A stretch of DNA of 41,272 nucleotides from an uncultured Mycoplasmatota bacterium (GTDB lineage Bacteria; Bacillota_I; Bacilli_A; RF39; UBA660), in the NCBI GenBank assembly GCA_948466315.1, contig CAOJZZ010000005.1, positions 1-41,272 of the forward strand, written 5' to 3'. Made by a program: the position numbers and the translations under genes. Below, in pieces: positions 1-41,272 of this stretch (positions within the stretch are counted from its first letter, which is position 1; the number at the start of each line of letters is the position of its first letter). The notes beneath the pieces are model-generated. The model saw only the letters and a list, made by a program, of their open reading frames with translations. It searched no databases and had not been told where the DNA came from.

Positions 1-410
1 CTATAAACAACATTTCCACAAACTAATTTACCCTCTGTTGTACTATTACAAGCAACTCCATCTGGCGAAGTTGAAGTAATACTTGCTAAATTTGCATCAA
101 CATCTCCTTTGTTTTGCACTGTCAATAAATAATTACACTTATCTCCAGGTTTTGATAATTTAATTGCATCTACTGTAACAGAATTATCAGTAACTGTTGC
201 ATTACCACAAGTAGTCGTACTAGTACCTGTTGATACTCCAGGTACTGTTCCCTTTGCCAATTTTATATCCCAGTTAAATGCACTTTGAGTAACTGTTCCA
301 AATCTAACATTTAACGAAGTACTCAATGCCGCATACGCAAGCGAAACTCCTGTTACTGCTACCAATAATGCTAAAATTGATACATACATACTTTTTCTAT
401 CCTTATTCAT
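1..410 (-). CDS. Secreted four-cysteine paralog, array copy 1 (partial)
   Basis: The first visible member of a tandem family; its C-terminal end lies beyond the left edge of the window. The start is the ATG at 408-410, preceded by GAGGAAGTGATAAA, a good ribosome site. The protein begins with a short basic stretch (MNKDRK), one hydrophobic segment and an AYA|AL signal-peptidase-I-like site. The mature part opens with the family pattern LxxxFGxxTQxxxxWDI. All four family cysteines are present in the visible part (in TCGNA, DKCNY, VACN and LVCGN). It is closest to the next copy, sharing IKLSKPGDKC and TSPDGVAC. The function is unknown. A secreted, disulfide-stabilised beta-rich surface or fibre subunit of TasA/SipW-substrate type is a guess based on the N-terminal pattern. 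Confidence 0.75.
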   Translation of the reverse strand, partial: MNKDRKSMYVSILALLVAVTGVSLAYAALSTSLNVRFGTVTQSAFNWDIKLAKGTVPGVSTGTSTTTCGNATVTDNSVTVDAIKLSKPGDKCNYLLTVQNKGDVDANLASITSTSPDGVACNSTTEGKLVCGNVVY

Positions 411-447
411 TTTATCACTTCCTCAATATCATATTTTCTAATTATAA

Positions 448-1035
448 TTAATCTTGTCCATATACTAATGTAAATCCTGCTCCTATATGCGTCACCTCCT
501 CATTAGAAACGTTAGGTAATACTTCATACGATACCACTAAATAAAAATTTGATACCCCATTAATTCTTTCCACCTTTTGCTCCCTACTAGTTAGAAGACT
601 AGTACCTGCACTATCATTAGCCAAACTATAGACAACATTACCACAAACTAATTTACCCTCTTCCATCCTATTACAAGCAACTCCATCTGGTGAAGTAGCT
701 GTAATGCTTGTCAAGTTTGCATCAATATCCCCTTTATTTTGAACTTCTAAAGGATATGTACATTTATCTCCTGGTTTAGATAACTTAATTGAATCAATAG
801 TAGCCGAACTATCAGTAACTGTTGCATTACCACAAACAGTTGTACCAGTACCAGATGATACACCAGCTACTATTCCACTATTTAATTTTATATCCCAATT
901 AAAAGAACTCTGTGTAACTGTTCCAAATTTAATCTTCAAAGATGTGCTTAATGCTGCATATGCCATTGAAACTCCAACTACAGCAACAACTAATGATAAA
1001 AGCGAAACATACATTACTTTCCTATCTTTATTCAT
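448..1035 (-). CDS. Secreted four-cysteine paralog, array copy 2
   Basis: A protein of 195 aa starting at the ATG at 1033-1035 behind AAGGAGAAAAGT. An in-frame upstream ATG at 1074 would overlap the preceding gene and has no ribosome site, so it was not used. Residues 1-6 are basic, 8-24 hydrophobic, and the signal cleavage is predicted after AYA (about residue 27). Cysteines sit at about 68, 92, 121 and 131, in the motifs VCGNA, DKCTY, VACN and LVCGN. The C terminus ends in the family pattern FTLVYGQ followed by one residue. There is no lipobox, sorting motif or C-terminal membrane segment, so the mature protein is probably released or assembled outside the cell. Function unknown. Confidence 0.8.
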   Translation of the reverse strand: MNKDRKVMYVSLLSLVVAVVGVSMAYAALSTSLKIKFGTVTQSSFNWDIKLNSGIVAGVSSGTGTTVCGNATVTDSSATIDSIKLSKPGDKCTYPLEVQNKGDIDANLTSITATSPDGVACNRMEEGKLVCGNVVYSLANDSAGTSLLTSREQKVERINGVSNFYLVVSYEVLPNVSNEEVTHIGAGFTLVYGQD

Positions 1036-1060
1036 ACTTTTCTCCTTAATATTTCTATTT

Positions 1061-1645
1061 CTAGGCATGTACAAAATTTAAAACAAAACCTGCTCTAGAT
1101 TGATTAATAGGTACACTACTAACATCTACTCCAGTATAAGAAACAACCAAATATACTGTCTTTGTTTGATTTATTCCTACTATTTGACTATCATCTAGCG
1201 CTATCTTTCCATCAACATCCTGTGCCAATTTATAAGTTAAATTTCCACATACCATTTTTGATTCAACTGAAAAGTCACACGCCACTCCATTAGGTGTTAC
1301 TGGTGTAATAGATCCCAATCTAGCAACAATTCCACCAAAATTTTCTACAACTAAAGCATAAACACACCGATCATCTGGCTTTGACAAAGTAGTAGTAGAA
1401 ATAGTAACAGAATCCTTAGTAACCGCAGCATTACCACAACTTCTCCCCGTTGAACTAGTCCCAAAAGCTTCTCCAGCAACTGTACCATCTTGAAAACCAA
1501 TATCCCATGTCAACGGCTTTTGTGTTACTTTCCCAAATTTAACACTTATAGTTGCCCCAAGTGCTGCATATGCAATTGATAAACATGCTACTATTACTAC
1601 TAAAGTTAAAATTGAAATATACATATTTTTACGTTCTTTACTCAT
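1061..1645 (-). CDS. Secreted four-cysteine paralog, array copy 3
   Basis: A protein of 194 aa with an ATG start at 1643-1645 after GTTAGGAAGGAAAAA. It has the same architecture as its neighbours: MSKERK, a hydrophobic segment, AYA cleavage site, FGKVTQ, WDIGF and four cysteines (SCGNA, DRCVY, VACD, VCGN). The linker before the first cysteine has the form GTSSTGRSCGNA, shared in outline with copies 4 and 5 but not copies 1 and 2. The last residues (FVLNFVHA) depart from the usual YxQ ending. It reads in the same direction as the other copies, with a 25-bp gap to copy 2, so cotranscription is likely. Function unknown. Confidence 0.8.
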   Translation of the reverse strand: MSKERKNMYISILTLVVIVACLSIAYAALGATISVKFGKVTQKPLTWDIGFQDGTVAGEAFGTSSTGRSCGNAAVTKDSVTISTTTLSKPDDRCVYALVVENFGGIVARLGSITPVTPNGVACDFSVESKMVCGNLTYKLAQDVDGKIALDDSQIVGINQTKTVYLVVSYTGVDVSSVPINQSRAGFVLNFVHA

Positions 1646-1675
1646 TTTTTCCTTCCTAACTATTTTTACCTAAAA

Positions 1676-2260
1676 TTACGATTGTGCATAACTAAGTGTA
1701 AATGCAGCCCCTGACTGAGTTGTATTCGTAGCATTCAAAGAAGCACCAGTATATGAAACAACCAAATAAACAGGAAGCGAAGCGCCTATTGCTAATAACC
1801 TATTACTTGCCAAAATAGTGTTACCTGAGCTATCACTAGTCAATTTATAAGTTAAATTTCCACATACCATTGTTGCTCCATTAGATGTACTACATGCAGT
1901 ACTATTGGGATTTTTCGGTGTAATACTGCTTAAAGTTGCAGCAATAGTACCACTATTCTTAATCGTTAAGGGATAAGTGCATTTATCCTCTGGTTTTGAC
2001 AAAGAAGTTGCAGAAACTGTAACTGTAGTAGCTGTAATTGTCGCATCCCCACAAACTCTACCAGTTGCACTTGTTCCAGCGGCTGTTCCTACAACAGTAC
2101 TACCTTGAAATCCTACATTCCAAGTCAAGGCATTTTGGGTAATATCCCCAAACTGAATATTAAGAGTTGCACTAAGAGCCGCATATGCTAACGACAAACC
2201 ACCCACAATTACTACTAATGTTAAAATTAAAATATACATATTTTTTCTCTTATAATCCAC
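1676..2260 (-). CDS. Secreted four-cysteine paralog, array copy 4
   Basis: A protein of 194 aa that starts with GTG at 2258-2260; the ribosome site GAGGTGA lies seven bases upstream. The N terminus MDYKRKNMYI aligns with copy 3, followed by the hydrophobic segment and SLAYA cleavage site. The mature region carries FGDITQNALTWNVGFQ, then GRVCGDA, DKCTYP, TACS and MVCGNLTYKLTSDS around the four cysteines. It is clearly closest to copy 5, sharing TQNALTWNVGF and TSATGR, which suggests a recent duplication of this pair. It ends in FTLSYAQS. Confidence 0.8.
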   Translation of the reverse strand: MDYKRKNMYILILTLVVIVGGLSLAYAALSATLNIQFGDITQNALTWNVGFQGSTVVGTAAGTSATGRVCGDATITATTVTVSATSLSKPEDKCTYPLTIKNSGTIAATLSSITPKNPNSTACSTSNGATMVCGNLTYKLTSDSSGNTILASNRLLAIGASLPVYLVVSYTGASLNATNTTQSGAAFTLSYAQS

Positions 2261-2294
2261 CTTATCTTCACCTCACATAATCATAATATCATTA

Positions 2295-2885
2295 CTACGA
2301 TTGAGCATAACTAAGAACAAACTTTGCACCTGATTGAGTAACAGCTGAACTATTCAACCCAGCACCTGTATAAGAAGCCACTAAATAAACAGTAAGAGAG
2401 GCCCCCGCATTCAATGTTGTATTGGCATTTATTGCTGTAGCACCACCGCTATCACTTGTTAATTTATAAGTAATATTACCACATACCATTGTAGCACCAC
2501 TAGCAGTAGCACAAGTTGTACTAGTAGGTTTAGTTGGTGTTATAGAACTAAGTCTAGCTGCAATACCACCACTATTTCTTATAGTCAAAGTATAAGTACA
2601 TTTATCACCTGGCTTAGACAAAGTAGTAGCCGCTACACTAACAGTACTAGCAGTAATAGTGGCATTACCACAACTCCTACCAGTAGCGGAAGTTCCAGCA
2701 GCAGCTCCTGCAGCAGAGGTTCCAGTAAACCCAACATTCCATGTTAAAGCATTTTGGGTAATACCAGAAAAAGAAATATTTAAAGTTGCACTAAGAGCCG
2801 CATATGCTACCACGATTCCTATTATTAACACTGAAACTATACAAAGAGCTATATTTAATACTTTTCTATTCTTAATAAACATCAC
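2295..2885 (-). CDS. Secreted four-cysteine paralog, array copy 5
   Basis: A protein of up to 196 aa. The start is ambiguous: GTG (2883-2885) and ATG (2880-2882) both lie inside or directly against a very strong Shine-Dalgarno (AAGGGAGGTGAT). The best-spaced codon, about eight bases after GGAGG, is an ATT. Domain order is the same as in the other copies: hydrophobic segment, VAYA cleavage site, FSGITQNALTWNVGF, then cysteines in SCGNA, DKCTY, TTCA and MVCGN. The mature sequence is unusually rich in Ala, Ser, Thr and Gly. It ends in FVLSYAQS. The 34-bp gap to copy 4 is consistent with one transcript. Confidence 0.78.
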   Translation of the reverse strand: MMFIKNRKVLNIALCIVSVLIIGIVVAYAALSATLNISFSGITQNALTWNVGFTGTSAAGAAAGTSATGRSCGNATITASTVSVAATTLSKPGDKCTYTLTIRNSGGIAARLSSITPTKPTSTTCATASGATMVCGNITYKLTSDSGGATAINANTTLNAGASLTVYLVASYTGAGLNSSAVTQSGAKFVLSYAQS

Positions 2886-2909
2886 CTCCCTTAAATAAAA
2901 TACTAATTT

Positions 2910-3506
2910 TTAATGTTGTCCATAAACAATAGTAAAACCAAAACCTGATTGTGAAAAATCACTTGTTGAACTAGTAGTACCTGAATACTCAGCAGTTAAC
3001 ACCACATTTCTAGTAGTAGCAGTACTTCCACTCTTAGCAGCCAAAACATTACCAACAGCAGGCTGAATACTACTAGTAGCAGAATCGTATCTCAATTTAT
3101 AAGTAATATTACCGCATATCATTGTAGAACCACTAGCAGTACTACACGTTGTACTAGAAGGTTTCCTTGGTGTAATAGAAGTAATTGAGGCTCCAAGCGT
3201 ACCATTATTTCTTACTTGAAAAGTATAAGAACACTTATCTCCACTCTTGGTTAATTTAACTTTAATTCCAGAAATAGTAGTTTTAGTAGCGGTAGCACTT
3301 CCACAAGTAACATTCGCATTAGTTGTAACTCCAGCAATACTCCCAGTATTAAACCCAACATCCCAAGTTAAAGCGGATTGAGTCAAATTACCAAATTGAA
3401 TATTCAAAGTTGTACTAAGAGCTGCATAAGCAACAGTCAACCCAACAACAAAAGCAATCAAAATACCAATAGTTATAAATAATATATTATAATTTCTTCT
3501 TTTCAT
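2910..3506 (-). CDS. Secreted four-cysteine paralog, array copy 6
   Basis: A protein of 198 aa, the copy nearest the upstream end of the array. The ATG at 3504-3506 follows AAAGGAG with nine-base spacing. The N terminus MKRRNYNILF differs from the other copies, but the VAYA cleavage site, FGNLTQSALTWDVGF and the four cysteines (VTCGS, DKCSY, TTCS, MICGN) are retained. A Ser/Thr-rich insertion (about residues 150-180) makes it slightly longer than its neighbours. The C terminus is FTIVYGQH. No promoter could be fixed with confidence in the 69 bp between it and the truncated gene upstream. Confidence 0.8.
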   Translation of the reverse strand: MKRRNYNILFITIGILIAFVVGLTVAYAALSTTLNIQFGNLTQSALTWDVGFNTGSIAGVTTNANVTCGSATATKTTISGIKVKLTKSGDKCSYTFQVRNNGTLGASITSITPRKPSSTTCSTASGSTMICGNITYKLRYDSATSSIQPAVGNVLAAKSGSTATTRNVVLTAEYSGTTSSTSDFSQSGFGFTIVYGQH

Positions 3507-3575
3507 CCTTAACTGCTCCTTTATGATATACTACTAATAATATTATCCCAATATACTTAAGACACTATATACGGA

Positions 3576-3851
3576 TTACTGAATGTACCATTCCCCCCCA
3601 CTTATAACAATACCATGTATAAGAGAAATAGAAGGTCGAAGACCAAATGAAGCATCAGAATCTGAATTATCTACATAAGTTCTGTCAAAATAAAACATTC
3701 TAGCACAACCATAAGGACCACTACAACCATTTCCAGGAGTCATAATCCACCATTTTTGACCTCTAGACAAATACCCCAGCACAGAAAAACTAGCATTCAA
3801 AGCTGAATATCCTATACTAATAAAGGTAGAAAACATCAATAGTACCAACAA
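3576..3851 (-). pseudogene. Collapsed surface-protein gene: signal segment joined to a C-terminal DUF6273-like tail
   Basis: An open frame of 91 codons beginning near a TTG at 3849-3851, with no convincing ribosome site. The first 25 residues match the signal region of the four-cysteine family (hydrophobic segment, GYSALNASFSV). Immediately afterwards the sequence becomes WWIMTPGNG, FDRTYV and SFGLRPSISL plus HGIVISGG. I know this pattern as the C-terminal end of the DUF6273-type surface domain common in low-GC gut bacteria. The bulk of both parent proteins is missing and the join is in frame, so this looks like the product of an internal deletion. It could still be expressed as a small secreted peptide, but I judge it a remnant. 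Confidence 0.5.
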
Positions 3852-3892
3852 TAAAATAATATTTATGGTCTTATAATATTTTTTATAATTAG

Positions 3893-4348
3893 TAAAAAAA
3901 GAACATTTTGAGATGTTCTATATTGGCGTGTATCAATTTACTAAAATCAGTAAAAATTTCAAGAATAATTTATATAGATTTATTTTTTTCTATATTTAAT
4001 TAAATTTTCTCGTAAAAAACCTAAACTCAAATAGAAACATACCAATAAATTTATAACTTCTAAAAAACAGTTTTATTTATTCCCCAAAATCTAACAAGTT
4101 ACTAAATAATTATATAAAAAACACTTCAGATAATCCTAATAATACCCTCCCACTCTACTATAAATAATCATACTATAAAACTATATTTTAGTCAACCATT
4201 TTTGTTTTTGAGTTTCGGTTTTTTATGAGAATTTTAAATATAATTGTAGTGACTTTTAAAGTTTTATAAATTTTTTCAGAATTTTCCTAAAATCCCAATA
4301 TTTATCCATACCAATATAGAACATTCTCAAATGTTCTTTTTTTCTAAT
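3893..4348. repeat. Inverted-repeat-bounded non-coding unit (possible MITE or paired IS ends)
   Basis: The two ends are inverted copies of each other. At 3894-3935 the plus strand reads seven A, GAACATTTTGAGATGTTC, TATATTGG. At 4310-4347 the minus strand reads seven A, GAACATTTGAGAATGTTC, TATATTGG. The similarity continues more weakly inwards (ATTGGCGTGTATCA versus ATTGGTATGGATAA). Each end is also a self-complementary hairpin followed by a T-run pointing outwards, so each would work as a terminator. The roughly 370 bp between them has no open frame, only AT-rich sequence. The right end abuts the decayed transposase, so one end may be that element's terminus. No target duplication could be assigned. 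Confidence 0.5.
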
Positions 4349-4366
4349 GATTAAGTTAGAGAATAT

Positions 4367-5466
4367 CTAAAGTTTTAACTGTAGTTGTTTATATTTTTCA
4401 CGTTTCTCTATTTTTTGATATTCCTTGATACCTACACGCACATATTTTAGTATCTCACTAGTTCCCTTTGAAATTTGACTAAACCATACAAACACTTTTC
4501 TTCTTAATGATTTACTTCTTTCTAGTATTTTGATTGTTAGAAGCTTTTTATTCATATCTTCAATTAACATTCTCAAATATCCCATGTGAATCATTAACAT
4601 TAAGTTTAAATTATTCATCGCTTTTAATGTTCTTACTCTCATGTCTTAAAATTCATATTCTTACTTTTTACTTTTAAAATATTCTTCTACCATCCATCTA
4701 TAAAAATATGTGATACTGATATTTCTACTTTTTCATCCTCAAACCACAATTCTATTTTTACTTTTCCTTTTCTCTTTAATGCCTCTTGATATTCATTTTT
4801 TTCTTCCCTTTAAAGAGAAAATTTCTCTTATCATTCATTCTTATCACTTTTGTCTACATAACTTATGATTTTACTATCATCGCATCCTCTATCAAATACC
4901 ATATTACATTTTCTGTTTAATACGTTGATTACCATATCTATACTTTCCATAATATATTGATTCTTACTTACAAATCCTTCACTATATACACTAATTGGTT
5001 GTTTCTAATTTTTTCCTAATATTACTGCTTCACATATATAATACCCGTTTACCACTCTCTTATCTGGATCTGATGCCTCTATTATTTGGTCTAGGTCTTC
5101 AAACTTTTTTCCATATCTTTTTGATATATCACTATCATCAAATATGAATATTGCCTCATCAGGAAAATAATTCTTTACTTCATTTAAATAGTTTTCTTTC
5201 ATTAACCTAGTTTCTTCTTTATCTAAGGATTGTAGATTATCATACAGTCTTTCAATAGTATTTTTTAGTTTTACTCTTTCATCTAATGATTTTGATATTT
5301 CAGATATTAAACAACTCTTACTTTTAGATAATCCATATTTCATGTCACTTATAAAATTAGTTACCTTTTTATTTAATCCTTCTGACATTTTTTTAGAAAA
5401 ATTTAAAATTTCTCTTTTCATTTCATAACAATCCACAGTATAATTAATCAAGGAAATCACCTCCAT
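4367..5466 (-). pseudogene. Decayed IS4-like DDE transposase
   Basis: The N-terminal half is open from the ATG at 5464-5466 (RBS GGAGGTGA) to a stop at 5005. It includes FDDSDISKRYGKKFEDL and NGYYICEAV, which fit the first catalytic Asp region of IS4-superfamily DDE transposases. Continuing leftwards, recognisable pieces remain in the same or shifted frames: QPISVYS, GFVSKNQYIMESID, MVFDRGCDDSKI (second Asp region), RNFLFKGKK, then WMVEEYFKSKK and a C-terminal part ending at 4367. In-frame stops lie at 5005-5007 and near 4840, a shift follows, and part of the segment before the C-terminal piece appears deleted. The enzyme cannot be made intact. Confidence 0.75.
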
Positions 5467-5540
5467 ATTTTTTGTTTAGTTAAAATTTTCTAACAATTAA
5501 ATTTTACTAAACTTTGGAAGTTTTTTTCTTATTTTTTATC

Positions 5541-5579
5541 AAAAAAGTGAATCTGTGTATAACACATTTTCACTTTTTC
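5541..5579. repeat. Long hairpin upstream of the transposase remnant
   Basis: The arms AAAAAAGTGAA and TTCACTTTTT enclose a second stem TGTGT/ACACA, with only a small internal bulge, giving an almost continuous hairpin. It is followed by T-rich sequence on both strands, so it could terminate transcription from either side. It may instead be part of the right end of the insertion sequence. The rest of 5467-5653 shows no gene. Confidence 0.45.
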
Positions 5580-5653
5580 TTTTTTTTCAAATTTTACCAA
5601 AACTCAAATTTTTGTTCTTATAATAAAAAATATTTTATAACTAATCATAACAT

Positions 5654-5689
5654 AAAAAATATAAGCCCACTAAATAGCTTATATTTTTT
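5654..5689. terminator. Bidirectional rho-independent terminator
   Basis: A perfect 13-bp stem, AAAAAATATAAGC pairing with GCTTATATTTTTT around a ten-base loop. The stem base gives a U-run on either strand. It lies eight bases beyond the stop of the 95-aa gene and so ends the three-gene unknown operon on the minus strand. Confidence 0.75.
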
Positions 5690-5696
5690 ATTTATC

Positions 5697-5984
5697 TTAC
5701 AAAAAATTTATTGCACTAATATCTTCATTAATTAAAGAAACTAATACGCCTACATTATACTTATCAAATTGTTTTTTCAACTTAGAAATATCAATTGAAA
5801 ATACTTCTAATCGTCTAACTAATAATTCATCAATTACTTCAATTCCAATCTCCCTAAAATAGTTAATAACATCTCTTACATTATCACAATCCATAATAAA
5901 ATTATATATAACAGAATCATCATTACTATTAATAATACGATGAAGTACTAAATCGTTAAAACCCAATTCCTTTAAAAATTCCAT
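5697..5984 (-). CDS. Small helical protein of unknown function (operon gene 3)
   Basis: A protein of 95 aa whose ATG (5982-5984) overlaps the TAA of the gene before it as TAATG, with AAGGAGG nine bases upstream. An earlier in-frame ATG at 6008 lies inside the previous gene and was not used. The sequence begins MEFLKELGFNDLVLHRII and is predicted to be entirely helical. Two segments resemble each other: FLKELGFNDLVLHRII and YFREIGIEVIDELLVRRL. This spacing of a hydrophobic helix, G[FI] and a second helix recalls mTERF-type helical repeats, but the likeness is weak. The overlap with the large protein upstream implies coupled translation and perhaps a complex. There is no signal peptide. Confidence 0.7.
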   Translation of the reverse strand: MEFLKELGFNDLVLHRIINSNDDSVIYNFIMDCDNVRDVINYFREIGIEVIDELLVRRLEVFSIDISKLKKQFDKYNVGVLVSLINEDISAINFL

Positions 5985-7879
5985 TATGCCATTCCTCCTT
6001 GTAAACATCCCCTAATAATCATAGCTAATCTATCATAGTCCTCTTGATTAATAATAGTATGATATGTAACAGCAAACATAAAACTATCAATAGACGGAGC
6101 AATTCTATTTTTTAACAAAGTATCAAATACTCGCAAAACCTTCAATTTAGAAATACGAATACCAGAAAAATTATAAGCTAATGGTTCATTTTGATCAGAA
6201 TAACTATTAATAGCTTTAATATAATCATGTTCAAAAATAGAATCATCTATCTCAAAAGAAACTACATTTTTCATAATTGAATCGTATTCTACTTGATTAT
6301 CAAATACTGGACATATTGTATTAGTTACTTCCATTTTATTCAAATCAGTAATACCACAATAAGGAAGATACTTATATTTTTTACTAAAACGCGTAATTTC
6401 ACCCTTTAATTGTAATTTTACAATATGATAATCACTTACTTCTACAAAAGGACCAGCAGCAACCAACTTACCATCAGCATCAACCTGTACCCTAGAAGCT
6501 TGATAAATATTATAAAATAAAATATCTAAAGGATTAACATTCGAACGTAAATTACTAAGATTATCTCTCAAATAATAAATACCTAATGGATGAATTTCAA
6601 TAAATTGGTCAGCAATATCAGCAAAATTAAGTGCCATCAAAGCTGTCAACGCCGGTCTAACAACCGCATTTTTCTCCATTAAAGAAAAACCATACTTTTC
6701 AAATAAAGATAAATTATTTCTTAATAATTCATGTGATAGAACTAATAATTGCTTACATTTATCAAAAACAACTGAAATCATTAATCCTTTACTTTCTAAC
6801 AAAGCTATATTTTTAGAAAAATCATCTGCAGCACCCTTTATGAAACTTAAAAGATTATCATCGCCATAAGAAAAGCCTAAATCATGTTCACTATCACTAC
6901 CAACATAACTAAAAAACATTTCTACTTCTTTTTTCATATATATACTTTGCTTAATCAATGAGTTACTTATTTGTAATAAATCATCTGGTTGTAACCCTTT
7001 TTCCAACGCAAGCTTTGTATTATTATCAATAATTTCCTTACTAGAATTAACCAAAAGAGCAAATAAAATTTTTCCTTTAGAAACTTCATCAATTTTAGAA
7101 AAATTATTCTCACTAAGTGCCTGGAAAATAATTTCCATTCGAGATAACCGACCATATTTAAGAATATCATTTTGAACAGCCATATCTAATAATGAAAACT
7201 GATAACCATATTTTTCAAATAATTGTAAAACATCATTTTTCATTAAAACTTCAGAAGAATTAAATTCATCTATTCCTATATTTTTTAGTTGTCTTTCAAA
7301 AATTTCATGATTATATTTCATCAAATCAACTAAAATTCTTTGTTTTACTTTTTCTTCCACCTTGCGTTTTGTAAACAACAAATGTAAAGTACTACTATCC
7401 TTAATAATAGAAGTATTATTAGGATCAGTTAACATAGTAATTAAATCTACATATTTATTAGTAACATTAAGAACAATATCTCGTCTTTTCTGTAAAGAAG
7501 CCCTTTCTTCTTTTTGAATATTAATAACTTCATTAACCTTATTAAGAAATAAATCAAAGGCCTCTAACTCATCACTTTCCAATTCTACTGTTGTATTTTC
7601 CTCAACATTCATAGTAATTATTTCTTTAATTAAAGACATCTCATTGATCATCGTATCAATTGTTTCATCATCATCAAAAGTAAAAGAACGAATCAACTTT
7701 TCTATTTTTTGAAAATCAATAGAATCAATAGACTTTATATCACTAACTAAATGATTAACCAAATCCTCATTTTCTTGGACAGAAGAATCTAATTGATCAT
7801 CATGACCATACAAAAACTCCTGATTTTTATCAACTTGCTCTTTCAATAAATTTATTAAAGTATTTTGTTGCTCTAACAT
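5984..7879 (-). CDS. Large helical protein of unknown function (operon gene 2)
   Basis: A protein of 631 aa from the ATG at 7877-7879 (GGAGG eight bases upstream); the adjacent TTG at 7882 is a less likely start. I do not recognise the family. It has no signal peptide or membrane segment, so it is probably cytoplasmic. The first 150 residues are acidic and coiled-coil-like. From about residue 215 a loose repeat recurs: LFEKYGYQFSLLDMAV, LESKGLMISVVFDKC and LFEKYGFSLMEKNAVVRPAL, each a hydrophobic helix with a central Gly. The C-terminal third (QLKGEITRFSKKYKYLPYCG onward) may be a separate domain. It lies 12 bp after the preceding gene and overlaps the next start codon. Confidence 0.75.
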   Translation of the reverse strand: MLEQQNTLINLLKEQVDKNQEFLYGHDDQLDSSVQENEDLVNHLVSDIKSIDSIDFQKIEKLIRSFTFDDDETIDTMINEMSLIKEIITMNVEENTTVELESDELEAFDLFLNKVNEVINIQKEERASLQKRRDIVLNVTNKYVDLITMLTDPNNTSIIKDSSTLHLLFTKRKVEEKVKQRILVDLMKYNHEIFERQLKNIGIDEFNSSEVLMKNDVLQLFEKYGYQFSLLDMAVQNDILKYGRLSRMEIIFQALSENNFSKIDEVSKGKILFALLVNSSKEIIDNNTKLALEKGLQPDDLLQISNSLIKQSIYMKKEVEMFFSYVGSDSEHDLGFSYGDDNLLSFIKGAADDFSKNIALLESKGLMISVVFDKCKQLLVLSHELLRNNLSLFEKYGFSLMEKNAVVRPALTALMALNFADIADQFIEIHPLGIYYLRDNLSNLRSNVNPLDILFYNIYQASRVQVDADGKLVAAGPFVEVSDYHIVKLQLKGEITRFSKKYKYLPYCGITDLNKMEVTNTICPVFDNQVEYDSIMKNVVSFEIDDSIFEHDYIKAINSYSDQNEPLAYNFSGIRISKLKVLRVFDTLLKNRIAPSIDSFMFAVTYHTIINQEDYDRLAMIIRGCLQGGMA

Positions 7880-7891
7880 CAATAATCCCTC

Positions 7892-8971
7892 CTATCTTTC
7901 TTCATCATAAGTGATAATATTCATAATTTCATCAACTTTATTATCCCAAGTACGAGTATCTATATTAGATTGTTCAATCCCTTTATTCTTATTTACAAAA
8001 GGATTAGACCCCTCCAAAGGTTCAATAAAATCATCATTTTCTAACTCATCAGGCAAACTAATATTATTATTAGCTCTACCCTCATCCAGACTATCATCAC
8101 TCTTAAACAAATTTGTATTATTAACTAAAGAATTATTGATATCAATATCAGAATTGAAAGAAACATCATTATAATCATTCACCGAACTACCATTACTTAT
8201 TGATGAAGTATATTCATAATCATCAATATTATTTCCATCTTGAAACTTATAAGATTTTGTACTAGTAGCTGATTGATATGAAGGTCTAATCTCATCTTGT
8301 CCTTCTATAATAAATCTCTCTTGTGAATATATTTTTTTCTGACTACCACTATCTAATAAAGTATCCTCATAAAATTTGACATTTCCCTCAAAAATCATAA
8401 ATAGTGCCTTTGTCTTTTCAGCATCAGTAAGCAAAGAGCCATTCAAAAACTCAAAGAAGGATTCTACATCCTCTATCTCATGAACATTATGAATATCTGA
8501 AAAATAACGATTATACTCCCTAACTAATTCCAATTGTTTTAGGGAATTCTGAATAGGTGTCAAACTATTATAAAGAGAACCCCTATCTTGATTAAATCTT
8601 TCTAAAGATCTTCTAAAATTAACTAATGGTTCTCTAGCTCTTTGGCATTGTCTTTGAGCTCTTTTTTCTAAACCCCTTTTCTTAAGCGAAAAAAGATTTC
8701 TTGCACTTTTCATTACTTGTTCTACATAAGAATCATCCTTTAAAATTTCAGACAATAAATTCTGAAATTTATAAATATCTTCTGGTGCTTCTAATAATGT
8801 AGCATAAGCTGCTAAATCATCAATATTATTTGAACAAATATCCAAAACTGTATTAACATAAACCTGCTTATCATGTGCACTTTGAAACTTATCAATTTTT
8901 TGTTGTTGTTGCCTTTCTTGACGTTCAAGTTCAGCACGCAACTTTTCAACCACTTCAGTATCCTCAAGCAT
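7892..8971 (-). CDS. Coiled-coil protein with disordered tail, unknown function (operon gene 1)
   Basis: A protein of 359 aa from the ATG at 8969-8971 behind GAGGTGAGGATTG; an adjacent upstream TTG is possible. Residues 1-30 are a charged Glu/Gln coiled coil (ERQERQQQQKIDKF). Residues 40-210 are predicted helical, with an Arg-rich stretch around 105-125. Residues about 225-335 are Asn/Asp/Ser-rich and probably disordered, followed by a short conserved-looking end (TWDNKVDEIMNIITYDEER). It has no signal peptide or membrane segment. It is the first gene of the operon, with a possible -10 TATAAT just upstream. I do not recognise the family; the coiled coil and flexible tail suggest a scaffold or adaptor. 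Confidence 0.72.
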   Translation of the reverse strand: MLEDTEVVEKLRAELERQERQQQQKIDKFQSAHDKQVYVNTVLDICSNNIDDLAAYATLLEAPEDIYKFQNLLSEILKDDSYVEQVMKSARNLFSLKKRGLEKRAQRQCQRAREPLVNFRRSLERFNQDRGSLYNSLTPIQNSLKQLELVREYNRYFSDIHNVHEIEDVESFFEFLNGSLLTDAEKTKALFMIFEGNVKFYEDTLLDSGSQKKIYSQERFIIEGQDEIRPSYQSATSTKSYKFQDGNNIDDYEYTSSISNGSSVNDYNDVSFNSDIDINNSLVNNTNLFKSDDSLDEGRANNNISLPDELENDDFIEPLEGSNPFVNKNKGIEQSNIDTRTWDNKVDEIMNIITYDEER

Positions 8972-9003
8972 CAATCCTCACCTCTTATTCTATTCTAATT
9001 ACT

Positions 9004-9032
9004 ATTATATCGTAAACCATCTTAAAAAAAAA
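9004..9032 (-). promoter_or_regulatory. Possible promoter of the three-gene unknown operon
   Basis: A perfect -10 TATAAT (9004-9009, minus strand) lies 32 bp before the start codon of the coiled-coil protein gene. Seventeen bases upstream the -35 position falls in a run of T. That run is the tail of the neighbouring terminator, so the -35 match is poor. Confidence 0.4.
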
Positions 9033-9102
9033 GGCCTATTGCAAATAAATTTTAACTTTATACATTTTTTGATAAAAACAAATAAGAACATCAACAATAG
9101 CC
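9024..9102 (-). terminator. Terminator-like hairpin with long loop after the lipoprotein gene
   Basis: On the minus strand GGCTATTG (9094-9102) can pair with CAATAGGCC (9033-9041), with one bulged base, around a loop of about 52 bases. Nine T follow directly. The long loop is unusual and may hold further structure. The element separates the lipoprotein gene from the unknown operon. Confidence 0.5.
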
Positions 9103-9173
9103 TAGTACAATTTATTAAACTATCAAAAAAGCTTCTAAAAATAACCGAAACTATTTTTGACTTTAAGCAAATT

Positions 9174-11441
9174 CTAAGAATTTATATCTTCATCAATCAT
9201 AACAGGAGAATCTAATGGTAAAATTTTTTTCTCAATAAGCATATCTGGAAGATTTCTTACCGCCTCGTTAGAAATATCTTGTTTAAGTTCTGATGATTCA
9301 TTACTCTTAGTTCCAATATCCACATTTTGTAAAATACTTTTTTCATCTGTATTACTACCAAGAGCAGCTCCAACTGTATCCTGTATAACTGGCATATCCT
9401 TAGTCTCAACAGCAATATTACTATTTATTTCATTAAATGAAGTAACTGGATTAACTACTAAATCAATAGAATTTTCAACATCATCTTGGTTACCAGCATT
9501 AATGTCACTACTTTTATCTTGCCCCGTCTCTTTAGATTGTAAAGTATTATCCGCTATACTCTGTATTATTGACACATCACTCTGATTATTTGCAGTAACA
9601 TCAAAATCTTTTTGATTATCATTAACACCATCACTAGAATTATTAGTAGCACCATTTTCTACTGGACCAGATACTAAATCATTAGGTACAGTTATTGAAA
9701 TAGGACTCTCATCACTTTTTTCTAAAGATATGTTTTGATCTGTTGAAGACTCTTCTACCAAGTTTTGCATTATTGGTACATCATTTTGATTATCGTTAAT
9801 AGCAGCACTAGAATCTTTAGTATCACTATTTTCTACTGGACCAAGTGTAAAATTATTTGGCTCTATCGTTGAAGCAATACTATTATCCTCATTTTCTAAA
9901 GACACATTAGTATTTACTAAAGTTTGTTCTACCAAACTCTGCATTACTGGTATATCATTTTGGTCATTTGTAGTAGCATCAAATCCACCCTGATTATCAT
10001 CAACACCATCGTTAGAATTATTAGTATCGCTATTTTCTGCTGAACTAGATGTTAAATCATTAGACGCAGTTATTGAAATAGGACTCTCATCACTCTTTTC
10101 GGATGAAAAGCCATCATCTTTTAAAGTATTATCTGTAATAGCCTGCATTACTGGTACATTATCTTGACTACCCAAATTATTATTAGTCATAATATTATTA
10201 TCATTAACTATAGCATTACCATTATTATCTATAGGTCTAAGCGATAATGTAACTGGTTCCTCTTTCTTCTCTTCTTGTTTATTATTAATACTACCAAATT
10301 CCAAATTATTACCCAAACCATTTTCATCTGAAGCAACAGCAAAAGTTTTCTCATCATTTAATAAAACCGTATTATTTATAGTATCTGAAGATGCTAAAAA
10401 AACATCAGTAGGATTAAACATTGCTTGCAATTCACTTTTATTTTCCCCATCATTAAAAGACAACTTATCATTTTCTAAATTCTTATTTTCTTCTTTCAAA
10501 GGCTCTTTTACATTACCCAATGTTGAATCAAAACCTATTTGTGAAGATTTATTCGTTTCCGAGTCCTTTGGAGGTACAACTGCTATATTAGAAGGAACAT
10601 TTGAACTACTATTCATAATAGATGGTCCGCCTACAATAGGAATGCTACTCTTTGTACCTGCTCCACATAAAGATCCACTTTTATTTTTATTGTTCATAAT
10701 AGCAATTAAAACTATAACTAATAAAGCTATTCCCCCACCTACTGTCATATAAATGTTAGTCGTATTATATAAAGCAAACTCAAACTTAACACTAGATGCC
10801 TCACTAGAAGATAAATTCCAAGATAAACTTCTATTATTATCATTCTTAGAGTTAGCATTACTACTAATAGCCGAATAAGGAAGAGTTACATTAAAAGATA
10901 AATCTAATGTTTTAGCAAGAGAACTTTCCAATTCATTCATATCAATTTCAGAAGACATATCAGGATCTAGTGCTTTACGCAAATTAGTATTCGACTCAAT
11001 GTAAGACTTACTATCCATGCCACTATCTGCTGCATCAAATTTAAAATCTGCTACATATGTATTTTTCAAAAAACCTTTTTTTACCTTGAATATTTTGGCT
11101 TTAACTGCATCCTTTTCTAAAATACCTGACAAACTATAACCATCAGCATCCTCACTACTTACAAAATCGATATTTTTTATATTTCTAGCAATAGTAAAAC
11201 CACTCATTTTACCATCTTTATAATCTGTAATCGTAAAGCCTGCCTCTTCAAGTTCCTTTTTACCTTTACTATCAAGTATTTCTTGATTACCAAAATAAGA
11301 AGTATCTACTGCATAAATTATCGAAAAATACATAGACTTATCCTTCTTAATATCCATATTAGCATTATACTTAACACAACCAGTCAAAGGTAGTATTAAC
11401 ATAATTATCATTAATAACAATATATATCTTCTCTTTTTCAT
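9174..11441 (-). CDS. LppM-like lipoprotein with membrane segment and long repetitive cytoplasmic tail
   Basis: A protein of 755 aa with an ATG start at 11439-11441 behind AGGAG. Residues 1-22 are a lipoprotein signal ending in the lipobox LTGC (Cys22). Residues about 23-225 form a domain of the LppM/DUF3153 type (KYNANMDIKKDKSMYFSIIY near the start). A membrane helix follows at about 230-249, then NKNK, so the remaining 500 residues should be inside the cell. That tail is Asn/Ser/Asp-rich and probably disordered. It carries five copies of a motif like DVPVMQ-x-LVEQTL, 57-68 residues apart (about 427-694). It stands alone between terminator-like sequences. Its function is not known; other proteins of this kind have LppM domains without such a tail. 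Confidence 0.75.
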   Translation of the reverse strand: MKKRRYILLLMIIMLILPLTGCVKYNANMDIKKDKSMYFSIIYAVDTSYFGNQEILDSKGKKELEEAGFTITDYKDGKMSGFTIARNIKNIDFVSSEDADGYSLSGILEKDAVKAKIFKVKKGFLKNTYVADFKFDAADSGMDSKSYIESNTNLRKALDPDMSSEIDMNELESSLAKTLDLSFNVTLPYSAISSNANSKNDNNRSLSWNLSSSEASSVKFEFALYNTTNIYMTVGGGIALLVIVLIAIMNNKNKSGSLCGAGTKSSIPIVGGPSIMNSSSNVPSNIAVVPPKDSETNKSSQIGFDSTLGNVKEPLKEENKNLENDKLSFNDGENKSELQAMFNPTDVFLASSDTINNTVLLNDEKTFAVASDENGLGNNLEFGSINNKQEEKKEEPVTLSLRPIDNNGNAIVNDNNIMTNNNLGSQDNVPVMQAITDNTLKDDGFSSEKSDESPISITASNDLTSSSAENSDTNNSNDGVDDNQGGFDATTNDQNDIPVMQSLVEQTLVNTNVSLENEDNSIASTIEPNNFTLGPVENSDTKDSSAAINDNQNDVPIMQNLVEESSTDQNISLEKSDESPISITVPNDLVSGPVENGATNNSSDGVNDNQKDFDVTANNQSDVSIIQSIADNTLQSKETGQDKSSDINAGNQDDVENSIDLVVNPVTSFNEINSNIAVETKDMPVIQDTVGAALGSNTDEKSILQNVDIGTKSNESSELKQDISNEAVRNLPDMLIEKKILPLDSPVMIDEDINS
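9344..10169 (-). repeat. Degenerate tandem repeats encoding the DxPVMQ motif
   Basis: In-frame repeats inside the lipoprotein gene, encoding residues about 425-700. Core motifs are DNVPVMQAITDNTL, NDIPVMQSLVEQTL, NDVPIMQNLVEES, SDVSIIQSIADNTL and KDMPVIQDTVGAAL. A second shared block is EKSDESPISIT followed by a stretch like PNDLVSGPVEN. The unit length varies from about 57 to 68 residues, so this is old duplication with drift and not a recent exact repeat. Confidence 0.65.
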
Positions 11442-11511
11442 ATCTTACTCCTAAACTAATTATTTTTCATTATCAAAATTCTATAGTAAGAAAACACACT
11501 CTTTTACCCCT

Positions 11512-11529
11512 ACTATTACGAATAATAGT
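11512..11529. repeat. Perfect inverted repeat in the 190-bp gap upstream of the lipoprotein gene
   Basis: ACTATTA, a CGAA loop and TAATAGT form a perfect 7-bp hairpin with no T-run after it on either strand. It lies about 70 bp upstream of the lipoprotein start codon, so it could be an operator or an mRNA leader structure. Confidence 0.35.
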
Positions 11530-11632
11530 ATAACACACTATTAATTAGAACTAAAGATAAGAAAAGAGGCAAATACTAACTTGACGTAAACCAATATTAA
11601 GCCTTGTACAAAATATAAAGGTATTAACACCT

Positions 11633-11965
11633 CTATCCTCCACTATTAACAGTCTTTTCAATCTCTCTAAAAAAAGCATTCATCATCTTATTAAATCCTT
11701 TTTCTATATAAGTAGAAAGCTTCATTCCCACTTTAGAAAATCGATTACTATAATTTACCTCCTTCTCCAAATAATTATCAGCTGAAATTTCCTTACCCTC
11801 AGCTACATCTTTTTCAAATCTCTCAATTGCTTCTTCTGTCAATGTAGTCTTTTTACCTTCATTATACTCAAAATAACCAGAAGCCATAGAAAAATACAAT
11901 GAAAAAAACAAAATAACTATCACTAGCAAAAGAAATCGCACCACATTTTTACCCTTTACTTTCAT
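11633..11965 (-). CDS. Small membrane-anchored protein in the yqxA position
   Basis: A protein of 110 aa from the ATG at 11963-11965 (GGAGG six bases upstream). The start overlaps the end of spoIIP by 17 bp, which indicates translational coupling; an earlier in-frame start lies deep in spoIIP. Residues 8-28 form one membrane segment. The outer part is charged and helical (TTLTEEAIERFEKDVAEGK), with a C-terminal helix FNKMMNAFFREIEKTVN. In Bacillus the gene after spoIIP is yqxA (DUF3679), a small protein with one N-terminal membrane segment. Position and architecture fit, but I cannot confirm sequence homology. A role with SpoIIP during engulfment is inference. Confidence 0.6.
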   Translation of the reverse strand: MKVKGKNVVRFLLLVIVILFFSLYFSMASGYFEYNEGKKTTLTEEAIERFEKDVAEGKEISADNYLEKEVNYSNRFSKVGMKLSTYIEKGFNKMMNAFFREIEKTVNSGG

Positions 11966-12902
11966 TAACAACCTCCATAAAACACTCCGCAAAAGCCAAG
12001 GTAGAGTTTAAAACCTCTGTAGTTGTATTCTCTGGACCACCAAACTCAGCTAAAATTGTATATGGCGAAAAATCTTGATTATAAACACCATTCACTCCCA
12101 CTCCTCCTTTCTTATATATACCTTTTGAAAGACCAGGATACTTCTGATTCAACTTATCATTAATTTTTGTTGTAAAATCCAAATTATCTTTATAATTAAC
12201 ATTTTCCAAACCAATTAAAAATATCATCTTAGCATAACTCTTTTCATTTATCTGCACTGTTGTCTTATCCTTTACTAAACTGTCTCTATGTACATCAATA
12301 AAATATTTCAAAGAAGGATATTTTTTCTTAGCATCCTCCATTAATACACGACTAGCCTTATAACTAGCATTATATTTCCAACCATTCTCATTTAATACAT
12401 CTTTTATTTTTCTCTCCTCTACTAACGTATGTAGTAAATTACTATTAAATACCTCCTCCAAAATATAATCATTCATCATCACCGTCGGATTAACACTATA
12501 CTCCAAAAAACTACTAGGAGCATACTCCTCAGTCTGATGTGAATTATAAATATATATTATAGGCTCTTTATCCTCCTGTTTTTCTACCTTTTTAACATTA
12601 GAAGAATTAGTAGTAGGATTAACTAACTTAACTTGACTAGTAGAAAGTAATGTATCTGGCTTATTATAAAGAGAAAGAAAAAAGTTAAACATTTTATCTA
12701 CTACTGAAGCACTCTTTTTTTCGTAAAAGGGATTACTCTTTTCTAATAACAATTGAACAAAGTCTTTATCACTAACAATAGCTATCTTACTTCGATCTAA
12801 AACATAAAAACTTAAAAAAACACCACAGAAAAACATGCTAAAAAAGAAAAGTTTTCTACTCTTCTTATTTTTCTTAGATTTTGCATTAAACTTTTTCCTC
12901 AC
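11949..12902 (-). CDS. spoIIP: SpoIIP, peptidoglycan amidase/endopeptidase of engulfment
   Basis: SpoIIP cleaves peptidoglycan stem peptides and cross-links in the septum during engulfment of the forespore, together with SpoIID and SpoIIM. The N terminus is basic with one membrane segment (FFFSMFFCGVFLSFYVL), then a linker rich in Ser and Asn. The catalytic domain begins at IYIYNSHQTEEY, with YFIDVHRDS further on and AEFGGPENT near the end, all typical of the SpoIIP/AmiC-like zinc fold. The start is uncertain: GTG at 12900-12902 follows GGTGAGG closely, while TTG or GTG at 12909-12914 would add three or four residues. It sits just after gpr, as in Bacillus. Confidence 0.9.
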   Translation of the reverse strand: MRKKFNAKSKKNKKSRKLFFFSMFFCGVFLSFYVLDRSKIAIVSDKDFVQLLLEKSNPFYEKKSASVVDKMFNFFLSLYNKPDTLLSTSQVKLVNPTTNSSNVKKVEKQEDKEPIIYIYNSHQTEEYAPSSFLEYSVNPTVMMNDYILEEVFNSNLLHTLVEERKIKDVLNENGWKYNASYKASRVLMEDAKKKYPSLKYFIDVHRDSLVKDKTTVQINEKSYAKMIFLIGLENVNYKDNLDFTTKINDKLNQKYPGLSKGIYKKGGVGVNGVYNQDFSPYTILAEFGGPENTTTEVLNSTLAFAECFMEVVNESKG

Positions 12903-12939
12903 ATGCCTCACCAATACTACTATAATAAATTATCAAGAC

Positions 12940-13947
12940 TTAATTTGTCGGATTAAAGGAAGCATGTAAACTTTTATTAATTCCATTTCCAATAAGTAAA
13001 CCTAACTTATCAATCATAAAGTCAACTTCTTTTGGAGTAACCATTAAATTAGATTGAATAGGAGATAACACCTCATATATTAACTGCTTAAATTCATCCT
13101 CTGATAATTCACCAATCATTCCTAAGACTTTCTCTTTATCAAAAGAAGATAATTCTCTCTTTTCATCTCGATAATCTTGGTGCATTTCATCTACTAATTT
13201 TAAAGATGCCTTATTAGCATTATTAAGTTTAAAACTAAATTGTTTCAACATATATTGAAATGTATCACTTACTATAGTAACCGCATCAACAATAGTAGGT
13301 ACCCCTATAGCAATAACAGGAATTCCTAATGTTTTACTACTAACTTCTTTTCTATCATTACCTACACCACTACCAGGATGTATCCCACTATCAGTAATCT
13401 GAATTGTCTTATTAACCCTACTAATCGCAGATGAAGCCAAAGCATCAACTACTAAAACCATTTTAGCATCAGTCGTTTTAACTAAGCTTTCAATTAATTC
13501 CTTAGTTTCAATTCCTGTAACTCCCGTAACCTCTGGCTTAAAAGCTGCAACCTTCTGATAGCCATCCTCTACCTCACCTAAAGCAAACAAATACCTAGTA
13601 ACCAAAATATTTTCAACTACTTTCGGTCCCAATGAATCTGGTGTAGAATTACTATTTCCTAATCCAACTACTAAAATAGTATCTTCCTTTTCTATTTTAT
13701 AATCACTAAGTAAAAGTTTAAGTTCTTTAATAAAACGTTTTTCTACTAACTTATAATTATCTTTATCACTAACATCCTCAAAAGAAATAGTAATATATTT
13801 AGCCTTAGAAGAAGAATCATTAAAAAAAACTCGGTCAACAACAATCTTTCCATCTTCAAAATGTTCTCTAGGATACTTTTCATCAATTTTAGAATCAACA
13901 ATCAAATCAGTACGAACCTGAAATTTTGAAACATCAATACTATGCAT
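12940..13947 (-). CDS. gpr: GPR, germination protease for small acid-soluble spore proteins
   Basis: GPR degrades the DNA-protecting SASP of the spore core during germination and is made as a zymogen. The start is the ATG at 13945-13947 with AGGTGA upstream, giving MHSIDVSKFQVRTDL; an open extension further upstream is hydrophobic, runs across the rpsT start region and is not credible. The N-terminal VRTDL matches the propeptide region of Bacillus GPR. Strong family matches include VGLGNSNSTPDSLGP, GVTGIETKE, DALASS, DSGIHPGSGVGN and IGVPTIVDAVT. The length of 335 aa is slightly short of the Bacillus enzyme (about 370). It is divergent from rpsT, as in Bacillus. Confidence 0.95.
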   Translation of the reverse strand: MHSIDVSKFQVRTDLIVDSKIDEKYPREHFEDGKIVVDRVFFNDSSSKAKYITISFEDVSDKDNYKLVEKRFIKELKLLLSDYKIEKEDTILVVGLGNSNSTPDSLGPKVVENILVTRYLFALGEVEDGYQKVAAFKPEVTGVTGIETKELIESLVKTTDAKMVLVVDALASSAISRVNKTIQITDSGIHPGSGVGNDRKEVSSKTLGIPVIAIGVPTIVDAVTIVSDTFQYMLKQFSFKLNNANKASLKLVDEMHQDYRDEKRELSSFDKEKVLGMIGELSEDEFKQLIYEVLSPIQSNLMVTPKEVDFMIDKLGLLIGNGINKSLHASFNPTN

Positions 13948-13989
13948 ACAATCACCTAATATTATATTACCCAAAATATAAAAATTTAT

Positions 13990-14018
13990 TTGCTTTTTTA
14001 CATTTTTTTTGATAAAAT
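13990..14018 (+). promoter_or_regulatory. Promoter of rpsT
   Basis: TTGCTT and TAAAAT separated by exactly 17 bp. The predicted start site, near 14025, leaves a leader of roughly 20 bases before the S20 start codon with its GAGGTG ribosome site. Confidence 0.65.
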
Positions 14019-14047
14019 AAATGTGTTTATAAAAGTGAGGTGAAAAA

Positions 14048-14311
14048 ATGCCAAATATTAAAAGTGCTAAAAAACGTATGCGTTCTAACGAAAAAAAAGC
14101 AGGAGTAAATACACTAATAACTTCTAGTATGAGAACTGCCATTAAAAAATTCGAAAAAGAAGCAAAAACAGGAAATAAAGAAGAAGCAAGTAACAAATTA
14201 AACATTGCTATTCAAAGAATTGACAAAGCTATGTCTAGTGGTCTAGTTCATAAAAATAAAGCTGCTAGATTGAAATCAAGATTAACAAAAATGAACAATA
14301 ATATTAAATAG
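14048..14311 (+). CDS. rpsT: Ribosomal protein S20
   Basis: A protein of 87 aa, the usual length for S20, a primary-binding protein of the 30S subunit that contacts 16S rRNA. The start MPNIKSAKKRMRSNEKK and the closing segment (GLVHKNKAARLKSRL) are typical of the family, as is the three-helix, Lys-rich composition. The ATG follows GAGGTGAAAAA. It is one of the few plus-strand genes here, with its own promoter and terminator, and lies opposite gpr as in Bacillus subtilis. Confidence 0.97.
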   Translation: MPNIKSAKKRMRSNEKKAGVNTLITSSMRTAIKKFEKEAKTGNKEEASNKLNIAIQRIDKAMSSGLVHKNKAARLKSRLTKMNNNIK

Positions 14312-14338
14312 ACCAATGAATATTGGTTTTATTTTTTT
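14312..14338 (+). terminator. Terminator of rpsT
   Basis: ACCAAT, loop GAAT, ATTGGT, then TTTATTTTTTT, starting directly after the rpsT stop codon. Confidence 0.8.
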
Positions 14339-14426
14339 AAAAAATTATAAATTTATATCCAAAAAACATCTGAATTCACATAAAATTAAAAGTAAGATAA
14401 ATTAGAATAAAAAATGGAGGAAAGGC

Positions 14427-15341
14427 ATGAAAAAACTTATTGCAATACTTATTTGGTTAACACTACTAGCACTAATAATTATCAAAAAAGATGACTTTTT
14501 AAAGATTTACAATAGATATTTAAAACCTCAAGATAATAAAGTCGTCTCTATTGAAAAAAATAGATATTATCGTAATTATGATTTTGATTTTGTTCAAGTA
14601 ACTGATAACTTTTCACCCAAAAACAGACAGGATATCTTAAATATTTTCTATACGGCCATCAACTCTGGACAAGAAAACTTTACTTTTTATTGTCCAAAAA
14701 GTTACAAAAACTGCATTCAAGAAATTAGAAAAATAGCTAATAATCAAACTTTATTATCTCATATTAATAACTTTGTTCATCCTTATAATGGATTCAAACA
14801 TATTGAAACAAAATATGATAGTCTAGGCCAAGTAACTATTACTGTTGAAAAAAGCTATACTGAAGAAGAAATAATAGAGATTGAAGATTATATTAATAAT
14901 ATAATCAAAAAAATAATCAAACCCTATGACAACACAGAAAACAAAATCAAGGCAGTACATGATTATATTATAAATAACTCTAAATATGACTCAGATCGTA
15001 GTGATCATAACATTATAAAATACAAATCAGATATAGCATACGGACCATTATTAGAAGGTTATGGTATCTGTGGAGGTTATACTGATGCGATGGAACTATT
15101 CTTAGAACGATTAAATATTAAAAGTTATAAAATATCAAGTGAAGACCATGTCTGGAACGCAGTAAATATAAATAATAACTGGCACCACCTAGACTTAACC
15201 TGGGATGACCCTATAACAACAAGTAATACAGATATTTTAGAACACAACTTTTTCCTAATAGGAACTACTGAATTAATAGAAAAAGAAAAAGAACAACACA
15301 TTTTTGATCAAACAATTTATCAAGAACTAAAAGAAACTTAA
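14427..15341 (+). CDS. Membrane-anchored transglutaminase-like protein
   Basis: A protein of 304 aa; the ATG follows GGAGGAAAGGC. Residues 3-19 form an uncleaved signal or membrane anchor. The C-terminal half has the transglutaminase-like fold with a complete Cys-His-Asp triad: Cys215 in YGICGGYTDAM, His241 in DHVWNAV and Asp260 in LTWDDP. The segment before it (KIKAVHDYIINNSKYD) is the helix usual in this family. Such proteins act outside the cell as peptidases or cross-linking enzymes; the substrate is not predictable. It is on the plus strand between rpsT and a terminator, with no partner gene. Confidence 0.85.
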   Translation: MKKLIAILIWLTLLALIIIKKDDFLKIYNRYLKPQDNKVVSIEKNRYYRNYDFDFVQVTDNFSPKNRQDILNIFYTAINSGQENFTFYCPKSYKNCIQEIRKIANNQTLLSHINNFVHPYNGFKHIETKYDSLGQVTITVEKSYTEEEIIEIEDYINNIIKKIIKPYDNTENKIKAVHDYIINNSKYDSDRSDHNIIKYKSDIAYGPLLEGYGICGGYTDAMELFLERLNIKSYKISSEDHVWNAVNINNNWHHLDLTWDDPITTSNTDILEHNFFLIGTTELIEKEKEQHIFDQTIYQELKET

Positions 15342-15359
15342 AACTAAGCTTCTTTTTTT
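15332..15359 (+). terminator. Terminator overlapping the end of the transglutaminase-like gene
   Basis: GAA-CTTA and TAAG-TTC pair across a four-base loop with one A/C mismatch, followed by seven T. The hairpin includes the stop codon and reaches into the convergent miaA gene, whose stop is three bases away. Confidence 0.6.
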
Positions 15360-16222
15360 ATAAAATCATAAACTTCATCAATAGTCTTCGAAAAATCATC
15401 ATAATTAACATTTACCCATTTAACATCAAATTGATGTTTAAAAAAAGTATACTGCCTCTTAGCATATCTTCTAGAATGTAAACAAATCGCCTCAACTACC
15501 TCCTCTAACGAAGCATTATTATAAAAATAATCATAAAATTCTCTATATCCAATAGCACTATTTAATATTCTAGAATCCATATACTTATCCTTAAAATTAC
15601 TAACCTCATCAAGTAATCCATTCTTTATCATCAAATCAACACGTTCATTAATACGTAAATACAAAATTTCCCTATCAGTAGTAAGACCAATAACCCTACA
15701 TGGGTATAATAATACATTCTTATTATTAGAAATTTCTTCACCATTTTCTATTTTATTTAAAAATCGAACTAATCTTTTCCTGTTATTAACATCTATAGAA
15801 ATATCACTATCAAAATTTTTAATTCTCTTAAAAATCTCTATATTACTAAGTTCACTATATTCATTATAAGTAGTTCCCTCACTAAAATTATAATCATATA
15901 AAGCAGCTTTAATATAAAAACCTGTTCCTCCAACAATAATAACTCTTTTGCCACGTTTAGTAATATCACTAATCAAACGTCTAACATCTCTTTGATAATC
16001 AAAAACTGAGTAAAAATCACCTATTTCACAAATATCAATCAAATGATGAACTACACCACCACGTTCTTCTATAGTAGGCTTAGCACTACCTATATCTAGT
16101 CCCTTATATACACTAACTGAATCACCATTAATAATCTCAGCATTCATTCTTAAAGCTAACTCAATACTAAGTTTCGTTTTTCCAACACCAGTTGGTCCCA
16201 CAATAACAATAACCTCTTGCAC
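15344..16222 (-). CDS. miaA: tRNA dimethylallyltransferase MiaA
   Basis: MiaA transfers a dimethylallyl group to N6 of A37 in tRNAs that read codons beginning with U. The P-loop GPTGVGKT is at residues 9-16, followed by NGDSVSVYKGLDIGSAKP and GGTGFYIKAAL, and a C-terminal SRRYAKRQYTFFKH; all are diagnostic. I chose the GTG at 16220-16222 because AGGTGA lies just upstream. An in-frame TTG at 16252 would add ten residues and has no ribosome site. The 292-aa length is normal. The gene follows mutL by about 60 bp, the same mutL-miaA order as in Bacillus. Confidence 0.94.
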   Translation of the reverse strand: MQEVIVIVGPTGVGKTKLSIELALRMNAEIINGDSVSVYKGLDIGSAKPTIEERGGVVHHLIDICEIGDFYSVFDYQRDVRRLISDITKRGKRVIIVGGTGFYIKAALYDYNFSEGTTYNEYSELSNIEIFKRIKNFDSDISIDVNNRKRLVRFLNKIENGEEISNNKNVLLYPCRVIGLTTDREILYLRINERVDLMIKNGLLDEVSNFKDKYMDSRILNSAIGYREFYDYFYNNASLEEVVEAICLHSRRYAKRQYTFFKHQFDVKWVNVNYDDFSKTIDEVYDFIKKEA

Positions 16223-16281
16223 AACTTCACCTTCTTTAAAATCAATAAACAATTATTAACCTATTAGAAAATATTTTTAAA

Positions 16282-18066
16282 TTAGTCAAGACTTCTCTTA
16301 AACATTTTCTCAAGATCAGCCTTAGTATAAGTAATAATAGTAGGTCTGCCATGAGGACAAGTAAAAGGATTATCACATTTCCTGAGTTCATTTAACAAAA
16401 ATACTTGATCATCATAAGAAATATAATCATTAGCCTTAACAGACATTCTACAAGCCATAGTAGCGGCCATCCGCCACACAAATTGATCAAAATCAAACTC
16501 TTCTTTTTGAGCAACAATATCAATTACTTTATGAATACATTCAGAGGCAATATCATCCTTAATCCAACTAGGATGACTTCTAACAATAACTGTATTATGA
16601 CCAAATTCTTCTATAAAAAAGCCATATTCTTTAAGCATCTCGAAATGCCCCCGCAAAACTAATAACTCATTAAAAGTAAGCTCAATACGAATAGGCACTA
16701 ACAAATCAACAGACAAAACTTTCTCCTTTAATGAACTAAGAACTTTTTCATAATTAATTCTTTCCGCAGCAGCATGCTGATCTATAATATACATTCCATC
16801 CTCATTCTCTGCAATAATATAAGTAAGATAAACAATTCCTCGTGGAATCATTTCCTTAATTCGATACTTCTTCTCTTCTTCAGAAACTAAAGAAGTATCA
16901 TCATTCAATGAATCATATGAAACCTTCTCCTCTTGTACAGAAAAATCAAGAACCATCTCCTCATAATTAGTATTTGAAAAATCATTTACCTCTTCTGAAA
17001 AAGTAGAAATATTAGATTTCTTAATTTGCGTAGACACTTCCGAAACAGAAGATAAATCTCGTACTGCTACTGTTGGAATCAAGGTTAACTGCTTCAATCT
17101 CTCCTCTATTAAAGAAGCTACCAAACTCTTCAAAGTATCCATCTTAGAAAATTTAATATCCATTTTCGTAGGATGAATATTAATATCAATTAAAATAGGA
17201 TCAACCTCAATATTCATCACAATAATTGGAAACTTACCCTTAGGAATATAAGTATGATAACAATCAACAATAATTTTATTTAATTCATTATTACGAATTA
17301 CCCTTCCATTTACTAAAGTAGTAATTGCTGATCTATTACTTTTAGTAATTTCTGGATAGGAAATATAACCACTAATATAATAATCATCATTTTCTCCATC
17401 AATAGGAATCATCTTTTTAGCAATATCCACTCCATATATAGAATAAATGACTTTTAATAAATCACCATTTCCATCTGTTTGTAATAAAATCTTATCATTA
17501 TTTTTTAACGTAAATTTTATATTTGGATATGAAAGAGCCATTTTATTGACATAATCTACAATATTGGCTAATTCAACATATAAATTTTTTAAATACTTTA
17601 GTCTAACTGGAGTATTATAAAAAAGATTAGCAACTGTAATTGTTGTTCCTTCTTGTAAATCACACCGAGAGCATTTAATATCAGTCCCACCTGATAAGGT
17701 AATCAAAGTTCCAACATTACCATCAGATGTTTTCAAAATAACATCAGAAACCGAAGCAATAGAAGGCAAAGCCTCACCTCTAAAACCTAAAGACTCAATA
17801 TAAAATAAATCATCCAAACTCTTTAATTTAGAAGTAGCATGTCGTAAGAATGCCATTTTAGCATCATCCTCATCCATACCAATACCATTATCACTAACAA
17901 TAATAGACTTAACCCCAGAATCAACTAAAGAAATAATAATCTCACTACTCTTAGCATCAATTGAATTTTCAACTAATTCTTTGACAACATTCATTGTCTT
18001 CTCAACCACTTCACCAGCCGCAATCTTATTAGCTAAAATTTCATCCATTACTTTTATTTTACTCAA
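16282..18066 (-). CDS. mutL: DNA mismatch repair protein MutL with endonuclease motif
   Basis: MutL couples MutS mismatch recognition to strand removal. N-terminal GHKL ATPase motifs are present: NSIDAKS, DNGIGMD, GFRGEALPSIASV and NLFYNTPVR. The C-terminal domain has the nicking-endonuclease motif DQHAAAERINYE (from residue 429), ACRMSVKA and CPHGRPT (570-576), so this is the endonuclease-competent type found in bacteria without MutH. Translation starts at a TTG (18064-18066) after GGATGATG, giving SKIKVMDEILANKIAAGEVVEK, which matches the family N terminus. The linker (about residues 330-395) is acidic and variable. No mutS is visible in the window. Confidence 0.96.
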   Translation of the reverse strand: MSKIKVMDEILANKIAAGEVVEKTMNVVKELVENSIDAKSSEIIISLVDSGVKSIIVSDNGIGMDEDDAKMAFLRHATSKLKSLDDLFYIESLGFRGEALPSIASVSDVILKTSDGNVGTLITLSGGTDIKCSRCDLQEGTTITVANLFYNTPVRLKYLKNLYVELANIVDYVNKMALSYPNIKFTLKNNDKILLQTDGNGDLLKVIYSIYGVDIAKKMIPIDGENDDYYISGYISYPEITKSNRSAITTLVNGRVIRNNELNKIIVDCYHTYIPKGKFPIIVMNIEVDPILIDINIHPTKMDIKFSKMDTLKSLVASLIEERLKQLTLIPTVAVRDLSSVSEVSTQIKKSNISTFSEEVNDFSNTNYEEMVLDFSVQEEKVSYDSLNDDTSLVSEEEKKYRIKEMIPRGIVYLTYIIAENEDGMYIIDQHAAAERINYEKVLSSLKEKVLSVDLLVPIRIELTFNELLVLRGHFEMLKEYGFFIEEFGHNTVIVRSHPSWIKDDIASECIHKVIDIVAQKEEFDFDQFVWRMAATMACRMSVKANDYISYDDQVFLLNELRKCDNPFTCPHGRPTIITYTKADLEKMFKRSLD

Positions 18067-18084
18067 AATACATCATCCTACCCT

Positions 18085-18489
18085 CTAAGGAAAAGTAACA
18101 TCTCCTTTATACTTTTTACAATTAATTTTAATTCGATACTTTAAATCATCCAGTCCACCACCACTACCAGCTGCTCTAGTAACTGTTACTGTACCATCAC
18201 ACTGTTTTGATTCCTTAGTAACAGGATCCATTAATGGTTCTAAATAATTACCTGCTACTAAATCATCAATAATACGAATTGTCTGAGTCCCCTCAAATAC
18301 ACTATCATAATCCATTAAATAATTCTGAGCTGCCGCATATGTACTTTGCTCCATAGTTTCATAATCCCTCTTCTTAGCCTTCTCCAAATATCTACCATAA
18401 GCAATAACACCCATAGACATTAATATTCCTAAAATTACAATAACTCCTAATAATTCTACTAAAGAAAAACCCTTATTATTAAATTTCAT
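18085..18489 (-). CDS. Type IV prepilin-like protein
   Basis: A protein of 134 aa with an ATG at 18487-18489 after AAGGAGG. The N terminus MKFNNKGFSLVELLGVIVIL is a textbook prepilin leader: cleavage would fall after Gly7, leaving N-methylated Phe and Glu5 of the mature protein. The hydrophobic helix is followed by a polar domain with two cysteines (CDGTV and NCKKY). This matches ComGC/PulG-like pseudopilins by architecture. No pilus ATPase, inner-membrane protein or prepilin peptidase is in the window. The gene sits between uvrC and mutL, in the same direction as both, so it may be transcribed with the repair genes. Confidence 0.82.
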   Translation of the reverse strand: MKFNNKGFSLVELLGVIVILGILMSMGVIAYGRYLEKAKKRDYETMEQSTYAAAQNYLMDYDSVFEGTQTIRIIDDLVAGNYLEPLMDPVTKESKQCDGTVTVTRAAGSGGGLDDLKYRIKINCKKYKGDVTFP

Positions 18490-18515
18490 ATTAGCCTCCT
18501 TATTCTTTTATTATA

Positions 18516-20282
18516 CTACATTTCCTTTAAATAAGAAAATAAATTCTCGGCAACCTCCATAGGAAGAACTGTTGAAAGTTCTAAAACACTAGCCTCCTTC
18601 ATTTTCTTCAATGAACCAAACTTCTTTAACAGCTCTTTTCTTCTAACAACACCCACTCCAGGTACTAAGTCTAAAACACTAGCCAAAGCCCCTTTAGCCT
18701 TAATATTTCGATGATAGCTAATCGCATATCTATGTACCTCTTCTTGTATTCTAGTTAAAAATAAAAATAAATTACTTTCTTTAGGAACTGTTAAAATTTC
18801 ATACCTGTCATTCATTATATAACTAGTTTTATGACTCTTATCTTTAACTAAGCCAATAACAGGAATATCAAGTCCCAAAGAATCAAGAATCTCTCTCGCA
18901 ACAGAAATTTGCAACTTTCCTCCATCCATTACTAAAAGATCAGGCCTTCTCAAATTTTCCATTAATACTTTATAATATCTACGATATAAAACTTCCTTCA
19001 TCGCTGACAAATCATCTTTAACATCACTTTGAATTTTATATTTTCGATAATCATCCCTAACAGGTAAAAAATCTTCAAAAACAACCATACCTCCTACATA
19101 AAAAGTACCAAACAAATGTGAATTATCAAAAGACTCCATTCTAGATACTTTCTTAAGTCCTAAAAGATTAGCAAGCTCCGAAATAGCACCAAGACGCAAC
19201 TCATCATCTTTTTTTAACGTCTCTTCCTCCTCTTCCATATGTTCCTTAGCATTCTCCCTAGCTAAATCAACTAAACTCTTCAGTTTACCTTTTTGAGGTT
19301 TAACTACTTTAATTTTAAAATAATCCTCAATCAATTTTTCATCTAATTCCAAAGGAATATAAAGTTCTTTAGGTAAAATAGCCCCTTTATCATAAAATTT
19401 TACCAAATACTCCATAACATCCTCTGATGTACTAACACCAACAGTTTGAATAATTTCATTATGTCTACCAAACAATAAACCCTCTCGAATAAAAAAAATC
19501 TCAATTGATAAATAATTATTATCTACATAATAATTTACCAAATCAAAATTATAATTCCTATTCAAATCAATCTTTTGTTTCTTTAAAGTCGTTTTTATAT
19601 CATCTAGCATTTCCCTAAGCTCTATAGCTCTCTCATAATTCATATTCTCACTAGCACGATACATCTCTTCTTCAAGTCTTTTAGAAACAACAGAAGCATC
19701 TCCCTTTAAAAAAGAAATAATTTCCTTAGTCATCTTATCAACTTCTTCTTTTGATACTTCCTTAGTACAATACCCTAAACATTCATGAATATGATAATAC
19801 AAACAAACTTCTTTTTTTAATTTATCACACTTTCTAAGAGGATAAATACGATTAATCATATTAACTGTTTTCCTTGCTGCCCCAGCATTAGGATAAGGTC
19901 CATATAAATGACTCTTATTCTTCTTTCTCTTAGTATTTCTAACAATCTTTAATACTGGATACTTATCATTTGTTAACTCAATATAAGGATAAGTTTTATC
20001 ATCTTTAAGTAAAATATTATATTTAGGATCATATTTTTTAATTAAAGTTATTTCAAGTATCAAAGATTCAAGTTCTGAAGAAGTAACAATATACTCAAAA
20101 TCATCAATATCTTCAACTAACAGTCTTGTCTTACCAGTAACTGTCCCTGTAAAATAACTTTTCAAACGATTTTTCAAATTCTTAGCTTTTCCAACATAAA
20201 TAATTACTCCATCAACATTCTTCATTTGATAACTCCCAGGTTTATTAGGAACTAGAGCTAACTTTTCTCTAAAATCTTTCAT
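18516..20282 (-). CDS. uvrC: Excinuclease ABC subunit C
   Basis: UvrC makes the two incisions flanking a DNA lesion bound by UvrB. Domains in order: the GIY-YIG nuclease (PGSYQMKN, VIIYVGKAKNLKNRLKSYF), a Cys cluster (RKCDKLKKEVCLYYHIHECLGYC in two pieces), the UVR motif around residue 205, an RNase H-like nuclease (ESFDNSHLFGTFYVGGMVVF) and a C-terminal helix-hairpin-helix (LVPGVGVVRRKELLKKFG). The 588 aa length is normal. The ATG at 20280-20282 has GGTGATATA before it. Leftward genes begin 27 bp after its stop. Confidence 0.96.
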   Translation of the reverse strand: MKDFREKLALVPNKPGSYQMKNVDGVIIYVGKAKNLKNRLKSYFTGTVTGKTRLLVEDIDDFEYIVTSSELESLILEITLIKKYDPKYNILLKDDKTYPYIELTNDKYPVLKIVRNTKRKKNKSHLYGPYPNAGAARKTVNMINRIYPLRKCDKLKKEVCLYYHIHECLGYCTKEVSKEEVDKMTKEIISFLKGDASVVSKRLEEEMYRASENMNYERAIELREMLDDIKTTLKKQKIDLNRNYNFDLVNYYVDNNYLSIEIFFIREGLLFGRHNEIIQTVGVSTSEDVMEYLVKFYDKGAILPKELYIPLELDEKLIEDYFKIKVVKPQKGKLKSLVDLARENAKEHMEEEEETLKKDDELRLGAISELANLLGLKKVSRMESFDNSHLFGTFYVGGMVVFEDFLPVRDDYRKYKIQSDVKDDLSAMKEVLYRRYYKVLMENLRRPDLLVMDGGKLQISVAREILDSLGLDIPVIGLVKDKSHKTSYIMNDRYEILTVPKESNLFLFLTRIQEEVHRYAISYHRNIKAKGALASVLDLVPGVGVVRRKELLKKFGSLKKMKEASVLELSTVLPMEVAENLFSYLKEM

Positions 20283-20411
20283 TATATCACCAACACTTAT
20301 ATTAAATTATAACATTAAATAATCAATTACTACTTAACAAAATAAAGTATATAAAATTCTTATACAAATGAAAATATTTATAAACATCATTAAAATATAT
20401 TTAATAATTTT

Positions 20412-21221
20412 TTATCTACTTTTAAACAAAATTTTTTCTTTTCTCTTTTCAAGTTGTAAAGTATATAATGATATATAATAATTATCTTGAGCTATATCAG
20501 TAGGAATAGTCTCACCATTTTCGAAAATAACATTTTGTTTAGGATAAAGTTCTATATATTCATTAATATATTTTCTTTTTAATACTGAGGCAATTGCTGA
20601 TAAACTCATATCAATTGGGTTATGTAACATCTCATTTCTTTCACCCTTTTTATCACTTGATATATAACGATAATAATAATCAGAATAATCAATAGGTGGT
20701 AAAAAAGTAATAGAAACACGTCCTTCATCTATAGAATAACTATCTAAGTCGACCTTACTCTTATCAACATCAATAGCAACAGGCAATAAATTAGGAACAA
20801 TACCCAACTCTCTACTATTATATAAAATCCTTGTTGCCCCCGTTCTTCCTCTATAAATTGTGTCCCCTTCCACATAAGCACCTTCTGGAAATATTATAGA
20901 ACTATATCCACTACATAATAAATCAGTCGCAAACCTAATACATAAATCAGCATAATTCTTTCCTCCATGAGCCTCAATTGGCATACTATTCAAATATTTA
21001 TTTATTACTTTTTGCCTTTTTTCATCTTTCTTATAAATTAATCTAGGACTTATAAGACTAATAACATCCTCTGGACAAGCCATTGGTAAAAAGAATACAT
21101 CCATAAGACAATTATGATTAGCAACCATTAAATTAGGAACATCTAAAGAATAATTCTCTAACCCATTTATTTGAATATCAAAATTATGTCTTAACTCTTT
21201 AAGTTCATTTAACTTACTCAT
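20412..21221 (-). CDS. PlsC-like phospholipid acyltransferase
   Basis: A protein of 269 aa from the ATG at 21219-21221 (GGAGG about nine bases upstream), overlapping the stop of the SGNH hydrolase by 8 bp. An in-frame start at 21272 lies inside that gene and was rejected. The acyltransferase signature HX4D is NHNCLMD (His36, Asp41), and the second motif is FPEGAYVEG (111-119). This is the 1-acyl-glycerol-3-phosphate acyltransferase superfamily, which adds the second acyl chain in phosphatidate synthesis. There is no clear membrane helix. The C-terminal 100 residues are not typical of PlsC, so another lipid or sugar acceptor is possible. Confidence 0.8.
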   Translation of the reverse strand: MSKLNELKELRHNFDIQINGLENYSLDVPNLMVANHNCLMDVFFLPMACPEDVISLISPRLIYKKDEKRQKVINKYLNSMPIEAHGGKNYADLCIRFATDLLCSGYSSIIFPEGAYVEGDTIYRGRTGATRILYNSRELGIVPNLLPVAIDVDKSKVDLDSYSIDEGRVSITFLPPIDYSDYYYRYISSDKKGERNEMLHNPIDMSLSAIASVLKRKYINEYIELYPKQNVIFENGETIPTDIAQDNYYISLYTLQLEKRKEKILFKSR

Positions 21222-21843
21222 CAACCAAAACCTCCATAACAAGATCAGCCATTCTTTTATGACCTTCATCACTTAAATGAATTCCATCATCTAATAAAGA
21301 AATATCATTAACTACTAAAAACTTTTGATCACTATCATGAAAAAAACTAATAATATCCTGTCTTTTCCTCTCACTATCTATGTTAAATATATCCTTAGCA
21401 TTTATTTCATAATCAAAATTAACTGGTAAAATATAGATAATATTAGGCATTTTTCCATCTTTAAAAAACTTCTTTCTATCATCAACATCTAAATAACTAT
21501 CATAAACAATTTCCCTATACCATAATAAATCATCTACTATTTCCCTAAATGATTTATTATATTTTATTTGCAAATCATTCGTTCCAAGTGAAATAATCAA
21601 AGTATCAACAGGAGCATTAGTTCTAAATATCGAGACAAAAGTATCCTTACCATTTTTATATTTTTTAATATCTTCTTGATTACCAGCAATTCTACCAGGA
21701 AGTCCTTCTTGTAAAATTTTATAATCACTACCTAGTTGGTTTTGTAAAATAATGGGCCACTGTTTATCATCATCAATCCTAACACCAGTAGAAAAATTAT
21801 CTCCCCATACATTAGAATCCCCATAAATTAATATTTTTTTCAT
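21214..21843 (-). CDS. SGNH/GDSL-family hydrolase
   Basis: A protein of 209 aa with an ATG at 21841-21843 behind GGAGGACAATT; an upstream in-frame start has no ribosome site. SGNH blocks are all present: GDSN (residues 8-11) with the nucleophile Ser, a Gly in block II (GLPGRI), GTND (87-90) and DGIHLS with the catalytic Asp and His near 186. The family cleaves ester bonds in lipids, polysaccharide acetyl groups or thioesters. No signal peptide, so cytoplasmic. The overlap with the acyltransferase gene suggests the two act on the same acylated molecule. Confidence 0.85.
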   Translation of the reverse strand: MKKILIYGDSNVWGDNFSTGVRIDDDKQWPIILQNQLGSDYKILQEGLPGRIAGNQEDIKKYKNGKDTFVSIFRTNAPVDTLIISLGTNDLQIKYNKSFREIVDDLLWYREIVYDSYLDVDDRKKFFKDGKMPNIIYILPVNFDYEINAKDIFNIDSERKRQDIISFFHDSDQKFLVVNDISLLDDGIHLSDEGHKRMADLVMEVLVDE

Positions 21844-22019
21844 AATTGTCCTCCTATCTAGTAAAATTATCATTACAATTTAATTACATTTTATCATACA
21901 ATTTTTCAAAGAAGAACAAAAAGAAAAAGAATTACTAAAATTCTCTTTTAATACAAATACAATAAGCTGCCTAAGATAATTAAACCCTAAGAGATTAAAT
22001 ATTAAGAACAAATTACATA

Positions 22020-22649
22020 TTACTTCTTAACTTTACTAATTACTGGTGCTTTTTCAAGCTCACCATAATACCCAATACTATCAAGATACTGTTTATATAA
22101 AGCTACTTTCATCAAAGGAACTAAATCATAACTACTTGTTGGAGTAGTTTTATAATTATTAATTAAATTATATTCTCTATCAACATCACTATTTAAAATA
22201 AAAGATACCTCATCTGGTAAATTCAATTTATAATAATCTTCTTTATCCATTATAGAATTACTACATAAATCAATAACCTTATCTGATTCTTTATCATACG
22301 TATAAGAATGATAATAATCTACATCAAAATAATTCTTACACAAAGAAGTAACCGCATAAAATTTAGGAAACAAATATGTTAAATGCTTTGTATTATCATG
22401 ACACCTACGTAAAATTGACATATTTTCCATATAATATAAAACTGATTCATCGTTCTTAAAATACTCTTTAGCCAAATCAAATGAAAATTTTCCACATGTA
22501 TCACTTACTATAGTATACTGATTTAATTCATTAAAACTAATATCTTGTATAACTGGAGAATTAAGTAATATTTTTACAGTTTCTTTATTAACATTAGGAT
22601 TTTCCAAATTACCCAAGCGTCTTACAGCACACCTTATATCATTTAACAT
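22020..22649 (-). CDS. Unknown protein, downstream part of a frameshifted gene
   Basis: An open frame of 209 codons from an ATG at 22647-22649 that has no ribosome site. The frame stays open upstream of that ATG (reading LEILDSYNYD) as far as a T6 run, where it meets the end of the 74-codon frame encoded just before it. I read the two as one gene of about 295 codons with a single-base shift. The sequence is rich in Tyr, Asn and Asp, has seven Cys, no signal peptide and no membrane segment. I do not recognise it. Confidence 0.55.
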   Translation of the reverse strand: MLNDIRCAVRRLGNLENPNVNKETVKILLNSPVIQDISFNELNQYTIVSDTCGKFSFDLAKEYFKNDESVLYYMENMSILRRCHDNTKHLTYLFPKFYAVTSLCKNYFDVDYYHSYTYDKESDKVIDLCSNSIMDKEDYYKLNLPDEVSFILNSDVDREYNLINNYKTTPTSSYDLVPLMKVALYKQYLDSIGYYGELEKAPVISKVKK

Positions 22650-22675
22650 ATCATAATTATAACTATCTAATATCT

Positions 22676-22900
22676 CTAAAAAAGTTCACAATCACTAGAA
22701 GTATAAATATAATTATTTTTCAATGTCATCATTTTATCTAATTCTGACAAAGTTGAATCAATAAAACAACATGATATAGAAGAAGTATCAAAATAATCCT
22801 GCAAAACCAAAGAAGATTTTTCTTGTATTATTTTTCGACCATCAAGCTCACACATAAATATTTCTTCTAATTCTTCATCTAAATTCTTTATTAATTTCAT
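22676..22900 (-). CDS. Unknown protein, upstream part of a frameshifted gene
   Basis: An open frame of 74 codons with a clear start: ATG at 22898-22900 after AAAGGGGGATTTT. It ends at a TAG that immediately follows the sequence CTTTTTT. A one-base slip backwards on the T-run, or one extra T, continues the reading into the 209-codon frame downstream. The N terminus MKLIKNLDEELEEIFMCEL is acidic and helical, with two adjacent cysteines near residue 44. Function not recognised. It follows the dCMP deaminase-like gene in the same direction. Confidence 0.55.
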   Translation of the reverse strand: MKLIKNLDEELEEIFMCELDGRKIIQEKSSLVLQDYFDTSSISCCFIDSTLSELDKMMTLKNNYIYTSSDCELF

Positions 22901-23041
22901 AAAATCCCCCTTTAATTATCGCCTATTATAACAGAAAATTTAAAAATAATCAATTCACCCTAACTAATTTAAAATAAGCATATTTTTTACTATTCAACAA
23001 AATAATTACAATCTTTTTTATAATATCAAAAGGACTAATAA

Positions 23042-24082
23042 TTAAAGACTTTTCTTTATTACTTTTGTTGTCTCATTTAAAATATCACAACACTCTTCTT
23101 TAGTATAATTATGTAAAGGATTATACAACTCTTCATTTATTGAGGCCGCTCTTAACCACCTTCTACTTATTTTAGAAACTCCATTTTTAGTATACTCTCT
23201 TAAATAAATTATCTTATCTAACTGCTCAAAACTAATTCTTTTAGAACACTTCTCACAAGGTGAATAAAGTAGATATAAACTACCACCAATAAAATCATCT
23301 GAACTACCTTTATAAGCATCAAAAACATTTATCTCAGAATGAACCACATAAGGATCTTTAGTAGTCAACAAATCACCCGTTACCTCACCATTACTATGCC
23401 AAGGTAAAAAATCATCACTCATATTATATGGAGCTCCATTATATCCAATAGATAAAACACAACCATTACTACTAACTAAACAAGAACCTACTTGAGTAGA
23501 TGGATCTTTGCTCCTAAGTGCTGATAATAAAGAAAGTCCCATAAAATATTCTTCATTTACTAAAACATTACTATCTATCTTACCAATATTTTTCTTTATT
23601 ACTCCTTTTAAATTTACCAAAAAATTCTTATATTCATCTAAAGAATATTTATCATCAAAATAAGGTTCTATCTTTACTCCAGCCTTATCTAAAATAATAT
23701 TAGAAATATCAAATTCCTCTGAATTGACTGTCTTATTCAAATAAATAACTTTCCCAAAATGAGCCTGTGCTATTTGCCTACTTTGATCACAATCTGGAAA
23801 TGAAGATAAATACAAGCTTCCCTTTTCAAACTCTCTTCTTGACCCCCTAAACGTATAAATAGCATTTTCCAGTGAAGAAACTTCAAACTTATCCATATCA
23901 AAAGAAGAACTATTTCTTTTAATGTTAAAAGGAACATCAGAATAACCAACTGATAATATCTTATTATCCTTATCAACTATACATGCGCCTTCGTTATTAT
24001 ATTTACTCCTTAAAGAAGATAAAGCTACAATACTCATAAAATATTCTCGCCATTTCAAATAATCTTTTCTTTGACCTGCCAT
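23042..24082 (-). CDS. Two-domain dCMP deaminase-like protein with one inactive domain
   Basis: A protein of 346 aa with an ATG start behind AAAGAGGTGTTTT. It contains two copies of the cytidine/dCMP deaminase fold. The C-terminal copy (about 175-345) keeps the zinc site and the catalytic Glu: HSEINVF (His248, Glu250) and SPCEKC (Cys276, Cys279), preceded by RSKDPSTQVG. This is the signature of deoxycytidylate deaminase, which makes dUMP for thymidylate synthesis. The N-terminal copy (about 5-130) has the same frame, RSKYNNEGACIVD and GSLYLSSFPDCDQS, but His becomes Ser, Glu becomes Leu and the two Cys become Asp and Gln. It is probably regulatory or structural. Confidence 0.85.
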   Translation of the reverse strand: MAGQRKDYLKWREYFMSIVALSSLRSKYNNEGACIVDKDNKILSVGYSDVPFNIKRNSSSFDMDKFEVSSLENAIYTFRGSRREFEKGSLYLSSFPDCDQSRQIAQAHFGKVIYLNKTVNSEEFDISNIILDKAGVKIEPYFDDKYSLDEYKNFLVNLKGVIKKNIGKIDSNVLVNEEYFMGLSLLSALRSKDPSTQVGSCLVSSNGCVLSIGYNGAPYNMSDDFLPWHSNGEVTGDLLTTKDPYVVHSEINVFDAYKGSSDDFIGGSLYLLYSPCEKCSKRISFEQLDKIIYLREYTKNGVSKISRRWLRAASINEELYNPLHNYTKEECCDILNETTKVIKKSL

Positions 24083-24160
24083 AAAACACCTCTTTAGCTC
24101 TCTATTATAGCAAGCAAATTCCCAATCAACAATAAAATTTAATCAAATATTACAAAAGCT

Positions 24161-24202
24161 AAAAAGACTTTCAAAATAAATTATTAATATTTCAAAAGTC
24201 TT
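24161..24202 (-). terminator. Terminator of the membrane-anchored surface protein gene
   Basis: On the minus strand AAGACTTTTGAAATA pairs with TATTTTGAAAGTCTT (13 Watson-Crick pairs and two wobbles) around a nine-base loop, then TTTTT. It lies about 45 bp after the stop at 24246. Confidence 0.7.
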
Positions 24203-24245
24203 ACTTCTAAACTAAAATATTTACTCAAAATAGCTCAATCTATCA

Positions 24246-24815
24246 TTAATGCTTATTTAAATTAAAATTACCAGTATCACTAACAACCCTAATATAAGAA
24301 CAATCATCTGCTATAACATAATCTGAAGTAGTATAATAAGGATCCTCTTCTCTTGGACCAACATTATTCTTACGCCCAATAAAACTAATGGTATTATCAT
24401 TTATAACATATACTCCTGTAGTACTAGCAGAATCACTAATAACAGATGTATAAGTACCATCTAAACTCAATGTATAAACATATTTATAACTATATGATAA
24501 ACCATTACTCAACGTACCACTAGTCTCTCCAGAATAAGTACCACTACATCGTTTAGCTTTACCATCAGAAGAACTAGCATTATTTTCTCCTTCTTTTTCA
24601 TTCTCAGAAGAACTATTTTCCTTACTTGTACTATCCTTTTTCTCATCCTTTACCTTATTATTACTATTCAAATTCTTCTTATCACTACTTGTATAACTAG
24701 CAAATATAACCCCCTTATCATAACAAATATAACCAACTAAACCTACAATAATCATCATCGCAATAACTAATACTATAATTAATATATTATCATTCTTTTT
24801 TTTATCTTCTATCAT
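24246..24815 (-). CDS. Membrane-anchored extracellular protein of unknown function
   Basis: A protein of 189 aa; the ATG at 24813-24815 follows GGGTGATAAT. Residues 1-9 are charged, 10-33 form a membrane anchor, then comes a Lys/Ser/Asn/Glu-rich linker (about 45-85). The outer domain (about 88-189) is beta-rich with two cysteines (RCSGTYSG and DDCSYIRV) and a pattern SGTYxGxxSG, YTLSLDGTYTSVISD and INDNTISFIGRK. This layout resembles small lipocalin-like or copper-resistance-type extracellular domains found in these bacteria, though I cannot name a family. It has no neighbour in the same operon. Confidence 0.7.
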   Translation of the reverse strand: MIEDKKKNDNILIIVLVIAMMIIVGLVGYICYDKGVIFASYTSSDKKNLNSNNKVKDEKKDSTSKENSSSENEKEGENNASSSDGKAKRCSGTYSGETSGTLSNGLSYSYKYVYTLSLDGTYTSVISDSASTTGVYVINDNTISFIGRKNNVGPREEDPYYTTSDYVIADDCSYIRVVSDTGNFNLNKH

Positions 24816-25113
24816 ATTATCACCCTATCTTGTTAAAAATATGGTAACATAACATTAAAAATATTACTATATATTTTTTTAATATTAAAAATACTTTACA
24901 TAAGAAAATAAAATTAATTATACTTAACAATAAAAATTTATATACACTATCATACATAAAAAATACTAATTATAAAACTTCCATTACCTCAAAAAGTATA
25001 TTTGATTATTTTTAAATATATCTTTTCAATACATACAAACTAAAAATAATAAATATATATATTGACAAACAAATACACATAAAATAAAATAAAAAGTCAA
25101 AAGGAGAGAAGTT
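24816..25113. other. Divergent AT-rich intergenic region
   Basis: About 300 bp between two divergent genes for surface proteins, very AT-rich. No open frame with a ribosome site and no RNA gene was seen. The only clear signal is the plus-strand promoter at its right end. Confidence 0.5.
25062..25090 (+). promoter_or_regulatory. Promoter of the thioredoxin-sortase pair
   Basis: A consensus -35 TTGACA and TAAAAT separated by exactly 17 bp, ending 23 bp before the start codon of the thioredoxin-like gene. It is the best housekeeping-type promoter in the window. Confidence 0.8.
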
Positions 25114-26142
25114 ATGAAAAAGAAAATATGTTTAATAGGACTATTACTATTAATAGCAACAATTACATTACCAATAACAACTAAAGCAAAGGATCTTGAC
25201 TTAACAATTTATACAGCTGAGACTTTACAAGAAACTTTAACTAAAGAAAACATAACAGGAGATTTTACAAATTACCAAGCAACAGATGACAAAGCTACGA
25301 TTTATGTTTTCAGACAAGATGGCTGCTTAAATTGTAAAAACTTCTATAATTTTGTAGCAAACACTTTATTAGTTAATCACGCTGATAAATTTAGAGTAAT
25401 AAGTTATGAAGTTAAAAACAACCAATTAAATAACAATCTAAGAATACAAGTTCAAGATTTTATGGGAGAAGAAGTAAACGTTACACCCTACATTATTATT
25501 GGAGAAAAAACATTTAGCGGACACATAGATGCTGCAAAACAAAAAGAAATAGAAGCTGCTATTCTTGCATTATATAATGATGCTAACAAATATGATGTAT
25601 TAAAAGACATGAAAGATAATAAAAAAGAATTTAGCGATGCAACTAACAAAATAATAGTAACAACATCAAAGGCATTAAACAAAAATAATAGTTTGAAAAC
25701 AATAAATACTAATCATCAAGATTTAACAATCGCTAACTTCAACTATATAACATCTTATGATATTAAAATAGTAGATGATAAAAATAATATAGTACCATCA
25801 AATACTGGAACTTTTACTATTAAGATTCCTGTAACACAAAAATTTGATATGTATAAGGTTGTTTCTTTAGATACAAATGGAACAACAACCGATATTAACA
25901 ATGTCTCATATAAAGATGGTTATATTATTTTTACAACAACCAATTTATTAGAATATGTAGTATATGGAAAAAACAATACATCAAATGATACTACAAATGA
26001 AACAGTTACTGAAATAAGTAATCAAATAAACGAAGAGAATCCAAACACATTAGATAATATACAGCTTTATGTATTAACATTAATACTTGGTAGTATTACT
26101 TTAGTAAGTAGTTCCATAATTTTAAAAAAGAAAATAAATTAA
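25114..26142 (+). CDS. Secreted thioredoxin-like protein with sortase sorting signal
   Basis: A protein of 342 aa starting behind AAAGGAGAGAAGTT. The N-terminal signal peptide ends near ITTKA (about residue 24). A thioredoxin-like domain follows (about 45-155): YVFRQDGCLNCKNFYNF holds a CxxC pair (Cys71, Cys74), and VTPYIIIGEKTFSG has the usual cis-Pro (Pro125). Residues 200-290 form a beta-rich domain. The C terminus is NPNTLDN (309-315), a hydrophobic segment and KKK, the layout of a sortase substrate with an NPxT-type signal. The next gene is a class B-like sortase. The protein probably acts as a wall-anchored thiol oxidoreductase; possible clients are the cysteine-containing secreted proteins encoded elsewhere in the window. 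Confidence 0.85.
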   Translation: MKKKICLIGLLLLIATITLPITTKAKDLDLTIYTAETLQETLTKENITGDFTNYQATDDKATIYVFRQDGCLNCKNFYNFVANTLLVNHADKFRVISYEVKNNQLNNNLRIQVQDFMGEEVNVTPYIIIGEKTFSGHIDAAKQKEIEAAILALYNDANKYDVLKDMKDNKKEFSDATNKIIVTTSKALNKNNSLKTINTNHQDLTIANFNYITSYDIKIVDDKNNIVPSNTGTFTIKIPVTQKFDMYKVVSLDTNGTTTDINNVSYKDGYIIFTTTNLLEYVVYGKNNTSNDTTNETVTEISNQINEENPNTLDNIQLYVLTLILGSITLVSSSIILKKKIN

Positions 26143-26143
26143 C

Positions 26144-26176
26144 AAAAAGTTCTATGTATAAAACATGGAACTTTTT
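26144..26176 (+). terminator. Attenuator-like hairpin between substrate and sortase genes
   Basis: AAAAAGTTCTATG pairs with CATGGAACTTTTT (one U-G wobble) around a seven-base loop, and the stem ends in five T. It starts two bases after the stop codon of the thioredoxin-like gene, and 12 bases separate it from the sortase start. No promoter is visible in between, so partial read-through would set the amount of sortase relative to substrate. Confidence 0.65.
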
Positions 26177-26188
26177 AAGGAGTATACA

Positions 26189-27007
26189 ATGAGAAAAAGA
26201 AAAATTAAAAAAAGACTAGAAAAGAGAAAAAAACATCTTTTCTTAAAGTTTACAATTATAATATCCTCACTAAGTATCATTTATAGTGGCATCTACATTT
26301 TTCTTTGGACAAAAGACAATTATAATACTAATAAAGAACTAATTGATATTAAAAATAACACTCCTATAACAAAAATACATTCAGAGAAAGAAAAAGAAAA
26401 ATCATTTAATCCCTATAAAGATTTTCCTACAATAAACTATTTAGAAGTCGATTTTTCAAACTTAATAGAAAAAAATCCAGAAACAGTAGCCTGGATAGTA
26501 GTTAATAATACCAATATAAATTATCCAGTAGTTCAACATAATGATAATAAATACTACTTAAATCATAGCTTCAATAAGCAAAAAAATGATGCTGGATGGA
26601 TCTTTATGGACTATCGAAATAATATAAAAAATATGGAAAAAAACACTATAATTTATGCTCATGGAAGACAAGATGGTTCTATGTTTGGCAATTTAAAAAA
26701 TACTTTGAAAGATAAATGGTATAAGAATACTAACAACCATATAATAAACTTATCAACCAAACACGAAAATATGTTATGGCAAATATTTAGTATCTATAAA
26801 ATTAAAACTACTAATGACTACATTCAGACAGACTTTCAAGAAGAAACATCTTTTAATAACTTTTTAACTACAATAACAAATCGTAGTATTTATAATTTTA
26901 AAACTCCCCCTAAGAAAACTGATAATATTTTAACCCTATCTACTTGCTATAACGAAAAAGAAAAAGTAGTAATTCATGCAAAACTAATAAAAACTAAACA
27001 AAGATAA
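26189..27007 (+). CDS. Class B-like sortase
   Basis: A protein of 272 aa. The start is the ATG at 26189, since AAGGAG lies six bases upstream; an in-frame ATG at 26165 lies within the hairpin and lacks a ribosome site. Residues 1-20 are strongly basic, followed by a membrane segment (about 22-42). The sortase core shows NINYPVVQHNDNKYYLNHSF, IIYAHGRQDGSMFGNL (catalytic His158) and LTLSTCYNEKEKVVIHAKL (catalytic Cys253). The position of the conserved Arg after the Cys appears to be Lys259. It joins sorted proteins to the wall; the neighbour with NPNTLDN is its likely substrate. Confidence 0.88.
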   Translation: MRKRKIKKRLEKRKKHLFLKFTIIISSLSIIYSGIYIFLWTKDNYNTNKELIDIKNNTPITKIHSEKEKEKSFNPYKDFPTINYLEVDFSNLIEKNPETVAWIVVNNTNINYPVVQHNDNKYYLNHSFNKQKNDAGWIFMDYRNNIKNMEKNTIIYAHGRQDGSMFGNLKNTLKDKWYKNTNNHIINLSTKHENMLWQIFSIYKIKTTNDYIQTDFQEETSFNNFLTTITNRSIYNFKTPPKKTDNILTLSTCYNEKEKVVIHAKLIKTKQR

Positions 27008-27072
27008 ATATTATTAGAAAAGAAAAAAACTAATTTGTTCTCTAAAAGCTTTGCCTAACAATAAATGTTCCC

Positions 27073-27675
27073 TTAATATTTCAACCATAAAATAAAATTT
27101 ATCCATAATAAATCATTTCGTTTTTTATCAAATGACCAATTATCAAAACAATCAATTATTTCAATGTTATATTCTAACTTATCTAATATTTTCTCAAATT
27201 CCTCTCTTGTAAAAAAGCTATAATATTTACCATCTTTTATCTCATGATTTTCTCCCTTTTTAAAAGTTATATACATTATTCCATTTTTCTTTAAAGCTCT
27301 AATCATTAATTTTAATATATAAGGCAACTCTTCTTTTGAAACATGCAAAATAGAAGAACAAGCCCATATTGCATCATAAATATTTTCATCTTTCAACTCA
27401 TCAAACCTAAGACAAGAAACATCTTGTCCAATATAATTACTAGCTAACTTACACATCTCAATAGATCCATCAATCGCTTTAACCTTATAACCATGTTCTA
27501 AAAAGTATTTACTATCTCTACCACAACCACAACCAAAATCTAGTATATAGCAACAATCAGGAATTAACGAAAGAAATTTATCATAAACTATTCCCATATC
27601 AACATCTACAGTCTGTTCAAAATACATTTTAGCATTATTATTATAATATTCTATAGCATCATATTTCTTTTTCAT
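27073..27675 (-). CDS. Class I SAM-dependent methyltransferase
   Basis: A protein of 200 aa with an ATG at 27673-27675. Motif I is ILDFGCGCGRDSKYF (about 44-58), the SAM-binding loop, followed by GYKVKAIDGS with the acidic residue that binds the ribose. WACSSILHVSKEELP and GIMYITFKKGENHE fit motifs III-IV of the TehB/UbiE-like Methyltransf_11/25 type. The substrate cannot be told from sequence. It is convergent with the sortase gene and has no operon partner to give a hint. Confidence 0.82.
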   Translation of the reverse strand: MKKKYDAIEYYNNNAKMYFEQTVDVDMGIVYDKFLSLIPDCCYILDFGCGCGRDSKYFLEHGYKVKAIDGSIEMCKLASNYIGQDVSCLRFDELKDENIYDAIWACSSILHVSKEELPYILKLMIRALKKNGIMYITFKKGENHEIKDGKYYSFFTREEFEKILDKLEYNIEIIDCFDNWSFDKKRNDLLWINFILWLKY

Positions 27676-27708
27676 CTTACTACTCTCTTACATCAAAAAA
27701 CAAAAAAA

Positions 27709-27918
27709 CTATTGATATTTTTCCATAGACTTCATCATCTGATTAATTTGTTTTTGATTAGGTTTTCTTCCCATTTGCATCATAAGAGCTTTAATCATAT
27801 CCTCATTAATAGGAGGATTATTCTTTAAATATTTTTTCAGAAACATTCTAGCTCCAAAAAAACCAATACAAATTCCAATTAAAAGACCAATAACAACCAT
27901 CAAAATATCATGTAACAT
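27709..27918 (-). CDS. yneF: YneF family membrane protein (UPF0154)
   Basis: A protein of 69 aa from the ATG at 27916-27918 with AGGAGATGATTTG before it; an adjacent TTG could be read instead. One membrane helix (about 3-23), then [20 protein letters not shown] and a C-terminal [20 protein letters not shown], which are the family signature. Function unknown. As in Bacillus subtilis it lies beside sirA and tkt. Confidence 0.92.
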
Positions 27919-27971
27919 CAAATCATCTCCTCTAATATTAGTATACTAAAATAATATTATTAAAACAAGTT

Positions 27972-28433
27972 TTAATTCCACATATGTATTATTGGAGAAT
28001 TAAAAGTCTCTACTTCAGAAAATTTATCTGATAAAAAGAAATACTCCTGATACTTAAAACAACAGACAAAATAATTATCAGAAAAATCCTTTAAAATATC
28101 AAAAAAAGAAGATGTTTCCTGTTCCAATTCTAATCTAATATAACTCCTTTTTACAACCAATCTACTAATCTCATTTCTATACAAATTATTAATATAATGT
28201 ACATCTTTCCTCTTAGAATAAGGAATATTTTGATGATACCTTAAAAATATTTTTCTATCAAGAATCACCTTATTAATAGGTTTTGTTAACTGAACAAATA
28301 AATTATAACCATACTCTACTTCTTCTGTATCCAAATAATATATTTGCCTCAATATATTATAAAGTACTCTTTCATTACCTTTATATAAATTAACAAATTC
28401 CTCTTTTAACTCGAAAACAAAATAGACCTTCAT
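27972..28433 (-). CDS. sirA: SirA-like sporulation inhibitor of replication
   Basis: In Bacillus subtilis SirA binds the N-terminal domain of DnaA and blocks new rounds of replication when cells commit to sporulation. This protein has 153 aa against 148 in Bacillus. It shares the start Y-x-(F/Y)-x-L-K-E-E-F, with spaced residues along the first helix, and has a similar YINNLYRNEISRL segment. Overall identity looks low, so the assignment rests on these matches together with the gene order tkt-sirA-yneF. The ATG at 28431-28433 follows TGGTGATAAA. The 51-bp gap to tkt suggests cotranscription. Confidence 0.75.
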   Translation of the reverse strand: MKVYFVFELKEEFVNLYKGNERVLYNILRQIYYLDTEEVEYGYNLFVQLTKPINKVILDRKIFLRYHQNIPYSKRKDVHYINNLYRNEISRLVVKRSYIRLELEQETSSFFDILKDFSDNYFVCCFKYQEYFFLSDKFSEVETFNSPIIHMWN

Positions 28434-28455
28434 TTTATCACCAAACTCAGTGTAT

Positions 28456-28477
28456 CAAAAATAAAAGTCTATTTTTG
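28456..28477. repeat. Hairpin between tkt and sirA
   Basis: CAAAAATA and TATTTTTG form a perfect 8-bp stem around a six-base loop. No T-run follows on the minus strand, so it may be a weak attenuator or an mRNA processing structure, not a full terminator. Confidence 0.35.
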
Positions 28478-28484
28478 TCGTTTT

Positions 28485-30470
28485 CTACTTTAATAACTTC
28501 TCAATTCTCTTTTCTAAACTTCTTACATCAAATCTATATTTTTTATAAACATCATCTTTTCTACCACTCAAGCCAAACTGATCAAGAGTAATCAAATACT
28601 TACTATTAAAAACTAAACGATTCCATGAAAAAGATGATGCAGCCTCAATAACAATTTTTCTAATCTCAACAGGTAACACTTCCTCAATATATTCATCACT
28701 TTGTTGTAAAAAAAGACCTAAGTTAGGCATAGAAACGACTCTAATTTCTATTCCTTTTACTCTAAGATTTTTGGCTACATCTATTGCTAAATGAACTTCC
28801 TCACCTGTTGCTATCACAATTCCATCAGCTCTCTTTAAAGTATCAAAAACAACATACCCACCTTTTTCTACTTCACTAATCTTAGTAGAATCAAGTATTG
28901 GCAATGAATTTCTTGATAAACAAATAGCAGCTGGACCACTATTTCTCTTAAGAATTGCTTTATAAACTCCAATAACTTCATTAGCATCAGCTGGACGATA
29001 AACCGAAAGGTTAGGCATACTACGTAAACTAACTAATTGCTCTACTGGCTGATGCGTAGGTCCATCTTCACCAACACTAATAGAATCATGAGTAAAAATA
29101 TAAGTAATAGGTAAATTCATCATACAAGCCATCCTAATAGCGGGACGCATATAATCACTAAAAGCTAAAAATGTAGAACCATAAGGACGAAAACCACATA
29201 AAGCCATTCCATTTAAAATAGCTCCCATGGCATGCTCTCTAACGCCAAAATAAATATTCTTACCCATATAATCGTCTGAAGAGAAAACTCCACCATCAAA
29301 AATAAAATTCTTGCAAGCTGCAAATAAATCAGCACTTCCTCCCATTATAAATGGATATTTTAAAACAAAAGAATTTAACAGCTTAGACGAAGTAACTCTA
29401 GGGGACTCTATCGCATCACGTGGTGGATTATATACTAACTCTACAGAATCAAGTTTTTTATCAATATTCATAAAATAAGAAAGTTCCTTTTTCTCTTCCT
29501 TTGACAAACCCTCAATTAAATCATTAAAATCTTCATATAGTCCACGACATCGTCTATCAATTAAATATCTAAACCCTCCTCTAGTATCTTTCGAAGTACT
29601 AAAAGGAATATCTCTAAATCTCAAAGTCTCCTTTAATTTAGTTATTTCCTCTCTATCTAATGCACCCCCATGAACCAGATTCGTCCCTTGTAAAGATGAA
29701 TATTTACCAATTACTGTTTTAATAATAATAATAGTAGGCTTATCCAAGCTATTCTTAGCCTCCGCAATTGCCTTAGAAATAGCTGTATAACTCTCACCCT
29801 CTGAAACAGTGAGTACATTAAAACCCATTGCCATAAATCTCATCGCAATATTTTCTCTAAAAGTAAGAGAAACACTACCATCTAAACAAATATCATTAGA
29901 ATCATAAAGTAAAATCAACTTATTTAATTTTAAGGTTCCAGCTAAAGATAAGGCCTCATAGCTAACCCCCTCCATCAAATCACCATCACCACATAAAACA
30001 TAGGTATAATAATCAATAACCTTCTTTTTACCCTTAGTATATCTAGCTTCCAAACTAGCCTCAGCCATAGCCATACCAACAGCACTGGCTATTCCCTGAC
30101 CTAAAGGACCTGTACTCATATCAACTCCTGGAGTAACACCATACTCAGGATGACCAGGAGTAATAGAACCAAGTTGTCTAAATTGTTTTAAATCATCTAA
30201 ATCAACAGGAAAACCAGCCATATATAAAGTCGCATAAAGTAAAGCTGAACCATGTCCAGCGGATAATACAAATCTATCCCTATTAAAATAATCTGGATGA
30301 CTAGGATCAAAACGTAAATGATGAGCATACAAAGTATAAATAATAGGAGCTGCCCCCAAGACAATACCAGGATGACCACTACCAGCTGCATCAATCATAT
30401 CAATACCAAGACAACGTATTTGATCAATAATACGCTCCTGATTAATTGCTCTTTTAAGTTTTCTTTGCAT
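28485..30470 (-). CDS. tkt: Transketolase
   Basis: Thiamine-diphosphate enzyme of the pentose phosphate pathway that moves two-carbon units between ketose and aldose phosphates. It has 661 aa, the normal length. The start MQRKLKRAINQERIIDQIR uses the ATG at 30468-30470 (GGGAGG nine bases upstream); an earlier in-frame ATG lies before the ribosome site. Key matches are AAGSGHPGIVLGAAP, STGPLGQGIASAVGMA, the ThDP motif GDGDLMEGVSYEAL, FGVREHAMGAILNG and HDSISVGEDGPTHQPVEQL. It is the first gene of the tkt-sirA-yneF cluster. Confidence 0.97.
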   Translation of the reverse strand: MQRKLKRAINQERIIDQIRCLGIDMIDAAGSGHPGIVLGAAPIIYTLYAHHLRFDPSHPDYFNRDRFVLSAGHGSALLYATLYMAGFPVDLDDLKQFRQLGSITPGHPEYGVTPGVDMSTGPLGQGIASAVGMAMAEASLEARYTKGKKKVIDYYTYVLCGDGDLMEGVSYEALSLAGTLKLNKLILLYDSNDICLDGSVSLTFRENIAMRFMAMGFNVLTVSEGESYTAISKAIAEAKNSLDKPTIIIIKTVIGKYSSLQGTNLVHGGALDREEITKLKETLRFRDIPFSTSKDTRGGFRYLIDRRCRGLYEDFNDLIEGLSKEEKKELSYFMNIDKKLDSVELVYNPPRDAIESPRVTSSKLLNSFVLKYPFIMGGSADLFAACKNFIFDGGVFSSDDYMGKNIYFGVREHAMGAILNGMALCGFRPYGSTFLAFSDYMRPAIRMACMMNLPITYIFTHDSISVGEDGPTHQPVEQLVSLRSMPNLSVYRPADANEVIGVYKAILKRNSGPAAICLSRNSLPILDSTKISEVEKGGYVVFDTLKRADGIVIATGEEVHLAIDVAKNLRVKGIEIRVVSMPNLGLFLQQSDEYIEEVLPVEIRKIVIEAASSFSWNRLVFNSKYLITLDQFGLSGRKDDVYKKYRFDVRSLEKRIEKLLK

Positions 30471-30499
30471 AGGAAATATCCTCCCTTTCATTGTCACCT

Positions 30500-30529
30500 A
30501 TTATAACATATGACTGCCCTTAATCGCAA
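30500..30529 (-). promoter_or_regulatory. Promoter of tkt
   Basis: On the minus strand TTGCGA and TATAAT are 18 bp apart, with TG one base before the -10 (TGTTATAAT, an extended -10). The leader before the start codon is about 22 bases. Confidence 0.65.
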
Positions 30530-30547
30530 CCTAACCAAATAACCCGT

Positions 30548-30584
30548 AAAAAAAGAAAGTTATAACACCTCAAAACTATTAACT
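30548..30584 (-). terminator. Terminator of the Ca2+-ATPase gene
   Basis: On the minus strand AGTTAATA and TATAACT pair (one bulge) around a 12-base loop, then TTCTTTTTTT. The left arm overlaps the stop codon. Confidence 0.5.
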
Positions 30585-33197
30585 ATGAAACCTTATTTTC
30601 TTATACAATTCAACTACAACAACAATAACCAAAGATAAAAGAAACAAACCACCTAAAACTGGAATAGGTACTGATACTGTCTGTAACATTTTTGATAAAA
30701 AGTCAACTTCCATCACCAAAATCCCTAAAAAGATAGAACCAATTACGCCAAGAAGAATCATTAAATTATTTCTAATAGGTACCGAAAACAACGAATTTTT
30801 CTCACTTCTACAATTAAATACATGAACATTTTGAATAAAAATCATAAAAATCATTACATATCCACGAGCAGTAATCACATCCATATGTAAAATATTTATT
30901 AAATAGAACCAAACACTAAATACTAAAAAACCAATTACCAAACCTGAAACTAATATCTCTTCAAATAACCCCTTATCTAATAAAGACTCTTTAGGATCTC
31001 TTGGTTTTTCTCTCATAATATCATCTTCTGCCTTCTCAAAAGACAAAGCAAAATCCTGTATTCCATCAGTTACTACATTAAGAAACAATAATTGAATAGC
31101 AACCAAAGGCATTGGCATGTTACAAATAATAGAAAGAATAAAAAATAATACTTCTGCCAAACCACACGAAATCAAAAAATAAATAATTTTACGAATATTA
31201 GCATAAGCAACCCTACCTTGTAAAATCCCACTAACAATTGATTTAAAATTATCATCAAGAACAATCATTTTAGAAGCTTCTCGCGCGATATCTGTACCAC
31301 TTCCCATAGCAATACCTAAATTAGCACTACGCAATGCTAAGGCATCATTAACGCCATCCCCTGTAACAGCAACAAACTCTCCACTCCTCTTAAGTGACTC
31401 AACTATCTTAAGCTTTTGCATCGGACTAATCCTAGTAAATACTAAATGACTCTTTACAAATTTATCGAATTCCACATCCCCCTTAGCTAAATACTCATCC
31501 ACCAAAACACCTGTAGTTACTTCAGCATAATTATTTGTAAGTTTCAAATCTTTAGCTATTTTAAAAGCAGTTAGCTGATGATCACCAGTAATCATTAATA
31601 CTTTAATACCAGCCCTTCTACATTTCTCAATAGAAGAAACAACTTCCTTTCTAATCGGATCAATAAAACCTACCATTCCCATAAATTTTAAATTCTTGAT
31701 ATCTTTTTCTGTATAAGTTGACTTTTTTCTTACTTCTCCCATAGCAAGAGCAATCACTCGATAACCAGAAGCCGCCAACTCCTCATTCTGTTTTTCTAAC
31801 TTTTTAATATCAAACTTACTAACTAAATTACTACTTTTACAAAAAGATATTACTTTCTCCAAAGAACCCTTTACAGTACAACAAACCTTAGCTTCATCTT
31901 CATAGAAAACAGCTGAATACTTATTCTCTGATTCATAAGGAATTTTTTCTAATACTTTAGCTTTTGAAATATCAACCTTTAATTTCTTGCCTAATACCAA
32001 AAAAGCAACATCAATTGAATCCCCTAAATGAGAATCCTTATTAATACTAGCTTCATTATTAATAACTCCACAAAAAGCCAACTCAGAAGCATAAGAAATA
32101 TCCTCTCCTATAACAGTCCCAGAAAAATCATAACCTACTCCTAATACTTCATAAATATTCCCATTAGGCAATACTATTTTTTTAGCCATTTGCTCATTAA
32201 CAGTAAGTGTTCCCGTCTTATCAGAAGCAATAACTGTACAACTACCCAAAGACTCAATTGAATGTAGCTTTTTAGCAACCACCTTCTCTTTTGCCATATT
32301 ATTAGAAGCAATAGTTAAAGCCATAGTAAGAGCAAGAGGTAACCCCTCTGGCATAGCAGAAACAGCTAAAGCTACTACTGATAAAAAAATCTGATTCATT
32401 GATTCTCCCTTAATAAGTAATAAAATAGTAATAATAAAAGCAACAATAACTACTAAAAAACTAATCTTTTTAGATAACTCTTCTATTCTGATAGTTAAAG
32501 GAGACTTTTCCTCTTTAGTATTATTAATACCCTCAGCAATTTTCCCAATCTCAGTAGCAATACCTGTCAAGACAACAACAGCCACACATCTCCCTGTAAC
32601 TACATTAGTCCCAGCAAATAACATATTACTTTGTTCGCTAATGGGCAAATTCTCATTTTTCAAAACATCTTTATTTTTAGCAACTGCCATACTTTCACCA
32701 GTCAAAATAGACTCATCAACAGTAAAATTATATGAATCAATTATCCTTAAATCAGCAGATATTTTATCCCCTGATTCTAAGTAAACTATATCACCAACAA
32801 CCAAATCTGAAGAATCAATCATAATCTTTTTATTATCTCTAAGTACTCTAGTTTGTAAAGCAACCAACTTAGATAAACTAGCAGCTGTATTATTAGCCTT
32901 ATTTTCTTGATATGTTCCCATTATCAAATCAATTAAAATTATAAAAATTATAGCTACACCATCAATAATTTCTGAAACCAAAAAAGAAGAAACGGCAGCT
33001 ACCACTAGCAATAATACAATAGGATCAATTAATTCATTAAAAAATATTTTAAAAACACTATCTTGTTTTGATTTTGGCAATAAATTTTTACCATTAGCTT
33101 CTAATCTTGAAAGACTCTCCTTTGTACTAAGTCCCTCATCACTTGTCAAAACATTTTCAAAAATTTGTTTTTTAGTTAAAAGATACCATTTATTCAT
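30579..33197 (-). CDS. Calcium-type P-type ATPase (P2A family)
   Basis: A protein of 872 aa that pumps cations, most likely Ca2+, out of the cell using ATP. Layout: an N-terminal cation-ATPase domain, membrane helices M1-M2 (about 55-95), actuator with TGES (167-170), M3-M4 with PEGLP (283-287), phosphorylated Asp326 in SDKTGTLT, ATP-binding domain, TGDGVND hinge, and M5-M10. PEGLP, not CPx, rules out a heavy-metal pump. M6 carries NVVTDGIQDFALSFE, including the cation-binding Asp. The start codon overlaps the end of the acetyltransferase gene by 8 bp, so translation is coupled. Confidence 0.93.
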   Translation of the reverse strand: MNKWYLLTKKQIFENVLTSDEGLSTKESLSRLEANGKNLLPKSKQDSVFKIFFNELIDPIVLLLVVAAVSSFLVSEIIDGVAIIFIILIDLIMGTYQENKANNTAASLSKLVALQTRVLRDNKKIMIDSSDLVVGDIVYLESGDKISADLRIIDSYNFTVDESILTGESMAVAKNKDVLKNENLPISEQSNMLFAGTNVVTGRCVAVVVLTGIATEIGKIAEGINNTKEEKSPLTIRIEELSKKISFLVVIVAFIITILLLIKGESMNQIFLSVVALAVSAMPEGLPLALTMALTIASNNMAKEKVVAKKLHSIESLGSCTVIASDKTGTLTVNEQMAKKIVLPNGNIYEVLGVGYDFSGTVIGEDISYASELAFCGVINNEASINKDSHLGDSIDVAFLVLGKKLKVDISKAKVLEKIPYESENKYSAVFYEDEAKVCCTVKGSLEKVISFCKSSNLVSKFDIKKLEKQNEELAASGYRVIALAMGEVRKKSTYTEKDIKNLKFMGMVGFIDPIRKEVVSSIEKCRRAGIKVLMITGDHQLTAFKIAKDLKLTNNYAEVTTGVLVDEYLAKGDVEFDKFVKSHLVFTRISPMQKLKIVESLKRSGEFVAVTGDGVNDALALRSANLGIAMGSGTDIAREASKMIVLDDNFKSIVSGILQGRVAYANIRKIIYFLISCGLAEVLFFILSIICNMPMPLVAIQLLFLNVVTDGIQDFALSFEKAEDDIMREKPRDPKESLLDKGLFEEILVSGLVIGFLVFSVWFYLINILHMDVITARGYVMIFMIFIQNVHVFNCRSEKNSLFSVPIRNNLMILLGVIGSIFLGILVMEVDFLSKMLQTVSVPIPVLGGLFLLSLVIVVVVELYKKIRFHS

Positions 33198-33768
33198 CTA
33201 TCTCACCATTTTCATTAAGTTTTTTTACAACTCTAGCAGGATTACCCACAACTAAAACATTACTTTCAATATCAGATACCACCACACTAGAAGCACCTAC
33301 TACTACGTTATCTCCTATTTTAACACCTGGTAAAACTACTACATTACCGCCAAACCAAACATTATTACCAACACTAATAGGAAGAGCCCACTCTAATCCC
33401 TGATTTCTCCTCTTAAAATCAATTGGATGACAAGCTGTATAAAAACTACAATTAGGTCCTATAAAAACATCATCACCAAAAGTAACCCTATTTCCATCTA
33501 AAATAGTAAGACCATAATTAGCATAAAATCTTTCACCAATTTCTATATTTTCCCCATAATCACACCTAAAAGGCTGTTCAATAAGAAACTTATCTCCACA
33601 TGAGCCAAGAATACTTTTTAAAACTTCTTTTCTTTTTTTAGTATTAGAAGGTTTAATATTATTATACAAAAAACATAAATCTTGTGTTTTCTCCCTAAGA
33701 GCAATAATTTCCTCATCATAATTAGGATTATAAACTTCTCCTAGTAATACTTTTTCTCTCAAAGACAT
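33190..33768 (-). CDS. Maltose/galactoside O-acetyltransferase family
   Basis: A protein of 192 aa of the left-handed beta-helix hexapeptide type, which transfers acetyl from acetyl-CoA to a sugar hydroxyl. Family matches: MSLREKVLLGEVYNPNYDEE at the start (Mac domain), FRCDYGENIEIGERFYANYG, the catalytic His in FYTACHPID, and the coil repeats VGNNVWFGGNVVVLPGVKIG and VVGASSVVVSDI. The Mac domain points to maltose acetyltransferase (Maa) more than to LacA. The ATG at 33766-33768 follows GGAGGTTTTTAA. It overlaps the Ca2+-ATPase start; a functional link is not obvious. Confidence 0.9.
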   Translation of the reverse strand: MSLREKVLLGEVYNPNYDEEIIALREKTQDLCFLYNNIKPSNTKKRKEVLKSILGSCGDKFLIEQPFRCDYGENIEIGERFYANYGLTILDGNRVTFGDDVFIGPNCSFYTACHPIDFKRRNQGLEWALPISVGNNVWFGGNVVVLPGVKIGDNVVVGASSVVVSDIESNVLVVGNPARVVKKLNENGEIDE

Positions 33769-33981
33769 TTAAAAACCTCCTATCATTACAGAAATTATAC
33801 CACATAGAATAAAAGAAAAAAACAAATATTTTATACCAAACAGGATAAAATTATAGATTAAGTAAAGAAAGTGATCTGAAGCAAGTAAATAAAAGGATTT
33901 GCACAATTTTTCACCATCAAAAACAGTTTCATAGTATAATGAAATCACATAAAAGAACTTGTAAAAAACATAAGAAAGCAT
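33769..33981 (-). CDS. Possible small hydrophobic protein
   Basis: An open frame of 70 codons, Phe/Tyr/Leu-rich, with one convincing membrane segment (about 42-66) and a hydrophobic N terminus. Its stop codon directly precedes the acetyltransferase start (TAAATG), and the ribosome site of that gene lies inside it. Its own ATG lacks a good ribosome site (TTATTAGATAA). I do not recognise it. It may be a leader peptide, a small membrane protein or chance open frame in AT-rich DNA. Confidence 0.25.
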   Translation of the reverse strand: MLSYVFYKFFYVISLYYETVFDGEKLCKSFYLLASDHFLYLIYNFILFGIKYLFFSFILCGIISVMIGGF

Positions 33982-34322
33982 TTATCTAATAATTTTGAAG
34001 AATATTTTCCTGAGTTTTTTATGTTATTTGCTTCTAAATTAACCTATGGTTTTCCATAGAAAAAGACTCACTTTTTCCTTTATTTACAAGTACTTAGAGA
34101 GTTTTCTTAATTAATTTATAATTTTATACTGTATACAAAAAAATACTATATAATAAGAAAAAACATATCTTATAAAAAATCGAACAACTTAAAATTCAGC
34201 ATTTATAAAATAATTATTAATACAATTATTCTTAACATTAAATTAAGAATATAACATTTTTTTAAAAGCATTTATTTTTGAATAAATTCCCGATTTTTCC
34301 TATTACAATATCACTTTAACTA
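33982..34322. other. Non-coding region with several hairpins
   Basis: About 340 bp with no credible gene. On the minus strand it should hold the promoter and leader of the acetyltransferase/Ca2+-ATPase operon. Structures seen: CTATGG-TTTT-CCATAG (34044-34059), directly beside AAAAAG-ACTCA-CTTTTT (34060-34076), and ATTCTTAA-seven bases-TTAAGAAT (34228-34250). I could not match them to a known riboswitch. Confidence 0.45.
34268..34288 (-). terminator. Possible terminator of the Cys-rich protein gene
   Basis: On the minus strand ATTTATT, loop CAAA and AATAAAT form a 7-bp all-AT stem followed by GCTTTT. It lies 35 bp after the stop at 34323. The stem is weak. Confidence 0.35.
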
Positions 34323-35021
34323 TCAAGAACCAAGTATCCAATTAATAATAGCCCGTTTTATTTGAAAATACTCTTCTTTTTCAAATTGCATATTAGCAAT
34401 ACAATATTTTTTATTAGCTATATGTGAACAAAAAATACACTCATATAAATCAAAACAATCTTGTATAAAAAAAGAATTACTAACTTTATTAGACCAAATA
34501 ACATTATAAGAATTACTACAATTAATTGAATCATCCACTCTAATACAAAAAGATGATAAAGTACTTCTTTGAGAAGCTAATAAAAACTCAACTTCTGAAC
34601 AAGAATCACAATAAATAATATTTTTAGAACTACTACAATTAGTACAATGATATACATTACAGCACCCATAAATAGTATCACTTAAAGAAACATTAGAAGA
34701 GTTACTAACTCTTTCTGTAGTGGTAAAATTAATACTTTGCCAAATACTAATTACTTGATCTAAACTATCTACTTTTACCTTTGGTAACATCCAACCAGTA
34801 TCATAATCTTTTTTTTCCATATTACTTTGTGTAATAAAAGAAGAAAAATGAATAGAATCAGCCCAAGTCATCTCGTTAGTAGTAGAATCAAATACTTTTT
34901 TAGGTAACTTTACATCAAATGCCATCTTTTCTAATATCTCCCCTAAAGAATAAGGATTATCACAAGAAAAAACATTACTAAAAATTTTTTGGATAATTTC
35001 TAACGCTTGTTCCCCCTTCAA
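34323..35021 (-). CDS. Cysteine-rich protein of unknown function, partner of the ATPase
   Basis: A protein of 232 aa. I favour the TTG at 35019-35021, eight bases after AGGAG; a GTG at 35030 lies inside the ribosome site. The first 110 residues look like a mixed domain (PYSLGEILEKMAFDVKLPKK). From about residue 118 there are 12 cysteines in an irregular series such as YGCCNVYHCTNCSSSKNIIYC, a run that continues with SCSEVEFLLASQ. The end is KKYCIANMQFEKEEY. From memory, a similar Cys-rich stretch closing with YCI-N-x-x-x-x-K-E-E-Y occurs in hypothetical proteins of candidate-phyla bacteria. Some Cys pairs could bind zinc. The start is two bases after the stop of the ATPase gene. Confidence 0.7.
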   Translation of the reverse strand: MKGEQALEIIQKIFSNVFSCDNPYSLGEILEKMAFDVKLPKKVFDSTTNEMTWADSIHFSSFITQSNMEKKDYDTGWMLPKVKVDSLDQVISIWQSINFTTTERVSNSSNVSLSDTIYGCCNVYHCTNCSSSKNIIYCDSCSEVEFLLASQRSTLSSFCIRVDDSINCSNSYNVIWSNKVSNSFFIQDCFDLYECIFCSHIANKKYCIANMQFEKEEYFQIKRAIINWILGS

Positions 35022-35023
35022 TA

Positions 35024-36859
35024 TTACCACTCCTCTCTGCTTGAAGAATTAACTTCTAAAATTTTCCGCAAAGAAACATTACCTAACTTAAATTCAAACT
35101 TTGCCGAATTTTTCTCTTCTTTATTAAAAATATCCCTATTAAAAACCTCTTCCACTCTAGGGAACCTTTTAAAATCTAATGTAGTTCCCTTCATTGCAGA
35201 CAATAAAACTCCCTTAACAGAAATTCTCACAACACATTCCCTATTTTTTAATTCAGTTAATAATTTAACCCTTTTTTCTAAAGAGTCAGAAAAAGCAATC
35301 TTCATTTTTAAATTATCTACTAATATACTAGCATCTCCTAAAGAAACACGAAATATATAATAATTAACTACATTAGCAAATATAGAATCTTTTAAAAAGG
35401 ATGAAATTTGATTAAAATACTGTTCTACTATAATTAAAGACACATTATACTTTCTAGACTCAGCCAAAAAACGAACTAAAATTGGATTTTCTACAGTTGC
35501 CACTTCATCAACTATAAACAAAATGTGTGAAGAAAAAGAATCTCCCTGAACTAAAGTAAATAATTGCTGCATCAAAAGCCCTGCTATCATTCTAGTAACC
35601 TTTTCTCCAAGTTTTACTCTATCTAATGAAAATAAAGTTAAAAAATTATCATCAATTGCCTCTTGTAAATTACTATTACTAATTTGATTATTAAAAACAG
35701 GCAACATCTCCATCTCATCAATAAAAGAAATAATAGGAGATATAGCTTCTGTATAAGAACGATTTTTTAACTCAACAAAATCATTAAGAAAAAACAAAAC
35801 TACACTAGATGGCAATACATCTTTTAATTTATTTATTAAATCAGTACGAAAAGTAACATCTAAAAGTAATTTTCTTAAAGAAGAAAAAGTAAAATCTTCA
35901 TCCATTAATAATAAATAAATGCTATGACGCAATACTCTTTCTAATTTAGAGTTATATAAATCAACAAGTAATGATTTCAAAAGTTCCAATAATAATTCAC
36001 AAGAAGAAACAGAATCTTCTTTTTTATTAATAAATAAATCAATACTATCCCCTCCACTTTTAAAATCAATCACCTTACCAATCCCACCAATATCTTTCTC
36101 CATTGAAGCATGTGGATCAATTACAACAACCTTATATTTACTAACTAAATCACAATTTTTATAAAGATTATAAATAAATGAACTAATAAACTTAGATTTT
36201 CCAGAACCACTAGAACCTATAATAATAGAATGTTTATCAAATTGATATGCATTTTGTTTTAAATAAAAGTCCCCCTGTAAATAAGGAAATGTATCAATTT
36301 TTAATAATGAATTTAATAAATCACTAGAAAAAATAGACAGATTTTTGCCAATATCCAAATACTTTGAGACACTTTTATATAAATATCTTACATTTTTAGA
36401 AAAATCAACTGACAAAACGAAACTCGGAACTGCAAACAATAAAGAACGTCTTATTATTTTTCCACCTATAGAAAAATACAAATCAATATGCCATTTTACT
36501 TTTTGTCTAGAAAAACTAAAAAAATCAAATTCAATACATTTTAATTTTCCCTTTCTTTTTACTACACAAAATTCTAATAAATCAATAATATTTTTTTCAG
36601 TATGAAAAGTAAGTGGCAATGAATAACTAATTCTAGGAATTTTTTTATAATTGATTTTTTTAAAAACAAAAGAAGATAAATTATTAATAGTAGGCGGTAA
36701 AAAACACTTAGTATATATAAAATATCGTATTTTATTTTTTGAAATTAACACAAAAATTTTCCAATTTCTAAATATTCCATTATAACTAGAAATAGTAGTA
36801 ACCAGTTGATCCCACTCATCCTTTGTTACAAAATTTTCTGTAAAATAAACCTCCGACAT
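35024..36859 (-). CDS. HerA/VirD4-TraG-like P-loop ATPase
   Basis: A protein of 611 aa with an ATG at 36857-36859 and a weak ribosome site. The first 200 residues are an unrecognised beta-rich domain with no clear membrane helix. The ATPase core has Walker A GSSGSGKS (215-222), VVVIDPHASM (245-254, a motif of HerA/VirD4-type DNA pumps), Walker B ILFIVDEVAT (446-455), ESRKYNVSLIIVEQ and FRVSLGDASILVDNL. Relatives translocate or process DNA. None of the usual conjugation genes (relaxase, VirB4, VirB6) is nearby. Translation is tightly linked to the Cys-rich protein downstream. The cellular role is unknown; this pair may be a stand-alone system. Confidence 0.82.
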   Translation of the reverse strand: MSEVYFTENFVTKDEWDQLVTTISSYNGIFRNWKIFVLISKNKIRYFIYTKCFLPPTINNLSSFVFKKINYKKIPRISYSLPLTFHTEKNIIDLLEFCVVKRKGKLKCIEFDFFSFSRQKVKWHIDLYFSIGGKIIRRSLLFAVPSFVLSVDFSKNVRYLYKSVSKYLDIGKNLSIFSSDLLNSLLKIDTFPYLQGDFYLKQNAYQFDKHSIIIGSSGSGKSKFISSFIYNLYKNCDLVSKYKVVVIDPHASMEKDIGGIGKVIDFKSGGDSIDLFINKKEDSVSSCELLLELLKSLLVDLYNSKLERVLRHSIYLLLMDEDFTFSSLRKLLLDVTFRTDLINKLKDVLPSSVVLFFLNDFVELKNRSYTEAISPIISFIDEMEMLPVFNNQISNSNLQEAIDDNFLTLFSLDRVKLGEKVTRMIAGLLMQQLFTLVQGDSFSSHILFIVDEVATVENPILVRFLAESRKYNVSLIIVEQYFNQISSFLKDSIFANVVNYYIFRVSLGDASILVDNLKMKIAFSDSLEKRVKLLTELKNRECVVRISVKGVLLSAMKGTTLDFKRFPRVEEVFNRDIFNKEEKNSAKFEFKLGNVSLRKILEVNSSSREEW

Positions 36860-36941
36860 TACCCCATAATAACTACCTCAAAATTAGTATACTAACATCA
36901 TTCTAAAGAAAACTGACTTTTCTCTAATCAATTAAATCAGT

Positions 36942-37739
36942 TTAACAAATTGGAACTAAAAAATCAGTAATGCCATCATGATAATATTCTAACTCTGGAA
37001 TGTGTCTTAATTTATATTTACAACTAGGCAAAAATTCATAATAAAATTGCTTGGAAACCCTCTGAATATCACATGCTTTTTTTGAATCAACATGAAAAAC
37101 CAACCACTGACTAGCAGGTATAACAAACTTAGAAAAACAATCAATCAGCTTTGTATACAAAATATAATAACCATCACATTTTAATCTATTAGAATCCGAA
37201 TAAGTAACCATTCCATAATCAATATTACCATATAAATCTAAATATTTATTTTCCATATCATTAAAAAATTTAGGAGCAATCATCCCTATATTATCATTAT
37301 TAACAGAAATACCCTTCCCATATAATACTAATTCGTCTAAAGTAACAATAGAATATTCAATATCTTTAAACATTAAAATTTCTTCATTAAAACTAATTCT
37401 AGGAAAATGTTTTAACTGACTATTCTTATCAACTTTACTAGGCTTAATTCCATGAAAAGAAGTAAATGCTCTAGAAAAAGAAGTTGCACTTTCATACTGA
37501 TACTTAATAGCAACATCAATAACCTTCGTCTTCTTACTATAGAAATCAAAACCAGCCTGAGACAATCTTCTTTTACGTATGTACTCAGAAACAGATAAAT
37601 TTGTCAATAAAACAAACACCTTCTTCATTGTAGAAGCATTAACACCCATAATCTTTGCTAGATCATTATAAAGTATTTTTTCCTCTAAATGCTCCTCAAT
37701 ATATTCTGTTATTTGATTTAAAGTCTGATAAATATTCAA
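36942..37739 (-). CDS. AraC-family regulator with GyrI-like effector domain
   Basis: A protein of 265 aa that starts with TTG (37737-37739) after AGGAGTGGTATT. Two helix-turn-helix motifs fill residues 1-100: YNDLAKIMGVNASTMKKVF, and IDVAIKYQYESATSFSRAF followed by HGIKPSKV. The rest is a GyrI-like/effector-binding domain (EYSIVTLDELVLYGKGI; GYYILYTKLIDCF). Such proteins bind small molecules and switch on transport or resistance genes. It lies 24 bp after the NUDIX gene on the same strand. The target is not visible. Confidence 0.88.
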   Translation of the reverse strand: MNIYQTLNQITEYIEEHLEEKILYNDLAKIMGVNASTMKKVFVLLTNLSVSEYIRKRRLSQAGFDFYSKKTKVIDVAIKYQYESATSFSRAFTSFHGIKPSKVDKNSQLKHFPRISFNEEILMFKDIEYSIVTLDELVLYGKGISVNNDNIGMIAPKFFNDMENKYLDLYGNIDYGMVTYSDSNRLKCDGYYILYTKLIDCFSKFVIPASQWLVFHVDSKKACDIQRVSKQFYYEFLPSCKYKLRHIPELEYYHDGITDFLVPIC

Positions 37740-37762
37740 AATACCACTCCTATTTTTATAAA

Positions 37763-38386
37763 TTATAACTCTAATAACTCCATAATTTTCATTAAAACAT
37801 CACCATATTTAGTTAATGCTGTTTCTCCTTCATTGACCAAAAAATCCGAAAACTCTATATCTTTCTCTACCATAATATTCATAGTACTATTCTTTCTAAT
37901 TACCAGACCTCTAATACTACCATATCCCCGTTTAAATAAATCATAAGTATCTTTCGCATTTACTTTAACTAAACCATCAAGTTCTGAGATATCATAAAAA
38001 AAATCTGTATCCTTCCCTTCATATAAACAAACATATACATTAGCAAAAGCTCTATCATGAAACATATTTCCATCTTTTTTCTTTTTATCTAAAACATATC
38101 TATTAACTGTTACAAACTCAGCCACATCATAATCAACATCAACACCAATCTCTTCTAAAACTTCTCTTCCAAACCCACTCTTAATTGATTCTCCAGCCAA
38201 AACATGACCAGAAGCAGTTGTATACAAAGTCGCCTCATCTTTTCTAATTTGAAAATAAACATTTCCTAATTTATCATATAACCAACAATGAACAGTATTA
38301 TGCCATAAAGCATCTCGATGTACAATACTTCTTTCCTCACTACCCAAATAATTACCACTACAATCATAAATATCTAAATATTCCAT
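37763..38386 (-). CDS. NUDIX hydrolase, isopentenyl-diphosphate-isomerase-like subgroup
   Basis: A protein of 207 aa; the ATG at 38384-38386 follows GGAGGTAGT. The NUDIX box (Gx5Ex7REUxEExGU) is complete at residues 60-82: GHVLAGE then REVLEEIGV. The N terminus (YLDIYDCSGNYLG, VHRDALWHNTVHCWLYD) is typical of the NUDIX type related to IPP isomerase, such as YfcD-like proteins. Substrates of that group are poorly known. It may be cotranscribed with the AraC-like regulator, which could be its controller. Confidence 0.88.
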   Translation of the reverse strand: MEYLDIYDCSGNYLGSEERSIVHRDALWHNTVHCWLYDKLGNVYFQIRKDEATLYTTASGHVLAGESIKSGFGREVLEEIGVDVDYDVAEFVTVNRYVLDKKKKDGNMFHDRAFANVYVCLYEGKDTDFFYDISELDGLVKVNAKDTYDLFKRGYGSIRGLVIRKNSTMNIMVEKDIEFSDFLVNEGETALTKYGDVLMKIMELLEL

Positions 38387-39071
38387 ACTACCTCCACTAA
38401 CTAAGTTCTATTATATAACAAATCCTACTATTACACATCTTTATTATTAATTTATTTTCTATATCATCATTTTAAATACATAAAATCCAATTTACTAAAC
38501 TACTCTATCCTGATTATACTCAAAAAATCAAACTATACCAAAAATAACACCAAATCGTTCATTATATCCATTTATTATTCTCCTCACACTATCAAAAAAA
38601 GAAAACCTCATCCAAACTTTAACACAATTTTTAAAGAGTCCCCATCAATTTTTTCTAATAAACCATTATTATTTAATATAACCTGTTAAAAAAATACATA
38701 TTTTTATAAATATTTTCAAATGAAATCAACTAACTTTTTTAGTGTTCTTAATAAGGAAAGACACCTAAAAAGGATTGAATTAATCAATCTAAACGTCATT
38801 ATACATATAAATTAATTAACATCAATCATCATAATCAGCATCCTTTGTTACTATAACACCAACTAATTTACCATTACCACACTTAAGACAAACAACATCC
38901 CTATCCCCAACAGGAAGCCCTACATATAAATTCTCATAATCATTAAGTATTTTCCATAAAATCCCCTTATAAATACTCTTGTTTACAAATACATTATAAA
39001 ACTATTTTTACGTTTTAGAAAATACATTATAGTTATATAGATATAACTTACAGTTATAACTAAAATACAAA
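38387..39071. other. Gene-poor 685-bp gap with a protein fragment and palindromes
   Basis: No intact gene. The first 430 bp show nothing recognisable apart from the hairpin at 38734-38773 (CTTTTTTAGTGT against ACAC-C-TAAAAAG, one bulge). The right third has an open protein fragment (38822-39001) and two palindromes: AGTTATATAGATATAACT (39031-39048) and AGTTATAACT (39052-39061), just after the LysR pseudogene stop. Confidence 0.5.
38822..39001 (-). pseudogene. Protein fragment with a CxxC motif
   Basis: About 60 codons are open on the minus strand with no ATG, GTG or TTG start near the upstream end. It reads KGILWKILNDYENLYVGLP, then VVCLKCGNGKLVGVIVTKD and ends YDD. The base pattern is more protein-like than the surrounding DNA. 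Probably the 3' end of a decayed small zinc-binding protein; the family was not recognised. Confidence 0.35.
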
Positions 39072-39937
39072 TCACGCCTTACTTGATATTAATTTTATTA
39101 ATTCTCCCAACCCCCAAAAATTATTATTTTTATTTAAATAAATACCATATTCTATTGGAGCAAGTTCAATTCCTGTATCTAATTCTAAAATCCCACCACT
39201 TGCCACTTCAGATAAAACATACTCTGAAGTAACAACGCCAATGCTTTCAGTATTCTTTATAATTTCTATCATTGAAGAATAGGAAATATTACTTATTAAT
39301 TTAAAATCATTATCTCTAAGCATCAAACAATTATAAAAATTATAAACCGTTACTGAACATTTTCTAGGCAAATATATAGTCTTATTTTTAAGTTCATCTA
39401 TACTTAATTTTGTTCCCTTTAATAATGACTTACTAGAAACTATAAAAATATCATGCAACTCTCCAATTTTTATAAACTCTATCATCTCATTTTCATAATA
39501 TGGTACCCTTTTAGAAACAACTATATCAATTTCTTATTTTTCAAACTTTGCAAGCATTTCTAAAATATCTAAATTAATAATATTAACTTTTATACTTTCT
39601 TAACCGCATAATAATTAATCATTTTATTTCCAAATATTTTATCTAACATAGTATTATGTATTCCCATATTTATACTCTTAACCTTTTTATATTTATCATA
39701 AAAACCATCTAGTTCATGAACCTGTTTCTCTATTTTATTATATATAAAATTACCTTCTTCTGTTAACCCTATTCCATAATTTGACCAATCAATCAACTTA
39801 ACCTGTAATTGTTCTTCTAATTTTTTGATATGTTTTGATACAGCTGGTTGAGAAATATGCAACAGATTACTAGTTCTTGTAATATTTTTACAATCAGCTA
39901 CTACAACAAAAATATTATATAATTCTAAATATATCAT
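39072..39937 (-). pseudogene. LysR-family regulator, inactivated
   Basis: The N-terminal 115 codons are open from the ATG at 39935-39937: MIYLELYNIFVVVADCKNIT with the winged-helix motif LLHISQPAVSKHIKKLEEQL. The reading then stops after NYYAVKKV. Shifting one frame near 39590 restores NIINLDILEMLAKFEK, followed by an in-frame TAA near 39535, then EIDIVVSKRVPYYENEMIEF and the full effector-binding domain to 39072. So two lesions, one shift and one stop, break an otherwise complete 289-codon gene. It begins eight bases after the lysozyme gene. A functional LysR would control neighbouring metabolism or transport; no such target remains. Confidence 0.8.
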
Positions 39938-39945
39938 AAAATCAT

Positions 39946-40890
39946 CTATCCTAATTTTTTATTAATTATCAATTTCTGACCTGCATAAATCAAATTAGGA
40001 TTAGAAATTCCATTATCTCGAGCAATCACTTGATAACTAGTTCCAAATCTTTCTGCTATACCACTCAAAGTATCTCCTCTTTTTACTACATAAACAAAAG
40101 TATCAGACTCTTTAATTCCTAACTTTTCATTAACAAGAGCTTGTACTTCATTATACCTATCCCCTAAAGCATCTTTACGTTCCTGCCCATTACCATATAA
40201 ACCAGCAATTACTTCATTTGCTAATTCATCTATTGACTTAGGTAAATCTGGCACATCTGGTAGAACATCTGAATTACCTGTAGCATATCTATCCCAAGCC
40301 ATACTATTACCACTAAAATAATTCAAATCAAGATTACCACTATATCCATTCAAACGACCCACAGAAGTATATTGCCATAACGCATAAAACGACCAATATT
40401 TTAATGGATAAGAATTAAAGACATCGTCATTCGCCAATCCATTATTAACACCATAATTAGCTACCCATAAACCATAATTAGCATTAACTACTACACTCCA
40501 ATCATACGCTCTCATTACACTAGCTGACATATAAATAACAGGTCTAACCCCAGTTTTGTTATAAACCCGATCCAACCAAGCCTTAGCCCATGAAATATTA
40601 CCTAAATTACCACTTTCCCAATCAAGAATCAAAATAGCCTCTTTTTGATACCCTTTAGTTTCCTGTAAAAAATAATCAGCCTCTGCCTCTGCACTATTTC
40701 CTAAATCTGGTCTAGCAAAATGATAAACTCCTAACTTTCTTCCCAAACTTTTAGCAGTTTGATAAAAGCTATTACAACTACTATCAGTATATCCAACGCC
40801 TTCTGTAGCCTTCATAATTACAAAATCAACATCAACAGCAGCCAAATTAATACCACTTTGCCATCTAGAAATATCAATTCCCTTTAGCAT
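39946..40890 (-). CDS. GH25 lysozyme with CW_7 and LysM wall-binding domains
   Basis: A protein of 314 aa with an ATG at 40888-40890 after GAGAGGAGGAATTT. Residues 1-195 are a glycoside hydrolase family 25 muramidase: GIDISRWQ (Asp6), [26 protein letters not shown] (catalytic Asp/Glu near 90-92) and LWQYTS. Residues 218-256 match the CW_7 (Cpl-7) wall-binding repeat ([20 protein letters not shown]), and 266-311 a LysM domain ([17 protein letters not shown]). There is no signal peptide, which is usual for phage endolysins needing a holin. No other phage gene is visible, so it may be a domesticated endolysin. Confidence 0.93.
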
Positions 40891-40907
40891 AAATTCCTCC
40901 TCTCTTT

Positions 40908-40943
40908 ATTATACTTATTTCTAAAAAAGAAGTATTTATACTT
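40908..40943 (-). promoter_or_regulatory. -10 element and operator-like palindrome of the lysozyme gene
   Basis: On the minus strand TATAAT (40908-40913) lies 18 bp before the start codon. The perfect palindrome AAGTATAAATACTT (40930-40943) covers the expected -35 region, where no TTGACA-like sequence is seen. This fits a site where a regulator replaces or blocks the -35 contact. Confidence 0.4.
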
Positions 40944-41095
40944 ATCACGACTAACTAATTTTTATTAACAAAGTGCTATATGCTAGTTATTAAATTAATA
41001 TATTTTTTACTCTTACTACAATAACGATTGTAACATTCTTATTTTCTAAGATAAAACAAAATCTTTCATTTTACCATTACTCATTTTTATGATAT

Positions 41096-41101
41096 TATAA
41101 T
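41096..41101 (+). promoter_or_regulatory. -10 element of the tRNA-Thr gene
   Basis: TATAAT lies 15 bp before the tRNA, within an ATGATA-TATCAT inverted repeat (41090-41109). No clear -35 is seen at the standard distance. Confidence 0.45.
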
Positions 41102-41116
41102 AGTATCATTAATTTT

Positions 41117-41192
41117 GCCGATTTAGCTCAGTTGGTAGAGCAACTCATTCGTAATGAGTAGGTCGAAGGTTCAAGTCCCTTAATCGGCACCA
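41117..41192 (+). tRNA. tRNA-Thr (anticodon CGT)
   Basis: The acceptor stem GCCGATT/AATCGGC is perfect, with discriminator A and an encoded CCA. The D arm is GCTC-AGTTGGTAGA-GCA. The anticodon stem ACTCA/TGAGT encloses TTCGTAA, giving anticodon CGT, which reads ACG. The T loop is TTCAAGT. The T stem GAAGG/CCCTT has one A/C mismatch and one G/T pair, so it is weaker than usual. A terminator follows at 41238. Confidence 0.93.
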
Positions 41193-41237
41193 GATTGATA
41201 GGAAACTCGAACTTTTTATTCGAGAGTAATAAATATT

Positions 41238-41263
41238 AACTAGAAGTACCGTCTAGTTTTTTT
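41238..41263 (+). terminator. Terminator after tRNA-Thr
   Basis: AACTAGA, a seven-base loop and TCTAGTT, then five further T. A second small stem CTCGAA/TTCGAG lies between it and the tRNA. Confidence 0.75.
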
Positions 41264-41272
41264 GTTATTTGA

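Follow-up and report, generated by a model that had tools for sequence, protein, structure and literature searches.

We identified a two-gene unit whose probable role (we put it at roughly three chances in four, judging from the sequence) is to place a thioredoxin-fold oxidoreductase on the cell wall of an uncultured Mycoplasmatota bacterium. The unit occupies positions 25062-27007 of the window (the whole 41,272-nucleotide stretch of DNA that was analysed); it runs from the first base of the -35 box (25062) to the last base of the sortase stop codon (27007), the span given in an earlier note on this DNA. It consists of a gene for a thioredoxin-like protein, which is predicted to be covalently attached to the cell wall by the adjoining sortase, and the gene for that sortase. 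The 46-nt gap between the two is filled by a hairpin, absent from the earlier note, whose T run leads straight into the AAGGAG of the sortase gene. A dedicated class B sortase beside a single substrate is already known (AbpA-SrtB), as are surface thioredoxins in the form of lipoproteins; the parts that are unexpected to a specialist are the conserved hairpin and the interchange of Lys and Arg at the position of the catalytic Arg. The features of the unit are as follows.

25062-25090, plus strand: promoter-like site TTGACA-17-TAAAAT, which would serve both genes (11/12 match to the consensus)
25102-25106, plus strand: Shine-Dalgarno AGGAG of the thioredoxin-like gene (sequence reading)
25114-26142, plus strand: predicted wall-anchored thioredoxin-like protein, 342 aa (sequence, alignment and AlphaFold2 model)
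25114-25188, plus strand: signal peptide of about 25 aa, no exact cleavage site predicted (hydrophobic N-terminal stretch after KKK, by inspection)
25285-25581, plus strand: thioredoxin-fold domain, residues 58-156 (model and structural neighbours)
25324-25335, plus strand: CLNC active-site motif, residues 71-74 (C-x-N-C invariant in a seven-row alignment)
25618-25977, plus strand: beta-sandwich stalk, residues 169-288, with a ZU5/GAIN-like arrangement (Z 8.9 at best, near the common-arrangement level)
26038-26058, plus strand: sorting signal NPNTLDN, predicted to be cut between Thr and Leu, which makes the Asp P2' (N, P, T and D invariant in the seven-row alignment)
26059-26139, plus strand: membrane helix and KKKIN tail (sequence; model helix 315-341)
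26144-26176, plus strand: hairpin AGTTCTATGT-loop-ACATAGAACTTTTT ending in TTTTT, read as a partial terminator or attenuator (-14.8 kcal/mol, z -5.1)
26177-26182, plus strand: Shine-Dalgarno AAGGAG of the sortase gene, directly after the T run (sequence reading)
26189-27007, plus strand: class B sortase, 272 aa, with His158, Cys253, Lys259 at the catalytic-Arg position and Arg160 in H-x-R (TIGR03064; alignment to 2oqw and 1qx6)

The earlier note had read the first gene as encoding a signal peptide, a CxxC thioredoxin fold and an NPNTLDN-hydrophobic-KKK end, and the sequence and an AlphaFold2 model (mean pLDDT 71.3, from 7 sequences) agree on this. Residues 61-155 of the model run beta-alpha-beta-alpha-beta-beta-alpha, which is the thioredoxin order; the CxxC opens alpha-1 and the Pro of a TP motif precedes beta-3, as in a thioredoxin-like fold, in a model of modest confidence. 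The score against Pfam PF13098 (Thioredoxin_2) is 16.2 bits (E 0.014) against a gathering cut-off of 27, and the domain is therefore filed here as a thioredoxin-like fold and not as a member of PF13098; the Pfam models for thioredoxins score below their cut-offs. VIA-align returned thioredoxins, TrxP and DsbE as neighbours within residues 28-158 (Z 7.0-7.8) and ankyrin ZU5 domains over residues 170-293 (up to Z 8.9). These values lie near the common-arrangement level; it is the CxxC and TP motifs that carry the thioredoxin call. Foldseek gave no match to the model at E <= 0.001 (the best, at E 4e-3, was to the stalk), and a sequence search of the PDB gave no match up to E 1. A low-confidence linker joins the stalk to NPNTLDN. 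With an export signal (recognized by inspection), a C-terminal motif, a hydrophobic stretch and a basic tail, the protein has the parts of a sortase-anchored wall protein; by its sequence it would be exported and held in the membrane by the C-terminal helix and KKK tail.

A single promoter would read both genes. The same promoter scan found 12 promoter-like sites in the window and 20.8 in shuffled sequence, so that an 11/12 match to the consensus alone proves little. However, among 12 regions upstream of this gene and its homologues (the window included), 11 have TTGACA with a 17-nt spacer, located at -50 to -58, and the earlier claim of one consensus promoter for both genes holds.

That the second gene encodes a class B-like sortase, as previously noted, is borne out by its NCBIfam TIGR03064 score (169.1 bits; cut-off, 153.75). 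A longer ORF for this gene, from 26165, was set aside; the start at 26189 is in register with the Shine-Dalgarno sequence. His158 and Cys253 (the Cys of TLSTC) align with the corresponding residues of 2oqw and 1qx6. However, where the catalytic Arg is expected, positions 26963-26965 specify Lys259, a basic residue, yet strictly not Arg. Among 84 sortase rows, which include relatives from the best 80 of at least 557, this position is Lys in 59, Arg in 24 and Asp in 1; within the nine-member branch that contains the window's sortase it is Lys in four and Arg in five, and at least 11 Lys/Arg changes are needed on the sortase tree. Searching the literature for sortases in which Lys naturally replaces Arg turned up nothing relevant. 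The interchange bears on the mechanism of sortases, given that the R243A substitution leaves Bacillus anthracis SrtB without activity (PMC11987632).

Arg two residues past the catalytic His (H-x-R) is present in 77 of the 84 rows. One possibility was that Arg160 stands in for the lost catalytic Arg; this was rejected, as H-x-R accompanies both Lys (54 rows) and Arg (23 rows) at that position, and we therefore tie Arg160 to the P2' Asp instead. In B. anthracis SrtB, a basic pocket after H140, which may include R141, K143 and K152, recognizes the P2' Asp (PMC11987632), and our alignment puts Arg160 at the position of M142 and Lys170 at that of K152; on this ground a basic pocket with Arg160 and Lys170 probably reads the P2' Asp in the window's sortase. 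The two enzymes thus resemble each other in fold, in the His and Cys, in the NPxT signal and in a basic pocket after the catalytic His for the P2' Asp, but the window's sortase has Lys for R243, and Arg at His+2 instead of R141/K143. The sorting signals found in the 80 sortase loci (the best 80 of at least 557) have Asp at P2' in 44 of 47 cases; the remaining three comprise a pair of LPxTGG pilins from L187, a locus that has a pilus-type sortase of its own, and a false positive resembling FtsW. From the co-conservation of the pair and the B. anthracis SrtB study (PMC11987632), we infer that the adjoining class B sortase would cut NPNT|LDN and join the Thr to peptidoglycan, the P2' Asp being read through the pocket that includes Arg160 and Lys170.

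How closely does this sortase keep to this substrate? In a family set of 291 genomes, among which the window's own is G000 (1.5 Mb, 79 contigs, 71% complete), the full-length wall-anchored protein occurs in six (G000, G010, G075, G101, G176 and G185); the thioredoxin-like domain alone is found in many others, mostly with a plain membrane tail. A class B sortase lies directly downstream of the thioredoxin-like gene in G000, G101, G176 and G075. In G185 the wall thioredoxin gene has no adjacent sortase, and in G010 it is followed by a DNA ligase gene and no sortase, while the congeneric G176 has the pair. Scanning genome contigs with the sortase alignment yielded at least 557 confirmed relatives, and six of the best 80, which were kept as loci, have a thioredoxin-like gene directly upstream (L113-L117 and L119, with the signals NPKTFDG, NPKTFDA, NPQTFDK, NPNTLDG, NPQTLDD and NPKTLDT); these six were retrieved by sortase similarity alone. 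In a sortase tree of 97 rows (two odd rows, L179_3 and L187_6, were left out), a single branch with support of 100/99 unites the window's sortase with those of the six loci, G101 and G176 and has no other member, and all nine sortases of this branch adjoin a thioredoxin-like gene. Because the gene pair, often with the same hairpin, recurs in distant relatives, it looks like a real unit. The G075 sortase falls in a separate branch, keeps the catalytic Arg and is without H-x-R; G075 formed its thioredoxin-sortase pair independently, with a different class B sortase. The wall thioredoxins of G075 and G185 end in NNAQTS, not PxTxD. A search of 376 genomes drawn from the whole class returned no further wall-anchored cases at E <= 1e-25.

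It could be argued that the sortase is instead the lineage's general enzyme for every PxTxD protein and that its adjacency to the thioredoxin gene is incidental. Class B sortases are present in 244 of the 291 family genomes, and in sister branches members of the same subfamily have a variety of PxTxD proteins as neighbours, with several together in L127 and in L184. We nonetheless consider a general enzyme unlikely, given that nine of nine sortases of the branch sit beside a thioredoxin-like protein, that a second sortase of the same type in G000 has a PxTxDN partner of its own, and that G000 has no other C-terminal NPxTxD. The last two points come from a survey of the window's genome, which has seven sortase-family genes. 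The NPxTxD pattern occurs at five sites there, and only the window's is at a C-terminus; PxTxDN likewise occurs at five sites, two of which are, in context, sorting signals, each near its own class B sortase. The second of these signals, APNTYDN, ends a 230-aa protein of a pilus locus on contig C28 (L039, G000:C28:1-14000, at 354-6660), which also encodes a pair of LPxTGG-type proteins, of which one contains a pilin backbone domain, and has a separate sortase (the strongest Pfam match of the seven) in addition to the class B sortase near the APNTYDN protein. The C28 class B sortase clusters with those of L164 and L187 (100/96); the arrangement recurs in L187, there with a PPSTYDS protein. At 71% completeness, further PxTxDN or NPxTxD wall proteins may be missing from G000. 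The many unrelated proteins with the same ending that would have counted against the earlier proposal of a dedicated sortase were thus not found in this genome. That proposal stands as far as conservation of the partner as a pair is concerned; it is weakened by the varied PxTxD proteins beside the subfamily elsewhere, by the lack of an adjacent sortase in G010 and G185, and by the second such sortase in G000, which could also act. A sortase that tracks one wall thioredoxin through evolution marks the wall position of that protein as important.

In all seven rows of the family alignment the two cysteines, the intervening Asn and the TP motif are unchanged, which argues for thiol chemistry; the wall-held CxNC domain may exchange thiols and disulfides with wall or exported proteins. 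A related thioredoxin-like domain is fused to a polytopic membrane domain in P0001 (406 aa; contig C57, L044 549-1766, minus strand), which contains FNPC and ACSAGLP. We take these two to be DsbD/CcdA-like motifs, and the fusion is possibly a DsbD/CcdA-like electron importer, although a Pfam search did not report DsbD for it at E <= 0.01. Full-length relatives of the fusion are found in G000, G010, G075 and G176, that is, in four of the six genomes with the wall-anchored protein, which makes us lean towards a reducing chain ending in the wall; G101 and G185, with no full-length fusion at E <= 1e-5, do not fit. Reduction, fed by the membrane TrxL/DsbD-like fusion, thus seems to us somewhat likelier than oxidation or isomerisation, a preference that we hold tentatively.

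Alternatively, the protein may serve in the wall as an adhesin or a structural component, with a thioredoxin-fold head that acts in binding and has no redox activity. The stalk does resemble other wall proteins: an EF0750-type model matches five of the seven members at E <= 0.1 (lowest E-value, 1.6e-6), and a 935-aa wall protein in L186 has the stalk in common with them. The invariance of the active-site residues and TP motif in seven of seven members, despite the other members' identity of 41-45% to the window's protein, makes this reading quite improbable, and we prefer a thiol oxidoreductase. With this pair one could test cleanly whether the thiol chemistry of Gram-positive cells extends from membrane lipoproteins into the wall. 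One suggestion made for such an enzyme, that it is a disulfide-handling station for neighbouring cysteine-containing secreted proteins (the four-cysteine proteins at 448-3506 being the supposed clients), gained no support from the genome comparison, and co-occurrence with the four-cysteine array was rejected. This array consists of six members of one family of exported four-cysteine proteins, encoded in tandem at 3-3506 of the window; of the 291 genomes, only G000, G231, G078 and G008 have close relatives of it (E < 1e-30). At E <= 1e-5, relatives of the array are present in one (G000) of the six genomes with the wall-anchored protein, compared with 93 of 291 overall.

The intergenic hairpin is shared by eight of the nine branch members. 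In the ninth, L113, there is an unrelated hairpin with a T run, for which reason L113 was left out of the hairpin alignment; no hairpin is present in the G075 pair, which is unrelated. All eight rows have the same left arm, AGTTCTATGT, and the arms are 96% identical over all row pairs (539/560), whereas the two genes reach 56% (882/1567) and 42% (559/1329) at their fourfold-degenerate sites. Where the paired arms differ between rows, G-U pairs remain, and the outermost pairs are not kept; no two-sided compensatory change occurs in the eight-row alignment, so covariation gives the hairpin no support. A search pattern for the hairpin matched 15 of 203 loci, all 15 matches covering the thioredoxin-sortase gap; among the 291 genomes it matched three, always in that gap (a reversed control pattern matched one genome), with one place in G000. 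A lineage-wide terminator sequence was rejected on the strength of these last two counts. Rfam has no family at the hairpin (two weak matches elsewhere fell below gathering scores), the terminator scan of the window did not list it, and nothing was found when viral contigs were scanned with a longer form. At other loci where a PxTxD gene adjoins a sortase gene of the same subfamily (from the best 80 of at least 557 loci), the intervening gap contains a hairpin in six of six inspected cases and a T run in five of six, all of different sequence; a seventh inspected gap, the 174 nt before the C28 sortase, follows another sortase gene and is outside the six.

Based on the hairpin, its T run, a gap too small to hold another promoter and the like arrangement of further substrate-sortase pairs, we infer that the hairpin is a partial terminator: most transcripts would end at it, or be trimmed to it, after the first gene, giving much substrate and little sortase. 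Similarly, in Clostridia, internal terminators after the genes for ABC substrate-binding proteins lower transcription of the scarce partner (PMC9045158). The likeness is in a stem-loop after the abundant partner which lowers the scarce one; the window's hairpin differs in lying between a substrate and its sortase and in that the stem sequence itself is conserved. The substrate-hairpin-sortase layout suggests a simple rule for substrate-to-sortase ratios. A partial terminator accounts for this layout but not for the constancy of the stem sequence. One speculative possibility, to which we give only an outside chance, is that the hairpin is a new locus-specific regulatory RNA, the stem sequence of which is read by something (protein, small RNA, redox state or wall state), and which sets the amount of sortase per wall thioredoxin, alongside a large class B subfamily that uses Lys and Arg interchangeably as the third catalytic residue. 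If so, the stem sequence itself, and not only the fold, would be held across genera. A DNA operator (a repressor palindrome) in place of an RNA terminator would suit palindromic arms that are nearer to invariant than a terminator needs, but is very improbable, since departures within the ten-base arms retain an RNA G-U pair and break DNA symmetry, and since unrelated hairpins stand both in L113 (with a T run) and in other substrate-sortase gaps.

Several known systems resemble parts of this one. In oral streptococci, AbpA-SrtB likewise comprises one class B sortase gene directly downstream of a single substrate gene, the two being co-transcribed and conserved as a pair; what sets AbpA apart is that it is an amylase-binding adhesin, ends in an LPKTS-AVK tail and lacks a membrane segment (PMC4974636 and PMC12650345). 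The window's sortase scores 70 bits against the 200 of NF040525, the model for AbpA-specific SrtB named for the LPKTx-AVK signal. The pneumococcal Etrx1 and Etrx2 are, like the window's protein, extracytoplasmic thioredoxin-fold proteins of a Gram-positive surface, but they are membrane-held lipoproteins linked to MsrAB2 and CcdA, whereas the window's protein has a sortase-type anchor; the reducing chain to the wall that we propose would resemble the pneumococcal CcdA-Etrx-MsrAB2 chains (PMC3914529). There is no Cys of a lipobox at the end of the signal peptide of the window's protein, which has a sorting signal instead, and the neighbours at the locus are not CcdA or MsrAB; two of them encode a deaminase and a small membrane protein, and the third is methyltransferase-like by sequence reading. 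We found no sortase-anchored thioredoxin paired with its sortase in the open-access literature, nor any description of covalently wall-anchored thioredoxins as a class, most subscription journals being outside that search.

Other surface loci came to light in the course of this analysis. In G075 and G185, a surface protein of 1485-1604 aa is encoded upstream of the wall thioredoxin (L111 7613-12070 and L112 7857-12671); it presumably resembles a glycan-binding NPCBM protein. In the window's own genome, the class B sortase of the C28 pilus locus (L039) is an unusual possession for such a locus. Inside what we take to be a Tad/Flp pilus cluster, with CpaB-, CpaF- and TadB-like genes, lies a divergent class B-like sortase (L043, G000:C2:40000-53000, at 5942-6763) that lacks the Arg at its usual position. 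Three more G000 sortases (L040 4949-7127, L041 5826-7683 and L042 4525-6497) each lie beside a surface protein, and these proteins end in VPDTNTK, SPDTGMS or VPDTKTT, endings that make up another sorting dialect within this one cell.

Follow-up and report, generated by a model that had tools for sequence, protein, structure and literature searches.

A small three-gene cassette of gut Bacilli comprising an AraC/GyrI-like regulator, a VirD4/TraG-HerA-superfamily ATPase and a cysteine-rich partner

We found that an AraC/GyrI-like regulator, a DNA-motor-type ATPase and a cysteine-rich (Cys-rich) protein form a small, previously unnamed three-gene cassette in gut Bacilli. The cassette is real and undescribed, and is assembled from known superfamilies. 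Its gene content, conservation, co-inheritance and mobility, and the association of its regulator with a conserved site, can be read directly at the sequence level. Our tentative interpretation, which we hold with somewhat less than even confidence, is that it is a horizontally mobile, inducible protective cassette.

The cassette lies on the minus strand of the window, a stretch of 41,272 nucleotides from an uncultured Mycoplasmatota bacterium. The original prediction described two genes, and both are indeed open in the window, the ATPase gene (611 aa) at 35024..36859 and the gene for the Cys-rich protein (232 aa) at 34323..35021. It missed, however, the first gene of the cassette, at 36942..37739, which has a TTG start and encodes an AraC-family regulator with a C-terminal Cass2/GyrI-like effector-binding domain. 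Since orthologues of the Cys-rich protein begin with a methionine at residue 4 of the listed open reading frame (ORF), the TTG at 35021 is the probable start of its gene, which leaves the predicted two nucleotides after the ATPase stop. Linkage of the pair in other genomes, on which the original prediction had staked its case, was borne out by a neighbourhood survey, in which the two genes adjoin each other in all 40 loci (35 distinct sequences), as expected of a dedicated conserved unit. When the neighbouring proteins of these loci were clustered, the AraC/Cass2-GyrI-like protein was the sole other broadly recurrent cluster (34/40). In six loci no upstream regulator is seen, and at least two of these (L014 and L062) are cut by contig ends. 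Elsewhere it precedes the ATPase ORF, usually at a distance of 14-82 nt; in some loci the distance is 700-1,900 nt, with other genes in the gap. No family entry for the pair or for the Cys-rich protein was found in Pfam, NCBIfam or PADLOC, and a literature search returned no publication describing such a regulator/ATPase/Cys-protein unit.

The ATPase contains the IDPH (VVVIDPHASM) and VDEVAT (FIVDEVATVEN) motifs ascribed to it earlier, as well as a Walker A motif (GSSGSGKSK) and KKYCIANMQFEKEEY; the catalytic motifs are invariant in nearly all of 35 ATPase sequences. An N-terminal alpha/beta domain (residues 1-165) precedes a P-loop motor (about 205-550) with an all-alpha insert (about 283-390). 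AF2 modelled the N-terminal domain as alpha/beta with pLDDT of about 80-90 in most blocks, and the motor poorly. In Pfam the protein exceeds the cut-off of DUF87 (PF01935; 26.6 bits versus 23.2, E-value 7.8e-6) over residues 208-250 only, and falls just below those of the TrwB, TraG-D_C and T4SS-DNA_transf profiles; TraG-D_C (PF12696) gave 18.9 bits versus 22 by hmmscan, and 22.5 in a six-frame search. No transmembrane segment was seen (maximum 19-residue hydropathy 1.41), consistent with a cytosolic enzyme.

Profile alignment by hhalign matched residues 205-548, the insert included, at 99% (23% identity) to TraM-recognition ATPases from B. subtilis plasmids, Staphylococcus plasmids and an ICE-like region of another genome (G146). 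The genome's own VirD4 (51%, E 1.6e-4) and VirB4 (88% over 106 columns) fitted much less well, and in that comparison the best fit was a Sulfitobacter plasmid ATPase (99%). The TraM-recognition ATPases of Bacillota plasmids and ICEs resemble the cassette enzyme in the motor domain with its all-alpha insert, and also in having a small dedicated partner gene directly after the ATPase gene. They are, however, larger (726-972 aa), being extended at both the N- and the C-terminal side, and the next or a near gene encodes a replication-relaxation protein (in part annotated, in part assigned by eye). No replication-relaxation gene adjoins the cassette ATPase, where the gene for the Cys/Ser-ladder protein comes next in every locus and a regulator stands in front. 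Judged from these alignments, the motor's nearest relatives are TraM-recognition ATPases, whose partners on plasmids and ICEs are replication-relaxation proteins, and not defence HerA. It is of VirD4/TraG-HerA type, and the membership tests do not place it firmly among coupling proteins proper or among HerA proteins.

The partner begins with a domain of about 105 aa that has many invariant positions, continues into a C-terminal ladder of Cys and Ser, and closes with KKYCIANMQF..EEY. The earlier count of 13 cysteines, 12 of them in the C-terminal half, was right. The series is, however, not irregular as was thought: Cys and Ser fall in a mod-3 register that repeats every 12 residues (z = 6.0 for C+S, 4.2 for hydrophobics and 5.3 for the whole profile). 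A 14-row alignment of the protein has 84% mean column identity. Neither does the protein read as a plain zinc protein, since Cys and Ser interchange at most ladder positions among 35 sequences. Four cysteines (C171, C198, C201 and C210) do not vary, and C192 and H203 vary rarely if at all (numbering of the 35-sequence alignment); these near-fixed residues could form one metal site or a structural cap. The ladder is probably a narrow beta-solenoid with 12-residue rungs, a fold deduced from the periodicity because AF2 gave no usable model (pLDDT 34.5). The nuclease site for which a search had been proposed did not appear: the protein has no nuclease motif and no Pfam match.

In the phages, plasmids, viral contigs and Bacillota sampled, the partner had no relative outside one Bacilli family. 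PDB sequence searches gave no useful match and no relative; tblastn against a phage collection gave nothing, or matches of 25% coverage at E 2 or worse; a plasmid collection gave nothing; and scans of viral contigs for the family, including motif patterns from the C-terminal ending that the original prediction ascribed to hypothetical proteins of candidate-phyla bacteria, found no relative. Nor did 395 Bacilli genomes yield the protein outside the family. A weak second profile match in G560 was to an unrelated 405-aa protein. Homology to phrog_15341, whose Cys-tripeptide repeat proteins share the three-residue Cys register, was also rejected: its strong members, in G329 and G702, are uniform xNC repeats, unlike the cassette protein, and the match reflects Cys spacing, a compositional likeness. 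These phrog_15341 proteins (L137 and L142 in G329, L138 in G702) consist of long stretches of such repeats, and the two similar copies in G329 adjoin a gene for a single-stranded-DNA-binding protein.

The regulator matches HTH_18 (51.3 bits versus a cut-off of 33.6, E-value 1.5e-13) and Cass2 (27.6 versus 27.0, 3.7e-6) in Pfam. GyrI-like domains are widespread, and with Cass2/GyrI-like/Rob-type AraC regulators the protein shares the combination of HTH_18 with an effector-binding domain that has an invariant Glu; E251 and Y253 are invariant in 29 of 29 regulator sequences. In contrast to those regulators, it heads a DNA-motor operon rather than accompanying an efflux pump or resistance enzyme. 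In a search of 283 genomes of the family, homologues of more than 50% identity sat at the cassette in 24, and just two genomes that have no cassette contained one (G380, and a truncated copy in G548), a distribution by which the regulator is dedicated to the cassette.

Between regulator and ATPase, at 36908..36942 on the minus strand, lies a conserved inverted repeat with a T-run (AACTGATTTAATTGATTAGAGAAAAGTCAGTTTTC in the window; AACTGAC-N17-GTCAGTT-T6). Directly upstream of the ATPase it reads AACTGAC-AAAAYTGATTNNTAAAAA-GTCAGTTTTTT, the arms of this inverted repeat being 7-8 bp long and its loop conserved too, and it is followed by an extended -10-like element. Of the 30 loci that have the regulator, 27 contain the repeat; it is missing from each of the 4-5 that do not (Fisher p 7.5e-4, taking 0/4 for the latter, with loci that are not independent). 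It could be simply the regulator's terminator. In L069, L072 and L082, however, the regulator is displaced and the repeat remains beside the ATPase, which points to an operator for activation upstream of the ATPase promoter; we therefore regard it as a putative operator, whether or not it also acts as a terminator.

The cassette is patchily distributed. Of 291 genomes of the one Bacilli family, 27 carry the ATPase; sampling of other families turned up no cassette, and 15 congeners lacking the ATPase gave no match to the Cys-rich protein. In close pairs dN/dS was 0.07-0.24 for the ATPase, 0.04-0.15 for the Cys-rich protein and 0.07-0.13 for the regulator, values by which all three are real proteins under purifying selection. 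Pairwise distances among the cassette genes correlate with each other (r 0.93, 0.80 and 0.75) and not with those of RecA, the sole host marker used (r -0.05, -0.02 and -0.11), and the AU test rejected the RecA tree for both the ATPase and the Cys-rich protein. Two genomes of one genus (G540 and G007) are 98% identical in RecA and 53% in the ATPase, whereas the distant hosts G372 and G564 are 75% identical in RecA, 83% in the ATPase and 91% in the Cys-rich protein. By these comparisons the cassette spreads horizontally as a unit. Co-transmission is strong rather than perfect, because the ATPase and Cys-protein data each reject the other's tree in the AU test.

The flanks vary between loci and include housekeeping genes such as those for CTP synthase, Ppx/GppA and UvrA; among the neighbours scanned there was no mobility gene, and no gene known to act in resistance or defence accompanies the cassette consistently. 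The idea of a self-mobile element bounded by terminal repeats was rejected, as the flanks beyond the regulator start and the Cys-protein stop share nothing obvious by eye. Deletion relics were found in two congeners. In G020 the first 38 residues of the regulator are left where its relative has the cassette, and in G437 the C-terminal 165 residues of the Cys-rich protein are the sole remnant. The G020 site (contig C1, L107 12886) is a deletion scar at which the first regulator codons run into part of the adjacent gene, which by eye is transglutaminase-like. These relics, with the discordant cassette and RecA distances, indicate repeated loss besides transfer, as is characteristic of a cassette that is useful under certain conditions.

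Cass2 modules bind cationic drugs and transfer laterally (PMC3048380). Because the regulator's domain family has these properties, we favour a ligand-induced DNA motor with a solenoid partner. Where the original prediction considered stand-alone DNA uptake, segregation or defence, the AraC/GyrI sensor and the horizontal spread favour an inducible protective role. We infer the ligand, operator, DNA substrate, partner docking and benefit as follows. The effector domain of the regulator would bind a small molecule, which by analogy with Cass2/BmrR-type domains is probably amphipathic or cationic, and the ligand-bound regulator would activate the ATPase promoter via the conserved inverted-repeat site. 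The ATPase would then assemble into a ring and move along double-stranded DNA or remodel it, and the solenoid protein would dock on the ring as adaptor or effector. Motor and partner might thereby protect DNA or clear a DNA-bound threat, be it a DNA-targeting antimicrobial of gut competitors or incoming DNA. A more exacting form of this proposal, an undescribed machine of two proteins, induced by a chemical, whose VirD4/TraG-like translocase and obligate Cys/Ser-ladder beta-solenoid partner carry out DNA protection or defence that has no known counterpart, seems to us doubtful. In the cassette a conjugation-type DNA motor has been taken out of conjugation, tied to a partner resembling a solenoid and put under a regulator of drug-sensor type; if motor and partner do protect DNA, this would add to the uses known for the HerA/VirD4 superfamily. 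The conserved site, the dedicated regulator and the natural deletion relics make the cassette directly testable.

The main rival to ligand-induced protection is anti-phage or anti-plasmid defence, in which an ATPase ring would load its partner onto invading DNA. HerA loads NurA, DUF4297 or SIR2 partners onto DNA, and in the HerA-DUF4297, HerA-SIR2 and HerA-NurA pairs, as here, a HerA/FtsK-superfamily ATPase stands in tandem with a dedicated partner. HerA-DUF4297 is a precedent for defence of this type (PMC11291478). A patchy, horizontally spread and often lost cassette is typical of defence systems, and HerA-DUF4297 and HerA are the best Foldseek matches of the whole ATPase model, although weakly so (E 1.3e-3, TM 0.26); the AF2 model shows the N-terminal domain as alpha/beta and not clearly as a HAS-barrel. 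The partner, however, matches no NurA, DUF4297 or SIR2 family in Pfam, NCBIfam or PADLOC and includes no recognised nuclease or NADase; the flanks are mostly housekeeping genes and not a defence island; and an AraC/GyrI regulator of drug-sensor type is unusual for defence. PADLOC mad8/HerA matches were set aside as non-specific, since mad8 also matches the genome's own VirB4 (5e-22) and VirD4 (1e-10) and a neighbouring UvrA (3e-36), and no mad1-8 (MADS) locus was seen. On balance we think such defence unlikely, if a reading to be taken seriously.

The original prediction saw no relaxase or VirB partner, and in the window neighbourhood no relaxase, type IV secretion system (T4SS) gene, recognised nuclease or transmembrane segment was found beside or in the cassette. 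The absence of a secretion system holds locally only, because another contig of the genome (C2, L108 197-11783) has a T4SS-like locus with VirB6/TrbL-like, PrgI-like, VirB4, SpoIID-containing large-protein and VirD4 genes, named by eye with the exception of VirD4. The ATPase might serve this locus as an alternative coupling protein in DNA or protein export, with the Cys-rich protein as substrate or adaptor. Its motor falls in the VirD4/TraG branch, and it shares superfamily, Walker motifs and a borderline TraG-D_C segment with VirD4/TraG coupling proteins; the locus, however, encodes its own 767-aa VirD4, to which the ATPase aligns poorly, and the cassette enzyme has no transmembrane anchor, no T4SS or relaxase neighbours and flanks that change from locus to locus. 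We judge an export accessory improbable. Slightly less probable still is a decayed conjugative or plasmid remnant, a TraM-recognition ATPase that no longer has its replication-relaxation partner and survives as a relic, selfish or regulatory in nature. The company of the closest motors, which have a replication-relaxation protein adjoining or near, would suit such an origin, but decay fits neither the near-invariant catalytic motifs nor dN/dS of 0.04-0.24 across the cassette genes, the ATPase partner is conserved and is not a relaxase, and no terminal repeats were seen at the cassette edges.

The T4SS-like locus on C2 is followed by RmuC- and TrpS-like genes, with no relaxase noticed, and may be a chromosomal, domesticated T4SS of the Bacilli family. 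Elsewhere in the window, a tandem array of six paralogous ORFs, each about 195 aa long, occupies 3-3506 on the minus strand; two were scanned and had no Pfam match. A LysR-type regulator at 39072-39937 appears to be split into two ORFs, one with the HTH part and one with the effector part, and is probably a broken gene. A germination protease (Peptidase_A25) is encoded at 12940-14205, which suggests spore-forming ancestry or ability.
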